A stretch of DNA of 64,000 bases from Halobacteriovorax sp. (lineage in GTDB: Bacteria; Bdellovibrionota; Bacteriovoracia; Bacteriovoracales; Bacteriovoracaceae), in NCBI GenBank assembly GCA_020048985.1, contig JAIFLR010000021.1, positions 1 to 64,000 of the forward strand, read 5' to 3'. This document shows positions 1 through 64,000 of the stretch, piece after piece (the first letter of the stretch is position 1; each line of letters starts with the position of its first letter). Under the pieces are notes generated by a model that worked only from the letters and a program-made list of their open reading frames with translations, had not been told where the DNA came from and made no database searches. The position numbers and the translations under genes are program-made.

Positions 1-1377
1 GTGGATGGAGTTGGGGAGTGGGCCACAACTTCAGTTTGGCTAGGGGAGAATAATGCACTCAAGGGTATCTCTGAGATTCATTTTCCTCATTCCTTGGGAC
101 TGTTTTATTCCGCTGTGACCTCTTATCTTGGATTTAAGGTAAATTCCGGTGAATATAAAGTCATGGGACTTGCCCCTTACGGAAAACCAATCTTTAAAGA
201 CTTGATGCTGCAAAATCTTATTACTCTTCATGAGGATGGTAGTTACTCTCTCAACATGAAGTATTTCGCTTATGGGCACAAGCTTAAAATGTTTACAAGG
301 GACCTAGAGGAATTATTAGGTCGCAGAGGGAGAGCACCTGAAAGTACAATCGATGACTTTCACATGAATGTTGCTGCTTCTTTACAACGAGTTTTAGAAG
401 AAGCCTTGCTGCATATGGTGAGAAAGCTCAGAGAAAAATTTCCTTCGGATAATTTATGCCTTGCTGGTGGAGTGGCCTTGAACTGTGTCGCCAATTCTCG
501 TTTATTAAAAGAATCTGGATTTAAGAATATCTGGGTACAACCAGCTGCTGGGGATGCAGGTGGAGCCCTTGGAGCGGCCCTGGCCTATTTTCACCTAGGT
601 CAAAATAAACCTAGAATACCTGCCAATCCTGATAATCAGAAAGGCAGCTTACTTGGTCCATCATTTACCTCAGAGGAAATAGAATCATTTCTTTTGGAAA
701 ATAAAATTTCATTCTCTCGCTTGAGAGATGAAGGCCTTTGGGAAACTGCTTCTGCATATTTAGAAAGTGGGAAAATAATCGGCTGGTTTCAGGGTAAAAT
801 GGAGTATGGACCTCGTGCTCTGGGAAATCGCTCAATCATCGGAGACGCGCGTATTGAGGATCTGCAGAAAACAATGAATCTGAAGATTAAGTATCGTGAA
901 TCTTTCAGGCCTTTTGCTCCCATTATTTTGGATGAAGAGGTAAGTGACGTTTTTGATTGGGACGGAGTCGCACCCTACATGCTTTTTACCGCTCAGATAA
1001 AAAAAGAACTTTTGATCCCTCAGTCTGTGGTTGAAGAAAGTAAGTTTGGGATCGAAAAACTAAATATAGTTCGTTCAAAATATCCTTCAATTACACATGT
1101 AGATAATTCTGCACGATTACAAACAGTGCATAGAGAACAAAATTCCGAACTACACGGGCTTTTAACGACCTTTAAAAAAAGGAACCAAACATCGGTTCTA
1201 GTAAACACCTCCTTTAACGTCAGAGGTGAGCCAATTGTTTGTTCACTCATGGATGCTTACCAGTGTTTCCGAAGAACCGAAATGGATATCCTTGTTTTAG
1301 GTGAATTTGTGGTGACTAAAGAAAATCTTCCTGCTTTTAGTGACATTGACTGGAGAACTAAATTTGAACTGGACTAG
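1..1377 (+). CDS. Carbamoyltransferase, NodU/CmcH family (5' truncated by window edge)
   Basis: Family members transfer a carbamoyl group from carbamoyl phosphate to a hydroxyl, typically on a sugar or natural product, in the cytoplasm. The reading frame is open at base 1. It begins inside the N-terminal Kae1-like domain (DGVGEW at residues 2-7), so roughly the first fifth is outside the window. GGVALNC lies near residue 156. The C-terminal carbamoyltransferase domain carries EYGPRALGNRS near residue 267 and VNTSFNVRGEP near residue 401. The GTG at base 1 is not a credible start. The stop overlaps the following SxtJ-like gene by 38 bases, a pairing often seen in glycan and natural-product clusters. 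The substrate cannot be read from sequence. Confidence 0.9.
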   Translation: MDGVGEWATTSVWLGENNALKGISEIHFPHSLGLFYSAVTSYLGFKVNSGEYKVMGLAPYGKPIFKDLMLQNLITLHEDGSYSLNMKYFAYGHKLKMFTRDLEELLGRRGRAPESTIDDFHMNVAASLQRVLEEALLHMVRKLREKFPSDNLCLAGGVALNCVANSRLLKESGFKNIWVQPAAGDAGGALGAALAYFHLGQNKPRIPANPDNQKGSLLGPSFTSEEIESFLLENKISFSRLRDEGLWETASAYLESGKIIGWFQGKMEYGPRALGNRSIIGDARIEDLQKTMNLKIKYRESFRPFAPIILDEEVSDVFDWDGVAPYMLFTAQIKKELLIPQSVVEESKFGIEKLNIVRSKYPSITHVDNSARLQTVHREQNSELHGLLTTFKKRNQTSVLVNTSFNVRGEPIVCSLMDAYQCFRRTEMDILVLGEFVVTKENLPAFSDIDWRTKFELD

Positions 1378-1708
1378 GTTTAAAGAACGTTATCTTTTTT
1401 CATTGAATGTAGCCCTGGCCGCTTCATTGACTTTATATTTTATCCGAAAAGACTTTCATCTTCATTGGATTCCAGTCGGTTGGATGCTAGGATGTTTTTT
1501 TTCAGTCAAGATGACCAACATGCAGGTAGAATTCTTTAAAAAAATTGGTCATATCAATTCCAGCATTATTCTTATTTCGTTTTATTTTGTATTCCTGACT
1601 CCGTTTTCCATTTTTTATCGTGTTTTTTTTAGACATCCCTCTTTTAAATCTGGAAAAAGCTCGTGGATTAAAAATGATCAAAACTGCGATTTTGATCGAC
1701 CATTTTAG
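1340..1708 (+). CDS. SxtJ-like small membrane protein
   Basis: A 122-residue protein with two or three hydrophobic segments (about residues 17-33, 43-58 and 74-96). It has a short charged tail containing SSWI and ending DFDRPF, which resembles the end of SxtJ-family proteins that accompany carbamoyltransferases. Its function is unknown; a helper role for the upstream carbamoyltransferase is inferred from gene order. The start is GTG at 1340 inside the preceding gene. A TTG at 1364 is an alternative. No small DUF5989-type gene, often the third member of such clusters, was found in the 73 bases that follow. Confidence 0.65.
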   Translation: MTLTGELNLNWTRFKERYLFSLNVALAASLTLYFIRKDFHLHWIPVGWMLGCFFSVKMTNMQVEFFKKIGHINSSIILISFYFVFLTPFSIFYRVFFRHPSFKSGKSSWIKNDQNCDFDRPF

Positions 1709-1781
1709 GGCTAAAAAGTGAAATCGAGGTTACATCCCTGATTTCTTTAGGTATTTTTATCTCAACATTTTTGGTATTCCG

Positions 1782-3008
1782 TTGTATCTTCGTAGGGTGA
1801 ATCAATCTCAATCTATTGTAACTCTATTACTGACTCATGAGTATCCTCCAATGCCTGGTGGAGTAGGTGGTTCGGTCAGGCGAATTGCCCAATTGCTTTC
1901 TAGAAACGGCCTGGGCGTTCACGTGGCCGTATTAAAAAAAGTCTCGCATCCAATAGTTGTCGGGGATAATATATCATCTATTATGGACGGCGATGTACAC
2001 GTTCATGAAATTTCATTCTCTCATGGGAAAATAGATAAAAGCACTATTAAATCGGTCACCACTTCAGAGTCTGATTTTATGGTCTATCAGGGAAATATCG
2101 AGTCCTTGCTGAGCCTAAAACTTCTCCACAAAAGATATCAATTTAATGTTCTTAATGGTTTTTTTCTCACTAATGTCGGCTTGCTGACCTGCCTTTTCGG
2201 GAAGATGGAAAGTATACCAGTCATAGCCTCAATTCGTGGAAACGATATTGGGAAGAATATTTTCCTCGCTGAGCACCTACCTGTTCTTCAATACGTTTTG
2301 AAAAATGCAGATTATGTTACCAGTGTATCTGAGGATCTTTTAAACGCTGCTCTAACGATTCATCCATTTAAAAGATTCAAGGTCATAAATAATAGTTTTG
2401 AGTGGGGCAGAATTGATGAAAATAAATCAGTCGCCAAGCCTTGTAAGGGTTTAGTTATAGGTACTTCCGGCATTTTTCGATTCAAGAAAGGACTGCCTCT
2501 TTTGCTAAAAGCTCTTGAACACGTAAAATTTAAAACTGAATGGTCATTGCTTCTGGTGGGGGATTTTCTTTCAAAAGAAGAAAAAAGTTACCATGATTAT
2601 TTTTTTAAAAGATGTTCCTTCAAAAATCAAATTCATTTGACTGGATTGGTTGATCGCAATGATGTTTTTTCTTATCTTAAGCACATTGATGTTTTTATAG
2701 CACCCTCTCTTTTTTCTGAGGGGTGCCCCACAACTGTCCTTGAGGCCATGGCAATGGGGCGGCCCATTGTTGGATCTGATGCTGGGGCCATAGCCGAAGT
2801 TCTTACCCATAATGAAACAGGTTTGATTTATCCTCAGGAAAATCACGCTGCGCTGACTGATGCTATTCAAAAATTAGTAGATGATCACCAGTTGCGGGAT
2901 ACTCTTGGGATGAATGCCCTAAGTTATATGAGAGGGCTTAACCCTCAGGATGAATGGCGTGCATGGGAATCGGTTTATTTAAGCTGCTCCGATAAATCCT
3001 TGCCATGA
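1782..3008 (+). CDS. Glycosyltransferase family 4 (GT-B fold)
   Basis: A 408-residue cytoplasmic sugar transferase. EYPPMPGGVGG near residue 20 is the N-terminal acceptor-domain loop typical of GT4. The C-terminal nucleotide-sugar motif FSEGCPTTVLEAMAMGRP near residue 311 has the expected E-x7-E arrangement. It probably adds one sugar in the surface-glycan or metabolite pathway of this cluster; donor and acceptor are unknown. The start is uncertain: TTG at 1782 or GTG at 1797 are both possible and neither has a clear ribosome site. It overlaps the next gene by four bases, so it is co-transcribed with the radical SAM gene. Confidence 0.85.
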   Translation: MYLRRVNQSQSIVTLLLTHEYPPMPGGVGGSVRRIAQLLSRNGLGVHVAVLKKVSHPIVVGDNISSIMDGDVHVHEISFSHGKIDKSTIKSVTTSESDFMVYQGNIESLLSLKLLHKRYQFNVLNGFFLTNVGLLTCLFGKMESIPVIASIRGNDIGKNIFLAEHLPVLQYVLKNADYVTSVSEDLLNAALTIHPFKRFKVINNSFEWGRIDENKSVAKPCKGLVIGTSGIFRFKKGLPLLLKALEHVKFKTEWSLLLVGDFLSKEEKSYHDYFFKRCSFKNQIHLTGLVDRNDVFSYLKHIDVFIAPSLFSEGCPTTVLEAMAMGRPIVGSDAGAIAEVLTHNETGLIYPQENHAALTDAIQKLVDDHQLRDTLGMNALSYMRGLNPQDEWRAWESVYLSCSDKSLP

Positions 3009-4051
3009 ATTTTTTCGGTCATGAAATCAATCGTTTTCATCTGGAAGTTACAACTAATTGCGTTTTAGAGTGCCCTGCTTGTCAAAGAACAGGTAGAACC
3101 GATCTTCCATTGTTAAATTGGGACTTAGAATTGGTTCAAAACCTTTTTCCAATAGAGCACAAGGTCCATTTCGCAGGCAAGGTCGTGACTTTATCTGGAA
3201 CTTACGGCGACCCCATTTATAATCCAAATCTTTTAGTCATTCTTTCCTACCTTAAAAAACTGGGGTTTAAAATCCAGCTTGAAACAAATGGCTCTCATAG
3301 AAAACGCTCATTCTGGTATTCATTGGCGGAAACGCTCGGGCCTGATGATGAAGTGATTTTTTCAATTGATGGAATGGAAGATACACTCTTGAAGTATCGA
3401 ATTGGTGGGGACTGGAAAAGTGCCATTGATGGAATTTCCATCATGGCGGGGAACTGCCGTGTGGTTTGGAAATGGATAGTGTTTCGCCATAATGAACATC
3501 AAATTGATACTGGGCTGGCCTTGGCCCGTTCCCTGGGGTGTCATCAATTCAAAATTATTAAAAGTGCCCGTTTTCATTTTCACACAGATCTTGAGCCATC
3601 CCCAAAATGGCTAGGAATTCGATCTCGAATTAAGAGACAAATTAAGCAAGAATTTTCCACACGTCATCGCATACTTCGATTTGTACTTGCTCCTTTTAAG
3701 TTGTTTAAATCAAATACGGTCATCATGCCTCAGTGTGTTGATGGCGATGGAATGTACTTGAATGCCAAAGGAGAGTTTTCTCCCTGTTGCTCGACTGGCA
3801 CCTTTACGACCTCTTCATGGTTTGCGCGCAACGTACAAAAAAGAAATATCACTGAGCGGGGCCTGGTCAGTGTGCTTGAAGACACAATGTGGGGCGAACT
3901 TAAAAAATTATTATTATTCCCAGATAAGGCCCCTCCTGAGTGCCTTAAAAGATGTGGAGTTACGAAAGAGTGGCTAGCTCATTATGGACAAAACCCAGAT
4001 AAGCATCTAGAGAACGGAGAGGATGTTACGGTTTATTCATTTAAGGATTAA
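3005..4051 (+). CDS. Radical SAM protein with C-terminal SPASM/twitch-like cysteines (paralogue 1)
   Basis: A 348-residue protein with the radical SAM cluster motif C19-x3-C23-x2-C26. A second cysteine set follows near the C-terminus: MPQC, then CC about 18 residues later, then CLKRCGV. This is the pattern of an auxiliary [4Fe-4S] cluster. It should cleave S-adenosylmethionine reductively and start a radical reaction on an unknown substrate. It shares the WKWIVFRHNEHQ block with the protein at 4041-5174 and a close variant with 7163-8182, so the three are recent paralogues. It is the last gene of the plus-strand run and its 3' end overlaps the minus-strand paralogue by 11 bases. Confidence 0.88.
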   Translation: MNFFGHEINRFHLEVTTNCVLECPACQRTGRTDLPLLNWDLELVQNLFPIEHKVHFAGKVVTLSGTYGDPIYNPNLLVILSYLKKLGFKIQLETNGSHRKRSFWYSLAETLGPDDEVIFSIDGMEDTLLKYRIGGDWKSAIDGISIMAGNCRVVWKWIVFRHNEHQIDTGLALARSLGCHQFKIIKSARFHFHTDLEPSPKWLGIRSRIKRQIKQEFSTRHRILRFVLAPFKLFKSNTVIMPQCVDGDGMYLNAKGEFSPCCSTGTFTTSSWFARNVQKRNITERGLVSVLEDTMWGELKKLLLFPDKAPPECLKRCGVTKEWLAHYGQNPDKHLENGEDVTVYSFKD

Positions 4052-5174
4052 GCACAAAATAATGATTATCCTTACCGTCTTTTTCTGCAGAACGTGAATC
4101 GCCCTGATAAACATTCCGATACTCTTTTGCTACTCCACATGACCTCAGGCATTCGTCCGGTGCGCAACTGGGTTTGTTCCAAGTCTTTTCCATGAGGTCC
4201 CAAACTGGATCCTTTAAAATATCATCCAGTGGTCGCTGAGAGAGGTTCAATTGACTTAGGTAAGGGATAAACCAGGATTTCTTAGTCATGTCTCGTGTAT
4301 AACAACAAGGGAAGAAGTGGGCTTCGCAAGAAATAAAGGCATCCTCACCTGTGTGGCAGCGAGGTAGTATAACCAAGTCATTTTCATCTATTGTTACGTC
4401 TGTTTTAATTTTTTTTATGACCGGTATGAGCGGACCTAAAAGAAGGCGCTTTAATTTATTCCGGGTTTTTAAGACTTCACGGACTTTAGATTTGTTTCTA
4501 TTTTTCTGACCCACCCATTCTTGTGATTGGGGCATCATGGGGTCATCTTTAGCAAATCTTCCGCTCTTATTAATTAAAAAAGAATGAACCCCCATCGATT
4601 TTGCCAACACTTTGGCGTCCTCTATTTGGTGTTCATTGTGTCTGAAAACAATCCATTTCCATTGAACGTGGGTTTGAGGGACACAGACTGAGATTGCTTC
4701 CATGATATCTTCCCATCTCGCGTTGATACGGTAGATGTGATTTGTGTCTTTTAGGCCATCCACAGAGAAGACAACTAAATCATTTGGGCCCAAAATTGAT
4801 GCTGTTTTCTCCCACCAGGCCTTGTTTCTATGACTGCCATTGGTGGTTAGTTGAACTTTGATGTTGATGGATTTTATATAGGCAATAATTTCATGGAATT
4901 GTGGGTGGTATATTGCATCACCTAAATTACCGGTAAAATCGATAACAAATCCATTGTTTTTATCTTTGAGCGAATTTGGAAATATCTTTTTTATAAGATC
5001 TAAATCCAGTTGTTTCGTTTTTGAGATGTCATGGATAAACCCCTTTCGGGTGATGGAAGTTCGTGAGCAGTTTGGGCATCCTAAAGCACATCTATTAGTA
5101 AGTTCTACACTGAATTTCTTGATCGGGATTTTGTTATTATATAAGTAATAAAAAAGATTATTTGGGCTTGTCAC
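4041..5174 (-). CDS. Radical SAM protein with C-terminal SPASM/twitch-like cysteines (paralogue 2)
   Basis: 377 residues with the radical SAM motif C29-x3-C33-x2-C36 and late cysteines (LPRC, CC, CLRSCGV) for an auxiliary iron-sulfur cluster. It contains WKWIVFRHNEHQ and GLKDTNHIYR, shared with its neighbours. Translationally coupled (ATGA overlap) to the upstream methyltransferase at 5171-5917, suggesting the two act on the same substrate. Reaction unknown. Convergent with paralogue 1. Confidence 0.88.
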   Translation of the reverse strand: MTSPNNLFYYLYNNKIPIKKFSVELTNRCALGCPNCSRTSITRKGFIHDISKTKQLDLDLIKKIFPNSLKDKNNGFVIDFTGNLGDAIYHPQFHEIIAYIKSINIKVQLTTNGSHRNKAWWEKTASILGPNDLVVFSVDGLKDTNHIYRINARWEDIMEAISVCVPQTHVQWKWIVFRHNEHQIEDAKVLAKSMGVHSFLINKSGRFAKDDPMMPQSQEWVGQKNRNKSKVREVLKTRNKLKRLLLGPLIPVIKKIKTDVTIDENDLVILPRCHTGEDAFISCEAHFFPCCYTRDMTKKSWFIPYLSQLNLSQRPLDDILKDPVWDLMEKTWNKPSCAPDECLRSCGVAKEYRNVYQGDSRSAEKDGKDNHYFVLNP

Positions 5175-5917
5175 TGGATTTGACTCCTCTCAAAAACATA
5201 CAAAAGCTTCGGCACCTTCTTATGGAATCTTTCAAAATGAAGAATTTTAAACGGGAGTCTGGACAATTCCCTTTGTACATTTTCATGTGAGTGCCTCAAT
5301 AGATACTGCGAGCTTCTTCTTTCAGTCTCTGGCTTATCCCAATCGTTGGAATTCCACCCATTATTATGGTCATTCTGAAAGCAATCATCAACCAAGTTGA
5401 TAACAATTTTACAGTTCGGTGACATGATTGGCAGATAAGTTGATAAAACTTCTGATAATGAAAAATCTTTCTGATGATAGATCCAGCTCATAAATAAGAT
5501 GACGTCATAGGTTGTTGGTTCTCTTTGTGGTCTTAAACAATCCTCCTGTGTCAGGACAATTTTTGAAGATGTAATTTGGTTGATTGCTCGACCAGCCTTG
5601 ATCACTTCCGGGTTGATGTCGCCACCAAAGAGAGTAGAAAAGCCATGTTTCTCAAGTCTTATGAGCTGAGTACCAATTCCACAGGCAGTATCCAGAATCT
5701 TTGCAGAACGAGGCACGTTTTTTATGATCCAGTCATTACCCTTTTTTGAATCAGGCCAATGAGGCCATTCGTCCATGACTTGAAAATACCAATCTTTTAT
5801 TTTGAAATCTTTTAAGAGGTTCCAGGTTCTGGAACGTGGCAGACCAAACTCCGATTTAAAGCGGATACTTCTGAACAAGCCTTTCAAGGTTGAGAGGGGA
5901 TAATACTCAAATGACAT
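5171..5917 (-). CDS. Class I SAM-dependent methyltransferase
   Basis: A 248-residue cytoplasmic methyltransferase. ILDTACGIGTQLIRL near residue 75 is the glycine-rich SAM-binding motif I, GGDINPEV is the acidic strand-2 motif, and LTQEDCL is motif II-like. The Rossmann core is complete. It is the first gene of a two-gene minus-strand operon with radical SAM paralogue 2 and is divergent from the SGNH-like gene 58 bases away. A glycan or small-molecule methyl acceptor is likely from context; it cannot be specified. Confidence 0.85.
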   Translation of the reverse strand: MSFEYYPLSTLKGLFRSIRFKSEFGLPRSRTWNLLKDFKIKDWYFQVMDEWPHWPDSKKGNDWIIKNVPRSAKILDTACGIGTQLIRLEKHGFSTLFGGDINPEVIKAGRAINQITSSKIVLTQEDCLRPQREPTTYDVILFMSWIYHQKDFSLSEVLSTYLPIMSPNCKIVINLVDDCFQNDHNNGWNSNDWDKPETERRSSQYLLRHSHENVQRELSRLPFKILHFERFHKKVPKLLYVFERSQIQ

Positions 5918-5947
5918 AGGTTTATCTTAGCATTAAGCCCTGCTTAA

Positions 5948-5977
5948 TTGACAGTATCTTTTAGAACTCAGTAGTAT
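5948..5977 (+). promoter_or_regulatory. Sigma70-like promoter overlapping the first ATG of the SGNH-like gene
   Basis: TTGACA at 5948-5953 is a perfect -35 hexamer. TAGTAT at 5972-5977 is a good -10 hexamer with an 18-base spacer. The -10 runs into the ATG at 5976, so transcription should begin near 5984-5985, where a second in-frame ATG lies. Confidence 0.5.
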
Positions 5978-7166
5978 GAAAGATATGTTAAATAAGCGCC
6001 AAATGCTTGGCTACATGCTCAACGGTTTGTTGCTAATCTTCATGATCTTCTTAGGATTTTTTATCCTAAACCTGACTCTAAATAAATGGATACATTTAGC
6101 CCCCATTTCGATGATGTCCCATTTCCACCGCTCTCACCACCCCCTGTTTCAAAAATTTGATGAGACTTCGCCTAACTGGATCATGTTTGCAGGTGATTCC
6201 CATGTCGCAGGAGTTTCTGATGAATTGCTTGAGGATTTAGAACAAGGAAAGGACCACTTCTTTCCCGCCGAGAACCTGGGACAAATGCTAAAACGGGAGG
6301 TTCTAGGTTTGGCGACACCTGGTGGTGGAGCTGCTGCGGCACTTTGGTATAATCCTTCTACTGGACTCGATTTTCTGAAATCTAATTACATGCAGAGTTT
6401 ACCTGATCCCAAACTTGTCATTCTTGTTTATTACGGAGGTAATGATCTTGATGATGACCTGAAACAGGCCATCATACCTTTTTTTAAAACTCATCGTTTG
6501 GAAGAATTTGACAACAAAGCTATTTGGCAGCGGCACCTGAACGTAACACTTTTTGATCATGCCCCCCATCAGTGGTGGAATCCGCGGCGGCTTCTCGTTG
6601 GTGATTTCATGATAAATAAGATCAAGAATTTGCTAACAATTAGCTCTGTGAGAAACAGGTTCACAGACGTGGATTCAAAAACCTGGACACAAGAGGGGAT
6701 TCACAAGGTGAAATCCGGCAAGTTTTCCTTACCTGCAAATATCCAAGGACCAGCTCCTGAATTAGTAGAAGTTCAAGTGTCCCATGCCATGAAGTCACTT
6801 GAGCATGTCCTCGCTTTATGGAGAAATGACCTGCCAAAATCGAAGTTGTTATTAGTCTATTTACCTTCGACATGGAATATCTATGATCTCAAGACTGATA
6901 ACTATAATTACATTCGTAGCTACCATGGTATTAATTCCGAATTTTCGACTTCGGAACTAGAACTTAAACACTCCAAACTGGTAGAGCGTTTGAGAACCTT
7001 ATCTCTAAGGGCCGGAGCGGACTTCTTGGATACAACTTCTGATTTGAAAAAATATTCTGGCGTTGAAGCTCTTCATGGTCCCCGAGATTGGAACCATTTA
7101 AATAAGAAAGGAAGACTTATATTTCTTGAATCCATTGCTAAGCACATTGAGCGCGAGAAATATTAG
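5976..7166 (+). CDS. Membrane-anchored SGNH-hydrolase-like protein
   Basis: A 396-residue protein with an N-terminal transmembrane anchor (about residues 12-32) and an extracytoplasmic SGNH-type domain. The nucleophile motif is GDSH near residue 73, YYGGND is a block III-like Asn motif near residue 154, and DWNHLNKKG near residue 372 supplies the catalytic Asp and His. Such proteins usually add or remove acyl groups on extracellular polysaccharides, like AlgJ/AlgX-type acetylation proteins. The likely true start is the second ATG at 5985, because the promoter -10 overlaps the first ATG. The stop overlaps the convergent minus-strand gene by four bases. Confidence 0.75.
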   Translation: MKDMLNKRQMLGYMLNGLLLIFMIFLGFFILNLTLNKWIHLAPISMMSHFHRSHHPLFQKFDETSPNWIMFAGDSHVAGVSDELLEDLEQGKDHFFPAENLGQMLKREVLGLATPGGGAAAALWYNPSTGLDFLKSNYMQSLPDPKLVILVYYGGNDLDDDLKQAIIPFFKTHRLEEFDNKAIWQRHLNVTLFDHAPHQWWNPRRLLVGDFMINKIKNLLTISSVRNRFTDVDSKTWTQEGIHKVKSGKFSLPANIQGPAPELVEVQVSHAMKSLEHVLALWRNDLPKSKLLLVYLPSTWNIYDLKTDNYNYIRSYHGINSEFSTSELELKHSKLVERLRTLSLRAGADFLDTTSDLKKYSGVEALHGPRDWNHLNKKGRLIFLESIAKHIEREKY

Positions 7167-8182
7167 TTCTCTTGAAGATCAAACACTTGTCTGTCATTCA
7201 TCTTGTAGAAATCATGTGTAGAGACTGTTTTGGTAAGCATTTCGTTTTGAACACCACAATATTTCTGACAGATAGAAGGAGCTGTTGAAACCTTATCCCA
7301 AGATTTTTGCAACATTCCCCACTCTTCAAAATTGAGTATGGTAGTAAGAGTATTTTCTTTAAGATTCAACTTCTTCCTAAATTTTTCCATAAATGGCGAC
7401 GTTTCCGTTGAGAAAGTGCAACAGGGATAGACTGCTCCCTCATAAGTTATTCCTAGATTTTTACCCCCCATACATTTGGGTAGAATCTTAAAATCCTGGT
7501 CAGGGGACTTCTTGGCGAGGATGAAGTTTTCAAGGCTTTGTCGGCTCTTTTTCTCAAGCGCTTCCCATTGAGATGAAGGCTCTAGTGGGTCATTGAGGCC
7601 AAAACGTGAGCTTTTAACAATTGTAAAGTAACGAACGTTCCATGCTTTTGCAAGATCTTTGGCTTCTGAAACCTGATGTTCGTTGTGGGAGAAAACAATG
7701 AACTTCCATTCGACGATTACTTTTTTAGCACAAGTCTTAATTGCAATTTCAATATCTTCCCATCTGGAATTCTTTCGATATATATGATTTGTATCTTTCA
7801 AACCGTCGACAGAGAAAGTTACAGTGTCTTGAGTATCGAGTATGGAAATTGTTTCTTCCCACCAGCCCTTGTCTTTAAAGCTTCCGTTGGTCTCCATATT
7901 GATTTTTACTTTGAACTCTTTTAGCTTTCTCAAAAAAGTGTGAAAATCGCGATGATAAATGCAGTCTCCGTACACACCACAAAGATTAACTTGAAAACCA
8001 CTTGGGAGTGATGCCAAAGTGTCCCGGTCAAATAGATTATCCAGAATCTCTACAGGAAGATCTTTTAAATCCCTAAGAATTTCATGATTTCCAGTTCGAG
8101 CACAGCCCGAACATTGAAGAATGCACCGATTAGTGATTTCTAAATTTAAGCTGGTAAATGATTTGCCTAGAAAATTCAACAT
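7163..8182 (-). CDS. Radical SAM protein with C-terminal SPASM/twitch-like cysteines (paralogue 3)
   Basis: 339 residues with radical SAM cysteines C20-x3-C24-x2-C27 and a late cysteine set (LPKC, CC, CQKYCGV). It contains GLKDTNHIYRKN and IVFSHNEHQ, close to paralogues 1 and 2. It is the last gene of the seven-gene minus-strand operon 14949-7163, nine bases after the glycosyltransferase gene. Substrate unknown. Confidence 0.88.
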   Translation of the reverse strand: MLNFLGKSFTSLNLEITNRCILQCSGCARTGNHEILRDLKDLPVEILDNLFDRDTLASLPSGFQVNLCGVYGDCIYHRDFHTFLRKLKEFKVKINMETNGSFKDKGWWEETISILDTQDTVTFSVDGLKDTNHIYRKNSRWEDIEIAIKTCAKKVIVEWKFIVFSHNEHQVSEAKDLAKAWNVRYFTIVKSSRFGLNDPLEPSSQWEALEKKSRQSLENFILAKKSPDQDFKILPKCMGGKNLGITYEGAVYPCCTFSTETSPFMEKFRKKLNLKENTLTTILNFEEWGMLQKSWDKVSTAPSICQKYCGVQNEMLTKTVSTHDFYKMNDRQVFDLQEN

Positions 8183-8191
8183 ATGTGTATC

Positions 8192-9262
8192 TTATAAAAC
8201 TTCTTGAATGAAAGCTAGCGTGCTCTGCACCCCATCCAGACGGAGTGGTGGGGGGGCAGGCACAACCGTGTGAAGAGATCCTTCTACCATTTTCTTAATG
8301 TCTTTTATATTTTTCAATATCTCGCATAATCCTAGCCTTTTAAAGGCTTCTGCCCTTTGGCTTTGCTCGGAATTGTGGTTTAGCGGATAAATAAGTGAAT
8401 ATGTTTTAACGGCCACTGCTTCAAGTAGTGTGTTGTAGCCCCCCGTGCTTACGGAAAGAGATGATTCTGCGATAAGTGAGGGTAAATCGTCGCAAACACG
8501 CATATAGCGGACATTCTTTCGAAGATTGTGAGTAAGCTCGTGCTCAATCTCATTCGGAATTTGTGGGCCCCCAACTAGAACAACTTTAAGTGAAAAATCA
8601 GCATCATTCATTGCATGCAAAAGTTCATGGCCAATGGCGCCTCCGCCAATACTTACAACGATCTGTTGCTTTTTAGGAGTATCTGGTCGATTTACTGTGA
8701 TAAAGCCGGTCTCGTGAACCTGGGTTGTTGTCCCCTTTAGATAAAAATCACTTTCAAGCAAAAAGGGATTTGCTAGTACCGATGAATCCGTGTGAACCAG
8801 AATGTAGTCGAAATACTGTTTACACAAAGAAGTGATTCGATCATTGATCTCATCAACTAAAATATCCCTTAGGGAACAAATGACGCGAAGTTCTGGGTTT
8901 CGGGCTTTGTAATGCATTATAAAATCGAGGATTTCATTCTCAAATAACTTTCTTCCGAAAGGAAAAAATTCAATGATAATGCAGTCAGGGTCAACGGATT
9001 GTGTGAGGATGCTACTTCTTAGTTTCCATACCTCGGCAAGATTTTTCCCCTCGGGAGAATATAGTTCTTTGAAGTCTTCGCGAGCCGAAAGGGGCGGAAG
9101 ATTAACTAACGAAAAAGAATTAGATTTTATGTGGGGAACCTCTGTCCCTCCATTAAAAAGTGTCACATCGTAGAGTGAACTCAACTCTGCACATATTTTC
9201 GAACTTCTTAATAAGTGACCAATGCCTAATAAATGTTGGGAGTAAAAGAGAATTTTCTTCAT
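8192..9262 (-). CDS. MurG/COG4671-like glycosyltransferase (paralogue A)
   Basis: A 356-residue GT-B-fold protein. The N-terminus YSQHLLGIGHLLRS is the glycine-rich acceptor loop of GT28/MurG-like enzymes. VVSIGGGAIGHELL starts the C-terminal domain, and STGGYNTLLEAVA is the nucleotide-sugar binding loop. It resembles the predicted glycosyltransferases of COG4671. It overlaps the upstream deacetylase-like gene by four bases and has a paralogue at 15190-16335. Donor and acceptor unknown. Confidence 0.78.
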   Translation of the reverse strand: MKKILFYSQHLLGIGHLLRSSKICAELSSLYDVTLFNGGTEVPHIKSNSFSLVNLPPLSAREDFKELYSPEGKNLAEVWKLRSSILTQSVDPDCIIIEFFPFGRKLFENEILDFIMHYKARNPELRVICSLRDILVDEINDRITSLCKQYFDYILVHTDSSVLANPFLLESDFYLKGTTTQVHETGFITVNRPDTPKKQQIVVSIGGGAIGHELLHAMNDADFSLKVVLVGGPQIPNEIEHELTHNLRKNVRYMRVCDDLPSLIAESSLSVSTGGYNTLLEAVAVKTYSLIYPLNHNSEQSQRAEAFKRLGLCEILKNIKDIKKMVEGSLHTVVPAPPPLRLDGVQSTLAFIQEVL

Positions 9263-9873
9263 AGATCATTTTTCGCATTGATGAAGTAAAAGTTCCCATT
9301 TTTAAGACTTCTAAGTAATTCCTCTAAATTGTTAAAGTCACTTTGCTCCATGAAAGTATGATGAAGCATTATGACGGATATAGCGTGTTCATTTTCTAAA
9401 GCGAAAAGAACTTCTTCTAAACTTGGCTTGAAGCTTTTTGAATGCAAGTCGATGTCATAGGGGAGTGATCGCTTGGTTCTTTTCATTTCTTTGCCCCCAA
9501 GAAGGAAATAATCCTGCTGAAGTCTAAGTTGTAAGTCTTCTCTCATCCTGTTCCAGGGTGGGCAAAAAGCTTTCCATAATGGGAGACCAGTCTTTTCCAT
9601 AAGACTCCACCCTTCAAGAATTTCCTGCAAGCATTGATCAAGTTTAATATTTTCTGGAAACTCACTTTTTTTTGCCTCTAGAGATCTGTTCACGTGTCTA
9701 TGACCATGCTGAAAAAATGACACAAGTTGATGATTATCGATCATAGGAAATTCTTTGATCGGTATGAGTCCAGCGGCAAATGGAATTTGAAAAGAAATAA
9801 ACATCTCCGCAAGCTGATTGAAACGATCGTTCTCAAGTCCAGCATCGTCAATTCTGAAAAGGACTTTCCTCAT
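9259..9873 (-). CDS. Polysaccharide deacetylase-like (NodB-type) protein
   Basis: 204 residues with features of a carbohydrate esterase 4 or DUF2334-like deacetylase. RIDDAG near residue 7 matches the DD metal/catalytic motif, HGHRHVN near residue 56 matches H-x3-H, and MLHHTF near residue 168 matches the C-terminal LxH motif. No signal peptide is present, so it probably acts in the cytoplasm on a precursor sugar or lipid-linked intermediate. Overlaps both neighbours by four bases. Confidence 0.7.
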   Translation of the reverse strand: MRKVLFRIDDAGLENDRFNQLAEMFISFQIPFAAGLIPIKEFPMIDNHQLVSFFQHGHRHVNRSLEAKKSEFPENIKLDQCLQEILEGWSLMEKTGLPLWKAFCPPWNRMREDLQLRLQQDYFLLGGKEMKRTKRSLPYDIDLHSKSFKPSLEEVLFALENEHAISVIMLHHTFMEQSDFNNLEELLRSLKNGNFYFINAKNDL

Positions 9874-11486
9874 TTATTCCTCTGATCATACTTAGAAATA
9901 AGACATTCAGGATCCAGAGCTAATTCACTCCAGGTCCCATTTAATACCCTACCTTCTTCTAAGAGGAAAATTGATTTTGCCTCTCGGACAGAATCGAGGT
10001 GATGAGTGATGTGAATAACCATGTTTTTAAGACTATGCTCTTTGAGGAATTTCAATATTTTCTTCTCTCTGAGAAAATCCAAACTCGAAAGTGATTCGTC
10101 AAGGATAAGGCAAGATGAGGAGCGGTACATTGCCCTGGCCATAACGATTCTTTGCTTTTCACCTAAAGAAAGTTGAGTCTGATTTATAAAATTTAAACCC
10201 TGAACTCGGCTAAGCTCGACCAAGTCGCAAGTTTCAAGGATCCGTTCATATTTTTGAACATCATAGGCCGATTCAAGCCTAATGTTTTCGAGTAAAGTGA
10301 CTGGATAAATGGGAGTATGCGAAGAGATAAGGTAAATATCAAGTGATTGCTGGGTAGGCTTTTGGTTAAATAAAATCTCACCTTCATTGGTGAGCTTAAA
10401 ACCGGCAAGACAATCAGCTATCAGGCTTTTTCCTGAACCCGATTCTCCAATGATTCCATAGAACCCAGGGCCGTCTAAAGTAAAATTTAATGTACGTTTA
10501 AAAAGTAGCTTATCCTCAACCTGGATGTTGAAATCTTTGAAATCAATCCTTAAAACTTTCTGAAGCTCCGGGGCCTCTTCTCTGGTAGGGAAATGATTGA
10601 AGTAACCCTCCATTTCATCATAAAGATTGACCGCGATGTGCCACGAATTAAGATGCTTTTGAACATTAAGTAAGCGCGGACCGAGCCTAATGAAAATAGT
10701 CAAGGCAGATAACCCTAGAACTGAGAATCCCTGACTCCCAACGAGATTTGTCATCATGATGATGTAAAATATCGCCAGAGAATAAAAAACAACTGTTAAT
10801 CTTAATCGAACAGCGTGGGAAGAGAGTTCTAGTTTTAATTTCTCCTCAAGTTCATTTTTTAACTGATCAGTTCTAGATGCCCACATCCCTTCATGTTGAA
10901 TCCGATCAGCAGAGTTCACGTTGAATATTAGTTGATTGCTCGCTGATGCGGATTTTTTTGATAACAACACTAGATCTTTTTTTAAGATTGGACGGATAAA
11001 AAAACCAGCTGCAATAATGATTGAGGTGACTCCAATAGTGAGAGCGATGTATTTAAAAGAGAATGAAGAAATGATAACGATGTGTGCTAGGACCAGGAAA
11101 ATATCAATCACTAGGTCCTGAGACCTGATAACCCCTTTCGCAATGATGTTCGTTTCATGCTCAAGGTAATGAGTCACTTTAGCCTTATCTAGCTTATTTA
11201 AGTCTGAGTGAGAGAACTGACCCATCAATTCGAAAGCATTGGTTTTCAGGTCTTTTATCATCAATCTTATACACTTAAAGTGGATATGATCACCCATGTA
11301 AATAGTCAAAATGTAGAGAGTTACCATTGGCCAGAGAAAATTATCGCTTAAATTAAAAATGGGATCTACGTTAGTCAGTTTTGGAATAAAAACAATCACG
11401 AACATGATTTCCAAAATAAGCGTCATGCTTCTGCTTGCAAGACTAGAGAAATAATGTCTTGAATGAATGAGCTTAAAGAGTTTCAT
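9870..11486 (-). CDS. ABC exporter, fused transmembrane and ATPase domains
   Basis: 538 residues. The first about 290 residues form a six-helix-type exporter membrane domain. The C-terminal ATPase carries Walker A GESGSGKS, the signature LSLGEKQR and Walker B CLILDES. The half-transporter architecture suggests a homodimer exporting a product of the operon (glycan precursor, lipid or peptide). The membrane domain is less hydrophobic and more divergent than usual. The gene overlaps the nucleotidyltransferase-like gene upstream by 14 bases and the deacetylase gene downstream by four. Confidence 0.85.
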   Translation of the reverse strand: MKLFKLIHSRHYFSSLASRSMTLILEIMFVIVFIPKLTNVDPIFNLSDNFLWPMVTLYILTIYMGDHIHFKCIRLMIKDLKTNAFELMGQFSHSDLNKLDKAKVTHYLEHETNIIAKGVIRSQDLVIDIFLVLAHIVIISSFSFKYIALTIGVTSIIIAAGFFIRPILKKDLVLLSKKSASASNQLIFNVNSADRIQHEGMWASRTDQLKNELEEKLKLELSSHAVRLRLTVVFYSLAIFYIIMMTNLVGSQGFSVLGLSALTIFIRLGPRLLNVQKHLNSWHIAVNLYDEMEGYFNHFPTREEAPELQKVLRIDFKDFNIQVEDKLLFKRTLNFTLDGPGFYGIIGESGSGKSLIADCLAGFKLTNEGEILFNQKPTQQSLDIYLISSHTPIYPVTLLENIRLESAYDVQKYERILETCDLVELSRVQGLNFINQTQLSLGEKQRIVMARAMYRSSSCLILDESLSSLDFLREKKILKFLKEHSLKNMVIHITHHLDSVREAKSIFLLEEGRVLNGTWSELALDPECLISKYDQRNK

Positions 11487-12648
11487 GTTTTTTAGATTTA
11501 ATTAGGGTTATGCATTGATCAATTATATTATAGATCACTGAGAATCTTTCTTGTGGTCGCTTGCACTGCTGGGTCTCAGGGACTTTGTCGGGGAGGTCTT
11601 GATACGTCAGTAGATGTAAATAAGTCATGAGTTTTTTGTATTTTGAATCATAGAAAGAGGTGGACTCATACCTGTCATTGTTCAAGTCTCTAAGGAGTCT
11701 TTCATTTTTCTCTACCATCACGTCCTGAATGAGACTCCGCCAGAGCTTTAAATCAATATCGGGTTTGAGTGAAAGTTGGCTGCACAAAATGAAAGGCTCA
11801 AATGCCACGTAGTGAGAGAAATTTTGAAGAAAAGTCATAAAAAATTTATTTCCCATGAAGAAGATCCTTGTGGAGGTTTGGGCCGAAAGATCCTGCCAAG
11901 ATTGGTAGCTCGTCAAAAAATCTTCTTCAGAAAGATTTGAAGGTACAACGAAATATTGATCATCAGTAATACGGAGAGGGTGATGATTTAGTGAGTGAAG
12001 GGTATTCAGAATTGGTCTCTCAGTACCACCGGCCCATTTTTCCAAGGCTTGATAAAGGCCATAAGGATTTGGTTGAATCCTTGTTCCAAGAAACTCATTT
12101 GTTTTCTCAATCTGTTTGGTGATTTTTCTTCCACCCGACAAAGCTGTATTTTGAAAGAGAGATTGAATCCTCCATACTGTATCAGGGCCAATTTTAGATC
12201 TTTGTGGGGCCTTACCAGTCCTGAGCTCCTGCCCCCAAAGCCGCGTCCAGTCTTTCATGAAAAAGTGTTCTGACCAATAGAATCCGAGATTAAACTCTTC
12301 CATTAAATGAAAATCATCCTTTTCAATAATAATGGTTCCGTTTCTGTCCAGAAGCTTGAACATGAATTTAATTATTTTTAAAATTTGGGAGTACTTCTTA
12401 AAGTTGCGAAATGAGTCACTCTCTTTCGTAGTATCAATAACCAATGCCAAGTCTAGATCAGTAATGCCATAGACCTTTTGTGATGAAAATTCTCTCATAC
12501 TATAAATACTGGTTATATTTGGGATTCGCTTTAATGCGGCCACAGTAAACATCTGAAGCAACACATGCAAAAGCCTAAGTGGCAAACGCGTGAGATTGTA
12601 TTGATTCAATTTCAAGAGAACTTTTTCTCTCGTTGATATTTTACTCAT
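11473..12648 (-). CDS. Probable nucleotidyltransferase-fold protein
   Basis: 391 residues when started at the ATG at 12648; an earlier ATG at 12690 would overlap the upstream gene by 50 bases. YGITDLDLALVID, near residue 60 of the shorter form, resembles the polymerase-beta-type nucleotidyltransferase metal motif (D-x-D after a G-T/S turn), followed by a helix. The remainder (about 300 residues) is unrecognised and mostly helical. There is no signal peptide. It lies between a radical SAM gene and the ABC exporter in the same operon. The family call is an inference from one motif; activity may be nucleotide transfer to a sugar, protein or small molecule. Confidence 0.4.
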   Translation of the reverse strand: MSKISTREKVLLKLNQYNLTRLPLRLLHVLLQMFTVAALKRIPNITSIYSMREFSSQKVYGITDLDLALVIDTTKESDSFRNFKKYSQILKIIKFMFKLLDRNGTIIIEKDDFHLMEEFNLGFYWSEHFFMKDWTRLWGQELRTGKAPQRSKIGPDTVWRIQSLFQNTALSGGRKITKQIEKTNEFLGTRIQPNPYGLYQALEKWAGGTERPILNTLHSLNHHPLRITDDQYFVVPSNLSEEDFLTSYQSWQDLSAQTSTRIFFMGNKFFMTFLQNFSHYVAFEPFILCSQLSLKPDIDLKLWRSLIQDVMVEKNERLLRDLNNDRYESTSFYDSKYKKLMTYLHLLTYQDLPDKVPETQQCKRPQERFSVIYNIIDQCITLIKSKKHETL

Positions 12649-13699
12649 CTTGAAATTGTAGATGCCTGTCAGGGCGGTGGTCAATCGCATCGTAGTAGCT
12701 GCAATTGAGGCAACTCTTTGGATACAGTTGATAGAGAAAGTTTTCCCATATCCGTCCGACCTTATCAGAGTACCAGATATCTCTTAGTGATTCTTGGAGT
12801 AAGTTGCCTACTACCAGATCATCATTGGCAGATTTTCCCATACGACAACCACACAATCTGACGTCCCCGTTGGCAAGGATCTGGACATCTACAAGACGAG
12901 AGCATGGCTTCATTTCGATTCTTTTGGTGTCTTGAGCAAGTTTCATACCAGGAGGTAAATCATTCTGAACAATCAAACCCGTCCAGTTGTCGAAAGTCGT
13001 CGTATCGGAGAAATGAATAAAATCCGTGATCCAAGGGAGAATAAAATTTTTAAAATCATCGCTTTCCTGGATCTGGGCCAATGACAGAGGTGATCTGAAG
13101 TTGATTTTTACTGGGAGGGTCTTTCCGGAAGAGAAGAGCTCTTTTAGAAGCAGGGATATTCCTTGAATAACGTCATCGTACTTTGTAGATCGGAAAATTT
13201 TCAGATAACTTTCTGAATTTAAGTCCGAAACACTAATTTCGAGATTATCTAATTCAGAATTGAGAAGCTCCGGCAGTCTTTTTTTGAGCAGAATGGCATT
13301 TGTGTAAAATTGAACACGCTTAACTCCTAGCTCTTTGCATATTTTAACTTTTTTGAATATGTCAGGATCGATGAGAGGATCACCCACTGTGGGAGTTAGG
13401 GAAATAAAGGCATTTGGATGTAATTCAGTTATTTGTTTAACCGTTTCTTGTACCATTTCAAGAGACATAATTGTTTTTGGATCCGCATTATACTGGTAGG
13501 CACAAAAAACGCAGTTGGCATTACAAATGTTTATTGTGTCTAAGATAAATTTTCGTGGAATCAGTTTTGCACGAAATTCTTTAAGGGTCTGGGGATTTAC
13601 TTGTGGCAAAGCTTTCGAAACGAGTTGTGAGCCATGGACATGAGGCCTATCTGCTCGGATGTGTTCATCATAAATAATTCGGGCAGATTCAGACTTCAT
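12641..13699 (-). CDS. Radical SAM/SPASM protein
   Basis: 352 residues with radical SAM cysteines C59-x3-C63-x2-C66. A SPASM-like C-terminal segment reads KPCSRL, then LCGC, then SCLNC, matching Cys ligands for auxiliary clusters. It is of a different subfamily from the three paralogues at 3005, 4041 and 7163. The 4-base overlap with the next radical SAM gene upstream and the 8-base overlap with the nucleotidyltransferase-like gene imply translational coupling. Substrate unknown; peptide- and sugar-modifying enzymes both exist in this superfamily. Confidence 0.87.
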   Translation of the reverse strand: MKSESARIIYDEHIRADRPHVHGSQLVSKALPQVNPQTLKEFRAKLIPRKFILDTINICNANCVFCAYQYNADPKTIMSLEMVQETVKQITELHPNAFISLTPTVGDPLIDPDIFKKVKICKELGVKRVQFYTNAILLKKRLPELLNSELDNLEISVSDLNSESYLKIFRSTKYDDVIQGISLLLKELFSSGKTLPVKINFRSPLSLAQIQESDDFKNFILPWITDFIHFSDTTTFDNWTGLIVQNDLPPGMKLAQDTKRIEMKPCSRLVDVQILANGDVRLCGCRMGKSANDDLVVGNLLQESLRDIWYSDKVGRIWENFLYQLYPKSCLNCSYYDAIDHRPDRHLQFQDE

Positions 13700-14949
13700 C
13701 TTCTTTCCCGGATTAATTTAAGTAGTTTAATAGTAACGGGGGTATTGAACAATTTTTTAAACAGGTGGTTTTGAAATATCTTCTTGGTAAAATTATTTTT
13801 AGCAATCCTGAGGTTAAGCTTGGAGGCTTCCCCTCGGTTGCTTAGGCGAGGATTAATAACCTTGGAAATCATGAGGTTTGTTTCATCGTTTCTTAAAATC
13901 ATTTTTTTATTATTTTGAATACATATATCAGTAGACCTGATCTTGTAAGCTGCTGCGCTTAGTTTTGTTGCCTGAATCCAATCTTGTTTGTAAGCACTAA
14001 GAACAGATAAATTATTCAATGCATGAAAAGATTTTGGATTTAAGAGAAGAGCGCTATGCCACTCTTTTTCTGCTTCAAGTTGTTCGCCTTTCAAGTAAGC
14101 ATTTAAACCTTTCAGTAGATGTGATTCTTCAGTATCAAGAATGACATTCTGAGGCCCCCAACAAGGGCATTTTCCGACCTGGCAGGGAAGAGGGGTAGTT
14201 AGCGGTTTGAAAGTTCCAGCATTAATATTTCCTAGGAATCCAGCTGCAGTTTGATCCCCAGGACAGCGGTAGACATCACCATTTGACTTAATTTTGAAAA
14301 GATCAATTCCTGCATTACAACGAATGCCCTGAAAATTGTAATCTGTTAGATTAAGAGATGAATGGTTATACTCCTCCATGTAATGCTTAACGGATTCCTC
14401 GTAGGCTTCAGGGTAGGTCTTATTGTTATGGACACCCTTGAACCTTTTTGGAACAAGCGTAATTCCTCGACTGGTACAATAAGCAATATCATCATCTACT
14501 CTAGCTAACAATTCAGGATGTAGAACGTAATTTACTTGGGTTTTAAACCCTGCCTTCTGAAGTTCTAATACGCTGTTAATAAAACTCTCGAGACCATTTT
14601 TCTTTATGCGCTCTTCGATATGAAGGGATAGATCCATAATCAGAACGTTCTTAGGATTAATATTTCGGATAAATTTTGCGGCAACATCCAGCCTCGTCCA
14701 ATTTGAATTGATTCGAATCATGTGGTTTTTAGTGAGTTCTCCACAGATATTAATAAAATCTGGGTGTATCATTGGCTCACCACCTGAAAGTGTAATGGTC
14801 CATCTTTGGGTCCCAGTACCTATTACTTCAAGCAAATATTTTAGTGAGAATTTTTCTTTTGGAATCTCTTTTGACGCGTGACAATATGAGCAGCTATAGT
14901 TGCAGGATTGGGTTAAGCTAAAGTCAATATGTGGAGAAGGCACTTCCAT
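13696..14949 (-). CDS. Radical SAM protein with C-terminal TPR-like region
   Basis: 417 residues. Radical SAM cysteines C16-x3-C20-x2-C23 are followed by SGGEPMIHP, the SAM-binding GGE motif. A cysteine-rich SPASM-like block (RCPGD, then CQVGKCPCW) lies near residues 225-265. Residues 275-345 form two TPR-like helical hairpins (AYLKGEQLEAEKEW; NNLSVLSAYKQDW), which could bind a partner or substrate protein. It is the first gene of the seven-gene minus-strand operon. Fusion of radical SAM with TPR is uncommon. Confidence 0.85.
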   Translation of the reverse strand: MEVPSPHIDFSLTQSCNYSCSYCHASKEIPKEKFSLKYLLEVIGTGTQRWTITLSGGEPMIHPDFINICGELTKNHMIRINSNWTRLDVAAKFIRNINPKNVLIMDLSLHIEERIKKNGLESFINSVLELQKAGFKTQVNYVLHPELLARVDDDIAYCTSRGITLVPKRFKGVHNNKTYPEAYEESVKHYMEEYNHSSLNLTDYNFQGIRCNAGIDLFKIKSNGDVYRCPGDQTAAGFLGNINAGTFKPLTTPLPCQVGKCPCWGPQNVILDTEESHLLKGLNAYLKGEQLEAEKEWHSALLLNPKSFHALNNLSVLSAYKQDWIQATKLSAAAYKIRSTDICIQNNKKMILRNDETNLMISKVINPRLSNRGEASKLNLRIAKNNFTKKIFQNHLFKKLFNTPVTIKLLKLIRERR

Positions 14950-14988
14950 GATTCCCCTTGGGAAGACTTGATTTTAACCAATTAATAT

Positions 14989-15021
14989 AAAAAGGGAACT
15001 TCTGAATATCGTTCCAGAAGT
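14989..15021 (-). terminator. Weak possible terminator after the glycosyltransferase at 15190
   Basis: The 7-bp inverted repeat ACTTCTG/CAGAAGT (14998-15004 and 15015-15021) has a 10-base loop. On the minus strand it is followed by TCCC and then five T residues. The long loop and the gap before the T run make this weak. The 240-base gap 14950-15189 otherwise contains no convincing gene. Confidence 0.3.
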
Positions 15022-15189
15022 GTGTAATTTGTGGATATAGTGTTTTTCACTCTTATTGCCCTGTGGAGCGAAGTGTTAACTCGTGTTTCTTTCGGACGGT
15101 AAATGGGAATTATATGAGCTCAAATAGAGTTAATCAGTATTTCAACAAAGTCAGTGGGCAATATTCTACTTTTTTATTTTGAGGTACTT

Positions 15190-16335
15190 TCATACGAGGC
15201 TTGCGATTAAGTCTCTAGTGGTTGAGGCCCCGTCTAGATTGAATTTTAGCTTTGGATAATAGGGCGTGTTGAGCTCTGTATTTATTATATTGTCCAGGTC
15301 TTCTGCGGAGCTATCGAGAGAGACAACCTTACAAAGATGATGTTCATTAAAAACAGTGCTTCTTATTTTTTGTTCTCCTGATGTTGTCCGTGCGCAAACA
15401 ATGGATTTAACCCCAGTTGCAATGTTTTCAACCAATGTATTATATCCGGACATACAAAGATGGATGTTATAGTTTCGTAATAATCTGTCCTCAATAATTA
15501 CGTTTTTTTGAATATCAACATTCGGATACTTCATTAATCTCAATTCTGTCTTGTCCTGATCATGGAAGTAATCACCCATTAAGACGGTCCAAGAAATGTT
15601 TCTGTGACAGTAGCTTTCAAGATATTTTATAAAGAACGTTAACATGTTTTGAGCATCTTTCCCTCCGCCTGCACTGAGTAATGCGTTTTGACGTTTTGGG
15701 TAGGAATGGCAATTCTCACGAAACTCAGGGGCAACAACATAACCTGTATACTGGAACTTCGCTGCGAGCTCGTTTTTAAAAAATTGCGAGTAATCAAAAA
15801 TATCCTTCATTCCATGCACTAAAACGAGGTCTATTTCTTTGTCCAGAATCTCTCTGGTTCTATCTTGGTGGTGCTTCCAATAAGTATTTTCTGTTTCTGG
15901 TATATCTCTGACCGAGCTAATTACTTTTACTTTGGGATTTAAATTTCTGGAGGTGTGGATTAGTTCTGTAAATTCTTTTTCTAGTCCAAGTCGATCGAAA
16001 GGAAACATTTCTAGTATGAGTATATCTGGAACAAAATTCACTACACATTCTTTCAGTAAAACTTGTCTCCATTTTAGTAGAGCATCGATAGGTATTGATT
16101 TCATTTTAGGTCGATACCCAGCAAATGAATCGACATTTGGTACTAAGGCAGGGATTTGAATGAGTTCAAATTGCATTGTCGGTTTATAAAATGGGGTGCC
16201 TTCCCCGCCCGAAATTACTAAGACTTCGTTTAAAGGATCAGATGCCAATTCCTGCGCGATATTAAATACCCTTCTGGTATGTCCAAATGTTCCGCAGTGA
16301 TAAAAATAGATGAGAACCTTTTTTTTCTGGCTCAC
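15190..16335 (-). CDS. MurG/COG4671-like glycosyltransferase (paralogue B)
   Basis: 381 residues from a GTG start. YFYHCGTFGHTRRV near residue 10 is the N-terminal glycine/histidine loop, ALLSAGGGKDA begins the second Rossmann domain, and CMSGYNTLVENIATG is the donor-binding loop. It parallels the protein at 8192-9262. It stands alone, 240 bases upstream of the seven-gene operon and transcribed in the same direction. It probably adds one sugar in the same pathway. Confidence 0.78.
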   Translation of the reverse strand: MSQKKKVLIYFYHCGTFGHTRRVFNIAQELASDPLNEVLVISGGEGTPFYKPTMQFELIQIPALVPNVDSFAGYRPKMKSIPIDALLKWRQVLLKECVVNFVPDILILEMFPFDRLGLEKEFTELIHTSRNLNPKVKVISSVRDIPETENTYWKHHQDRTREILDKEIDLVLVHGMKDIFDYSQFFKNELAAKFQYTGYVVAPEFRENCHSYPKRQNALLSAGGGKDAQNMLTFFIKYLESYCHRNISWTVLMGDYFHDQDKTELRLMKYPNVDIQKNVIIEDRLLRNYNIHLCMSGYNTLVENIATGVKSIVCARTTSGEQKIRSTVFNEHHLCKVVSLDSSAEDLDNIINTELNTPYYPKLKFNLDGASTTRDLIASLV

Positions 16336-16523
16336 CGTTTCCTTTTAATGTAAAAGTGAATAGAAACAGTCTTCTTTTCCTACACCATTTCATATCACGT
16401 CTAGTGATGAACTCCAAGTTTGTCCCCTTAAATGTTCCGTGAATTCATGCCATTTTGAATAAAAATGGAGCTTCTTTTCAGAAATGGATAGCGAAAAAAC
16501 TGCATGTAAATTATGATTATTGC

Positions 16524-17714
16524 ATGCGTATTGAGATCCTAGTTGATAATGATGAGCCAAGGATTTATCCCTTGGATCGTCCAAAAATAGTTGTGGGCAA
16601 TCACGAGTCTTGCGATATTGTCATTCAGAACAAGGGCATCAGTCGAAAACACCTTGTTTTAACAGTCAAAGACGAAAAATATTATGTCGCTGATCAGGGA
16701 TCAACGAATGGTAGTTACATCAATGAACATAGACTTGTTCCAGGTAGCAGTACCGAATTCACTTCTTTTTTTCCTGTTAGATTAGGCGATGATGTTCTGA
16801 TGACACTTCTTTCTGATGAAGAAGCTGAAGACCTTGGGCCAGAGTCCAGTTTTAATACGCAAAAAATTGAAGTTCCTCAGGAAAGGGATGAGAGCACCAA
16901 GGTTATCTCTCTTAAAGATTTAAATAAAAGCAGCACTACAAATCTGGTACAAAAAAGAACCGAAACTGTCACAAGAAGAAAAGCTGTCAAGCAGGTGGTC
17001 CCACCTAAGAAAAAAGTAGCTGCCTCCAATTCTACCATGGCGATCATTGCTTTTGTTCTCATTGCGGGCGCTGCATATTTTCAGCTTGTGTTGAATAAAG
17101 ATGGCGATGAGAAAGTTCAGTCAGTCACAGAACAAAAGCCAGTCGTTCAAGCTCCAATCGAGGATAATCGTCCGGTTCTTCGTTTGGAAGAGAGCGAGAT
17201 GCCATCTGCCGAGAAAATTCTGGCAGCAGCAAAAGGTCCTAGGTGCAGCAGCGATATTGAAAAATATCTGTGCGTTGCATTGCCTTTGATTTATCAAGAA
17301 AAATGGGGAACGGTTCAGATTGATAACAGCACTGTAATGATCGCTGACGGAGTTAAATACGCTCAACTTGCCAGAGAATATGTGAAAGCTTCACCTCCAT
17401 CAGTTGAAGAAGGTGGCTCAAGAGAAGCCTTGATTGCCTATCAGGCCGACCTAGGCCTGATGATGACAGTTCTGTGGATGAGGGAGAATATTCCTCTCGA
17501 TATCGAAAAATTTTCTGGATATGAGAAACGATCTATAACTCTAGCTTTCGTCGATCTTTCTACGGACCAGGCAATCTTAGTTTCCGCTGCGGGATTTGTA
17601 CCCGAGTCACTCCTGCGTCTGCGACGTAAGATACAGGATAAACATTTTGTTGATGCTAAGGAAACAGGAGCAGCTGAATTCTCATACGCTCTTGAATATC
17701 TAAGGTTTCTGTAA
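16524..17714 (+). CDS. FHA-domain protein with a single transmembrane segment
   Basis: 396 residues. The FHA domain spans about residues 8-85 (KIVVGNHESCDIVI, GISRKHLVL, DQGSTNGSYIN), giving the Gly-Arg/Asn, Ser-x-x-His and Asn residues that bind phosphothreonine. A basic linker precedes one membrane helix at about residues 173-192. The remaining 200 residues are unrecognised and probably periplasmic. An in-frame TTG at 16455 would add 23 residues, but FHA homology begins right after the ATG at 16524. A membrane-tethered sensor of Ser/Thr-kinase signalling is inferred. It converges with the next gene and overlaps it by 15 bases. Confidence 0.8.
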   Translation: MRIEILVDNDEPRIYPLDRPKIVVGNHESCDIVIQNKGISRKHLVLTVKDEKYYVADQGSTNGSYINEHRLVPGSSTEFTSFFPVRLGDDVLMTLLSDEEAEDLGPESSFNTQKIEVPQERDESTKVISLKDLNKSSTTNLVQKRTETVTRRKAVKQVVPPKKKVAASNSTMAIIAFVLIAGAAYFQLVLNKDGDEKVQSVTEQKPVVQAPIEDNRPVLRLEESEMPSAEKILAAAKGPRCSSDIEKYLCVALPLIYQEKWGTVQIDNSTVMIADGVKYAQLAREYVKASPPSVEEGGSREALIAYQADLGLMMTVLWMRENIPLDIEKFSGYEKRSITLAFVDLSTDQAILVSAAGFVPESLLRLRRKIQDKHFVDAKETGAAEFSYALEYLRFL

Positions 17715-19145
17715 AACTAATTTAACTAACTTGCCATGTAGCTCTAATATCTTTGGCAGGTATTTACTCTCTTTCATTTCACGGTTTGTCTGTGACATTT
17801 CAATGACGGTTCCGGTCACCATTAACGCTTTTTCTGCTTCATTGTTTTGCAAGTAAGCTGAAGCAAGATTGTAAGCGATGGGTATATTTGTGGGAGAGGC
17901 CTGTAGGGATTTAGTATAAAAGATAATCTCATCTTTGTAATAGCTGGTGGCTTTGTAGGTTTGGACTGAAAAAAAGAGCACGAAGATAGCAAGAGCGTAG
18001 GGAGCATGCTTAAATTTCCATTTAGATAAAAGGCTTAGCCATAAGCAGAGGAAGAAAGGCATGGCCAAGTAGAGGTGCTGCTCACTTACCCAGGTCATAT
18101 TCATGTAGGGCGCCGGAACAATTCCGAAAAATGGCGTCATCATTAGATAACCGGCCAGTAGACATTGACCCACAAGGTTTCCCCAGTTGGCCAAAAGCAT
18201 GACGATTAAAAAGAGTAAGTGAATGCCGTCTGTCAGTCCAATTTCTTGAGGTGCCTGACCTTTAACTGGATAGCTTTCCATTGGGAGAGCGACTTGCCAA
18301 AAATAGTAGTGAGAAGTTTTTAAAAAAGAAACCACGCCACCTTTAAATTTATTATGTTCCTCAGGCTTTGGTTGAGGTTTCTCTCTTCGTATTCTCGGTG
18401 CGGGCGCAACTGCTTCAGTCTTCTCACTTATCCCTGATACAAAACTTTTACTTTCAAGTTGAGTCACCCCAATGGCAGTAACCGGGCTTTTTAAGACTTT
18501 GTAAGTCGAATACCCACTCATAAGGAGAATAGGAAGCACCCATAGGCTTGCCTTGGGTCCGGCTTTTTTAAAGACATAAAAGCCAAATAAAGCGGCCAGT
18601 GGCAAAGATGCTGATTTAGAAATAATGGAAAGAGCAAAACACATCCAAGAGATCACGTAACATTTTTTATTATCCAAAGCCTTCAGAAGAGCAAGAAAAG
18701 AGAGAATGGCGAAAGTAAAACACAGGAGTGTTTTAAGCTGAACCATCCAGCTTACAGAAATGACGTTAGAAGGATGAATGAGAAACAGGAGAAAGAGAAA
18801 CTTAGGGAAAGGAAGATTAAGTTTTTCAGCTAATTTAAGCAGCAAGTATGAGTTAAAGAAATGAAAGCCGAGATTTAGCAGATGATAATACAAAAACTCA
18901 TAGTGCCAGATGCTAAAAAGAAATTTGTGAACAGAGACACTCAAAGGCCAGGCAAAATTGCTCCATATGGTACTGTAGAGATAATCCCCAACGATCACTT
19001 GATCCCGAAAGAGAAAGTGATGGTCATCAAAGATTGGGGGTCCATTAAGTGACTGCCAGTAGAGGATGGTTGTGAAGACAAAAGAGAGAAGAATCAAAAG
19101 AGACTTAGGGAGTTTACTGATCTTTTCGATTACTGCGTTCATCAA
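17700..19145 (-). CDS. Polytopic membrane protein with C-terminal TPR, TMTC/GT-C-like
   Basis: 481 residues with about ten membrane helices. The N-terminal extracytoplasmic loop contains FDDHHFL near residue 40, resembling the D-D/E motif in the first loop of GT-C glycosyltransferases and TMTC proteins. A proline-rich charged loop lies near residues 240-262. The end carries a TPR-like unit (IAYNLASAYLQNNEAEKALM). The layout matches bacterial TMTC-like proteins, which are presumed lipid-linked-sugar transferases. Activity is not proven for this group. Confidence 0.6.
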   Translation of the reverse strand: MMNAVIEKISKLPKSLLILLSFVFTTILYWQSLNGPPIFDDHHFLFRDQVIVGDYLYSTIWSNFAWPLSVSVHKFLFSIWHYEFLYYHLLNLGFHFFNSYLLLKLAEKLNLPFPKFLFLLFLIHPSNVISVSWMVQLKTLLCFTFAILSFLALLKALDNKKCYVISWMCFALSIISKSASLPLAALFGFYVFKKAGPKASLWVLPILLMSGYSTYKVLKSPVTAIGVTQLESKSFVSGISEKTEAVAPAPRIRREKPQPKPEEHNKFKGGVVSFLKTSHYYFWQVALPMESYPVKGQAPQEIGLTDGIHLLFLIVMLLANWGNLVGQCLLAGYLMMTPFFGIVPAPYMNMTWVSEQHLYLAMPFFLCLWLSLLSKWKFKHAPYALAIFVLFFSVQTYKATSYYKDEIIFYTKSLQASPTNIPIAYNLASAYLQNNEAEKALMVTGTVIEMSQTNREMKESKYLPKILELHGKLVKLVLQKP

Positions 19146-19173
19146 AAAATTTTAACACATAGTTCTTAAAACT

Positions 19174-19199
19174 AAAAACCCACAGTTAGACTGTGGGTT
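19174..19199 (-). terminator. Rho-independent terminator of rpsU
   Basis: Perfect 9-bp stem AACCCACAG/CTGTGGGTT (19177-19185 and 19191-19199) with a 5-base loop. On the minus strand it is followed by a T run. It lies 28 bases after the rpsU stop. Confidence 0.88.
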
Positions 19200-19226
19200 C
19201 TATTTAAGTTCAAAAGAAACTTGGAA

Positions 19227-19469
19227 TTAGAATTTTTTAGAACCGCGAGATTTTGAATCAGTTTTCTTTCTGCGCTTATCAGCAGCTTCAAGCTTAAGTT
19301 TGTTTTTAACTGAAGGTTTTTGATAAGCCTCACGAGCACGATATTCTTTTACGATCCCGTAGGCATCACAAAGTCTTTTAAATTTCTTCAAAGCGCGTTC
19401 AGCACCAAAGCTATCAGAGATATCGATGCGAATTTTGTCTTTTGAGTCTTTTTTTGTATCGTAGGCCAT
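19227..19469 (-). CDS. rpsU: 30S ribosomal protein bS21
   Basis: 80 residues, basic. The core ALKKFKRLCDAYGIVKEYR followed by EAYQKPSVKN is the bS21 signature. The tail is rich in Lys and Arg as usual. The N-terminus is about 12 residues longer than the typical 70-residue protein. bS21 binds near the 3' end of 16S rRNA and supports mRNA recruitment. Ribosome site GAGG precedes the ATG. Monocistronic, with its own terminator. Confidence 0.9.
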   Translation of the reverse strand: MAYDTKKDSKDKIRIDISDSFGAERALKKFKRLCDAYGIVKEYRAREAYQKPSVKNKLKLEAADKRRKKTDSKSRGSKKF

Positions 19470-19553
19470 GAATCCTCGGGGTTAGGTTTTTTGTTGTGTA
19501 AAAAATAGCATAAAGAGTTAAAAAGGCCAGTACATAAAGAAGGGTCGAAGCTT

Positions 19554-20513
19554 TTACAGCTTTAACGAGGCGAGAAATGGGTAATGGTCGGATGGAAGGG
19601 TGTTTTTTTGCTCCATTCGTTTAGGAATGGGTAAAGGTAGACCCGTCGCATTTTTGTAACGGGGAAAATAGCATTCGGAAGGCTCTATCAGGTGAGCAAA
19701 CTTCTCCGAAATGAACAGATAATCAATCTGTTGCACGAACCGATTCCCCCCACGGTTGAAGTAAATGTAGCTGAAGCGGTCTTCTTCAGGAATATTGGCC
19801 AGTAGCGCAATGTCTTTGAGATCTGTCTCTTGATAAATCGCCTTAAATTCTTCTTCCGTGTCTTTTTCTCCAGCGTGTCCATTGAAGTCACCCCCCACTA
19901 AAACGGGGACCTGGTGGACCAAAAGCTTCTGGTAAATCTGCAGGAGTCCCTTAACTTCCAGAACTCGGCGCGTTCTTCCCTCAAAATCGGCCTTCCTTAA
20001 ATCCAATTTGGATTTAATATGCACCAAAAGCAGGATCATTTCGATCTTTTCGTTCCGGATGAGATCCAGCCTTAGGACGTCCCGGGAAAACCGTTTGGCC
20101 GGACTCGGAAGGGCAAAATCGATATGGGAATGCAGGGCCAGCTCGTAGGGGAGCGATTTTTTGATTAAATACCCCAAATCAATACCGCGATCGGAATTAG
20201 AGGGGAGAGAGAGTGAAGTATACTCGTCGTTCAGCACAAAACGGGCAAAATTGGCCAAAGATTCATGCCCACCTACCTCGGTCATCATAACGATGTCGGC
20301 ACCCGAATCCCGGATGGTCTGGGCCAGGGAGAGGCACTTATCCTTTGATTTATTGGAAAAGAGGCTGGAGCTCATCAGCTGCCACTTAATTTCAGTTAAG
20401 TCCTCTAGAGAGGTTTGGTCGTGTTTATCCATAAACAAAAACAAGTCCTGAGCATTGAGCACCATGATTTTAAGTAGGGGGGGGCTTTTTACCGGCGTTG
20501 AAACTTGTTCCAT
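19554..20513 (-). CDS. Endonuclease/exonuclease/phosphatase family protein
   Basis: 319 residues spanning one EEP domain. LKIMVLNAQDLF (residues 14-25) supplies the Asn/Asp start, MMTEVGG near residue 76 is the catalytic Glu motif, VGGDFNGHAG is the D-x-N motif, and LPSDHYPF near the C-terminus is the SDH motif. All metal and catalytic residues are therefore present. The substrate could be DNA, a phospholipid or an inositol phosphate. No signal peptide. Its ATG is only 20 bases from the divergent ATG at 20534, so promoters must overlap coding sequence or the start is further in, for example at 20465. Confidence 0.82.
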   Translation of the reverse strand: MEQVSTPVKSPPLLKIMVLNAQDLFLFMDKHDQTSLEDLTEIKWQLMSSSLFSNKSKDKCLSLAQTIRDSGADIVMMTEVGGHESLANFARFVLNDEYTSLSLPSNSDRGIDLGYLIKKSLPYELALHSHIDFALPSPAKRFSRDVLRLDLIRNEKIEMILLLVHIKSKLDLRKADFEGRTRRVLEVKGLLQIYQKLLVHQVPVLVGGDFNGHAGEKDTEEEFKAIYQETDLKDIALLANIPEEDRFSYIYFNRGGNRFVQQIDYLFISEKFAHLIEPSECYFPRYKNATGLPLPIPKRMEQKNTLPSDHYPFLASLKL

Positions 20514-20533
20514 ACAAAAGATAGAATATCTCT

Positions 20534-21097
20534 ATGAACCCAATCAAACAATTCTTCGTTTTAATCATTTCTTTATTCCTCTATCAAATGGTTGAAGCCG
20601 CAGACAGCAAATTCACCTTTGAGCCCCTCGTTGGTATGGAGACGGCGCTTGTCCGTTATCCTGAGCCGGCGAAATATGTGACTCGCGCTATGTATGGGGC
20701 ACGATTCCTTTACGGAATCACTGCTGTGTCTGGCGAGCTTGAGGTGACGGAGTCTCAGTCCAGAAAGGATTATCCGGGAGACGATCAGAAAGTTTTTGAT
20801 AAATCCCAACGTGCATCCCTTGGTATTAGAAGCACCATGGGTCTTGGTCAATATTTTGGCATTTATGGAAGACTTGGTGGACGAGCTTCACAAGGATCAA
20901 CCGAAGTAACTACTGCTGGCGTGACAGAAACTCATGATAATCCTCTTCGTGTCGATCCCTACGCAGGGGCCGGGTTACAATTGGCCTTCTCTTCCAATTT
21001 TGCCCTCAATGCAGGGGTTACTTTGATTCGTAATGGCGAAGATAAATACGACTCACAGTACACACTAGGTCTCACGGCGCAGCTCGGAAAGATGTAG
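20534..21097 (+). CDS. Outer-membrane beta-barrel protein
   Basis: 187 residues with a cleavable signal peptide (about residues 1-22, ending VEA-AD). Alternating amphipathic strands and glycine/aromatic turns follow (ARFLYGITAVSGELEV; YAGAGLQLAF; FALNAGVTLI). The terminal strand QYTLGLTAQLGKM fits an OmpW/OmpA-like small barrel. Function unknown. Divergent from the EEP nuclease. Confidence 0.7.
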   Translation: MNPIKQFFVLIISLFLYQMVEAADSKFTFEPLVGMETALVRYPEPAKYVTRAMYGARFLYGITAVSGELEVTESQSRKDYPGDDQKVFDKSQRASLGIRSTMGLGQYFGIYGRLGGRASQGSTEVTTAGVTETHDNPLRVDPYAGAGLQLAFSSNFALNAGVTLIRNGEDKYDSQYTLGLTAQLGKM

Positions 21098-21126
21098 TTG
21101 AATGGTCAGTCTTTAACGTTTGACCT

Positions 21127-21141
21127 TGGCACTCCGTTTGA
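21127..21141 (+). promoter_or_regulatory. Imperfect sigma54-like promoter upstream of the TRAP operon
   Basis: TGGCAC at 21127-21132, five bases, then TTGA at 21138-21141. The -24 element matches the sigma54 consensus and the spacing is exact, but the -12 element has TTGA where TTGC is expected. It lies 46 bases before the tatT start, which has a strong AAGGAG ribosome site. Confidence 0.25.
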
Positions 21142-21186
21142 AAATTCTTTAAGCTCTTAGGGACATTAATTTCCTAAGGAGTCTCT

Positions 21187-22056
21187 ATGAACCCCATTTT
21201 CAAATTGGTGCCTTTGTTATGCCTTTTGATTGTTTCTTGTGCCAGCCGTGATTCCGGTTGGGAAAAAAATACTGAGTCTGTTTCGCTGAGTAGCTCTGAA
21301 ATTTCAGGCCTAAATAAAGAGGCCATGGAGCTATGGAAGGGCAGAGTTGAGCAAGGAAAGCTTGAAGAAGCTCTCGCTAAATTCAAAGTACTACATTCTG
21401 CAAATCCTAATGACCTTGAAACCCTTGTTTACCTCACGAGAGGTTATTATTTTCTGGCCGATTCCCATCTCCAGAATCCAGATGAGAAGAAAAAGTATTA
21501 TGAATTAGCCGCGAGTTATGGTGAAAAAGCCATGGCAACTAATGCAGGTTTTAAAGAAGATGTTAAATCTGGAAAATCGGTTGAGGACTCCCTTGGGTCT
21601 CTGACAAAAACTGAAGTTCCGGCGATTTATTGGACTGCTGCGAGTTTAGGAAAGTGGTCTAAAATAAGTGGCATCTCAGCACAGCTTAAATACAAAACAA
21701 GAATTAAGGCGATGGTTTCAAGAGTAGAGGCCCTTCAGGCAGATTATTTTTTTGCAGCACCGGCACGTTACTGGGGAGCATTCTATGCACTGGCCCCATC
21801 GTTTGCTGGTGGAGACATCAAGAAAAGTATCATTCATTTTGAAAAATCGCTTAAGATCGCCCCAGAGTATCAAGGTACCAAAGTTCTTATGGCCGACGTC
21901 TATTACACTAAAACTGGTGACAAGAAGTTGTTTGAACAGACATTGAAAGAAGTTCTGAACTCAAAATTTGATAATCATCCGGAAATTGGGCCAGAAAATG
22001 CTCTAGAAAAAAAGAAAGCTCAAAAGCTTCTGGATAATATGGATGAACTTTTTTAA
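21187..22056 (+). CDS. TRAP transporter-associated lipoprotein TatT
   Basis: 289 residues. The lipoprotein signal peptide has lipobox LIVSC at residues 14-18. The mature part is helical and TPR-like (EEALAKFKVLHSANPNDLETLVYL; KSIIHFEKSLKIAPEYQG). This matches the TatT family (Treponema Tp0956), periplasmic trimers that associate with the DctP-type binding protein and may pass hydrophobic ligands. It is the first gene of a four-gene operon, 9 bases before dctP. Confidence 0.85.
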   Translation: MNPIFKLVPLLCLLIVSCASRDSGWEKNTESVSLSSSEISGLNKEAMELWKGRVEQGKLEEALAKFKVLHSANPNDLETLVYLTRGYYFLADSHLQNPDEKKKYYELAASYGEKAMATNAGFKEDVKSGKSVEDSLGSLTKTEVPAIYWTAASLGKWSKISGISAQLKYKTRIKAMVSRVEALQADYFFAAPARYWGAFYALAPSFAGGDIKKSIIHFEKSLKIAPEYQGTKVLMADVYYTKTGDKKLFEQTLKEVLNSKFDNHPEIGPENALEKKKAQKLLDNMDELF

Positions 22057-22065
22057 GGATTTAAT

Positions 22066-23061
22066 ATGAAACTCATAACTCTTCTCTCGCTTTTAATTTG
22101 TTTTAACGTATCAGCTAAAGAGCTCACCATTAAATTTGGAACCATTGCTCCAGCGGGAACTCCCTGGTCTGATTCCTTGGAAGAGATAAAGGTTCGAGTC
22201 GCCAAAGAAAGTAATAACCAAACAAAAATCAAAGTGTTTCTTGGTGGGCAACTGGGGGGAGAGCTTGAAATCCTCCAAAAAATCCGTAGGGGGAATATTG
22301 AGGGCGGAGGTCTCACTTGTGCGGCCATGGCAAGTATTGTTCCTGAACTCGACCTTCTAGAAGTTCCTTATCTTTTTGAGAGTTCAGAAGAAGCAGATTT
22401 CATTTTGGATAACTATCTTCTCGATCCTTTTACCAAATTATTCACGGCCAAAGGTTTTGTGATGGTCACTTGGGCGGAAAACGGTTGGAGAAGTATTGGT
22501 CACAAAACTAAACTTATTAAAACTCCTGCGGATTTAAAGGCAGTAAAAATCCGTTCCCAGGAATCTAAAGTTCACTTGGCTTTCTGGAAAAAGATGCAGG
22601 CCTCTCCAGTCGCTATTGCCATTCCTGAAGTGTTGCCGGCCCTCCAGACTGGAGTGGTTGAAGCTTTTGATAATACGCCTCTCTTTACACTTGCGGCAGA
22701 ATGGCAAACAGCGATTAAGTTTTATACAGTCACAAACCATATCTATCAGCCGGGTGCGATCATTTATTCTAAAAAGTTTTGGGATAAAATTTCTGAGACT
22801 GATAAAAAAGTCTTGATGGGTCCCGGAAATGCTCAAGCTGCTGGCGTTCGGGCCAGTGTGAGAAAATTGGGCAGCAGTTTAGTTGATGTCCTAAAGGAGT
22901 CAGGGGTTACGACTTACACACTTAGTCCTGGTGAAAAGGCTGCCTTCCAAAAAGCTTCTGAAGGCTTGGCGCAACAAGCGGTTAAAGATATTGGTGGAGA
23001 CGCCGCGAAGATTTTCGCTCTTATTCAAGAGGGTAAAAAAGCCTTCAAGGCGAAGAAGTAA
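22066..23061 (+). CDS. dctP: TRAP transporter substrate-binding protein, DctP family
   Basis: 331 residues with a short signal peptide (cleavage after residue 17). The DctP fold is complete: IKFGTIAPAGTPW at the N-terminus, KIKVFLGGQLGGELEILQ near residue 60, and AVKIRSQESKVH near residue 162 with the conserved Arg used to bind a ligand carboxylate. A periplasmic high-affinity receptor for an unknown ligand, handed to DctQ/DctM. Its last base overlaps the dctQ start by one base. Confidence 0.92.
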   Translation: MKLITLLSLLICFNVSAKELTIKFGTIAPAGTPWSDSLEEIKVRVAKESNNQTKIKVFLGGQLGGELEILQKIRRGNIEGGGLTCAAMASIVPELDLLEVPYLFESSEEADFILDNYLLDPFTKLFTAKGFVMVTWAENGWRSIGHKTKLIKTPADLKAVKIRSQESKVHLAFWKKMQASPVAIAIPEVLPALQTGVVEAFDNTPLFTLAAEWQTAIKFYTVTNHIYQPGAIIYSKKFWDKISETDKKVLMGPGNAQAAGVRASVRKLGSSLVDVLKESGVTTYTLSPGEKAAFQKASEGLAQQAVKDIGGDAAKIFALIQEGKKAFKAKK

Positions 23062-23546
23062 TGGATAATATACTTAATCTTCTCACTCGAATCGAGCGAG
23101 TCGCAGCTTCTATTATGGTTGCAATCTTAACCGTGTTTGTTGTTCTTGATGTAGGCTCAAGGGAAATTATGAAAACTGGAATTCCCTGGGCTCAAAAGGG
23201 AGCCGTATACTTAATGATTTGGGCCGGATTTCTAGGAGCAATTCTAGTCACTCACAAGGTGGAACATTTAAGGCCAGAAATTGCAGATAAGTTCTGGACT
23301 GGGAAATTGAAACCTTATTATCTTCGCATTCACAATTTTATCGTCTTCTGTTTCAGCTCTTCCATGGCCTACTACTCGGTTCTTTATGTTCTTGAGTCGC
23401 GTGAGTTTGGCGATAGAAATGTTATTATCGATATGCCGATGTGGTTTTTACAGATGGTTATCCCTTACGCTTTTATCTCAATGAGTCTTCGTTATCTTTA
23501 TTTCATTTTCTCACCTCGTGAGAAAGATCCAGGGGCGGTACACTAA
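23061..23546 (+). CDS. dctQ: TRAP transporter small permease subunit DctQ
   Basis: 161 residues with four predicted helices (about 15-35, 48-68, 92-112, 128-150), the normal size and topology of DctQ. WAQKGAVYLMIWAGFLGA matches the family core. It packs against DctM in the inner membrane. Coupled by one-base overlaps to dctP and dctM. Confidence 0.88.
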   Translation: MDNILNLLTRIERVAASIMVAILTVFVVLDVGSREIMKTGIPWAQKGAVYLMIWAGFLGAILVTHKVEHLRPEIADKFWTGKLKPYYLRIHNFIVFCFSSSMAYYSVLYVLESREFGDRNVIIDMPMWFLQMVIPYAFISMSLRYLYFIFSPREKDPGAVH

Positions 23547-24805
23547 TGTCTACAGGTTTATTAGTTGTTCTCGCTTTAATTTTATCCATTCTTTTCGGGC
23601 TTCCACTATTTGTGATTATGGGGTCACTGGCGACCATTTGTTATCTCACTGTCTCTGATGAAAACATGATGGTGATCATCGGGGATATTTTCTACGCTGC
23701 TGACAAAGAAATTCTCTTGGCCATTCCACTATTCGTGCTGGCCGGTCAAATTATGACGAAAGGGAGTATCTCTCAGCGTTTGATTAATGTCGCCAAATCA
23801 GCAACGGCAGGAATTCCTGGTGGAATGGGGCTTGCCTCTATTTTATCTTGCGCTGTTTTTGCTGCGATTTCTGGTTCCTCTCCAGTCACTCTGATTGCGA
23901 TTGGCTCTTTAATGTATCCGGCACTCTTGCAGGCCGGGTATTCTAAAAAGCTTGCGATGGGAGCACTTTCTACCGGAGGCACACTCGGTATTATTATCCC
24001 TCCCAGCATTCCGATGATTATTTTTGCCATTATGGCCGGGGTGAGTGTCGTTGACCTTTTTAAAGCTGGGATTGGTCCGGGAATAGTTCTGGTGATCGTG
24101 CTTTGTGGTTATATGTACTTTGCTTCACCAAAGAATCAGGAGAGTAAATTCTCATCCAGTGATTTTCTTCATCATCTAAAAAAAGGTGTTCTTTCTTTGA
24201 TGATGCCGATGATTATCTTGGGTGGTATTTATTCGGGCTTCTTTACGGCCACTGAGTCCGCAGCTGTCGCTGTTGTCTATGCCGTGATAGTGGAAGTTTT
24301 TATCCACCGGGAAGTCAGTCCCAAAAAACTTCTGCCAGTATTTTCTGAAACAGCGGAAATGCTTGGAATGCTTTTCTTGATTCTGATACTCGCCGTTAGC
24401 TTGAATAAGTTTATGACTCTTGAGCAGCTTCCTCAGCAGATGGTTGACTGGATGTCGTCGATGATTTCAACCAAACTGGGCTTTCTCATCGCCGTCAACA
24501 TTCTCTTACTGATTGTAGGGTGTTTTATGGATATCATGAGTGCCATTTTGGTCCTGGCGCCCATACTGACTCCGATGGCGATTCATTACGGGATTGATCC
24601 CATTCATTTTGGGATTATTATGATTGTGAATCTTGAGATCGGGTATCTCACTCCACCCATCGGTATAAATCTTTTTGTCGCCTCTGGTATTTTTAAAGAG
24701 CCACTGACGGATGTCATTAAGGCCGTTGTCCCATTTTTATTTGTGATGCTCTTGGGGTTAGCTATCATTACCGCTTTCCCTCAAATATCTCTTTTTCTTC
24801 TTTGA
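23546..24805 (+). CDS. dctM: TRAP transporter large permease subunit DctM
   Basis: 419 residues, about 12 helices. The hairpin region AAISGSSPVTLIAIGSLM near residue 110 and TLGIIIPPSIPMI near residue 150 are DctM/IT-superfamily landmarks, and GYLTPPIGINLFVA near residue 372 is the second repeat's Na+/substrate motif. It performs sodium-driven uptake together with DctP and DctQ. Last gene of the operon; a strong terminator follows. Confidence 0.92.
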   Translation: MSTGLLVVLALILSILFGLPLFVIMGSLATICYLTVSDENMMVIIGDIFYAADKEILLAIPLFVLAGQIMTKGSISQRLINVAKSATAGIPGGMGLASILSCAVFAAISGSSPVTLIAIGSLMYPALLQAGYSKKLAMGALSTGGTLGIIIPPSIPMIIFAIMAGVSVVDLFKAGIGPGIVLVIVLCGYMYFASPKNQESKFSSSDFLHHLKKGVLSLMMPMIILGGIYSGFFTATESAAVAVVYAVIVEVFIHREVSPKKLLPVFSETAEMLGMLFLILILAVSLNKFMTLEQLPQQMVDWMSSMISTKLGFLIAVNILLLIVGCFMDIMSAILVLAPILTPMAIHYGIDPIHFGIIMIVNLEIGYLTPPIGINLFVASGIFKEPLTDVIKAVVPFLFVMLLGLAIITAFPQISLFLL

Positions 24806-24815
24806 TTCATTGGAA

Positions 24816-24844
24816 AGAAGGCCTCTTTAAGAGGCCTTCTTTTT
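24816..24844. terminator. Bidirectional terminator between dctM and the DnaJ-domain gene
   Basis: Perfect 10-bp stem AGAAGGCCTC/GAGGCCTTCT (24816-24825 and 24831-24840) with loop TTTAA and T residues on both strands, stronger on the plus strand. The minus-strand stop codon of the neighbouring gene lies in the loop. Confidence 0.88.
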
Positions 24845-25336
24845 GAGTTCTTCGTAAGCTGAATTGATGGCCTTGGTTTTCTTTTCGGCCAGCACTTTAA
24901 AATCATTTCCCAGAGAGGCCACTTTATCGGGGTGGTTTTGTTTGAGTAGTTCAAAATAGCGTTTTTTTAATTCTTTTTGATTAAGGACCTGGCCGGTAGG
25001 GATTTCAAATATTTCTTCAGCGCTGCTTGTCTGGGCAGGCTTGGGTTTTTTGGGCGGCTCTTCTGACTTGTGCTGTTTATTCTTTTCTTTTTCTTCCCGC
25101 GCCCGGGCCAGTCTTTCTTGATACGAATTTTGTTCGAGCTTGATTTTCTCCTCCGGAGGAGTAATCACTCCAGGGGTGGCGTCAACTTTGGGCTTGTTGT
25201 CTTTATTTACTTTCACCATGAAGTAGAAGGGAAGCTTGATAAAGAGGAAGTAACCCACGAGAAGAAATACGCCAACAGGCAGAAGCTTTCCTCCCGCCGC
25301 TGATAATGTCTTGATGTAATAGTTTAAGATTTCCAT
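24827..25336 (-). CDS. Membrane-anchored J-domain protein
   Basis: 169 residues. One transmembrane segment at about residues 14-36 is followed by a charged, Lys/Glu/Pro-rich linker (40-105). A C-terminal J domain follows (LKKRYFELLKQNHPDKVASL, with the HPD tripeptide near residue 137). This topology resembles DjlA/DjlC-like co-chaperones that recruit DnaK to a membrane client. The stop codon sits inside the terminator loop. Confidence 0.82.
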   Translation of the reverse strand: MEILNYYIKTLSAAGGKLLPVGVFLLVGYFLFIKLPFYFMVKVNKDNKPKVDATPGVITPPEEKIKLEQNSYQERLARAREEKEKNKQHKSEEPPKKPKPAQTSSAEEIFEIPTGQVLNQKELKKRYFELLKQNHPDKVASLGNDFKVLAEKKTKAINSAYEELKKKAS

Positions 25337-25339
25337 TAT

Positions 25340-26095
25340 TTATTTCTTCTTAGGTAAATTCATATATTTGGTTTGAAATCTTTCAAGGCATGAAAGCTTA
25401 ATTCCTGAAGCTCCAGGGCAAATACTGTTCATAAAACGTACATCGTTTAAATGTGCTGCCCGTTCTCGCATTTTATGGTCATCATAATTATGGTCACTGC
25501 CACAAGATTTGGACCTTTTATATTGGACCACATGTTCAGCTTCATGGCGAAGCATTCGGACGTAACTGCAGGGGTCGGCAAGCCAATCTGTTCCATAGGT
25601 AATTGTTTTGTCTGAGTGATTTGTGACAGCAACATCTTTGTCGACTCCGGCAAATTTGAGTTTGTAGCCGTGAAGATCAATTCCCCAGACATATAGGACG
25701 AGTGCTTCTGCTTCTTTTAGTTTTGAGGCTTTTAAAAGTTTGCCAAGTTTTCCCAAAGCTGAAGTCACGACCTGGCTTGAAGGCTGATGATAAAATGCTG
25801 GCGAGGATTTTTTCATTAGGCTAGCTTGCTCAGAGGCAGAGGGGGCATATTCGGTCAGTGAAACCGAGTCGCCTTTCTGATCTACTTCTTTGACTGTTAG
25901 TTTTTTTGTTAGATCTTTGATAGGGCATGAGCGAACAAGTGAACCTAGTTCAGACTCTGTTAGATTGGCCCAAATGTGAACTCGATATTTTTTGGGATCA
26001 TCAACAATGGATTCTTTATTTTTTCTGCACGCAGTGTAATCCAAGCAGTTTTTTAAGACTTGCAGGTCTTCAAGATTTTTTGATTCGTAGTACAA
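25340..26095 (-). CDS. Secreted HExxH-motif protein; signal peptide in another frame (possible frameshift)
   Basis: 251 residues from a TTG start. HEAEH near residue 184, in a helix (YVRMLRHEAEHVVQY), resembles the zinc motif of DUF4157-like metallopeptidases. Five cysteines in the C-terminal half suit a secreted protein. No signal peptide is in frame. However, an ATG at 26165 in a different frame encodes a textbook one (MKLLLVLIFIFTFQVRA), and that frame stops at about 26070. A one-base indel around 26100-26125, either natural or a sequencing error, would join the two. The substrate is unknown. Confidence 0.6.
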   Translation of the reverse strand: MYYESKNLEDLQVLKNCLDYTACRKNKESIVDDPKKYRVHIWANLTESELGSLVRSCPIKDLTKKLTVKEVDQKGDSVSLTEYAPSASEQASLMKKSSPAFYHQPSSQVVTSALGKLGKLLKASKLKEAEALVLYVWGIDLHGYKLKFAGVDKDVAVTNHSDKTITYGTDWLADPCSYVRMLRHEAEHVVQYKRSKSCGSDHNYDDHKMRERAAHLNDVRFMNSICPGASGIKLSCLERFQTKYMNLPKKK

Positions 26096-26147
26096 GTAGT
26101 ACTTTACAAATCTCGGCTCGGACCTGAAAAGTGAAAATAAAAATTAG

Positions 26148-26174
26148 GACTAAAAGAAGTTTCATCTTTTAGTC
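26148..26174 (-). promoter_or_regulatory. Hairpin covering the alternative ATG of the HExxH gene
   Basis: Perfect 10-bp inverted repeat GACTAAAAGA/TCTTTTAGTC with a 7-base loop. On the minus strand the ATG at 26165 begins at the end of the first arm and a T-rich stretch follows. It could be a weak terminator for the small gene at 26186-26290 or a structure that masks the start codon. Confidence 0.35.
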
Positions 26175-26185
26175 TTATCGGCATG

Positions 26186-26290
26186 TTACATGATGAAATT
26201 GAGGGGAATTCCTACGGCGAAAACTACCGCTAAAAGGATAGCGCTACCGACGAGAACTGAGGCCATGATTTTATAAGGAATACCAAACAT
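26186..26290 (-). CDS. 34-residue single-span membrane protein
   Basis: ATG at 26290 is preceded by a strong AGGAG ribosome site 6 bases away. The ORF encodes MFGIPYKIMASVLV, continues as a hydrophobic helix through about residue 28, and ends NFIM. One membrane span with almost no soluble part suggests a small membrane regulator or subunit. It lies 20 bases downstream of the rhodanese gene on the same strand, so it is probably co-transcribed with the cysE-rhodanese pair. No family recognised. Confidence 0.6.
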   Translation of the reverse strand: MFGIPYKIMASVLVGSAILLAVVFAVGIPLNFIM

Positions 26291-26310
26291 AATAATCTCC
26301 TGAACTTATT

Positions 26311-26622
26311 CTAATATCTTGGCACTTCGGGGTCAATCTCAAGTGACCAGAGGTCGATCCCACCTGCCAAAGAAAGGGCATCATAGCCATTATACTTGAG
26401 AAACTGAGTTGCATAAAGACTGCGAACACCGTGGTGGCAATAAACAATGAGGGGTTTCTTATCCCGAGGGAGTTCTTCATAACGCTTTTCCAATTCGTGC
26501 AAAGGGATATGAATCCCGCCCAAAGTGGATACCTCACGTTCATCGTCTCGGCGAACATCCAGGAAATTGAATTCCTTTTTCTGCTTAATCCAGTCTGCGA
26601 CTTTAGATGGGACTATTTCCAT
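26311..26622 (-). CDS. Single-domain rhodanese-like protein
   Basis: 103 residues, one rhodanese domain. FLDVRRDDER near residue 20 is the CH2A-like motif, and VYCHHGVRS carries the active-site Cys62 in a six-residue loop typical of GlpE-like sulfurtransferases. It should carry a persulfide. It overlaps cysE by 20 bases, which links it to cysteine and sulfur metabolism. Confidence 0.88.
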   Translation of the reverse strand: MEIVPSKVADWIKQKKEFNFLDVRRDDEREVSTLGGIHIPLHELEKRYEELPRDKKPLIVYCHHGVRSLYATQFLKYNGYDALSLAGGIDLWSLEIDPEVPRY

Positions 26623-27439
26623 CGGGGTTTCCTAGTGTATGGCCAGTTTCTAATTTATTAAACACAACACTTCCGGCCGCCGTACTCTGAGTAAGCCACA
26701 CGTTACCACCGATCACTGAGCCACGGCCAACAACCGTTTCCCCGCCGAGAATGATGGAGTTGGCATAAATAACGACGTCGTTTTCAATTGTAGGGTGACG
26801 CTTAATCGACTGCATTTTCTTTTTCACGCTCAGAGCACCTAAAGTCACCCCTTGATAGATTTTGACGTTTTTCCCTATGATAGAGGTCTCACCAATCACT
26901 ACACCAGTTCCATGATCGATGAAAAAACTCTCACCAATCTGGGCCCCTGGATGAATATCAATGCCGGTTTTTTCATGAGCATATTCGCTCATTAAGCGAG
27001 GCAGGAGGGGAACTTTTAATTTATTGAGGGCATGAGCAAAACGGTAAATGCAAACGGCATAAAAACCGGGATAGGTAATGATGACTTCTTCTTTGGAATA
27101 GGCGGCCGGGTCCCCCGCATAAGCGGCGTTAACATCCGAATCGAGCTTCAGGGCAATTTCAGGGAATGATTCAAAAAATTTCTCTACTCTGTCCGCACCA
27201 TCAGTTTTGAGGGACGGATCAAGAACAATGAGGGACTCGAAATAAGTATTAAAGCGGCGTTTAAGTTCTGCCAGTTGGGCCTCAGTACTTTCCAGGCCTC
27301 CAGCGCCCTTGCAGCCCCTTTGTGGAAAGAGAAGACAGATGAGTTCGTCAACTGATTGCCTCACTTGGGGGACATTCATCACGATTGTGGCGGCCTGAAA
27401 GCGTTCACGGTGTAAAAACTGGGCCAGGGTAGAAGACAT
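26603..27439 (-). CDS. cysE: Serine O-acetyltransferase
   Basis: 278 residues. The N-terminal helical region (1-150) is followed by a left-handed beta-helix of hexapeptide repeats. DIHPGAQIGESFFIDHGTGV and VIGETSIIGKNVKIYQGVTLG are diagnostic of serine acetyltransferase, with the catalytic Asp/His pair. It makes O-acetylserine from serine and acetyl-CoA, the substrate of the divergent cysteine synthase gene 49 bases away. A cysteine-rich patch near residue 40 (GCKG) is unusual. Confidence 0.92.
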   Translation of the reverse strand: MSSTLAQFLHRERFQAATIVMNVPQVRQSVDELICLLFPQRGCKGAGGLESTEAQLAELKRRFNTYFESLIVLDPSLKTDGADRVEKFFESFPEIALKLDSDVNAAYAGDPAAYSKEEVIITYPGFYAVCIYRFAHALNKLKVPLLPRLMSEYAHEKTGIDIHPGAQIGESFFIDHGTGVVIGETSIIGKNVKIYQGVTLGALSVKKKMQSIKRHPTIENDVVIYANSIILGGETVVGRGSVIGGNVWLTQSTAAGSVVFNKLETGHTLGNPDGNSPI

Positions 27440-27488
27440 GAGAGACCTTTTGGAGTATAAAGGGTTTACATCAAATTACCTCTAAGCC

Positions 27489-28535
27489 ATGGAAAATTCA
27501 ATGGATCTTAAAAACAAACTCAAATCGACTGGTCTCCTCCAAGTTATTGGAAATACACCCTTTCTCAAAGTTCAGTGCCTAAGTGAAATTACTGGGTCTG
27601 ACATTTTTATGAAGTGTGAGCATCTAAATCCGGGTGGGACAATTAAAGATCGTCCGGCGATGCACATGGTGGTTGAGGCCATCGCCAGTGGAGTATTGAA
27701 ACCGGGAATGACCATTGTTGAGGGTACTGCTGGAAATACCGGAATTGGCCTTGCTCTTGTTGGGCAGGCTTTGGGTTATAAAGTGATCGTTATTATGCCA
27801 AAGGGGATGGCGGTTGAGAAACATAAGGTGCTTAAACTTTATGGTGCTGAAATTGTCGAAACTGAAGCAGTTCCATTTTCTGATGATCGCCACTTTTTTA
27901 AAGTAGGTAAAAAAATCGGTCAGAGTTCTCCCAACTATTGGTGGGCCAACCAATTTGATAATCCGGATAACTATCTTTCACATTATCTTTATACCGGTCC
28001 AGAAATGTACAAAGACATGGAAGGAAAGCTTGATGCTGTGGTGGTTGCAGCAGGTTCTGGTGGAACAGCGGCAGGCGTATCGAAGTACATGAAAGAGCAA
28101 AATAAAAACATCAAAGTGATTGTACCTGATCCGATGGGAAGTGGTATTTGTAGCTTTTTTAAGACTGGAGAGTTCACTTCAGATCATGCGTACACCATGA
28201 CCGAAGGTGTAGGCATTACGCGCTTTCAGGATAACTTTAAACATATTTATCAAGATGAGTGTTTTACTATTGATGATCAAAAGCTCACAAGTCTGGCGAT
28301 GTATCTTCGTCAGAAAGAAGGCCTTGTGATGGGAATGTCTTCGATGTTGAATCTTGCAGGTGCCTTTAAAACGGCACTTAAAATGGGTCCAGGAAAGAGA
28401 ATCATGACTATCATGTGTGATGGTGGAGAGCGTGCCATTTCTAAAATGTATAATCCTGAATTCTTAAAAGAGAAGAATCTCGATGACACACTTTTACCAG
28501 AGAAAGAGATTGTTGCTTTATATCGAAACTTCTAA
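27489..28535 (+). CDS. Cysteine synthase family protein (PLP-dependent)
   Basis: 348 residues of the fold type II PLP superfamily. GNTPFLK near residue 21 and NPGGTIKDRPA (PLP lysine K53) mark the N-domain. EGTAGNTGIGLA near residue 84 is the substrate loop and GSGGTAAG the phosphate-binding loop. The EGTAGNTG form is typical of a variant group with fungal relatives rather than classical CysK. It converts O-acetylserine and sulfide to cysteine, matching divergent cysE. ATGs at 27489 and 27501 are both usable. Confidence 0.88.
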   Translation: MENSMDLKNKLKSTGLLQVIGNTPFLKVQCLSEITGSDIFMKCEHLNPGGTIKDRPAMHMVVEAIASGVLKPGMTIVEGTAGNTGIGLALVGQALGYKVIVIMPKGMAVEKHKVLKLYGAEIVETEAVPFSDDRHFFKVGKKIGQSSPNYWWANQFDNPDNYLSHYLYTGPEMYKDMEGKLDAVVVAAGSGGTAAGVSKYMKEQNKNIKVIVPDPMGSGICSFFKTGEFTSDHAYTMTEGVGITRFQDNFKHIYQDECFTIDDQKLTSLAMYLRQKEGLVMGMSSMLNLAGAFKTALKMGPGKRIMTIMCDGGERAISKMYNPEFLKEKNLDDTLLPEKEIVALYRNF

Positions 28536-28556
28536 AAAACACCGCGAAGGTATGAA

Positions 28557-31500
28557 ATGGAACTGAAAATCATTCTGTGTTTGTACTTTTTTATCATCTT
28601 CATTCTTTTGTTTTATACCCTCAGCTACATCGTGAGTTGCGTTTTGTTTTTGGTTACGCCAAAAGACAGCATGAATCATGATGATGTTTCCAGTAAGGGA
28701 AGCATCGCAGTTTTGATGCCCGCTTATAATGAGGGCGAGGCATTAATAGACTCTTTAAAAACATTGTTGTCGCAAGATTACTTAGGTCTGATTAATGTCT
28801 ATTTGCTAATTAAGGATAAGGACGACACATCTTATTCATTTGTTGAAATCTTTTTGAAAAGTCTTCCCCACACTGAAAATAGAAACATCCAGGTTTGTCT
28901 TACGGGAGAACAGGGGAAGAAAGAAAAAATAAATAAAATACTCCCAGATTTGACCGAAGATTTTGTCGCATTCTTGGACGCTGACCACCGAGCGGATAAT
29001 CAATGGCTTTCTTCTTCTGTCAATTTGACTGAGAGCGAAGGTCATGATGTCGTACAGTCGGTAAGACGTCCTCTTGCGATTTCTTCTTTCTTTCAGGTCT
29101 GGGATTCACTCCAAAATCATATCGGTAATGAAGTTTTTAATTCTCTCTATAGAAAATTAAAGTTAACGACATTTTTTACTGGAACAACATGCGTCTTTAA
29201 ATCATCAGCACTCAAAGGGCATATATTCCCAAGCTCCTTAACTGAGGACACCTTTTTGTCCTATCAGCTCATCTTGGCCGGAAAGAAAATTGGGTATAAT
29301 CCATATTTTGGCTCTTACGAGGAAGTGGCTCCCGATCTTTCAAGTTATATTGCAAGAAGAAGGCGTTGGAGTAACGGGCATAACCAGACTTTCTTTTCTC
29401 ATTTTAAGAAGATTTTGAAGCTAGAGAGTAATCGAGCTGGAAAAATGCAACTGCTCCTACATGGAGGGTATTATTTTCTACCAGTTCTGATCGTTGTTCT
29501 GACGAATATTGTAGGGGGGTATTTTTTCTTACAGTATACCGATAATATTCAAGTTTTATGTCTAGGTTTATCACTCTTCCTATCACTAAGTTTTGGCCTG
29601 TTAAGATTTAGCTCAATTAAGGATCTAATCTATGAATCGGTTGTTGGATTCATTGTTATCTTTCCATACATTAGTTTTGGCTCAGTATATATTTATAAAT
29701 TTGCTCAGAATGAAGTTTATTATCATGTTATTAGCTTCCCCTTTCGTGAACCATTGTTCTGGATAAACCTCGTCATGGTTTTGGCGCCAATGTTGGTTCT
29801 TGTTGCCGGAAGGAGACTGTATAAGCACCCATCTCTGGGAGTATTCTTCTCTCATCTCGTTTTTTATCCTTTTGTTCTTGTGGTGGATGTCTTTAGTGGG
29901 ACGTTAGGTTTTCTTGATCTCGTTTTGAATAATAAAAAGTGGGGTAAGGTTAACAGATATAACGTTGTTGATTCTTCAATCGTTCCTCAAAGTATTTCAG
30001 ACCATACAGATATTAAAAAGATAAGAGTCAGGAAGTTTTATGCCATTGTTCTTGCTCCAGTTTCTGTTCTTTTTGTTCTTCTCGCAAATGACTTTTTAGT
30101 TTTTCATAATTGTGGAGAACCAAAATATTTCTTCTCCGATTATATGTTTTTCGATCTGGCTCCCCCTTTTCGTTCGAAGCTTTTTTTAAGGCTTTCATCC
30201 CAAGACGAAGGGAAGTATCTCTTAAAAATAAGGAATGAAGTTGATGGCGAAATCAAGCATCCTGAGCGCAGTTTAAAACTTCTGGTGAATGGGAAAACTA
30301 TTTACAAGGGGGATCTTAGTGAGGAGACAACTTACGTTGAGTATACTGGCGAAATGGGGTGGGGCACTGAGGTTGTTACTTCTGAGGTTGAGGTCAATGG
30401 CTTTAGTTGCGTCCAGAAAAGAGAGTTTAGTAATTCAATAAAAGAGTTACGACAAGGGAAGTTATACGTTAATGGGGAGCCATTTTTAATTAAATGTATC
30501 ATCCCGTCTTTTAGTAGCTCAAAAGTGAATTTAAGTGTTGCAGATGGGCTAGCGCAAATAAAAAGAGCAGGCGCAAACTGTATTCGTGTCTACCATAGTC
30601 CAACCGATGAACTTATGGATGAGGCCCGTCGTAATCAATTATTAGTTATCTCTCAGCCAGATGAAACGACTTGGTCCAACATTAAAATGAGTAAAACCTC
30701 AAACATTAGACAACTCATGCACCATTATCAGGAGCATGTCGCTTTCACTGCCGGCAACCCATACATCTTTTTTGATCACCTCGGTAACGAGTTAGAGATT
30801 AACAGTGACGATGGGAGAAGTGTTTATAATATTTCCAAAGCGTTAGATAATATTCACAAAGAACCTTATTATCGCTATCCTATTTCTTATTCCACTTACA
30901 ATATTTATATCAAGTATCCTGTGGATATTCTTGCGATCAACATGCTGGATTCTGGTGATGTGTATTGGAAAGATGGTTTAAATCATATCAAAAGTTTAAA
31001 TATTCCATTTTACGCAAGCGAGTTTGGTGGGTTTGTAGCTTTCTTGGAACAGACGCCTACGTTTTTAAGAATTCACCGCTTGTATGAAAACTGGCAAACT
31101 CTTTTAGAGAATGGCTCACTTGGAGCAGCTTTTTTTCAATCCCACGATAATTGGGCGCAGCCTGTTCCGGTAGGGTACAACGATCCTTTCGATGATGAAA
31201 TGCCCGATGACTTGAGAGGTTTTTGGGATATTGATAACAAGCCCAAAGAAGAACTTAATCATTTGAGCACTATTTTATCTGATCTGGATTTTAGGTATTT
31301 GGGTGATAGGAAGTTGGAGTTTTCAAATCGCAGAAATTATCCGCTTGAAGATGTTCATTTGGATATTAATGGCGAAACTTCGGATATAGCAAAATTACTT
31401 CCAGGTCAGTCATCTGTTTTAGATTTAAAAGTTGAGAATCGGTTTTTAAATATCAAATCAAGCTATCTGAGTCATCGAGGTCTAAAAAACCACAATGAAT

Positions 31501-31934
31501 TTGTTTTTGATACAAATGCTGGAATGAGGCCACGTGCACTTGAATCCATCAATCTACAAGATGTAAGGCAGTTAATTAATAATTCTCATTGGGGTGATTT
31601 TTCAGAAAATAACGTGCATGGAGGTACAGTAATTTTACGATTAACTTTGCCTGAGAATTTGAGCGACAATTCTTTTTTAGTTTTAGGGGGAATTGGAGCG
31701 CAGAAAATTCGTCTAAGTAATATGAGTGGTGATAAGAACTTCGTCGTGAATGTTCATAATTATCGTGAGCAAATTTTTAGGATTAAAGATTTAAAACATG
31801 ATTTAGGAGACATTCGCGAATTCATTCTTGCGATAGACAGAGACCAGGTGAGGTATCTTGCCGAAAGTGATGGAAGAAATATTTCGATACCTTTAAACAA
31901 ACCGCTAATATATAATCCGGTTGCGCCGGATTAA
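28557..31934 (+). CDS. GT2 glycosyltransferase fused to a glycoside-hydrolase-like domain
   Basis: 1125 residues. Residues 1-30 are a membrane helix. A BcsA/NdvB-like processive GT2 domain follows: MPAYNEG near 53, FLDADHRAD near 140, TEDTFLSYQ near 229 and the processivity box RRRRWSNGH near 268. Membrane helices follow (about 300-390, 405-460, 495-515). From about 520 to the end the protein should be extracytoplasmic. It has a beta-sandwich, then a TIM-barrel-like GH2/GH5-type region beginning VNGEPFLIKC near 637, with possible catalytic glutamates in LGNELE near 740 and YASEFGG near 820. The predicted role is to make, export and trim or transfer a glycan in one polypeptide. The GH assignment is by motif only. 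Confidence 0.7.
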   Translation: MELKIILCLYFFIIFILLFYTLSYIVSCVLFLVTPKDSMNHDDVSSKGSIAVLMPAYNEGEALIDSLKTLLSQDYLGLINVYLLIKDKDDTSYSFVEIFLKSLPHTENRNIQVCLTGEQGKKEKINKILPDLTEDFVAFLDADHRADNQWLSSSVNLTESEGHDVVQSVRRPLAISSFFQVWDSLQNHIGNEVFNSLYRKLKLTTFFTGTTCVFKSSALKGHIFPSSLTEDTFLSYQLILAGKKIGYNPYFGSYEEVAPDLSSYIARRRRWSNGHNQTFFSHFKKILKLESNRAGKMQLLLHGGYYFLPVLIVVLTNIVGGYFFLQYTDNIQVLCLGLSLFLSLSFGLLRFSSIKDLIYESVVGFIVIFPYISFGSVYIYKFAQNEVYYHVISFPFREPLFWINLVMVLAPMLVLVAGRRLYKHPSLGVFFSHLVFYPFVLVVDVFSGTLGFLDLVLNNKKWGKVNRYNVVDSSIVPQSISDHTDIKKIRVRKFYAIVLAPVSVLFVLLANDFLVFHNCGEPKYFFSDYMFFDLAPPFRSKLFLRLSSQDEGKYLLKIRNEVDGEIKHPERSLKLLVNGKTIYKGDLSEETTYVEYTGEMGWGTEVVTSEVEVNGFSCVQKREFSNSIKELRQGKLYVNGEPFLIKCIIPSFSSSKVNLSVADGLAQIKRAGANCIRVYHSPTDELMDEARRNQLLVISQPDETTWSNIKMSKTSNIRQLMHHYQEHVAFTAGNPYIFFDHLGNELEINSDDGRSVYNISKALDNIHKEPYYRYPISYSTYNIYIKYPVDILAINMLDSGDVYWKDGLNHIKSLNIPFYASEFGGFVAFLEQTPTFLRIHRLYENWQTLLENGSLGAAFFQSHDNWAQPVPVGYNDPFDDEMPDDLRGFWDIDNKPKEELNHLSTILSDLDFRYLGDRKLEFSNRRNYPLEDVHLDINGETSDIAKLLPGQSSVLDLKVENRFLNIKSSYLSHRGLKNHNEFVFDTNAGMRPRALESINLQDVRQLINNSHWGDFSENNVHGGTVILRLTLPENLSDNSFLVLGGIGAQKIRLSNMSGDKNFVVNVHNYREQIFRIKDLKHDLGDIREFILAIDRDQVRYLAESDGRNISIPLNKPLIYNPVAPD

Positions 31935-32671
31935 AAGATCGAAGCAGTCATTTGGTATGTTTTCATCACTTTCTCAGTAGAAACGATCTTTCCATTTTCA
32001 TAAGTATCGATAAACGTGGGACTAGGAAGATTGTTTTTTAGGCAATATTCTGAATAAAAATCCCTGCGTAGCGGATGTTCTGGGCTGGTCAAATTATAAG
32101 TTTCTCCACTTAACTTGTTGTTGATGACAAATTTTGTGAAACCAACGCAGTCCTTAAGATGAATCAAATTAACAGGCAAATTACCACCGGCCAAATTCAA
32201 TTTACCACTAAGGAATTTTCCTGGATGTCTGTTTGGCCCAATTAGTCCTGCGAATCTGACAATGGTAAATTTCTCAAAGGTTTTAATCCATTCTTCTTCT
32301 TCCAAAAGGACCTTTGCATTTTCGGTTTCAGGCAGTGGGAGGACCAGTTCATCGACTACGCCTGTATTTTTTCCATAAACAGATGTGGAGCTGATAAAAA
32401 TAATGTGAGATTTTTTGTTCCACTTCCAACTTTTAAGCCAGTCCAACTGCCCTGGGAAGGGAGGGATATTTAAGACGATAGTATCTGCGGATAATAACTG
32501 CTCGGAGGGAAGATCAGTCAGTGTGAGTTTCTCGGCCTGGATGTTGTGACTTCTAAATGCCGTCACTTTTTCTTCGGAGCGAGTGGTGCCAGAAATTTCA
32601 TACTGAGTTTTTAGCTCTTCAGCAAGTGCCTCACCAAACCAGCCCAAGCCTATAATACTAACCCTGTTCAT
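31931..32671 (-). CDS. NAD(P)-dependent SDR/epimerase-like protein (YeeZ-like)
   Basis: 246 residues. SIIGLGWFGEALAEEL is the N-terminal Rossmann dinucleotide loop, SSTSVYG near residue 94 is the atypical-SDR Ser/Tyr region, and RFAGLIGPNRHP is a family motif. It is likely a cytoplasmic reductase or epimerase of unknown substrate. Overlaps the HprK-like gene by 14 bases and converges on the GT2-GH fusion gene with a 4-base overlap. Confidence 0.75.
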   Translation of the reverse strand: MNRVSIIGLGWFGEALAEELKTQYEISGTTRSEEKVTAFRSHNIQAEKLTLTDLPSEQLLSADTIVLNIPPFPGQLDWLKSWKWNKKSHIIFISSTSVYGKNTGVVDELVLPLPETENAKVLLEEEEWIKTFEKFTIVRFAGLIGPNRHPGKFLSGKLNLAGGNLPVNLIHLKDCVGFTKFVINNKLSGETYNLTSPEHPLRRDFYSEYCLKNNLPSPTFIDTYENGKIVSTEKVMKTYQMTASIF

Positions 32672-33698
32672 ACATTTGATCCAAGATCAGTTGAGCATTA
32701 TAAGCACGATCGGGGCCTATATAGAAATGATAACATTTGGACTTTCTGACCAACTGAAAAGCACAAATAGCTCTGATAAGGCCGTGATAAAAAAGCTTAA
32801 GAATATCAGTGAAATTAAAGTTTAAAAACATTTCAATAATTTGAGGAAGACCCACACCAGTAATCATGTGTTCGAACATGGGAGCAATCATTTTCCATTT
32901 TGGCACGGGTGTCAGAATAGACTGACCGTGGGAGAGTCTGTGGCCCGCAATCAGAAGTGTTTGATGTTTTGGCGCTTGAGGTTCTATACGGTTTTTTAAT
33001 TGAGATAAACCGGCCGTCCATTTAGGTGGAAATTGGGTGCGTACGAATTCAGTCCAGGCTAGTTTAGAGAGAGGCCCGTCTTCTGGTTTTACATCGACAC
33101 TGATTTTCGAAGGGAAAACATGCACATTTCCGGCGATATCAACTAGAGGCATATCATCAGAAATAATTTTGATTTCAGGGTTTTCCAGTAGGTGAGTGAG
33201 TAGAGTGCTCTTGCCACCTTTGGAGGGCAACATCACTAGCGCGTTGATTTTTCCAAGGGAAACCCCCAATGCATGAACTCTGCACAGACCTTTTTTGTCG
33301 AGTTCCTGGCCTAGAATCGAATGAATGGCGAGGAACGCGATTTCATAAAGCCTTTCCAGATCCAAAGAATAAATCCTGATGGATTCTTCCTGTTTATCCC
33401 AGATGGTTAGGGCCTGACCTCGGTAATCAATGTAGCGTCTTGGTCCAATTCGATAAATGCTGCACGTCTCAAGGATTTTTACCGCCACCATTGATGGGAG
33501 TTCAGGCGGAGTCTCACGGAATATCTCAACTGTTGTCTGAACGGACTGGGCTTCTTCCTGCACAAAAAAATGAAATTCTTCACGCAATTTTGTTAAGGTC
33601 GCCTCTTCATTGCTAGTGACAAGAATGATATGATCATGAAAGTTTAAGTATAGCTGCAAACGAAGGATCCTTGTGGTTTCATTCAGTGTCTTAATCAT
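32658..33698 (-). CDS. HPr kinase-like ATP-binding protein
   Basis: 346 residues. The C-terminal half resembles the HprK/P P-loop kinase fold. VHALGVSLGKINALVM is followed by P-loop PSKGGKST near residue 163, and SDDMPLVD near residue 190 is the HprK-type Asp-Asp motif. The P-loop is PSKGGKS rather than GxSGxGKS. Such HprK-like proteins occur in capsule and lasso-peptide clusters, where some phosphorylate peptides. The annotated ATG overlaps the divergent GT2 gene by 26 bases. A TTG at 33659 would avoid the overlap. Confidence 0.65.
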   Translation of the reverse strand: MIKTLNETTRILRLQLYLNFHDHIILVTSNEEATLTKLREEFHFFVQEEAQSVQTTVEIFRETPPELPSMVAVKILETCSIYRIGPRRYIDYRGQALTIWDKQEESIRIYSLDLERLYEIAFLAIHSILGQELDKKGLCRVHALGVSLGKINALVMLPSKGGKSTLLTHLLENPEIKIISDDMPLVDIAGNVHVFPSKISVDVKPEDGPLSKLAWTEFVRTQFPPKWTAGLSQLKNRIEPQAPKHQTLLIAGHRLSHGQSILTPVPKWKMIAPMFEHMITGVGLPQIIEMFLNFNFTDILKLFYHGLIRAICAFQLVRKSKCYHFYIGPDRAYNAQLILDQMYEQG

Positions 33699-34647
33699 AA
33701 CTCATGGTCGTGAAGAACTGCTATTGAAATGTCTTGATTCGTTGCGCCCTCAGGTTGAAAAATGGCAACTTATCATTGTCGCCAATGGGCTTCCGGTATC
33801 GGAGAAAGTTCTGACCCTGGCCCACTCTCTGACTTCTGAAGTCGATATTTTGCAGCTAGAAGCAAAAGAGAATCCTGGAAAATCTCGCAATGAGGGAATC
33901 AAGCTCGCTCGCCATGAATGGGTTTACTTCATAGATGACGATGCCTACGTTTATCCGCGCTATTTTGAAACCGTCATGCCTATCTTGGGTCAATCACGCA
34001 TTGACGTCCTGGGGGGCCCGGATTCCCCCGCAAAAGGCATGGATCATTTTTCAGAAGCCCTTGCGATAACTCTTGCTTCTCCCTTTTGTACCGGACAAAC
34101 ATTTAACCGGCACAACAAAAAAGGCAAGGAGTTGATTTCGGCAAACGAGGAAATTCTTACGTCGTGCAACCTTTGGGTCCGAACCCAGCTGCTCAGAGAA
34201 GTACAATTCCCGGAAGATTATTTAAGGACGGAAGAGACGGCCTTGCTGCTTGATCTACAGAAAAAAGGTGCCCGGATGTTTTATCACCCGGCACTTGTAG
34301 TGGCCCATCACCGCAGAAAAGATCTCGCTAGTTTATTGCGGCCTACTTTTCAGGCCGGATACTACCGCTCAAAAGTGTTGAAAGATAAGTCCGTTAGAGG
34401 CGGTGCCCTCTTTTGGTTGCCTTCATTATTTGTAGTCCTCCATTTTTTGATTTTTATTTCACCAGCATTTTTCTTAGTGCTTGCCAGAATCTATGTCGGT
34501 CTTATCGTGATGATGAGTTTAAATCTCGCGGCGAGAAGACAAAAGATTGGCCTTTTCGGCACAATAGCGATGCTGCACTATTTTATCGTCTTTGTGTATG
34601 GGCTGGGCTTTCTCTCTCACCGGTTAGGTTTTCGTGCAAATAAATAA
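33673..34647 (+). CDS. Glycosyltransferase family 2 with C-terminal membrane helices
   Basis: 324 residues from GTG. FSVLIITHGREELLLKCLDSL is a classic GT-A N-terminus, YFIDDDAYVYP near residue 94 supplies the metal-binding acidic motif, and FPEDYLRTEETALL near residue 180 is the ED motif. Two or three hydrophobic helices at about 250-310 anchor it in the membrane. Overlaps the signal-peptidase-like gene by 14 bases, so the two are coupled. Confidence 0.82.
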   Translation: MVSFSVLIITHGREELLLKCLDSLRPQVEKWQLIIVANGLPVSEKVLTLAHSLTSEVDILQLEAKENPGKSRNEGIKLARHEWVYFIDDDAYVYPRYFETVMPILGQSRIDVLGGPDSPAKGMDHFSEALAITLASPFCTGQTFNRHNKKGKELISANEEILTSCNLWVRTQLLREVQFPEDYLRTEETALLLDLQKKGARMFYHPALVVAHHRRKDLASLLRPTFQAGYYRSKVLKDKSVRGGALFWLPSLFVVLHFLIFISPAFFLVLARIYVGLIVMMSLNLAARRQKIGLFGTIAMLHYFIVFVYGLGFLSHRLGFRANK

Positions 34648-34981
34648 AGAAACAAAAGAGAAGATTCTTACCCTGCCTTTTTTTAAAGGAAGAATTGTTT
34701 CGGGATCTATGGTTCCCGTTATCAATATTGGTGAGGAAATTACGGTCGAAGTGAAATCCAGAAAATTAAAGCGATTTGATATTATTGTTTTTTGGCGAGA
34801 TGAAATGCTGATCTGCCATTATCTTTGGAACATCAACCGTTTCATCGAACCCATCCTTCTGCAGACTCGCAACATTCGGGGTGGCAAGGATTATCCTATC
34901 AAAGAAGAAGACTACATCGGGAAAGTTTTATCCCATAAACTTAGCCTCTTCAGGAAGCTGAAAATTTTATTAACTCAGTAG
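34634..34981 (+). CDS. Signal peptidase I (S26)-like protein, short
   Basis: 115 residues from GTG. VSGSMVPVINIG near residue 22 matches the catalytic Ser box of S26/LexA-like peptidases (SGSMxPxI), and KRFDIIVFW matches box C. At the general-base position it has ICHYLW, resembling the Ser-His arrangement of Sec11/SipW types rather than Ser-Lys. No transmembrane helix is seen. It may process a peptide or protein linked to this island, for example at the GT2/HprK-like locus. Converges with the next gene. Confidence 0.6.
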   Translation: MQINKETKEKILTLPFFKGRIVSGSMVPVINIGEEITVEVKSRKLKRFDIIVFWRDEMLICHYLWNINRFIEPILLQTRNIRGGKDYPIKEEDYIGKVLSHKLSLFRKLKILLTQ

Positions 34982-35890
34982 GGCGTGGAAGACGGGATCG
35001 AAAGCGTAATCTCTGGTTGCAGCGGCCTTCTTGTAGAATATCATTTCAGGGAAAATAGATTCTACTTTTGGAAGATGGGAAAATTGAATTTTGTGATTAA
35101 AACTTAAGTCGATTTCAAACACCTGGTCATTATTTTTGTTTCCGCTAAAGGTCTCAACAGTTGCTCCGCGGGCAGCTACATAATGATTAACAAAACTATC
35201 AGTGATCACCAGTTTATTGGCAGTTAAATCAATGCAATAAGTATCCTGCCACGAGCGAGTGTCCATAAATTCGCGGTAGGATAAAAAATTTATCTTCTTG
35301 TCAGGGGTTTCGTTTTTGATGGTTTCAACGACTTCATAGCCTGCATACGATTCTTTCCACGACAAACCAAACGGATCTCGCCTATGGGGGAGAAAAAGAT
35401 AGACCTCGCAAGTTGAAGAGGCTTGGGACAATATTTTTAAATGATCTTTAACCACTGCTAGTGGATTTAAAGTTTGATCACTCATTAGTCCCACGATGAC
35501 GACTCGTTTTGCCTCAGACATTTTGATTTGTTTATTCTGCCCCACATGCCAGGTTGAAAACTGGTTTTTCAGATGTTCAGGAACCAATCGTGCCAAGTCG
35601 GGGTGGATAAAAAAGTGTGTTTTTAATTTAGGAATTATTTGAAAGTTTTTTAGAAGGAAAGAACCAAAAGCTGCAGAACCATCCCTGACAGTTACCGCGG
35701 AAAATTTATTTAAATATTCCGCATTTGTTACACGGGAAAGAAAGGCCGGATTTAATTCATGGAAGTAATCTAAACCCAAGGGAAATAATTCACCAAAAAC
35801 CTGGCCAACTTCCTGCGAGGAAGCCCGGTAGAACTGACATTTTGCCAGAGTGTTCGCACTCTTATATTGGGATTTAATTTTTTCTAACAT
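34970..35890 (-). CDS. Protein of unknown family in glycan island
   Basis: 306 residues, soluble, no signal peptide. KRVVIVGLMSDQTLN near residue 128 and CEVYLFLPHRRDPFG near residue 160 look like Rossmann-type strands, and DTYCIDLTANKLVITDSFVNHYVAARG looks like the final donor-site region seen in some glycosyltransferase-like proteins. I do not recognise a family. It overlaps the upstream GT4 gene by 17 bases, so the two form an operon. Confidence 0.6.
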   Translation of the reverse strand: MLEKIKSQYKSANTLAKCQFYRASSQEVGQVFGELFPLGLDYFHELNPAFLSRVTNAEYLNKFSAVTVRDGSAAFGSFLLKNFQIIPKLKTHFFIHPDLARLVPEHLKNQFSTWHVGQNKQIKMSEAKRVVIVGLMSDQTLNPLAVVKDHLKILSQASSTCEVYLFLPHRRDPFGLSWKESYAGYEVVETIKNETPDKKINFLSYREFMDTRSWQDTYCIDLTANKLVITDSFVNHYVAARGATVETFSGNKNNDQVFEIDLSFNHKIQFSHLPKVESIFPEMIFYKKAAATRDYAFDPVFHALLS

Positions 35891-37163
35891 AGGCTGAATA
35901 AATATCCCTAAAGAGTTGGTTGATCGTGCGGTTACTTGTCAGGTACATGGGCTCAGTTGTAATCAACTGATGAGCAATTGATGCCTGGTCAAAAAGAGGG
36001 GTAAATCCTCCAAACTCAGAAGATTCTTTATTTAATGTCGCTTCAAGTATTGAGGTGACTTTCGCAAGGTTAAATTTTTTATTTGCGAACTTAGAAATAG
36101 TCTCTCTTTGCTCTCGCAGAGGATTACGTAAGAAGGATCTAAGCACAGTTTTAACACTAGTCACTGAAAGCTGTTTTGATCTTGTTCCGATTTTAACCGG
36201 TATGAACGCCGTTGCTTCCGGAAGCTCGGGGTGATGAAAGCTTGCGAGTCCCCCCCAATCGGTGAGTCCAATTGGCAGACCGACAAACTGGGCTTCGGCA
36301 ACACTCATTCCATAGTCTTCATCGTTATGAACACTCAGGTTCATAAAGACATCAGCACCCTGATAAACTTGAAGAAGCACAGAATTTGGCACTGGGCCCA
36401 TAAAATGAATTCGTTTTTGTGTCTCCGGGGCGAGGGCCTTGTAGGCACTGAAAAAAATTCTAAAATATTCACCCTCAAGGTCTGTGATTCCTACAAATGG
36501 ATCCCCAATAATGTCCTGATTTCCATACAAGTAGAGGTGGGCATGGTGATCATTTTTGAATTCACTTGCAAATGATGTAATAAGAGTTTTGATTCTTTTT
36601 TGGCGGGATAAGCGGCCGGTAAAAATAAAGGCTACATCTTCTTCTTTGAGATTCCATTCCTTTCGCTGTTTAACTCTTAATTCTTCACTGGGATAAAAAT
36701 CCTGTGGGTCAACGGGAAAAGGGCAAACCACGGCAGTGTTTTTGGCCAACATCTTATCGATTAAGGTTTTCTGCCGATCAGAAGCCACTATAAATTCGAC
36801 TTTAAATCCGGCCAGCAGATCGCCCAGTTTTTCCCATTGATGATAATAGAGAGAAAAATCCCCAAAGATATGAAAAAGAATTTTTGGTTTTTTCTTACTC
36901 TGATAGAGCGAAGCTAATTTATGAATAAGTTGCAGCGGATGTGGTTTATGGTCCATAATGACCAGCACATCGGGCGCGAATTTGACGATCTCATCTGCTA
37001 GCTGTGTAAGGTCTTTTGCCGGTAGTGTCTCGTGGGGATAGTTAAAGTTTTTGAGTTCAGCCTTCTGGCATGCTTGGTAGGACTTATGCAGATTAAACAC
37101 AATCTTCTGGCAGCTCACCCAACTGGACTCTGTGAATGAGTAGATGCACGCTATTTTTTGCAT
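35874..37163 (-). CDS. Glycosyltransferase family 4
   Basis: 429 residues. The C-terminal domain begins AFIFTGRLSRQKRI near residue 180, the usual GT4 phosphate-binding strand. NLSVHNDEDYGMSVAEAQFVGLP near residue 285 is the E-x7-E donor motif. The N-terminal acceptor domain is divergent. First gene of a two-gene minus-strand operon with the unknown protein. Confidence 0.82.
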   Translation of the reverse strand: MQKIACIYSFTESSWVSCQKIVFNLHKSYQACQKAELKNFNYPHETLPAKDLTQLADEIVKFAPDVLVIMDHKPHPLQLIHKLASLYQSKKKPKILFHIFGDFSLYYHQWEKLGDLLAGFKVEFIVASDRQKTLIDKMLAKNTAVVCPFPVDPQDFYPSEELRVKQRKEWNLKEEDVAFIFTGRLSRQKRIKTLITSFASEFKNDHHAHLYLYGNQDIIGDPFVGITDLEGEYFRIFFSAYKALAPETQKRIHFMGPVPNSVLLQVYQGADVFMNLSVHNDEDYGMSVAEAQFVGLPIGLTDWGGLASFHHPELPEATAFIPVKIGTRSKQLSVTSVKTVLRSFLRNPLREQRETISKFANKKFNLAKVTSILEATLNKESSEFGGFTPLFDQASIAHQLITTEPMYLTSNRTINQLFRDIYSAYVRKN

Positions 37164-37289
37164 CCCTCATTAAATCAAAGAGTTATTGGGTCATGCAATA
37201 GGAATGTATCCTGACGAAATCAGTTAGTTATTATGAATTGGTCAAAACCACCCATTTTCGCGGTAAAATAGAAGAAAAGGGAGTCCTTG

Positions 37290-37538
37290 ATGAAAACGTT
37301 AATTACCATAATTTGTCTAATGAACACTTCACTCTTATTGGCCCAAACTGATTATGGTTATCTGAAAAAAGAAGATCAACAGTACTTTAAGAACGACAGT
37401 ATGGAAGGAAATAACAGGCTTGAAAGAATTGATGCCAATGTGAAAGAAATTAACAAGCTTCATGGAGAACTCCAGTCCATGAAAGCCGATATCGCCGAAC
37501 TGAAAAAAGAAATTGAACTTTTGAAGTCAAAAAAATGA
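37290..37538 (+). CDS. Small exported coiled-coil protein
   Basis: 82 residues. The signal peptide ends LLLAQ near residue 18. The mature half is a heptad-rich coiled coil (VKEINKLHGELQSMKADIAELKK by parts). The ATG at 37290 has an AAGGGAG ribosome site; a TTG at 37287 is less likely. Overlaps the next gene by four bases. It resembles a periplasmic trimerising or Lpp-like helix; function unknown. Confidence 0.72.
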   Translation: MKTLITIICLMNTSLLLAQTDYGYLKKEDQQYFKNDSMEGNNRLERIDANVKEINKLHGELQSMKADIAELKKEIELLKSKK

Positions 37539-37978
37539 AACTTTTTTTTGAAACGAAGATAGATCGCTCAATTGCGACCATCAAGTCTGGATTTACTCTC
37601 GACCTCTTTGTGGCCCTTAAACCTCCCTTCATGAGCATGAACGTGGAGCGCTTTGACGGCTGCTCTCCGGGGCACGAAGTTCACCTGGCAATTAATATGC
37701 TGGGTAAAAAACAGAAATGGATTAGCGTCATTACCCAAGAACAGAATGATGGCAAGGAATGGTCCTTCGTCGATGAAGGAAAGATGATTCCATGGCCCCT
37801 TGCTTCATGGAGACATCATCACCGGGTTGTTTATTTAGATGAAAAGTCATCAAAAATCATTGATGATATCAACTTTGAATGCGTTCATCCTTGGATGAAT
37901 AAGTTCATGTATATTGCCCTGTGGCCAAGTTTTGCCATCAGGCCTCGCCTTTATAAGAAGTTTTTTCAAGGAAAATAG
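37535..37978 (+). CDS. SRPBCC/START-like ligand-binding protein
   Basis: 147 residues. FDGCSPGHEVHLAIN, then FVDEG, then PLASWRHHHRVVYL followed by IIDDINFE match the SRPBCC pattern seen in YfcH-linked and CoxG-like proteins, which bind hydrophobic ligands. No signal peptide. Between the coiled-coil and esterase genes in one operon, with one base before the esterase ATG. Confidence 0.6.
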   Translation: MKLFFETKIDRSIATIKSGFTLDLFVALKPPFMSMNVERFDGCSPGHEVHLAINMLGKKQKWISVITQEQNDGKEWSFVDEGKMIPWPLASWRHHHRVVYLDEKSSKIIDDINFECVHPWMNKFMYIALWPSFAIRPRLYKKFFQGK

Positions 37979-37979
37979 G

Positions 37980-38570
37980 ATGAAGACTTTTTTTTTCGCT
38001 TTGATGATTCTGAGCTTTCAGATTCAGGCGAAAACTGTACTTTTTTTGGGAGACTCCCTAACCGAGGGCTTCCAGCTTGATAAAGAAGACGCCTTTCCTG
38101 CTCTGATTGAAAACAATTTAAAACCCAAATATCCTGACTTGAAAATTATCAACGGTGGAGTCAGTGGAGCGACCACGGCGAGCGGACTGAAACGACTCAC
38201 TTGGTACGTGAAAGCAAAGCCTGATATTATCGTTCTTGCTCTTGGGTCAAATGATGGACTGCGGGGGATGAATTTAAAAGAAACAGAAAAAAATCTTTCC
38301 CTCATTATAGAAAAAGCACAATCAGATAAGATCCAAATACTGCTGGTAGGTATGAAGATGCCAACCAACTACGGTGAGCCTTATCGCAGCAATTTTGAAA
38401 AGCTATTCAAAGACTTAGCGAAAAAATATCACTTGGCCTTAGTTCCTTTTTTACTGGAAGGCATTGGTGGGAATCCCAAACTCAATTTGCCAGATGGTAT
38501 TCACCCCAATACCGAGGGGCATAGAATCATGGCCAAAACTGTACAAACAAAACTGGAACCACTCCTATGA
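37980..38570 (+). CDS. Exported GDSL/SGNH esterase, TesA-like
   Basis: 196 residues from the ATG at 37980, one base after the previous stop. An earlier ATG at 37914 lies inside the upstream gene. The signal peptide is about 17 residues (ends QIQA-K). Blocks: FLGDSLTEGF (nucleophile Ser), GGVSGATTASG, LGSNDG and DGIHPNTEGH (catalytic Asp and His). It is likely a periplasmic arylesterase, thioesterase or lysophospholipase. As in E. coli tesA, it sits beside a ybbA/ybbP-like pair. Confidence 0.9.
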   Translation: MKTFFFALMILSFQIQAKTVLFLGDSLTEGFQLDKEDAFPALIENNLKPKYPDLKIINGGVSGATTASGLKRLTWYVKAKPDIIVLALGSNDGLRGMNLKETEKNLSLIIEKAQSDKIQILLVGMKMPTNYGEPYRSNFEKLFKDLAKKYHLALVPFLLEGIGGNPKLNLPDGIHPNTEGHRIMAKTVQTKLEPLL

Positions 38571-39223
38571 TGAATGTCATCAATGTCAAAAAAAGTTATG
38601 GGCATGGGCCTTCAAAGGTGGAGGTTCTTAAGGGCATTAATCTCAAAATTGCTTCAGGAGAAACACTCGCCTTAGTGGGCAAGTCCGGTTCTGGTAAATC
38701 AACTCTTTTGTCTCTTATGGCCGGTTTGGACCAAATGGAGACGGGGGAAATCTGGATTCAAGGTAAGTGCCTGAATCAACTTTCTGAAAATGAGTTAACA
38801 TTATTTCGCGCCAAAAACATGGGAATTGTTTTTCAACAGTTTCATTTGGTTTCAACCCTGACAGCGTTTGAAAATGTCATTCTTCCGCTGAATCTTTTGA
38901 AAGATCCCAATGCCAAGGTGATAGCCAATAAATTAATTGATCACGTCGGTCTCAGTCACCGCTCTCATCACTTGCCGTCGGAGCTAAGTGGAGGGGAGTG
39001 CCAAAGAGTGGCAATTGCCAGGGCCCTTTCTACCAGTCCCAAGATTCTTTTTGCTGATGAGCCAAGTGGTAACCTGGATGAAGAAACCGGGGCGAAGGTC
39101 ATGGATCTTCTGTTTAAAATGGTCGGTGAAACCGGCACCACTATGGTTTTGGTTACCCACGATCCTGATCTGGCAAAAAGGTGTTCACGCATCATTCATC
39201 TGGAGCACGGGAGTTTGGTGTGA
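38567..39223 (+). CDS. ybbA: ABC transporter ATP-binding protein, LolD/YbbA-type
   Basis: 218 residues. Walker A GKSGSGKS at residues 38-45, Q-loop FQQFH, signature LSGGECQRV, Walker B ILFADEPSGNLD. These MacB/LolD-type ATPases drive FtsX-type permeases that move lipophilic molecules or act as mechanotransducers rather than importers. ATG overlaps the tesA-like stop, and the stop overlaps the permease GTG by four bases. Confidence 0.9.
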   Translation: MMNVINVKKSYGHGPSKVEVLKGINLKIASGETLALVGKSGSGKSTLLSLMAGLDQMETGEIWIQGKCLNQLSENELTLFRAKNMGIVFQQFHLVSTLTAFENVILPLNLLKDPNAKVIANKLIDHVGLSHRSHHLPSELSGGECQRVAIARALSTSPKILFADEPSGNLDEETGAKVMDLLFKMVGETGTTMVLVTHDPDLAKRCSRIIHLEHGSLV

Positions 39224-41751
39224 TTTTTGAACTCTTTTTAATCAAAGAGATTAAGAAATTTCCTTTTTTCTTTTTACTCCTTCTTTTTACTTTGCTGCTT
39301 GGGACACTGGGGCTGACTGGAATTAGTGTTGTGTCTGAGCAGGTGAAGTCAAAACTTGAAGCGAGTGCTCGTGAGCTTTTAACTTCTGATCTGGTAGTCA
39401 GTGCTCGACGTGATTTACTGGATGATGAGAAAATCGCCCTGGAAAAAATTGTGAGCAAGATACCTCACCAGACTTACAAAATCGTTGATATTTATTCCAT
39501 GGTTCGTCATGAGAAGTCGTCTCAGACAAGACTGACCGAGGTTCGATCCGTTGAAGAGGGATTTCCTTTTTACGGAAAAATAACCCTTACCAAGGGCGAG
39601 TTTAAAGTTGATGGTCTTTATATCTCCAAAGATCTCGCAGAGATTTGGGGAATTGCGATAGGGGATGATTTAAAAATTGGTGAGAAAATTTTTGCTGTCA
39701 AAGGTATTGTTCAAAATGATAGCTCCCAGGGGCTAAGGGGATTTTCACTTGCCCCAAGAATTTATCTCCCACTTCGGGATGTGGAAGAGACGGGTCTACT
39801 CAGACCTGGATCAACCGGGAGTTACGCCAGACATTTTCGTGTCCCTGGTTATTTGGAAAAGGATTTTGAAAATTTAACGAATCAGTTGCTTACCGTCCTG
39901 CCGGATTCGGCGATCAAGGTCACACTCCCTCAAGAGAGCAGCGAGCAGAGTGGCAGAGTCATTGCCTACCTGACTGACTTTATGTCCCTCGCCGCTCTTA
40001 TCGGGTTGCTTCTGTCTCTCGTCGGGATTTTTTATCTTTATCAGTCCCATCTGGTGGCGAGGCTCAAGGATTTCTGCCTCATTAATTTACTGGGTCTAGA
40101 GAAAAGACACATCATCTACGGCGTGATCCTGCAATTTTCAATTGTTTTTATTTTTGTAGTTATCCTTCAGACTCTTTTAATTATTCCTGGCTATAAACTC
40201 ATTTATCCCATGCTATCAAATGCACTGGGGCTGGACCTTTCTCCGGAAGTTAATCTGAAATCAGTCTTATTCCAACTGCCTTTTCTCTACGGACTAGGGT
40301 TGGCGATTCTCATCCCACTTCTTTTCGGCCTGATGCGGACGTCAATGGGGATTCAGTTAAAATCGGCCAAGATGTCGATGGGGCATTTTAGATTTTATGA
40401 TTTTATCCCCTTTGTGCTTCTTCTCTGGGGATTTGCTGTTTACTTGAGCCATTCCTTTACTATCGGCAGTCTGTTCTTTTTGGGGCTTCTTGTGGTTTTT
40501 ATTCTTTCCACTTGCTTGATAAAAATCATTCAATGGATTTTAAGAAAATATGCACTACCTCGCAGTCTGCTCTTTCCTAATATTGAAACAGGAGTGGCGA
40601 TCCGAAATATTGTTCATTCTGGGCATAAACTCACTCTGAGCTTTTTAGCTCTGGCGATGGGAGCGACACTTATTTCCCTGATCCTACAACTTGATCACCT
40701 TATTCAGAAAGAATTCACGTTGGATGAGAGAAAACCAAGTCTTTTTATTTTTGATATCCAGGAAGACCAAATGGAGTCGCTGGCCGAATTTGCTCACGGG
40801 CAAAATGTGAAGCTTGAAGGTGTCACACCTATGATTCGGGCGCGCCTAGAGAAAGTGAATGGAGAACTCTTCAAACGTGTAGAAGGAAAGAGTAACCTGC
40901 GCACAAGGGAAGAAGAAGTCGAGACGCGAATGAAAAATCGCGGCATCAATCTGACTTACCGAAAGGACTTGAGTCCGGCGGAAACCATGGTAGAGGGTGA
41001 GCCTTTTCCCGATGAAGCACCTGATGGAAAACGGCCAGCTTACGTATCAATTGAAAAAAGATACGCTGGTCGCTTAAATTTGAAATTAGGTGATCGCCTG
41101 ACCTTTGATATTCAAGGGGTGGAAGTCGAAGGTATTATTCGAAATTTTAGAGAAGTGAAGTGGACTAGTTTTTATCCGAATTTTTTTGTGAACGTTGAAC
41201 CTGGTTTTATTGATGATGCCCCGAAAACATATCTCGCAGTCTTGCCTCAGGGCCCTAAAGAGACAAAAAGATATTTTCAGCGGGAAGCAGTTGGGAAATT
41301 TCCTAACATATCATTTGTTGACGTGGAGGAGATCATCGGAAAGCTCGCCGCCTCCTTTGATAAGTCCCGCAGAGCGATTGAAGTGATTTCTGCACTGAGT
41401 TTAATTGTTGGACTGGTCATCCTCTATGGCCTCTCCCATGACCAGGTCTACCGCCGCTACTATGATCTGGCGCTCATGAAGACCCTGGGTTTTTCCTCCG
41501 GCTCCCTTCGTAAGCAGCTTCTGATCGAGTTTGGGTTCCTGTTTGTCCTAGCTATGGGGATAGGATTCTTTCTGGGATGGCTGATGGCAGTAATTATTGG
41601 CCGAGAAGTCTTCAAACTCGGCTGGAGCATCAATTGGGAGATGATCTTTTACCCCGGACTCCTTCTAAGTATTCTCTGTTTAGTCACGATCCTCATTTCT
41701 TCATGGAGTGCGGTAAGAGCAAAACCCCGGGAGCTACTATCAGACGCTTAA
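39220..41751 (+). CDS. ybbP: FtsX-like ABC permease, YbbP-type
   Basis: 843 residues from GTG 39220, which shares GTGA with the ATPase stop. The upstream start at 39181 would intrude 42 bases into the ATPase gene. It has an N-terminal helix, a large MacB-like periplasmic domain (about 40-250), then a two-fold set of FtsX membrane domains with a second periplasmic domain (about 500-690). This is the ten-helix YbbP layout. Partner of the ATPase; substrate unknown. Confidence 0.88.
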   Translation: MIFELFLIKEIKKFPFFFLLLLFTLLLGTLGLTGISVVSEQVKSKLEASARELLTSDLVVSARRDLLDDEKIALEKIVSKIPHQTYKIVDIYSMVRHEKSSQTRLTEVRSVEEGFPFYGKITLTKGEFKVDGLYISKDLAEIWGIAIGDDLKIGEKIFAVKGIVQNDSSQGLRGFSLAPRIYLPLRDVEETGLLRPGSTGSYARHFRVPGYLEKDFENLTNQLLTVLPDSAIKVTLPQESSEQSGRVIAYLTDFMSLAALIGLLLSLVGIFYLYQSHLVARLKDFCLINLLGLEKRHIIYGVILQFSIVFIFVVILQTLLIIPGYKLIYPMLSNALGLDLSPEVNLKSVLFQLPFLYGLGLAILIPLLFGLMRTSMGIQLKSAKMSMGHFRFYDFIPFVLLLWGFAVYLSHSFTIGSLFFLGLLVVFILSTCLIKIIQWILRKYALPRSLLFPNIETGVAIRNIVHSGHKLTLSFLALAMGATLISLILQLDHLIQKEFTLDERKPSLFIFDIQEDQMESLAEFAHGQNVKLEGVTPMIRARLEKVNGELFKRVEGKSNLRTREEEVETRMKNRGINLTYRKDLSPAETMVEGEPFPDEAPDGKRPAYVSIEKRYAGRLNLKLGDRLTFDIQGVEVEGIIRNFREVKWTSFYPNFFVNVEPGFIDDAPKTYLAVLPQGPKETKRYFQREAVGKFPNISFVDVEEIIGKLAASFDKSRRAIEVISALSLIVGLVILYGLSHDQVYRRYYDLALMKTLGFSSGSLRKQLLIEFGFLFVLAMGIGFFLGWLMAVIIGREVFKLGWSINWEMIFYPGLLLSILCLVTILISSWSAVRAKPRELLSDA

Positions 41752-41804
41752 TTTTAGAGTTTTTTCTTCCCAAGCGGCTGACGAGTAATTAGAATTTTTC
41801 CCAT

Positions 41805-42482
41805 ATGTTTGGAATAGAATTTTCAGAAGCAGGCCTGGTCCAGTTCTTTAGTCAGTATGCCTATCAGCCTGCTTACGTTTATACATTTATCTGCTGTTTT
41901 ATGTTGGCGGCTTCTTTCGGTCTGCCGATTCCTGAAGAGCTGACTTTAATCAGCGCTGGTTTGGTGGCTTACATGGCCCAAAACCCGGCCCAGTTTCCTC
42001 CTCCTTACCCTGGGGCGGAAGGTGTTAACGTTATCACCCTCTGTATTGTTTCCTTTTTAGCGGTCTTTCTCAGCGATCTGGTGGTCTATCTCATCGGGAA
42101 AATTTTTGGTGGGCGAATCATAAAGACCAAGTTTTTCCAGAAACAAGTTGCAGGTGCTGGCTTTGATAAAATCAATTCATGGTTTCAAAAATATGGTGGA
42201 TGGGCCTGCGGAATTTTCCGCTTCACACCTGGTCTGCGTTTTCCAGGGCACTTAAGCTGTGGGCTACTCGGAATACCACTTTGGAAATTCTGCGCTGTGG
42301 ACGGACTGGCAGCACTTCTCTCTGTGCCGACTCAGGTTTATTTCGTGGCTTCTTACGGCGGAAAGGTTTTAGAGCATTTGAAGGAATTCAAACTCGTAGT
42401 CATCGGAGTCTTAGGAGTGGTGCTGATTGTGTGGCTAATTCGCAGAGTGTACTTAAAGAATGTTAGAAAGACTGCGGTCTAA
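41805..42482 (+). CDS. DedA/VTT-family membrane protein
   Basis: 225 residues. LPIPEELTLISAG near residue 44 and FRFTPGLRFPGHLSCG near residue 139 match the DedA motifs (the Glu and the F-x-R-x-x-P-x-x-R signature). Five or six helices. DedA proteins are thought to scramble or flip undecaprenyl phosphate or phospholipids, which would suit a genome with many glycan genes. The family link is firm; the transport role is by homology. Confidence 0.85.
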   Translation: MFGIEFSEAGLVQFFSQYAYQPAYVYTFICCFMLAASFGLPIPEELTLISAGLVAYMAQNPAQFPPPYPGAEGVNVITLCIVSFLAVFLSDLVVYLIGKIFGGRIIKTKFFQKQVAGAGFDKINSWFQKYGGWACGIFRFTPGLRFPGHLSCGLLGIPLWKFCAVDGLAALLSVPTQVYFVASYGGKVLEHLKEFKLVVIGVLGVVLIVWLIRRVYLKNVRKTAV

Positions 42483-42979
42483 GAAAACAACTCACAAACA
42501 GCCTCGAGTTTAAGCGCCAATTCCTTTCTGAATTGACCAAGATCTGTATATTTAAAATCGATTTCTCGTTTAGAGACCTTCGTTTTGTCCATGAACAGAG
42601 GGAAATCCCAGTTGATGGAAGCGGTGAGTACTAAATGACCGCGCTCAGAAGTTAATTCTTTGACTTGGGCCTGGAGGCGATACTTAACCATGGGTTTCTG
42701 GGCCTTGGGGACAGTCTTGGCCAGCTCCATGATCCCGGCCTTGGCCTCTGGATGCGTTATTTTCAGGGCTTCAACCATAGAGCTCTCAAAGCTCTCCTGA
42801 CCAAAGATGTTTGGCGCAATTTGAAAAGATTTGAGGTTTTTATTCTCTGTGGTTTCAAGGTAGCGGTAGAGGAAATTGTCTATGGTCTCAAGCAGATAAC
42901 TCAGGAGCTTCTCTTCACTGTCGAAGCTATGTTTAAGTTTATCTTGCCAATCATGTATCTGTTTTGAGTTATCATCCAT
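42479..42979 (-). CDS. Hypothetical cytoplasmic protein
   Basis: 166 residues, acidic N-terminal helices (IHDWQDKLKHSFDSEEKLL) followed by a mixed region with SINWDFPLF. No signal peptide, membrane segment or known motif. Converges with the DedA gene (4-base overlap) and is divergent from the glutathione peroxidase gene. Confidence 0.55.
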   Translation of the reverse strand: MDDNSKQIHDWQDKLKHSFDSEEKLLSYLLETIDNFLYRYLETTENKNLKSFQIAPNIFGQESFESSMVEALKITHPEAKAGIMELAKTVPKAQKPMVKYRLQAQVKELTSERGHLVLTASINWDFPLFMDKTKVSKREIDFKYTDLGQFRKELALKLEAVCELFS

Positions 42980-43011
42980 AGTGTTTGAATTATATGCCCA
43001 AAGGAGTCCTT

Positions 43012-43539
43012 ATGAAATGGTTTTTTATTTTGATGTTAATTGTCACATCTGCTTTTGCTCAGGAAATTTATTCCATCAAAGATAAAACAATTGAGGGGAC
43101 TGACTTCGAGATGAGTTCATTAAAAGGTAAGGTTGTTCTTATCGTCAATATTGCCTCTCAGTGTGGTTATACTTCTCAGCTTGAGAACTTAGAGGCCCTT
43201 TACCAAAAGTATAAAGGCAAAGGATTAGTCGTGCTGGGTGTTCCCACTAATGATTTCGGAGGCCAGACTCCAGAAGATGATCAGGCGATGAAAGAATTTT
43301 GCACCAAAAAATATAAAGTGACTTTTCCACTTCTGGCCAAAAAGACTATTCAAGGCAAAGAGAAAAGAGAGCTGTATAAGTACCTTACTGAAAAAACGCC
43401 TAAGAAATTTCAAGCCGAAGTGGGATGGAATTTTGAGAAATTCTTAATCAACAAAAAGGGTGAAGTCGTAGACCGCATGCGCTCTTCACTTGAGCCGATG
43501 GATAAAGAAATGTTTTCAAAAATTGAGCCTTTACTTTAA
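43012..43539 (+). CDS. Exported glutathione peroxidase-family protein
   Basis: 175 residues from ATG 43012, which follows an AAGGAG ribosome site. A signal peptide of about 16 residues (TSAFA-QE) precedes the thioredoxin-like fold. NIASQCGYTSQ holds the peroxidatic Cys51 (cysteine, not selenocysteine), FLINKKGEVVDR and VGWNFEKF hold the conserved Trp/Asn region, and a second Cys in EFCTKKYKV could resolve. Probably a thioredoxin-type periplasmic peroxidase. Confidence 0.88.
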   Translation: MKWFFILMLIVTSAFAQEIYSIKDKTIEGTDFEMSSLKGKVVLIVNIASQCGYTSQLENLEALYQKYKGKGLVVLGVPTNDFGGQTPEDDQAMKEFCTKKYKVTFPLLAKKTIQGKEKRELYKYLTEKTPKKFQAEVGWNFEKFLINKKGEVVDRMRSSLEPMDKEMFSKIEPLL

Positions 43540-43542
43540 TTC

Positions 43543-44958
43543 ATGAAAACAATTGTGGTTGGTGCTGGGGGGGGAGGGATAGCTTCTGCTCTTCTGGCAA
43601 GCCTTCGAAATGAAGATGTCACCTTGGTGGAAGCTCATGAGAATCTCGGTGGCTGTGCTTCCTGGTTTCATCGTGGGGCCTTTTGTTTTGATGCAGGCGC
43701 AACTACTGTCAGTGGAGTTGCTCCACATGAGCCGATGGGAAAATTGTTTGCTCTCCTTGGGGATTCGCCAGAATTAAAGCGCGTGGATCCAGGAATTGTC
43801 TTTCATCTCTCATCTGGAAAAAAACTTCATTACTTTAAAGACTATGGTCAGTGGATGGGAGAACTCGAAAGAGAATTTCCTGATCTTAATCACCGGCCAT
43901 TCTGGAAAAAGATTTATTCTTTGAATCAAGAATCATGGGGGCTCTTGGCCAATTTGCCTTCCTTTCCGTTTAAAAAACTTAGTGACTTCTGGGAGGGCAT
44001 CCGCTCTCCGGGTCACTATCATCTTTATCCCTATCTTTTTGTTTCAACAGAAATGATGGTGAAGTTTTATGGACTCAACCGACCTGACTATATGGAACTG
44101 TTAAATGGAATCTTGATAATTTCGGCGCAAGCAGAGGCACGTGAGATCCCCTTTTTGGTTGGGGCGATGGCGCTGGCCTATCCGCGAGAAACCTATGCTC
44201 CCGTTGGTGGGATGAAAGGGCTCATGGATTTTCTGGAGAGGAAATGCTTAGAAAATAACGTCAAGATTCTTAAGAAAAGTCCTGTCATTCATCTTGTTTC
44301 GAATAAGGTTACACTCAAGCAAGGCACAGAGTTAGAAGCGGATCGTGTGATTTTAAATGTTCCGTATTGGAATATTCCTGGTCTTTTTTTAGGGCCAGAA
44401 CAAAATATTCTGAAGCGTGAAATGAAAGAAGAAAAACATGCTTGGGGTGCATTTACTTTGTATTTGGGAGTTAAAGGTCAATGTCACGAGCTTTACCAAC
44501 AGATCCATTTAAATCACCCGAAAGTTAAAAATTATTTTGTGTCTTTTTCTATACCTGAAGATTTGGCACGAGCTCCAGAAGGCTGGCAATCCGTGACTAT
44601 TTCCACTCATGTTGATGTTGGAGAGTGGATCGATGTGGATCCCAAACTTTATCAGGCCAATAAACTTGAAATTATGAATCTTATTCTCAAAGATTTTTTG
44701 GATCGTTTTGGAATTTCTGAAACGAAATTCGTGACCGCAGGAACCCCGAAAACTTTCGAGCGATATACGGGAAGAAAATCAGGTTACGTCGGTGGACTTC
44801 CTTTTCTCTATGGGATGAACCCTTGGAAGATCCAAGGTCATGGTACAGACCTTAAAGAAGTGTATCGAGTCGGGGACACCACTTTCCCGGGGCAGGGGCT
44901 GGTGGGTGTAGTGGCAGGTGCTCTGGCGTTAGATCAAAATCTTAAGATAAACGACTGA
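43543..44958 (+). CDS. CrtI/CrtISO-like FAD-dependent oxidoreductase
   Basis: 471 residues. TIVVGAGGGGIASALLASL is the dinucleotide motif, then LVEAHENLGGCASWF, as in phytoene desaturases and carotenoid isomerases. GDTTFPGQGLVGVVAGALA at the C-terminus is the CrtI-type FAD signature. The glycine-rich loop is GAGGGG instead of GAGIGG. Probably acts on a polyene or another isoprenoid; no other carotenoid genes are nearby. Starts three bases after the peroxidase stop. Confidence 0.8.
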   Translation: MKTIVVGAGGGGIASALLASLRNEDVTLVEAHENLGGCASWFHRGAFCFDAGATTVSGVAPHEPMGKLFALLGDSPELKRVDPGIVFHLSSGKKLHYFKDYGQWMGELEREFPDLNHRPFWKKIYSLNQESWGLLANLPSFPFKKLSDFWEGIRSPGHYHLYPYLFVSTEMMVKFYGLNRPDYMELLNGILIISAQAEAREIPFLVGAMALAYPRETYAPVGGMKGLMDFLERKCLENNVKILKKSPVIHLVSNKVTLKQGTELEADRVILNVPYWNIPGLFLGPEQNILKREMKEEKHAWGAFTLYLGVKGQCHELYQQIHLNHPKVKNYFVSFSIPEDLARAPEGWQSVTISTHVDVGEWIDVDPKLYQANKLEIMNLILKDFLDRFGISETKFVTAGTPKTFERYTGRKSGYVGGLPFLYGMNPWKIQGHGTDLKEVYRVGDTTFPGQGLVGVVAGALALDQNLKIND

Positions 44959-44989
44959 AATCTGTTTCTACCTGGCACCTTTTTGAGGG

Positions 44990-45018
44990 TTGTGATGGAA
45001 TTTCAAATTAGCTATACT
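44990..45018 (+). promoter_or_regulatory. Sigma70-like promoter of the structured RNA
   Basis: TTGTGA at 44990-44995 and TATACT at 45013-45018, separated by exactly 17 bases. Transcription is expected to begin near 45024-45025, exactly where the first predicted helix starts. Confidence 0.5.
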
Positions 45019-45069
45019 TTATAAGAGCGTGATCAGGTGGGAGCGTGCGCTAACACACTCCCTAAAACC

Positions 45070-45144
45070 TCATTGATCTCTTAAAATTACAGCAAGCTGT
45101 AACATAAGAATAATCAAAGTCAGTACCCTGATTATGTCTTCCAT
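45070..45144 (-). CDS. Possible 24-residue hydrophobic peptide, type I toxin-like
   Basis: ATG at 45144 with AGAGG seven bases upstream encodes MEDIIRVLTLIILMLQLAVI, then LRDQ and a stop. Length, single hydrophobic helix and charged ends resemble TisB, DinQ and ZorO. The whole ORF is covered in antisense by the candidate RNA at 45024-45230. On the minus strand a terminator-like hairpin (45163-45187) lies just before the ribosome site. A chance ORF in a structured region is a real alternative. Confidence 0.3.
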   Translation of the reverse strand: MEDIIRVLTLIILMLQLAVILRDQ

Positions 45145-45162
45145 AACAAAACCTCTTTTTGG

Positions 45163-45187
45163 AAAAAGGCTCCCCTTCATTGGGGAG
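45163..45187 (-). terminator. Rho-independent-like hairpin downstream of the Kelch gene
   Basis: On the minus strand CTCCCC/GGGGAG (45182-45187 and 45170-45175) with a 6-base loop is followed, after CC, by five T residues. It lies about 130 bases after the Kelch stop codon. It could end that transcript or act as an attenuator before the 24-residue ORF. Confidence 0.5.
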
Positions 45188-45315
45188 TTATGGGAGACTC
45201 CTGCTCCTCTGCAAGAATGCAGGGCAGGTTTGAAAAAGTTAAGTCGATGATTTTAAAGACGGTATATCACAGAGCTGAAATATTTTTACCTTATGAATGC
45301 AGTAAAAAAGTAGAC

Positions 45316-47538
45316 TTACAGCCACTCCCAAAACCACAACGTATTTAGAATTCCAAGTCCACCAACAACCAAGACTCTACCATTTGGTAATAGGGTTGAT
45401 GTATGAGAAATACGTGCATCTGTTAACGGGATTTGATTACTCCAGGTATTCGTTCCTGGATCATACAATTCTACTGTATTTAATTTTAATGAAGTTCGCT
45501 CTTGGCCTGTGACCCCACCACTCACAATCACTTTACCATTCGGTAATAATGTTGAAGTATGTTGTTGGCGTATTTCTTTAAGAGACGCTCGAGTTACCCA
45601 AGTATTTAATTTAGGGTCATATAATTCAACTGTACGTATAACTCTAGAACCATCATACCCACCTATTACCAATAGTTTCCCATTAGCTAACAAAGTTGTC
45701 GTATGTGTAGTGCGTCCTTGAGTTAATGTCGCTAGAGCGCTCCATCTATTTAACTCTGGATCATATATTTCGACGGTAGTTAATTGCCCGGCATAACCAT
45801 ACCCACCAACGACAATTACTTTTCCGTCTGGTAACAATGTTGATGTATGGTTAAGGCGAGCTTCCACTAGAGAACTCTGGATGCTCCAGCTATTCGATTG
45901 AGGATCATATAATTCGACACTATTTAGCATCCCGGATCGATAACCTCTTCCACCAATAACTAACACTTTTCCACTTGGTAATAAAGTAGAGGTGTGGCCA
46001 TAACGATCCTCCCTTAACGACTCTTGGGTAGTCCAAATATTAGTTTCAGGGTTAAATAATTCGACACTATTAGAACTTTGTGCAAAAACTCCATTCTCAA
46101 TTCCTCCGACAACTAAAATTTTTCCATCCTGTAGTAATGTCGAAGTATGCGAATATCTAGCTTCTTTGAGTGATGCCTTTTTACTCCAAGTGTTGGTACC
46201 TGAATCAAATAACTCAACAGTGCTTAATTTTTCTCCAAAATCACCACGGCCTCCAATGACCACGACTTTTCCATTTGCTAATAATGTTGAAGTATGTAAA
46301 TGACGAGCATCCGCGAGTTGCACATTTGTGCTCCAGCTGTTTACTCCTGGGTCATATAATTCTGAATTTAATAATAAATTTCCTGTATTGCTGATTCCGC
46401 CAACTGTCAGGACTTTTCCATTTGCTAACAATACTGAATGATGAGCATAACGAGCATCGTTTAATGGTGCCTGCTTGCTCCAGCTATTAGTTGTCGGATT
46501 ATATAATTCGACGCTATCCAGACATCCTAAAGTCCCGTATCCACCTATGACTAAGACTTTCCCGTTGGGTAAAAGAGTTGAGGAGAACATCATACGATCG
46601 TCAGCAAGCGAAGCCTTTGTGGTCCAAGTGTTTAGGACTGGATCGTATAAATCGACATTCTTTAAATAAGTTAACTTGTCTGTCCCGCCCATCACTAGGA
46701 CTTTTCCGTCCGACAATAAGGTCGTTGAAAAGTTAAGGCGGGCCTTTATTATTGAGGCCCGAGGAGTCCAAGAATTATCTTCCGGATCATATGCGACAAC
46801 ACTATTTAATATGCCAGAATTATCAATGCCACCAATGACCAACACGATTCCATTGGCAATTAAAGTTGCGGAGTGTGCACTTCGACCAAAAATCAATGAT
46901 GATTTTGGTCTCCAGCTATTTGCAACAGGATCATATAGTTCTACCTTGGTTAAATTTCCAGAAGCATTGATTCCGCCCACAACAAAGACCTTACCATTGG
47001 CAAGTATTGTCGATGTATGATCATGGCGAGCTTCAGTTAAGGGGGCCATCGCGCTCCAGGTATTCAAGAGTGGATCATATAATTCCACACTGCTCACATC
47101 ACCAGTTTTTCCTTCTCCACCAATGACCAAGACCTTTCCATTCGTTAATAGAGTAGAGGTGTGGCCATGACGGGCATCTTTTAGCGAGGCACGTTTGCTA
47201 TAACTATTCGTTTGGGGATCATAAAGTTCGACAGTATTTAATGGACCTGAATCGCCGAGTCCACCAATCAGCAGCACTTTTCCATCCGGTAACAGGGTGG
47301 ACGTATGTAGAGAACGACTATCTTGAAGAAAAGAATTCCGAAACGAAAAATTGGCAGTTGGGGAAGTAGGTGTGTTGGGTGCAGTTGGACCATTGGGGGA
47401 GGTCGTGAGACTGCTTTTTTGTGAGCATCCAATATTAAAAAATAATACAAAAACAACAGCAATTAGAGGTCCGTTAAAAATCTTTTTAAAATGTTTCACT
47501 AGAGTTTTCCTGTTCTGTGTTCTGTCTATCGCCACCAT
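45316..47538 (-). CDS. Kelch-like repeat lipoprotein, 14 blades
   Basis: 740 residues. A lipoprotein signal peptide has lipobox FNIGC near residue 38 and is followed by a Ser/Thr/Pro linker. The rest is 14 near-identical 48-residue units of the form LLPNGKVLVIGG, then ELYDP, then W, then AR-x-x-HTST. They match Kelch/galactose-oxidase central-domain repeats, enough for two seven-bladed propellers. The N-terminal ARSLHTST-like strand and the incomplete last unit (ends LWFWEWL) could close the ring. Surface-exposed or periplasmic binding protein; ligand unknown. A start near 47499 would give a more usual signal peptide length. Confidence 0.85.
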   Translation of the reverse strand: MVAIDRTQNRKTLVKHFKKIFNGPLIAVVFVLFFNIGCSQKSSLTTSPNGPTAPNTPTSPTANFSFRNSFLQDSRSLHTSTLLPDGKVLLIGGLGDSGPLNTVELYDPQTNSYSKRASLKDARHGHTSTLLTNGKVLVIGGEGKTGDVSSVELYDPLLNTWSAMAPLTEARHDHTSTILANGKVFVVGGINASGNLTKVELYDPVANSWRPKSSLIFGRSAHSATLIANGIVLVIGGIDNSGILNSVVAYDPEDNSWTPRASIIKARLNFSTTLLSDGKVLVMGGTDKLTYLKNVDLYDPVLNTWTTKASLADDRMMFSSTLLPNGKVLVIGGYGTLGCLDSVELYNPTTNSWSKQAPLNDARYAHHSVLLANGKVLTVGGISNTGNLLLNSELYDPGVNSWSTNVQLADARHLHTSTLLANGKVVVIGGRGDFGEKLSTVELFDSGTNTWSKKASLKEARYSHTSTLLQDGKILVVGGIENGVFAQSSNSVELFNPETNIWTTQESLREDRYGHTSTLLPSGKVLVIGGRGYRSGMLNSVELYDPQSNSWSIQSSLVEARLNHTSTLLPDGKVIVVGGYGYAGQLTTVEIYDPELNRWSALATLTQGRTTHTTTLLANGKLLVIGGYDGSRVIRTVELYDPKLNTWVTRASLKEIRQQHTSTLLPNGKVIVSGGVTGQERTSLKLNTVELYDPGTNTWSNQIPLTDARISHTSTLLPNGRVLVVGGLGILNTLWFWEWL

Positions 47539-47638
47539 TTACAATCGAAGACTAGAGTTTCAAGTAATTATTCTTTTGTATACTTGATCTTTTGCGAACA
47601 ACCTCTGGTATTGTGCATGTTGTCGGCAATCACTTGGT

Positions 47639-47992
47639 TTATTGAACAATTATTCGTTCAACGGATTCGACCTTACAAGTTTCACTGTCGAATTTTCCAT
47701 TGAAGTTATACTGTATTACTTTTCCGTCGTTTTTCATGAAAACCGGGGAAATCACTGTCGTTTTTCGTGTATCTGATCTTCCGCCGTAAGCATGGCTTTT
47801 TCTATCATTCCAGCGTTTAATGCTGAATGGAGCAGATGATCTGTACACATCCTCATCAGGAGCATGTAATGCCTCAAGTTTTTCAGAAATCTTTCTCATT
47901 GATTTAAGACATTCGTCTGATGGTTTTGGCAACTCATTGGCAAAAGTCGTAGATGTAATTGCAAATAAGGCCAGGCATAATATTTTTTTCAT
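47639..47992 (-). CDS. Small exported protein of unknown function
   Basis: 117 residues. Signal peptide of about 18 residues (TTFA-NE). Two cysteines in the mature protein (one near each end) could form a disulfide. No family recognised. It is the last of three adjacent minus-strand small exported protein genes (48980, 48541, 47992). Confidence 0.65.
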   Translation of the reverse strand: MKKILCLALFAITSTTFANELPKPSDECLKSMRKISEKLEALHAPDEDVYRSSAPFSIKRWNDRKSHAYGGRSDTRKTTVISPVFMKNDGKVIQYNFNGKFDSETCKVESVERIIVQ

Positions 47993-48013
47993 TTTTACTC
48001 CATTTTTTTTCTA

Positions 48014-48541
48014 TTAAAGTAAATCAAGTCCATTTGTAATTTTTTGAAATTGATAATCTTTTATCACTACATCAACGGATTCATTGGTTTTAATAAATTT
48101 GAGTAGTTTCTTTGATGCGCGTTTACCCTCAATTCCATCTCTTTTACCGGTTAAATAGATCGAAGCCTTCATAGGGAGAAGAAAGATATCAGCTGGAACA
48201 GCAAGAATTGTAACGATAGAGTTGCCAATTCCATTTCCCACATCACCGTATTCAAAATCACGCTCAGCATTTTTATAACTGGTAGCGACAAAAGAAAATG
48301 GATATTCATCCCAGCCATTTTCTCTCTTAAGTTTCTTCTTTGAAAGTTCAGTAAGACGGGTTTGATCTACAATCTTCTCACCCCTCGGAGTTTTTACGTT
48401 CATTTGAGTGCAGTCTTCATCCAGACAAGTGAGGATGATGGACCGACTTGGGTAATTCTCATTTGTGATTTTCATTTCAATCCCTTGTGAGAAAGCTGAA
48501 AAAGATGTTACCGCCAATAATCCTACTAATAAATTTTTCAT
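48014..48541 (-). CDS. Exported protein of unknown function
   Basis: 175 residues with a signal peptide (about 18 residues, SAFS-QG). A short early disulfide candidate, ILTCLDEDC, is followed by a hydrophobic stretch near residue 108 (VTILAVPADIFLLPMKASIY) that may be membrane-associated. Preceded by a CGGAGATTAT ribosome site very like the one at 48980. No family recognised. Confidence 0.62.
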   Translation of the reverse strand: MKNLLVGLLAVTSFSAFSQGIEMKITNENYPSRSIILTCLDEDCTQMNVKTPRGEKIVDQTRLTELSKKKLKRENGWDEYPFSFVATSYKNAERDFEYGDVGNGIGNSIVTILAVPADIFLLPMKASIYLTGKRDGIEGKRASKKLLKFIKTNESVDVVIKDYQFQKITNGLDLL

Positions 48542-48596
48542 ATAATCTCCGTTTATTATTCAAAACTTGTATTCGCACCAAATGATTACTAGAGGT

Positions 48597-48980
48597 TTAA
48601 GGTTTCGAACAATTTCCAATGTATCCATTAGATTTAGTTGTTTGTTCTGATCCTTTACCGTCAAGAACCCCAAACCTTAAACTTTTACCATTACTCACAT
48701 TGCGAAGGTTTTGATTTTTAACTGCATCATAAATATCAACAACAATTGAACTATATCCTGTATCCAGGTTTTTGTTTGCAAACGCTCGAAATTCATATCT
48801 ATTGTCTACAGATTTTTCTCTTAGATCCACAAGGATCATAGATCCATTTCCGGCAAGATTTCCTTCCAGTCTGTATTCAGTCTTCTGTCCATCAACATAC
48901 TGAGTAATATTACACGCTAAGAAATCTGCATGTGCTGATAGTGATCCTAGTGCCAATAATCCAAACAAAAACCTTTTCAT
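48597..48980 (-). CDS. Small exported protein of unknown function
   Basis: 127 residues from ATG 48980 (CGGAGAATTT ribosome site). A start at 48995 would add five residues and lacks that spacing. The signal peptide ends SAHA near residue 18. The mature part is beta-rich with Cys at both ends (FLACNI; IGNCSKP), suggesting a disulfide-closed small sandwich. The upstream 52-bp element at 49034 probably drives it. Confidence 0.65.
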   Translation of the reverse strand: MKRFLFGLLALGSLSAHADFLACNITQYVDGQKTEYRLEGNLAGNGSMILVDLREKSVDNRYEFRAFANKNLDTGYSSIVVDIYDAVKNQNLRNVSNGKSLRFGVLDGKGSEQTTKSNGYIGNCSKP

Positions 48981-49033
48981 AAATTCTCCGTTCAATTGAG
49001 TAATGGTTCTAATCCATGTTCTGTTTTTTAATT

Positions 49034-49085
49034 CTTAGCTATGATATCCGGCCACCATAGAAAATAGGCGGAAAAATAATCCCAC
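49034..49085 (-). repeat. 52-bp promoter-like element, copy A
   Basis: About 45 of 52 positions match copy B at 50640-50691. Read on the minus strand it contains TTTTTCCGCC, 13 bases, then GGCCGGATAT. It ends 54 bases before an exported-protein start codon. Spacing and position suggest a promoter or operator for a dedicated sigma factor. The second half only loosely resembles the flagellar sigma28 -10 (GCCGATAA). Confidence 0.55.
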
Positions 49086-49158
49086 AAATAATAAGGTGTA
49101 AGTGCATGGATTTACATGCTTTTTTACGTAGAGGTTTGGGAGCATGATTTTTAGAGCT

Positions 49159-49187
49159 AAAAAATCCCCGGCCCTAAGACCAGGGAT
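49159..49187 (-). terminator. Rho-independent terminator, minus strand
   Basis: On the minus strand ATCCCTGGTC/GGCCGGGGAT pairs over ten positions (two G-U) with loop TTAG, followed by six T residues. The two wobbles would be mismatches on the plus strand, so it serves minus-strand transcription. It lies just after the degraded gene at 49206. Confidence 0.75.
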
Positions 49188-49205
49188 GAAATATTGTTCG
49201 AAATT

Positions 49206-49480
49206 TTATTTTTTGATCATCCTGCAGGTTGTATGAAATTCTACAGCTGAATAAGGTGAACTCAGGTTTAGTTCAAATGCCGTGGGTGTTGATTCATAAC
49301 AAAAAGTTATGTTCACATTTTCTTTGTTGGGTGAATGATCGTATGTTTCTGCATTCGTGGCTAATTCAATATACTCAATTTTATATCACATTCCGGTAAA
49401 TTAATCTCAGTGCCGATGGCAAGAAACGAAAAATCTTTACAACGTCACATTTGAATTTCGGTATAGTCTCTGCAAATGAA
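49206..49480 (-). pseudogene. Degraded coding remnant of unknown family
   Basis: The minus-strand stretch reads as protein only if two frame changes are allowed. First KFKCDVVK, then AIGTEINLPECDIK, then IEYIELATNAETYDH running on to FCYESTPTAFELNL and HTTCRMIKK before a stop at 49206-49208. The composition (Cys, Tyr, charged, no low-complexity) looks like a once-secreted protein. A terminator follows directly. The rest of the 671-base gap 48996-49666 holds copy A of the 52-bp element, this remnant and the IS3 remnant. Confidence 0.4.
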
Positions 49481-49494
49481 CACATCCAAACTTA

Positions 49495-49686
49495 GTTAAT
49501 TGGCCTAGGGATGTAATTTTCAATTTGCCCAAATTTATCGATGAAGTTTATAACAAGAAGAGACTTCAATCAGGCCTGGGGTGCAAGACCCCAAGCGAGT
49601 TTGAAGATGAAGTTTTAAGAATTAAACCAGCTAACCGACTTTTTCGTTTTAAAAAACTTGAGAAAATTACAGAAGTTGATCTCTAA
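49495..49686 (+). pseudogene. Remnant of an IS3-family transposase (C-terminal end)
   Basis: The plus strand encodes FIDEVYNKKRLQSGLG, then KTPSEFED and further residues to a stop at 49684. This is the conserved end of the IS3-type OrfB integrase (YN-x-K/R-RLHSxLGYxxPxEFE). There is no start, no DDE core and no inverted repeats. The stop overlaps the TPR-protein gene by 20 bases, so the last few codons of that gene may derive from the element. Confidence 0.7.
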
Positions 49687-50605
49687 CGTATAGACAGACA
49701 TCACTTTCAGGGTTTTGCTCGTGATTATTACGAATCACAAATCTCTCAATGGCACGTGATTGATTTTGTTGTCCTAAAGCACCAAAAATATCCGAAAGAT
49801 TTCCTGCTAATTTAATACAACCGTAGTCAACAAACAGGTCAGATTGATTCTTCGCGTAGTTTAATGCGACTCGGGGAAAGCCATTAGAAAAAATAGCGCG
49901 CATAAGAAGAAGAGTCACGTCCACATCTCGAGGTGCTAACCGAATCGCCTGATTGAAAAATATTTCTGCAGACTTAAACTCATTTAAAGCAGCGTAGATA
50001 ATCCCACTATACATAAATACAGTTGCAGAATTTCTATTATAAGGAAGAACTTTTTCAGCCAACATCTTTTTAGCGGCCTCGAATTCTCCACGATGTTTCA
50101 TCGCTACTGCTTCTTTAAGTGCTAATTCATGAACAATCTTACGATCATCAATTTTCTTAAACGCCATACCTAAATCAGTGACCGCAACTTCCAGATATTC
50201 AAATCCTTTTATGGGTTTAATTGATTGCGTGATTCGTTGAAGTTTTGCGTTATAGATGTGATAGGTTTCCTGGTACTCAGGATTGAGTTCAATCCGATTC
50301 AAAGCAATGGCTTCTTTCATTCCACTCGTCTTATCCCCCAAGTTATGAAAGGCATTCATCAATTCTAATCTCACATCGATGTAGGCAGGAGCGATCGTTT
50401 TTGCTCTATTTAAGCATTGAACCGCTTCTTTAGGTCTGCCATTACGTGAAAGAAATCTTCCTGTAAAAAAAAGATCATCACTGTTAAAAAGGTCAATACT
50501 GGTATTCGCATTGCCCGTACGACAAGGATGGGGGTCGTAGCTTTGCGCCTGAGCAAGGGTCGTCATGGAACTTACTAATACTAGTCCTAGAAAAAGATGC
50601 TTCAT
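49667..50605 (-). CDS. Exported TPR-repeat protein
   Basis: 312 residues. The signal peptide ends AQA near residue 20. The mature protein holds at least three TPR units (LNRAKTIAPAYIDVRLELMNAF; GIIYAALNEFKSAEIFFNQAIRLAP by parts) and two to three cysteines. Probably a periplasmic scaffold. Upstream lies copy B of the 52-bp element, and the 3' end runs into the IS3 remnant. Confidence 0.7.
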   Translation of the reverse strand: MKHLFLGLVLVSSMTTLAQAQSYDPHPCRTGNANTSIDLFNSDDLFFTGRFLSRNGRPKEAVQCLNRAKTIAPAYIDVRLELMNAFHNLGDKTSGMKEAIALNRIELNPEYQETYHIYNAKLQRITQSIKPIKGFEYLEVAVTDLGMAFKKIDDRKIVHELALKEAVAMKHRGEFEAAKKMLAEKVLPYNRNSATVFMYSGIIYAALNEFKSAEIFFNQAIRLAPRDVDVTLLLMRAIFSNGFPRVALNYAKNQSDLFVDYGCIKLAGNLSDIFGALGQQNQSRAIERFVIRNNHEQNPESDVCLYVRDQLL

Positions 50606-50639
50606 AAAATCTCCCCGAGCAGTTATTTGTTCATTAATC

Positions 50640-50691
50640 CTTACAGATGATATCCGGCCTCTATAGAAACTAGGCGGAAAAATAGTCCCAC
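50640..50691 (-). repeat. 52-bp promoter-like element, copy B
   Basis: Matches copy A at 49034-49085 at about 45 of 52 positions, including TTTTTCCGCC and GGCCGGATAT on the minus strand. It ends 35 bases before the exported TPR gene start at 50605, a normal leader length. Conservation of a non-coding element at equivalent positions supports a regulatory role. Confidence 0.55.
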
Positions 50692-50757
50692 GGGTTTTGG
50701 ACGTCTAACTATTTGAATTTGAAGAGGTATGAAGAGTCGGGGGCCAAGGATCGAATA

Positions 50758-51948
50758 TTAAGAAGCTTTTCTGTTGGATTTTTTATCTACTCCAATTGCG
50801 TATGTACCTTTATGAAACTTGATCTCGATCTGTTTCTCATTTTTAGCTCTATAAATAAGACGCTTTAATTTATTCATGTCCTGCTTTTCAACAGGGGTCT
50901 CACCCCAAAGAATTTCGTAGATCATGGGGCCAGGTAGTGGAGCTCCTGCCTCAGTCAGTAATGAAATGAGTGCATCTACTTTTGGAACGCCACCTTTGAT
51001 TTCTAAGTTTTTGGGGACAGCGATACTTTGAGTGTGCTTTGCAAGACAAAGTGAGAATAGGCATTTCCCCCCTGCGTAATGAAAATGCTCTTGGTAAATA
51101 TTGGCATTGCTAGATGCTAGCGCGTCCCAGTGAGATTTTGCGAGGTCAAGATTTTTTTCCTCCAGAGACTGGATGACTTTAATTTGATGGTGAAGAATTG
51201 GAGTGTATTGAAAATCGCTCTGATAAGCATAGATTGGCCCACCAGCGGTCAGGTGATGCAGCATCTTTTTCAAGAAGTTATAGTTCTCAGTGAGATTGTA
51301 TTTGCGGAAATTCTTCATTTCGAGCAAAAGATGCTCGCACATCACAAAGTCTTCCATTTTTACGAAGAAAGAAAATTCGAGGAGTAAATGTGAAATGGCA
51401 TCACTTTCAGGCATGGTGCTTTTTCGAGTCTCAATTTGCTTTAGGAGTGCCTTCGCCTGAATAGTTTCATTTATTTCAGAGTAATAAATAAATTTGCAAC
51501 GTAGGAGTCTCGTCTCCTGAATGTCAGATTCTTGCTTTATACCTTCCATCGCTTGAATAATGTTATTCATTTTGCTGAGGTGGCGATTGTTGAAATAAAT
51601 GAAACAAAGATTGAAGTACGCCGCGAACAGAAAATATTGACTCTCTAAAGTCTTTAAAGTGGGAATAGACTTCCAAATTGCGATTTCTGCCTCAGTAAAC
51701 ATTGACTGGTTATTTAAAGAGATACCAATTAACAAGTTCTTTTGGGCCTCAACGAAAGCGAATTCTGAAGGTGGGAGTCCCTTCAGAATATTTAGAGCTT
51801 CATTGTTCTGATTATTACGAATAAGAAGATAGCTTTCAATAATAGTCTTTTCAATGCGGGTCAATCGTTTGTCTAACAAGCTCTGCTTAACCTTGCTAGG
51901 ATTGAGATTCACATCTAGTAATAATTTATAAAAAGTCTTTTGCTGCAC
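50758..51948 (-). CDS. Putative transcriptional regulator, helical repeats plus winged helix
   Basis: 396 residues. The first about 280 form alpha-solenoid/TPR-like repeats. The C-terminal 75 residues (VDALISLLTEAGAPLPG, then MNKLKRLIYRAKN and FHKGTYAIGV) match an OmpR/PhoB-type winged helix. Domain order is the reverse of SARP regulators, which have the DNA-binding domain first. Its gene follows 51961-52416 by 12 bases in the same direction. It may regulate the nearby exported-protein genes; that is only suggested by proximity. Confidence 0.55.
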   Translation of the reverse strand: MQQKTFYKLLLDVNLNPSKVKQSLLDKRLTRIEKTIIESYLLIRNNQNNEALNILKGLPPSEFAFVEAQKNLLIGISLNNQSMFTEAEIAIWKSIPTLKTLESQYFLFAAYFNLCFIYFNNRHLSKMNNIIQAMEGIKQESDIQETRLLRCKFIYYSEINETIQAKALLKQIETRKSTMPESDAISHLLLEFSFFVKMEDFVMCEHLLLEMKNFRKYNLTENYNFLKKMLHHLTAGGPIYAYQSDFQYTPILHHQIKVIQSLEEKNLDLAKSHWDALASSNANIYQEHFHYAGGKCLFSLCLAKHTQSIAVPKNLEIKGGVPKVDALISLLTEAGAPLPGPMIYEILWGETPVEKQDMNKLKRLIYRAKNEKQIEIKFHKGTYAIGVDKKSNRKAS

Positions 51949-51960
51949 AAATGGCCCTAT

Positions 51961-52416
51961 TTATTTTACCTTTTTATCCATTTGATGGAAAAAGTTTAGG
52001 ATCCTATCTGCTTCCGGTTTAGAGATTTTATAGCGACTCATCAACACGTTTGCTGCTTCAAAATTCATCTTCAAGTCTTTGGCCATAGCTTTAAATGGCT
52101 TATCATTTAAGCAAGCAAAGTACCTGTTTATCTCATCGCATTTATCGGTAGAGGCCGAAGGATTTTTGAAGAGTGCTAACTTTAAATAGGACTGCATGAG
52201 ATCATTTGTCTTAAGTAAGCGGTGTTGAGGTGAGCACTTGGCATCTCTGGCAACGAGGCTTTTTTCCATTTCTTTTATAGTGTCCTTAGCTTCCATTATT
52301 TTCCGGTACTTGGTCATCAGCACAATTGGTGCCATGTCTCCCCCGGTTATAATCTGTGCGTGAGTCGGCATTAGGGGAAAGAGGATGGCGATAAGAATAA
52401 GAAGGGATTTTTTCAT
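51961..52416 (-). CDS. Exported protein of unknown function
   Basis: 151 residues. Signal peptide ends PTHA near residue 20. The mature part is helical with Cys residues (AKCSPQHRL, DKCDEINRYFAC). No family recognised. First gene of a two-gene unit with the winged-helix regulator, so it may be a periplasmic sensor or partner. Confidence 0.6.
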   Translation of the reverse strand: MKKSLLILIAILFPLMPTHAQIITGGDMAPIVLMTKYRKIMEAKDTIKEMEKSLVARDAKCSPQHRLLKTNDLMQSYLKLALFKNPSASTDKCDEINRYFACLNDKPFKAMAKDLKMNFEAANVLMSRYKISKPEADRILNFFHQMDKKVK

Positions 52417-52480
52417 GTCCCTTGTATCGGTTAAGTAATAGATATACTTGAGCGGATTGTTTTGATTCGCTGTAATTTGA

Positions 52481-53371
52481 CTAAGATAGAACCTTCACAC
52501 TGAGTGGTCTGTCGACCCTGAGGTTCATGTCTCTTTGAGGGAATGGCATCGAGATACCAAGCTCCCTAAACTTATCATCGATTTTGAAACGAACATCGCT
52601 CCTCACGTGATTGAGAGAAGCGACTTTATCAATGTTACAGAAAAAGATAAGTTCAAACATGAGACTGCTATCTGCGAAGTTCGTGAACATCACAAGAGGA
52701 ATAGGGTCTTGTTCTATGCCATCAGTATTGAGCATAATATCCATACAGACATGTTCAACTTTTCGCACATCTGAGCCATAGGTCACGCCAAATTCAATAG
52801 TGGTACGAATGATGTTGGTTTCAAGATTCCAGTTGGTGACACCTTTTTCAAGAAAGTGACTGTTGGGTACAATAAAGATCTTGTTGTCTCCCGTTTGAAT
52901 TCTGGCACTTCTTGTTCCGATACCAATCACTTTACCAGTGACTCCATCAATTTCGACGATGTCACCAACTCTTATTGGTTGTTCAACGAGTAGAATGACG
53001 CCGGAAATGAAATTGTTAACAATGTTCTGTGACCCGAAACCAACTCCGATCGCTAAAGCTCCACCCACAACCGTAAAGACTGTTAGCGGGATGCCGGCAA
53101 TGGTCAGGGAGAGGGTCACAAATAGCGCGAGGCAGCCATAAAAAGCAAAGGTCTGGTAGGTGGTTTGGGAAGCCTTGTCCTCCACGAAGCGCAGAATCAG
53201 CTTTTTATTGATTATTTTGACTGAAAGTCTGGACAGGCGAGTCGCAAATAACAAAAGAATGGTTGCCACAAGGACGTTACCAAAACTGAGCTTAATACCA
53301 GCGATGGTGATCAGCTTAAGCTTCCAGAGCATACCTAAGGCAGTTAAAGTTTCATTCAGCCCATTGTCCAT
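52481..53371 (-). CDS. mscS: Small-conductance mechanosensitive channel, MscS family
   Basis: 296 residues. Three membrane helices, with the pore-lining TM3 rich in Gly and Ala (GGALAIGVGFGSQNIVNNFISG near residue 110). The beta domain follows (VEQPIRVGDIVEIDGVTGKV). The size matches E. coli MscS. It releases osmolytes on hypo-osmotic shock. Confidence 0.9.
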   Translation of the reverse strand: MDNGLNETLTALGMLWKLKLITIAGIKLSFGNVLVATILLLFATRLSRLSVKIINKKLILRFVEDKASQTTYQTFAFYGCLALFVTLSLTIAGIPLTVFTVVGGALAIGVGFGSQNIVNNFISGVILLVEQPIRVGDIVEIDGVTGKVIGIGTRSARIQTGDNKIFIVPNSHFLEKGVTNWNLETNIIRTTIEFGVTYGSDVRKVEHVCMDIMLNTDGIEQDPIPLVMFTNFADSSLMFELIFFCNIDKVASLNHVRSDVRFKIDDKFRELGISMPFPQRDMNLRVDRPLSVKVLS

Positions 53372-53456
53372 GGCGGCACCTCGTAAAATGCGATCAGTTA
53401 GTCAGGTAAATTTGGCATGGGGGCACCATTTCGTAAAGTATTTACGTTGGCCCAAG

Positions 53457-53485
53457 TTGGTACTATCATTGGAGCATCTTATATC
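53457..53485 (+). promoter_or_regulatory. Sigma70-like promoter of the exbB-exbD operon
   Basis: TTGGTA at 53457-53462 and TATATC at 53480-53485 with a 17-base spacer, about 21 bases before the exbB start. A perfect inverted repeat CGTAAA/TTTACG lies just upstream at 53432-53446 and could be an operator. Confidence 0.5.
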
Positions 53486-53506
53486 GAATCGTAAAAAAGG
53501 ATTTTT

Positions 53507-54031
53507 ATGCGTCTGATCGATTTTATCAATGCTGGTGGATCCATTACTTGGATACTAGTGGCGATGAATGTTTTTGGAATTTCCCTTATCCTATGGCGCT
53601 TTTTTGTCCTGAGGGATTTTAAAAAGAAAATTGATTCAGAATCAAAGCTTGTTGCGACCGAAGTTTCTAGTCTCTACAAAATCAAAAATCTTATCGATAG
53701 TATGGATCTGGTTAAGGATGCAATCTCACAAAGAGTGCATTTGCTAGAGTTTGGAATGACTAGTATCAAGGTTATCGCCACTACCGCCCCGCTTCTGGGA
53801 CTTCTCGGTACTGTTGTTGGTATTTATGAAGCCTTCCAGGTTATCTCGACTACAGGCCTAGATGATCCAGGTAAATTTGCCTCCGGGATTTCCTACGCAC
53901 TTATCACAACTATTGTTGGTCTGATTGTTGCGATCCCTCACTATATCGCCCACAACTATCTTTCTGGTGAACTAGATTCGCTTGAAGTGTTGATGGAAAA
54001 GCGTATGGCCCCAATGCTCCAAGGCGAATAA
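53507..54031 (+). CDS. MotA/TolQ/ExbB proton channel family protein
   Basis: 174 residues with three helices. PLLGLLGTVVGIYEAF near residue 95 and YALITTIVGLIVAIPHY near residue 129 are the ExbB/TolQ core motifs. Together with the next gene it forms a proton-driven motor in the inner membrane that energises outer-membrane transport or envelope integrity. No TonB or TolA gene is adjacent. Confidence 0.9.
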   Translation: MRLIDFINAGGSITWILVAMNVFGISLILWRFFVLRDFKKKIDSESKLVATEVSSLYKIKNLIDSMDLVKDAISQRVHLLEFGMTSIKVIATTAPLLGLLGTVVGIYEAFQVISTTGLDDPGKFASGISYALITTIVGLIVAIPHYIAHNYLSGELDSLEVLMEKRMAPMLQGE

Positions 54032-54033
54032 AA

Positions 54034-54432
54034 ATGGGTAGACGTCATAAAAGAGAAGCCATTGCGATGGACCTCACACCATTAATTGATATGGTGTTTT
54101 TATTATTGATTTTCTTCCTTGTGACTTCCAGTTTCAAGAAAGAGCAGTTGGCACTTTTGCTGAAGCTCCCAAAATCTGAACAGGGTGCCGGAACAGATAA
54201 AAAAATGGATCAGCTCACCATTGAGTTGTCTGACAATGATTTAGCTGTGAACGGTAAAAAGACAACGATGGAAGAACTTCCTGAATCTTTTAAAACAGTC
54301 AAAAAAGAAGCCCTCATCAATTTGCGAGTGGGCGGAGACGTTAAGTACCAGCGTCTCGTGAAAGTTTTAGATATGCTGCAGATTAATAAACTCGAAAACA
54401 TTTCCCTGATTACTGAAAAAGAGAAAAAATAA
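54034..54432 (+). CDS. ExbD/TolR family protein
   Basis: 132 residues. A single helix with the proton-carrying Asp in DLTPLIDMVFLLLIFFLV (residues 12-29) is followed by a periplasmic domain. Two bases after exbB; its stop overlaps the S1P-lyase start by one base. Confidence 0.9.
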   Translation: MGRRHKREAIAMDLTPLIDMVFLLLIFFLVTSSFKKEQLALLLKLPKSEQGAGTDKKMDQLTIELSDNDLAVNGKKTTMEELPESFKTVKKEALINLRVGGDVKYQRLVKVLDMLQINKLENISLITEKEKK

Positions 54433-55907
54433 TGTCCGATTCTATTTCATTCCCCAAAAAAAGTACGGCATCTGAAGAAGTTTTAAGTCAGATGAAGGAA
54501 TTTAAATCTGGAGACGTGGACTGGAAAAATGGTCGCTCATTTAGTCTGACTTATCCCGTGAGTGACGAGCATCATGATTTTTTGAAGAAAGCTCACAATA
54601 TGTATTTTTCAGAGAATGCCTTAAATCCTATGGCGTTTAAATCCCTTAGACGATTTGAGCACGAGACAGTCAGAATGTGCGCGGATCTTTTTCACGGCGA
54701 CGACGAGACGGTTGGACTCGTAACTTCGGGTGGAACAGAGTCTCTTATCATGGCCATCAAAGCGTATCGTGACCGCGCTAGAAAATTAAAACCTTGGATT
54801 CTAAAGCCAGAAATGATTGTGCCCGCAACGGCCCATTCTGCTATTGATAAAGGGGCTTATTATTTTGACGTCAAAGTTCGTCATGCTCCTGTGGGTCCTG
54901 ATTTCAGAGTGGATCTTAGGGCAGTCAAAAAACTGATCAACCGTAATACCATTTTGATTCTGGGGTCGGCACCACAATATCCTCAAGGAGTGGTGGATCC
55001 TATTGCTCAGCTGGGTGAGATTGCCCAAAAACATAATCTTCCTCTTCACGTTGATGCGTGCATTGGAGGTTTTGTTCTTCCTTTCATAGAAAAACTTGGC
55101 TACCCAGTGCCTGTTTTTGATTTTCGTATTCCGGGTGTGACTTCGATTTCTGCCGATATTCATAAGTATGGTTACGCCGCCAAAGGTGCTTCTGCACTCA
55201 TATACCGAAATATGTCCTACATGAAGCATCAGTTCTTCGTTTATACAGAGTGGAAAGGTGGAGGCATATATGCTTCTCCATCAATTCCTGGAACAAGGCC
55301 TGGAGGCCCAATTGCTGCGGCCTGGGCAACTCTTACCAAACTTGGTGAAGAGGGGTATCTGGAGCTGACTCAAAAAATTCTGGATACTCGGGACTATTTT
55401 TTAAAAGAGCTGGCTAAAATTCCTGAGCTTAAACTTCTTGCTTACCCTGATTCAACTTTGGTTTGTTTTACTTCGGCCGATTCTAAAATAGGCGTTTACG
55501 CTGTTGCTGATCAACTGCAGGCGAAGGGATGGAACATAACAAGACAACAAGACCCAGAATCTTTGCATCTCACTTTATCTCCTGTCCATGCTGATCACAT
55601 GAAGGAATTTGTTTTTGATCTTCGTGAAGCAGTGGAGGTTGTTAAGGCCAATCCTAAACTCAATACATCAGGTCAGGCAGCAATGTATGGAATGATGGCG
55701 AAGATTCCTTTCCGAGGCATGATTAAAACCTCTGTCATGGGTATTATGGAAAAAATGTATGGCGCTAAAAATCAAAACATCGATGACAAATCTGATGAAG
55801 TTCAGAGCTGGGGAGACTTCGCTGAAAAAATTGGGGCTAATGCCTTAGAAGTTAAACGTCAGGTAGGGGACGTTCTGGATAAAGTAAAGGGAACTTTTAA
55901 ATCCTAG
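54432..55907 (+). CDS. Sphingosine-1-phosphate lyase-like PLP enzyme
   Basis: 491 residues, fold type I PLP decarboxylase/aldolase. TSGGTES near residue 98 is the phosphate loop, HVDAC carries D208, and SADIHKYGYAAKGAS has the PLP lysine K245 followed by the G-x-x-K-G-x-S loop typical of S1P lyase. Bacterial homologues can cleave sphingoid-base phosphates, and some act in effector-like roles, but others decarboxylate amino acids. No membrane anchor. Last gene of the ExbB-ExbD operon, which is an unusual partner. Predatory bacteria of this group are reported to carry sphingolipids in some lineages. Confidence 0.8.
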   Translation: MSDSISFPKKSTASEEVLSQMKEFKSGDVDWKNGRSFSLTYPVSDEHHDFLKKAHNMYFSENALNPMAFKSLRRFEHETVRMCADLFHGDDETVGLVTSGGTESLIMAIKAYRDRARKLKPWILKPEMIVPATAHSAIDKGAYYFDVKVRHAPVGPDFRVDLRAVKKLINRNTILILGSAPQYPQGVVDPIAQLGEIAQKHNLPLHVDACIGGFVLPFIEKLGYPVPVFDFRIPGVTSISADIHKYGYAAKGASALIYRNMSYMKHQFFVYTEWKGGGIYASPSIPGTRPGGPIAAAWATLTKLGEEGYLELTQKILDTRDYFLKELAKIPELKLLAYPDSTLVCFTSADSKIGVYAVADQLQAKGWNITRQQDPESLHLTLSPVHADHMKEFVFDLREAVEVVKANPKLNTSGQAAMYGMMAKIPFRGMIKTSVMGIMEKMYGAKNQNIDDKSDEVQSWGDFAEKIGANALEVKRQVGDVLDKVKGTFKS

Positions 55908-56206
55908 AATAAACATCCCTCAGTTGATTCATACTTAAATGTTTTTTTCACTTTGATGTGATTTTGGCGATCAACGAATTTGTAGCCAGTAGAAAGTAGC
56001 TTTTCGTTTTTTTCTAAAATATTAAAAAATCTATTTTCTTTAGCAGCCTTTGCAAAAGCTTCGCAGGCCTCGACATCACTGACATCCATTCGGGTCAAAA
56101 GTTGATGACAAGAAGATCCATTCTGCACACCACCCTTAATGACACATTTTGCGCCAAAACTTTGAGTGCTTATAACTAAAGAGCAAAGGATAAGTAGTGT
56201 TTTCAT
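55904..56206 (-). CDS. Small exported protein of unknown function
   Basis: 100 residues from ATG 56206; an ATG at 56242 would add 12 residues. The signal peptide ends SFGA near residue 18. Four cysteines in the mature protein (AKCVIKGG, SSCHQLL, EACEAF, EGCLF) allow two disulfides. Converges with the S1P lyase gene by four bases. Confidence 0.65.
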   Translation of the reverse strand: MKTLLILCSLVISTQSFGAKCVIKGGVQNGSSCHQLLTRMDVSDVEACEAFAKAAKENRFFNILEKNEKLLSTGYKFVDRQNHIKVKKTFKYESTEGCLF

Positions 56207-56285
56207 GTGAAAAGTGTAAAAGAGGAAGGTGATTCTTAGCAATTAATCTTGGGTTGTGTGAATTATCTATATAACTGTCCAAAAA

Positions 56286-57566
56286 CTAATCAGTCTCTAT
56301 TTTGTTCCAATAGTTCTTCAACACCAACTTCACTTCTAGTTTCTTCACCAAAATAAAAACCCCGGCAAGTTTACGGTGAAGAAAGAGCAAGTCTTTAGGA
56401 GGAGGGGAGTATTTGCATTTACGGGTTAAGGTCCAGGAAAGATTTTTAGAGTCTTCGTAGAACTTTTTATCAGCGAAATCAAATGGATGCTCCTGCCTGA
56501 AGGGGGCCGCGAGGCAGTCCATCATTTGAAGATAGAGGTCTTTAACTTCATCGTTCTCTCTGGGATCGATGAAATTCATCTTCACACTTTCTTCCAGAAT
56601 TTTATTCTTATCTTGTTTAAACGAAGCAATTAAAACTTTACGGTAATTCTCAATGAAATCACGATCATATTCTTTAACGGCCCCAAAATCTAAAAGCGCC
56701 ATCTTATTATTTTGAGTTAACAAAAAATTTCCTGGATTGGGGTCCGTTTGGACGAGTCCATGCTTAAAGAATTCTTCCAGATAAAGACTCATCATTTGGT
56801 GGGCCAGGGCCTGTCTCTCACCCAAGAGAGACTTCTCAGTCCACTCGTTTAAACTTTTCCCATGGATTCTCTCCATAGTGATGATTTTTTTTGTGGAGTA
56901 ATCCGGGTAGACCAGAGGGACAACATAGTCCGAATCCTTAAAGACATCGCGGTATCTTTTAAGCATCTCACATTCATTTATATAGTCGGTTTCCCGTATA
57001 AGAACTTCTTCTACCTCTTTAAAGAAGGGATCAAGATCAGTGTCCTTTCCTTGAACGAAGCTCACGTTTTTCATGAGCATCTTAAGGAGTTTCAGATCCG
57101 AGGGAATAGAATCAGCGACCCCGGGGTACTGGACCTTAATCACGACAGTTTTACCATCAAGTGTAGCCGAATGGACTTGCCCAATACTGGCCGCTGCCAG
57201 AGGAGTCTGAGAGATGTCTGTGAGGTGTTGAAATTTATCACCCAGCTCTTCTTTTAATATCGCTTCGATCTTTTCATAAGGCAGGAAGGTGGCGTTCTGG
57301 TGGAGAGTCTCGAGCACTTTAGTCACTTCCGGAGGAAGATATTCACCCATGTCCATGCTCATGAGCTGACCCAGCTTCATGCTGGCGCCTTTGAGTTCAG
57401 ACATGGTTTTCACAATCGTCTGGGCAAGTTCTATCTTGGATTGGATCCGATCTTTCTCGCTCTCCCAGGTCTTGAGGCGTGTGCCGAGCTCATTAGCGGC
57501 CATCTTGGTCGCCATGCCCACTAATTTTGAACCTCGAGACCATAATCCGGTAGGTATCTTTGCCAC
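56286..57566 (-). CDS. ABC1/UbiB/ADCK family atypical kinase
   Basis: 426 residues. LKGASMKLGQ near residue 60 is the KxGQ motif. AAASIGQVHSA is the alanine-rich loop replacing the Gly-rich loop, QTDPNPGNFLL is the catalytic Asp/Asn motif (normally DPHPGN), and LLDFGAVKEY is the DFG motif. Such ATPases support ubiquinone biosynthesis or lipid homeostasis. Short for the family, with no C-terminal membrane helices. Confidence 0.88.
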   Translation of the reverse strand: MAKIPTGLWSRGSKLVGMATKMAANELGTRLKTWESEKDRIQSKIELAQTIVKTMSELKGASMKLGQLMSMDMGEYLPPEVTKVLETLHQNATFLPYEKIEAILKEELGDKFQHLTDISQTPLAAASIGQVHSATLDGKTVVIKVQYPGVADSIPSDLKLLKMLMKNVSFVQGKDTDLDPFFKEVEEVLIRETDYINECEMLKRYRDVFKDSDYVVPLVYPDYSTKKIITMERIHGKSLNEWTEKSLLGERQALAHQMMSLYLEEFFKHGLVQTDPNPGNFLLTQNNKMALLDFGAVKEYDRDFIENYRKVLIASFKQDKNKILEESVKMNFIDPRENDEVKDLYLQMMDCLAAPFRQEHPFDFADKKFYEDSKNLSWTLTRKCKYSPPPKDLLFLHRKLAGVFILVKKLEVKLVLKNYWNKIETD

Positions 57567-57702
57567 ATAAACTCCTATGCCCTTGAATGATAAAGGAAGT
57601 TGCCTGTAAAAACATTCAACAACTCATCATTTCCTTTTTACCTAGTGCCTATGACTGGCCTTGACGCGGTGCTAGTATCGAACAATCAAGGACTTAAGTA
57701 TT

Positions 57703-58983
57703 ATGCGCTTCATCTTAGTAAGCTTATTCATTCTCGCTTTCAATGTGCATGCACAGGAAGAGATACTGACGTTCCAAAACGTCAGAGAGGGTAAGTCCTA
57801 CTACTCAGGCTATATTCATGATGTAGCCGTGAAGCGAGCGCTTAAAAAAACCACACGTGCCGATATCGTCGATGTCTATCAAGCCGCTCTCAAAAAGCAA
57901 GATCCCAATAAATTGTGTGCTTATGATTTGAACCGTGAAGTTTCATCAGGGCTTGAAGCGCGTTCCATGGCGATTGATCTTAAAGCCTTTATCTACATTC
58001 TTCGCCAGGAGAATGAGATAGATGATGTGGTGGCGAAGATTCTTCTCACCGCCCACGAAGTTAAAACGACTTCTCTCATTAATAAAAATGAAGAAGATAT
58101 TATTTTACCGGTAGATGATGAAAAGACAAAATCGCAATTGGAGCTTATCGCTTCATTTGAAAAACGTTTTGCTAAAAATGCTTGTCTCGATGAGGCCTAC
58201 AGAAATTTTTATGCTGAGTTATTAAAAACTGACAAAAAGATCAAATCCTTTCAAGTAGAGGCCTTAAACCTTAAGGCCCTCCAGGAAAAGCGCATATCTG
58301 AGGGCCTCTACCTCACATTGGAGCAGGCCCGCCTCAATGAAATGGAGCTTGCAACTCTCTCTCTTGCAGGTTTTCAGCAAAAAGTTAAAACCCTAAGAAC
58401 TCAGTATCCTTTGCGAGACATCAAAGAGCGAAGTGACTTCACCAGTGTTGAAGTCAAAAAAATGAAGTCCAGCCGGCGTCAGAAATTATTTGAGAACTAT
58501 TCGGATCTTCAAATTATTATGATGGGGAACGTGATTAAAAGACTGCGTGCCCGTCTGGAATACGATGCCGTTGAAATTTCTGGCTATAAAGAGGGAGTTC
58601 TTCAGGAAACAATTCCTCTGGATCCAATGGAGCGCTTTCGTTTTGCTATTAAGGCCCTAAGAAAAGAGATGTCTCTCCTCTCCCTTAATACCTTCTTTAA
58701 CGGTCGCTCACCGGATTATATGGACCTGATGGTTGCTTCTTATGAGATTGGAATTATTCCAGCCTCAGAATTAGATACCGTGGCCTCTTTGGAAGAGATT
58801 TGGAATCCTAAAAAAACATTTTGGGATAAGGCCGGAATCTGGATCAAGACTTTTGCTTCGGTGGCCACCATTGTTATTCCTCCGCCTTATGGTTTTATTC
58901 CAGCTCTGGTTATCGTGGTGATTGAAGCAACAGTGGGCAAGAAAAAGGATCCAAACGCCAACGATCCATCGGTGTTATTTTAA
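57703..58983 (+). CDS. Exported protein of unknown function
   Basis: 426 residues. The signal peptide ends NVHA near residue 17. The mature part is long and helical. The final 45 residues include a hydrophobic hairpin (FASVATIVIPPPYGFIPALVIVVIE by parts) that may be a membrane anchor. One base separates its stop from the metalloprotease ATG, so both probably act together. Confidence 0.6.
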   Translation: MRFILVSLFILAFNVHAQEEILTFQNVREGKSYYSGYIHDVAVKRALKKTTRADIVDVYQAALKKQDPNKLCAYDLNREVSSGLEARSMAIDLKAFIYILRQENEIDDVVAKILLTAHEVKTTSLINKNEEDIILPVDDEKTKSQLELIASFEKRFAKNACLDEAYRNFYAELLKTDKKIKSFQVEALNLKALQEKRISEGLYLTLEQARLNEMELATLSLAGFQQKVKTLRTQYPLRDIKERSDFTSVEVKKMKSSRRQKLFENYSDLQIIMMGNVIKRLRARLEYDAVEISGYKEGVLQETIPLDPMERFRFAIKALRKEMSLLSLNTFFNGRSPDYMDLMVASYEIGIIPASELDTVASLEEIWNPKKTFWDKAGIWIKTFASVATIVIPPPYGFIPALVIVVIEATVGKKKDPNANDPSVLF

Positions 58984-58984
58984 T

Positions 58985-60199
58985 ATGAAAAACTTAATTT
59001 TAATAATCGCTCTAATTTTTGTCACCAATGCTTTTGCTCAAGCCAGAAAGTTTAAGGCCGTGGTGCGTACGGAAAATAACCGCGCCGCTGAAGAGATGAT
59101 TGAACTCGAAAACTTAATTTCTGACACGAGCTTTGACGGTGAGCATTTTAAAATTGTTAAAGGTAAAAGTGACGAGGCCATTAAGTTTGATGCTGAAGAA
59201 GACCTGGTTTTCCGAGCGGCTACAACTTACCACCACCTGACAGTTGCTCGAAATTATTTCATTAATAAAGTAAAATCTGAATACGTCTCAAAATCTGAAA
59301 AAATGGTCATTCGTATTGAGCACACCAATCAGTTTTCTGAACTGGGCCACCATGCTCACGATAATCTAGATCCTCAGTTCAACAACGCCCTAACTGTTCC
59401 GGCCGGAAAAGGTCTTGCTTCCAGAGGAGTCAAGCCTTGGGGATCAGAAATTTGGTTTAGGCCTAAAAAGAAAATTCATATCAGTGACCTGAATACAAAT
59501 AATCTCGCTAATCAGGAATTTAAAGTTTTGATGCGCGGTTTTAGAAATCAGATCCATATGCAGTCTCTCCAGAGGTTTTTGGCAGGGGCGGTTGGAGCCC
59601 TAGTCTCGGGATCAACTCGCACGAATCCTCTGTCTATGGATAATGTGATCCGCACTGTAGGTTCTAGTTTAATTATGGAATTTGGTTATCAGTTTATTGA
59701 CCCGATTTCTAAGGCCACGGCGAGAAAATGGTACTGGCTTGATACAGCTCTTATCCCAGAAATTATTTATCATGAGTACGCTCACGCGGCTCTATCCGAT
59801 CATCTTGTTTTGTCTCATTCAACGGCGATCATTGAAGGCATGGCCGATTTTTTTGCAGGTCAAATTGCTGGCTCACCCAAGCTTGCGAAGCACATCAAAA
59901 AATACAATACCTATAACGGGAAAAACGCTAAGAAAAAGCAAGACTACGTCATCCAGTTTGAGATGACTGAATATGCCAATACTGATTTCGTTTTTGGCCT
60001 TCTATGGGAAATCAAAAATATCTTGGGAGAGGAGAAGGGCGAGGCGTTCATGTTTGATTTAAGAAAACGCCTGACAACCAACTCCACCATTCGGGGTCAA
60101 TTGATTGACGGGATCTTAAAAACCTGTGACGCCGTCTGTGAGCAGCCATTTGTCGACAAAATCCACATCCTCAAGGCCCTGAATCTAAGAGGAATCTAA
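58985..60199 (+). CDS. Exported zinc metalloprotease-like protein
   Basis: 404 residues from ATG 58985. An earlier start at 58922 lies in the preceding gene. The signal peptide ends NAFA near residue 18. IIYHEYAHAAL (His263, Glu264, His267) is the zinc-binding HExxH helix and EGMADFFAG (Glu284) is the third ligand, as in gluzincins. A hydrophobic glycine-rich segment near residue 200 could be a membrane contact. It may degrade prey, host or matrix proteins; this is inferred only from secretion. Confidence 0.7.
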   Translation: MKNLILIIALIFVTNAFAQARKFKAVVRTENNRAAEEMIELENLISDTSFDGEHFKIVKGKSDEAIKFDAEEDLVFRAATTYHHLTVARNYFINKVKSEYVSKSEKMVIRIEHTNQFSELGHHAHDNLDPQFNNALTVPAGKGLASRGVKPWGSEIWFRPKKKIHISDLNTNNLANQEFKVLMRGFRNQIHMQSLQRFLAGAVGALVSGSTRTNPLSMDNVIRTVGSSLIMEFGYQFIDPISKATARKWYWLDTALIPEIIYHEYAHAALSDHLVLSHSTAIIEGMADFFAGQIAGSPKLAKHIKKYNTYNGKNAKKKQDYVIQFEMTEYANTDFVFGLLWEIKNILGEEKGEAFMFDLRKRLTTNSTIRGQLIDGILKTCDAVCEQPFVDKIHILKALNLRGI

Positions 60200-60336
60200 A
60201 GACCAGTGTCTTATTGACACCGAATTTTTGTAAGAATGTGAATAATATTTACACCTGACATTTTCTTTTTTTGTTTCCGTTTTATTTACGCTAGAACCAA
60301 ATAGATTACTTAATATTTATTAATCCGGAGGTTCAA

Positions 60337-60936
60337 ATGTTTAAGAAACTTATCACTTTGATGATGGTTCTTTCCATCTTCACAGTTCAGGCCCATGCAT
60401 CTACTCATGACGGTCTTAAGGCCGCTTTTGATGAATTAAATTATGCTCTAACTGTTGAATGGGATCAGAAAGATAAAGATTTCCATGCTTCTCAAATGAA
60501 GAAATTCACAGCTTCTCTTCGTGACCTTCAATCTAAAGGTCTTACTAACGCTCAATTGGTAGATTTCGCTAAGTCTCAAGTTAAGAACGCTCAGGTTGCT
60601 AAAGACCTTGAGACAGCTCTTAACATGATCCAGATTAATAAAATGGCCCCTGCTGAAGCTAACAAGTACATACTTGATACTATGAAAAAATCGTATTCAG
60701 CTGGAGCGAGCTGGAACGGTGAAGTTTTCATTTACCTAGCTGTTGGTGTTTTGATCGTGGCCCTTGCTGTTGCGATTGCTAGCGGTGGAACTTCAACTGG
60801 CGGCGGTTACAATAACGGTAACAACTGTTACTACGATGACGTTTATGTTTGTGATACTTATTGCTATGATGACTATCCGTTTGGTTACACTTGTTACGAC
60901 GACTGTTACTGGACTTCTCAGTATACTTGCTACTAA
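60337..60936 (+). CDS. Exported Cys/Tyr-rich protein, probably highly expressed
   Basis: 199 residues. The signal peptide ends HAST near residue 23. The mature N-terminal part is helical. One membrane helix (about residues 127-145, ends VAIASGG) is followed by a glycine linker and a tail with six Cys and many Tyr and Asp (NNCYYDDVYVCDTYC and similar). The ribosome site GGAGG is strong and codon use is narrow (GCT, CTT, AAG), suggesting high expression. The tail could bind metal or form disulfides. A terminator follows directly. No family recognised. Confidence 0.7.
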   Translation: MFKKLITLMMVLSIFTVQAHASTHDGLKAAFDELNYALTVEWDQKDKDFHASQMKKFTASLRDLQSKGLTNAQLVDFAKSQVKNAQVAKDLETALNMIQINKMAPAEANKYILDTMKKSYSAGASWNGEVFIYLAVGVLIVALAVAIASGGTSTGGGYNNGNNCYYDDVYVCDTYCYDDYPFGYTCYDDCYWTSQYTCY

Positions 60937-60950
60937 GCAGTACTTAATAG

Positions 60951-60977
60951 GGGAGGCTTCGGCCTCCCTTTTTTTTT
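60951..60977 (+). terminator. Rho-independent terminator of the Cys/Tyr-rich protein gene
   Basis: GGGAGGC, a TTCG loop, GCCTCCC (60951-60968), then nine T residues. It also lies just after the minus-strand nadD stop, but lacks a T run in that direction. Confidence 0.93.
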
Positions 60978-60978
60978 G

Positions 60979-61770
60979 CTATTTTTTTGATCTGATTTCT
61001 GTCGATGATAATAACTCAAACTCGTGCCTTCCCAAAAATTCGATATTCAGTTTTGGAGCAACCACTCTCAGTGGACCCGCGACTTCTTCGCGTTCCTCGT
61101 CATCCTCCAGTCTTGAAGCGACATAGATAGTGTGAACGATGTTGAGAAGTGCTTCGGGGCGCACCCACTTCATGATGTTTTTTAAGCTATCAAACCCCAT
61201 TAAGAGGGAGAGTTTTTGGTGAGGGAAATCTTGCTGGAGTTTCTCGATCCAAGTGACGGTGGGATTGGTTTGGAAATCCAAAAGAAACGTTGGGGCAATA
61301 TAGTGGTGTTTACCGAATTTGATTTTGGAAACTAGTTCAAGAACAGTAGAGACGGGCTCAACAACCTTGAGTTCCTTGAGAGGACTTCTATCAGGCAAGA
61401 TAAAGCAGAGTTTATCCTCAGGCAAAAGATTGAGACAGGCCTGATGACCTTTATGCCAGGGATTGAACGTTCCGCCAAAGAAGACCCATTCATCGGACTT
61501 CTTAGTGAAAAGTAATTCAGGGCACAGCTCTTTGAGTTTTTCGTGGTGTGGGGAAAACGGATAGCGGGCCCCGACCAGATCAAGCAAACTTCTAGCAGTC
61601 AGTGGAGAGAGTTCAGGTAGAATAATGGGCCAGTTGATCATCAGGAGGCGAGAAGTGGTGAACTCAAATTCCAAATCTTTCCAAACTAAAGGGTTCGAAA
61701 GCTTCTCATAAGGTTCTACCTTGCGGGCCTTCAGGACTTCATTGTCGAGATGTAGAAAAAGGCGTTGCAT
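60979..61770 (-). CDS. nadD: Nicotinate-nucleotide adenylyltransferase with N-terminal extension
   Basis: 263 residues. The catalytic core begins near residue 97 with FFGGTFNPWHKGH, the H-x-G-H nucleotidylyltransferase motif. LPDRSPLKE, LLMGFDSLKNIMKW and the closing LSSTEIR are NadD features. It adenylates nicotinate mononucleotide in NAD synthesis. The first about 95 residues are not seen in typical NadD of about 210 residues and are unrecognised. One base before sfsA on the same strand. Confidence 0.85.
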   Translation of the reverse strand: MQRLFLHLDNEVLKARKVEPYEKLSNPLVWKDLEFEFTTSRLLMINWPIILPELSPLTARSLLDLVGARYPFSPHHEKLKELCPELLFTKKSDEWVFFGGTFNPWHKGHQACLNLLPEDKLCFILPDRSPLKELKVVEPVSTVLELVSKIKFGKHHYIAPTFLLDFQTNPTVTWIEKLQQDFPHQKLSLLMGFDSLKNIMKWVRPEALLNIVHTIYVASRLEDDEEREEVAGPLRVVAPKLNIEFLGRHEFELLSSTEIRSKK

Positions 61771-61771
61771 T

Positions 61772-62470
61772 TTAATTCAGCTCAAAAGGCAGTGATTGGC
61801 CTAAAGAGAGCTCCTGTAATTCCATTCTACACTGATAGACTAATATTTCGACCCCTGATTTATGGGCCTCACGCAAAAGAGTAGCATATTGGGGATCAAG
61901 ACTCGCAGCTGGTCTAAAGGTACTCACGTCTTCTCGTTGGACAATATAGAGCATGGCCGCTCGTAAACCGCTCTTTTTGATCTCCATCAGCTCCTTAAGG
62001 TGCTTCTGGCCTCTCTCGGTCACAGAGTCCGGAAACTGGGCGATGCCATCCAGCTTAAGGGTGACGTTTTTTACTTCAACGTAGCAAGGAGGCAGACTGG
62101 GGTGACCTTCAAGATAAAAATCCACCCGACTAAGACCAATTTTTTTTTCTGGAACTACCACCGTGTACCCGGTCAGCTCTGGCAAAAGATTTTCAGTCAG
62201 CCAGATTTTGGCGAGTTTATTAGCGTTCCCTGTGTTGACCCCGATCCAGCTCTCACCGTTGTGAATGAGCTCGAGAGTATAAGGAAGCTTTCGGTCAGGA
62301 TTATTTGAGAGGCTGAGCGCGCACTTCCAGTTGGGCTCCCAACAAGATTGCATGCTTCCGGTATTGGGAACGTGGGCGGTAATGGTTTTACCTCCGAGAT
62401 CAACATCGGCGAGAAATCTTTTGTAGCGCTTAAGGATAGTGGCTTCGATCAGTGGCTGAGACCATTTCAA
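61772..62470 (-). CDS. sfsA: SfsA family protein
   Basis: 232 residues, full length. RYKRFLADVDL at the N-terminus, HVPNTGSMQSC near residue 34 and YVEVKNVTL near residue 130 are SfsA signatures. The last resembles a nuclease-like E-x-K metal site. Named for sugar fermentation stimulation in E. coli; biochemical role uncertain. Two bases after the exported-protein gene. Confidence 0.92.
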   Translation of the reverse strand: MKWSQPLIEATILKRYKRFLADVDLGGKTITAHVPNTGSMQSCWEPNWKCALSLSNNPDRKLPYTLELIHNGESWIGVNTGNANKLAKIWLTENLLPELTGYTVVVPEKKIGLSRVDFYLEGHPSLPPCYVEVKNVTLKLDGIAQFPDSVTERGQKHLKELMEIKKSGLRAAMLYIVQREDVSTFRPAASLDPQYATLLREAHKSGVEILVYQCRMELQELSLGQSLPFELN

Positions 62471-62472
62471 AT

Positions 62473-62811
62473 TTATTCCCCTTCGGAGAATAAAAACTTT
62501 AATTGGGTATCGAGAGTTTGTAAATGTGCTTGCATCTCAGGGTTCGTGAAAGCTCTTAGCTTCTTAAGGTCGACCTGGATTTTATGGGCGGGTGCTCTTT
62601 TGGCAGAACGGGCATAGAAGCAGTCTTGGATGTCTTCGACTAAACCAATAAGCTCGCCGCTAACCGGGACTCGAACAACTGTGAGACATAGAGATTTATT
62701 TTGAAAATGGTCTTCAACCCCAAATTCAGCAGAGATCACATCCACTTCGATAGATTTAGCAAAAGTGTTAAAGCATAAAAGACAAAAAATAAGAATAAGG
62801 ATGTTTTTCAT
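62473..62811 (-). CDS. Small exported protein of unknown function
   Basis: 112 residues. The signal peptide ends TFAK near residue 18. Two cysteines in the mature part (SLCLTV and IQDCFY), with an Arg/Lys/Leu-rich helix at the C-terminus. First gene of an operon with sfsA and nadD. No family recognised. Confidence 0.62.
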   Translation of the reverse strand: MKNILILIFCLLCFNTFAKSIEVDVISAEFGVEDHFQNKSLCLTVVRVPVSGELIGLVEDIQDCFYARSAKRAPAHKIQVDLKKLRAFTNPEMQAHLQTLDTQLKFLFSEGE

Positions 62812-62872
62812 GGGCGGGTTGTATGCCCGCTAGAGGGATATGGAAAATAGATTAAACCGATTCATTCCATCT

Positions 62873-62908
62873 AAAAAAAAGATACTCCCCCGGGGTAAGG
62901 GGAGTATC
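62873..62908 (-). terminator. Rho-independent terminator of the right-edge gene
   Basis: Perfect 10-bp stem GATACTCCCC/GGGGAGTATC (62881-62890 and 62899-62908). On the minus strand it is followed by eight T residues, 22 bases after the stop of the gene beginning beyond 64000. Confidence 0.93.
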
Positions 62909-62929
62909 TATTAAGGTATAAACCAGCTT

Positions 62930-64000
62930 CTACCAAGATTGAAAGCTATCAAAGTCCACTTCGATAGAATCAATGATTACTGGGGAAAGGGACTGAAGAG
63001 TTAGCTCACGGGCCGACATAGGTCGGATTAACTGAATCATGGGTCTCATAGGAACACTTGATACGATGGTGCTGCCTTGAATCTGACCGAAGGCTATCAG
63101 CGCAACTTCCGCCGAACTTTGTCTTGAAGTGCGTGCCTCAAGAGAAATTCTTGAGATCAGACGAGATTCGTAAGGCAACAGGCGGCCCAGCTCAAGTGGG
63201 CGACCAGAAGAGATTTCTTGAGACACGATCAATCTTTGTGATTGTCCCTGACCCTGTCCATGTCCTTGACCACGAATCGGACGAACCTGACCGATGCGAA
63301 TATGAACCAACTCAACTCTGGCGTCACCACGAACAATCAGCTTGAGAGTGCGGACTTCTTCCATCGAATTCACCTGAAGCGGAAGTCTTTGCTGGGCCGG
63401 TGAAAGAAATTTAGCAGGACCTACTAAGCGGTTATTAAGTTCGACTTGAACTGAAGCTGCTCGTCCGTACATTAAGGGTGAAGCCTCAACCACTACGCGC
63501 TCTATTTCAGCTCCTTCAAGAGTTAGACCCATTTGTTGTTTTACTAATTGCTTTAAGTGAATTTCTCCCATGCCTCTGATGTCTTGGTTGACCATCAAGC
63601 GCAACATCGACTGGGGTGCCGGTTGCACTTCTTGTCCAGGACCAGGTCCTGGAGAGTAGGAGCTTTCAACTTCAGCTGTAACAGTGTCGAGGAGAGCTTC
63701 TTCTGAGCTGGAGAGTTCAAGCTCCGAGAGCCTAGTTCTCGGAGGGAGTTGAATGCGAATTTCACTTTGCTGTCTTCTAACAATTCCCGATCCGAGAGAC
63801 TGACCGCGGGAGTTGACGAGATCAATTTGCGCCTGACCACGAATGCTTGAAGCAAGAAGTGTGATTGATCTAACTTCAAGCTCACTTTGTGAGTATGAAA
63901 GCCGGAGTAACTCCGAGAGGCGAACTCGCTCAAACATTCTTAAGTTTTGCATCACGCGCTCAGAAATGATTTGACCTTGTTGGCCGCCGTACTGATTGCC
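62930..64000 (-). CDS. Repetitive beta-rich protein (5' part outside the window)
   Basis: The frame is open to base 64000, and the first possible start seen, GTG at 63955, is probably internal because the upstream codons (rich in Gly and Gln) stay open. The visible part consists of three diverged repeats of about 100-115 residues, each with a predicted set of beta strands and the pattern RLSELELSS / VRTLKLIVRG / ARELTLQSLS before a closing strand such as IDSIEVDF. Linkers are Gly/Gln/Pro-rich (GQGHGQGQGQ). High Arg, Ser, Gln and Leu. No family recognised; a secreted or envelope matrix-type protein is possible. Confidence 0.6.
   Translation of the reverse strand, partial: GNQYGGQQGQIISERVMQNLRMFERVRLSELLRLSYSQSELEVRSITLLASSIRGQAQIDLVNSRGQSLGSGIVRRQQSEIRIQLPPRTRLSELELSSSEEALLDTVTAEVESSYSPGPGPGQEVQPAPQSMLRLMVNQDIRGMGEIHLKQLVKQQMGLTLEGAEIERVVVEASPLMYGRAASVQVELNNRLVGPAKFLSPAQQRLPLQVNSMEEVRTLKLIVRGDARVELVHIRIGQVRPIRGQGHGQGQGQSQRLIVSQEISSGRPLELGRLLPYESRLISRISLEARTSRQSSAEVALIAFGQIQGSTIVSSVPMRPMIQLIRPMSARELTLQSLSPVIIDSIEVDFDSFQSW

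Follow-up and report, generated by a model that had tools for sequence, protein, structure and literature searches.

What does the hairpin-rich gap between a FAD-dependent (CrtI-like) oxidoreductase gene and a Kelch-repeat gene encode in Halobacteriovorax sp., and on which strand? The gap lies in the window analysed here, a stretch of 64,000 nucleotides, between the end of the oxidoreductase gene at 44958 and the stop codon of the minus-strand Kelch-repeat gene at 45316. A first-pass annotation had proposed that positions 44990-45230 form a new structured RNA, transcribed from the plus strand by a sigma-70 promoter. The dense folding that it described is real. On the plus strand, this interval has a predicted folding energy of -74.2 kcal/mol (z = -4.67), equalled or bettered by 0 of 200 shuffles, and helices are found at each of the positions proposed, namely 45136-45147 with 45187-45198 (12-nt arms, 92% complementary), 45039-45062, 45087-45102, 45155-45168, 45170-45187 and 45200-45228. 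The annotation had recognised no tmRNA, RNase P, SRP or 6S RNA here, and the whole 64-kb window contains 0 Rfam matches at the gathering score, and the region 44900-45400 gives just two poor matches (E 3.9 and 7.3) at a loose threshold. The minus strand of the same interval folds better than the plus strand, at -87.4 kcal/mol (z = -6.77), and here too 0 of 200 shuffles do as well. The helices enclose a 24-codon minus-strand gene that had been missed, and many of the gap's hairpins belong to this opposite strand. Our reading, which we hold with considerable though not full confidence, is that the gap holds a type I toxin-antitoxin locus, chromosomal and of a new family, in which the minus strand encodes a membrane toxin and the plus strand an antisense RNA that acts as its antitoxin.

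The putative toxin gene occupies positions 45144-45070 of the minus strand (24 codons plus stop, MEDIIRVLTLIILMLQLAVILRDQ), with a Shine-Dalgarno sequence, AGAGG, at 45152-45156, 7 nt before the ATG. The gap element is multi-copy, with two copies beyond that of the window in the same genome, three in all, and many in relatives. From an alignment of 34 extracted copies, window included, we took a conserved block and made it a search pattern, which matched 26 stretches in a scan of named genomes. Two of these, L063 and L069, were dropped as chance matches, as the frame there runs open like that of an ordinary coding gene; the records of the other 24 bear the names Bacteriovoracaceae, Halobacteriovoraceae or uncultured Oligoflexia. 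On the minus strand, 35 of 37 distinct pattern matches carry an open reading frame (ORF) of 23-27 codons that starts ME(D/E) and has an A/G-rich ribosome site. Because the first codons are in part dictated by the pattern, we built a covariance model, R1, from 29 copies. We examined 99 of 100 family matches; the one outside the count is the G147 copy (L076), which has the ORF. We counted as a hydrophobic mini-ORF any frame of 18-45 codons whose mean hydropathy over 15 residues exceeds 1.6; the minus strand has one in 93 of these 99 matches and the plus strand in 9. Genomes that contributed nothing to the model retain the minus-strand ORF as well (38 of 41 matches). An M(E/D/K)(D/E/G) start was found directly in 87 of the 93 ORFs, the script having chosen another start in the other 6, and at least two (L145 and L126) look shortened. 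Selection acts at the codon level. Across 39 distinct 24-codon genes, pN/pS is 0.45 in the toxin frame versus 0.61-1.43 in the five other frames, and among 20 distinct genes the third codon positions vary most (8.11 versus 5.28 and 3.23). The predicted toxins are about 23-30 amino acids long across the family; the window's peptide, at 24, falls among the small hydrophobic peptides (fewer than about 60 amino acids) that characterise type I systems.

The toxin-antitoxin reading draws on what can be read in the DNA, namely an ORF under codon-level selection, its ribosome site, a plus-strand promoter, a covarying fold, spread in many copies and copies that have decayed. From these we infer both transcripts, toxicity and its neutralisation, an effect on the membrane and a role for RNase III. 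The minus strand would be transcribed into an mRNA for a single-pass membrane peptide of 24 residues. In this mRNA, the Shine-Dalgarno sequence would lie in a hairpin and the start codon in a helix that encloses it, while codons 4-7 would pair at long range with the 3' region; with all three held in helices, the primary transcript should be poorly translated. An antisense RNA of about 205 nt from the plus strand, complementary to the whole toxin ORF, the ribosome site and part of the leader, would block toxin translation by pairing and would probably leave the duplex open to RNase III. Once toxin mRNA exceeds the antitoxin, perhaps by way of a promoter at TTTCA-N4-TGAAA, the peptide would be made and would pass into the inner membrane, where it would reduce the membrane potential and arrest growth.

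The covariation that the first-pass annotation had suggested as a check proves strong across related copies. We aligned 44 minus-strand sequences and derived a 57-pair consensus from that same alignment, in which 87.9% of cells are paired, 39 pairs show two-sided changes and 305 cells are two-sided, versus shuffle means of 76.1%, 26.4 pairs and 97.5 cells; 0 of 500 shuffles reach the observed value. When partners are slid by 1-3 columns, 42.0-48.7% of cells pair. A minus-strand hairpin at 45152-45169 sequesters the Shine-Dalgarno sequence (81.6% of cells paired; two-sided changes in 2 of 4 pairs), and beside it stands the leader hairpin of the toxin mRNA at 45170-45187 (91.4%; 4 of 5 pairs). 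Enclosing both, the start-codon helix (45136-45198, pairing 45136-45147 with 45187-45198) closes over the ATG, with about 90% of cells paired and two-sided changes in just 2 of 9 pairs. A long-range helix (45030-45134, pairing 45030-45038 with 45125-45134) joins codons 4-7 to the 3' region (82.3%; 7 of 9 pairs), and the hairpin downstream of the toxin stop codon at 45039-45062, which is also the 5' hairpin of the plus-strand RNA, is paired in 94.8% of cells with two-sided changes in 10 of 10 pairs. The consensus fold further includes helices in the coding region. When the mRNA of the window copy is modelled, the probability of being unpaired is 0.00-0.01 for AGAGG and 0.00 for the ATG. An inhibitory fold of the toxin mRNA is a common, not universal, property of type I systems, and the covarying helices over the ribosome site and start codon provide one here.

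On the plus strand, a sigma-70-type promoter for the predicted antitoxin RNA spans 44990-45018, with TTGTGA at 44990-44995 and TATACT at 45013-45018. This promoter, on which the first-pass annotation relied, is unremarkable when taken alone (2 promoter-like sites in 461 bases versus a mean of 0.8 in shuffles); what sustains it is the conservation of its position in related copies. We scored -35/-10 pairs near the expected start in 97 evaluable copies, two others being dropped for missing sequence. Scores of at least 12 points were reached in 89 copies, 13 in 66 and 14 in 38, versus 42%, 16.8% and 4.4% of shuffles, which keep base content only, and the offset at which the -10 box ends is the same in 33 of the 97. 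The predicted antisense RNA would occupy about 205 nt at 45025-45231, its start being placed from the promoter and its 3' end uncertain. A hairpin at 45200-45228 lies at this end and is followed by just TTTG, and no strict intrinsic terminator is found on this strand in the window copy; across the family, 22 of 98 copies have one on the plus strand (shuffles 4.4%) and 15 of 97 on the minus strand (2.2%). Begun at about 45025, the RNA would cover the complement of the toxin ORF, the ribosome site and part of the leader. The conserved promoter is so placed that it could transcribe a separate antisense RNA overlapping the toxin mRNA, and going by the promoter, the covariation and the lack of an Rfam match, a plus-strand RNA of about 205 nt transcribed from it is likely. 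We also observed a repeat, AGGTGCCAGGT, at 44970-44980 (minus strand), just upstream of the antitoxin promoter. It is not significant in the window alone, and similar repeats are seen by eye beside the copies in L049 and L038.

The family is patchy in its distribution. R1 matches 16 of 26 same-genus genomes and has no match in the other 10. In the family Bacteriovoracaceae, R1 gave 100 matches, spread over 34 of the 129 genomes searched and 11 of 48 sampled genera. Across the phylum Bdellovibrionota, 25 of 290 sampled genomes were positive, all 25 in this same family; large searches run with stricter filters, to which weak matches are lost. Positive genomes hold 1 to 10 copies, and among the matches examined there are 9 neighbouring pairs less than 600 bp apart. 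Six matches have no ORF. One of them, L148, runs into the end of its contig, and the other five are 79-145 nt long. Four of the five (L136:285-429, L161:329-458, L135:346-477 and L151:288-412) keep the outer parts of the element and are missing the bulk of the membrane-coding region, which looks like inactivation through an internal deletion; the fifth, L160:297-375, aligns too poorly to judge what is missing. R1 also matched the window at 37925-38088 (minus strand, E 0.0044), where no hydrophobic mini-ORF was seen by eye, and at 36544-36649 (minus strand, E 0.77). Both were set aside as chance. In the handful of loci where neighbours were examined, some copies lie near sugar-nucleotide, methyltransferase and type II toxin-antitoxin-like genes, including Gp49/HTH genes of the latter kind, an epimerase gene and a methyltransferase gene at L043:3801-4411, L049:7112-7507, L045:1589-2554 and L048:2151-2795.

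This pattern of spread bears on whether the peptide is a toxin at all. A membrane micro-peptide with a regulatory or structural role, its gene under the control of an antisense RNA, would account equally well for the coding and regulatory evidence, toxicity being an inferred part of the toxin reading, and one peptide of the family weakly resembles KdpF (E 0.059, below the cut-off). However, the variable copy number, the absence from over a third of same-genus genomes, the tandem pairs and the decayed copies are more typical of toxin-antitoxin loci, and a ribosome site held so tightly shut suits a toxin. We therefore regard a non-toxin peptide as unlikely, yet as the strongest of the rivals to a type I toxin.

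The first-pass proposal itself, a free-standing structured plus-strand RNA with a function of its own and an incidental minus-strand ORF, fares worse and is now quite improbable. It can claim the conserved plus-strand promoter, a plus strand that folds beyond chance and the covariation of the family. Against it stand the ORF kept in 93 of 99 matches, with its codon-level selection and ribosome site, and the way in which the helices tolerate G-U pairs. Since a G-U pair on one strand is an A-C mismatch on the other, G-U counts can be compared between the strands. The structure used had been optimised for the minus strand, and the comparison is biased accordingly. In it, minus-strand G-U cells versus those of the opposite kind number 45 versus 7 in the start-codon helix, 67 versus 5 in the 3' hairpin and 29 versus 14 in the Shine-Dalgarno hairpin. 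The leader hairpin (12 versus 16) and the long-range helix (16 versus 20) show no minus preference, as a free-standing plus-strand RNA would allow. Over 29 sequences, the mean fold z is -6.30 for the minus strand versus -5.46 for the plus strand, with minus lower in 20. On this comparative evidence, a large share of the fold is that of the predicted toxin mRNA. In particular, the 12-bp helix with its two enclosed hairpins, read by the first-pass annotation as a three-way junction of the plus-strand RNA, fits better as the leader and start codon of the minus-strand mRNA in their folded state, given the 45 minus-strand against 7 plus-strand G-U cells. The plus-strand RNA is most likely not free-standing; a conserved membrane-peptide gene runs antisense to it. 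That the locus is a passive mobile or repetitive element (REP/MITE-like), its palindromes folding by chance of sequence, is barely credible: it is multi-copy, intergenic and hairpin-rich, with some copies in neighbouring pairs, but it shows codon-level selection and a conserved promoter and ribosome site, numbers no more than 10 copies per genome, and has no match in plasmid and phage records at E 1e-5 or, by the family pattern, in viral contigs.

Among known type I systems, the proposed locus is arranged like Ibs/Sib of Escherichia coli, and on our best reading its toxin is like TisB and Ibs. Ibs/Sib is described as having several chromosomal copies, a very small hydrophobic toxin, and an antitoxin RNA opposite the toxin that overlaps the entire coding region and ribosome site (PMC4147584). 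The present family has the same layout, in many copies, with the RNA itself predicted. The two differ in that the present locus has no Rfam match, none of the 26 diverse peptides that we searched matches Ibs in Pfam or NCBIfam, and the element upstream of the toxin is different; the covarying long-range and start-codon helices of the present family may be a further difference. With TisB/IstR1, also of E. coli, the family shares a hydrophobic peptide of similar size and pattern and a ribosome site sequestered in the mRNA (PMC7708055). IstR1 is described as constitutively transcribed (PMC7708055), as the present antitoxin would be. IstR1, however, pairs far upstream, at a standby site (PMC7708055), whereas the antisense RNA predicted here would cover the ribosome site and ORF. 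Four of the 26 peptides touch the Pfam TisB profile (best E 0.0063) and three that of NCBIfam (best E 0.017), with best scores of 17.3 bits for a cut-off of 25 (PF13939) and 14.8 bits for a cut-off of 38 (TIGR04459); the window's own peptide has no match in Pfam or NCBIfam. Given these scores, we propose a toxin that would work like TisB or Ibs and file it in neither family. In TimP/TimR, hok/Sok and similar systems, mRNA structure likewise shuts the ribosome site before activation (PMC11228461; PMC4147584), but no sequence relation to them was found in Pfam or NCBIfam. Closed ribosome sites and antitoxin pairing have been described for tisB, timP and others (PMC7708055; PMC4147584; PMC11228461).

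The kind of system is therefore already known; the family, and its place in the Bdellovibrionota, appear to be new. Among the papers listed by a literature search on toxin-antitoxin systems in Bdellovibrio or Bacteriovorax, none reports a type I system in these bacteria in its title or opening abstract lines. Before a cyanobacterial case in 2025, type I systems are described as known only from Proteobacteria, Firmicutes and Tenericutes (PMC12390103), a usage of 'Proteobacteria' that may include the former Deltaproteobacteria. The same source attributes this narrow range to search methods that seek relatives of known loci. The present family surfaced from an intergenic fold instead. Its natural variation, in toxin length, covarying mRNA locks and decayed copies, makes it well suited to studying how such locks evolve.

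The signal that would set off the toxin may be written in a shared upstream element. A motif search found TTTCA-N4-TGAAA in 82 of the 92 toxin upstream regions kept after thinning, with a log-likelihood of 253 at width 20 (40 starts) versus 61-69 in three shuffled sets (12 starts each). At least 8 of its 10 bases are present in 64 of 91 copies (2 skipped) versus 13.7% of shuffles, and 53 of those 64 elements sit 122-144 nt before the toxin ATG. The window copy has an imperfect element (8/10) at 45267-45280 on the minus strand, 136 nt before the ATG, with a low fitted-motif score of 5.6. The motif extended by one T is not enriched in the window's own genome (8 matches versus 7 for a reversed control), and neither is a sigma-70 promoter before the toxin, where 22 of 92 regions reach 13 points versus 35.1% of shuffles. 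TTTCA-N4-TGAAA may be the toxin promoter or operator, and because it is shared, the question of how the toxin is activated becomes directly testable. More tentatively, and with the odds rather against it, the many diversified pairs could form a lineage-specific growth-arrest switch of Bacteriovorax-type bacteria that answers to one signal through this element, such as a phase of the predatory cycle, starvation or phage attack. The SOS response, which induces tisB (PMC7708055), found no support as a source of control in the loci inspected by eye: in L166, L169, L171 and L172, the 4 of 10 recA/lexA loci that were in gene orientation, the upstream sequences are unlike the toxin element and contain no TTTCA-N4-TGAAA. 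Just upstream of recA/lexA in these four loci we saw by eye direct repeats resembling TACGGA-N5-TACGG or its complement, a candidate LexA box of the lineage.
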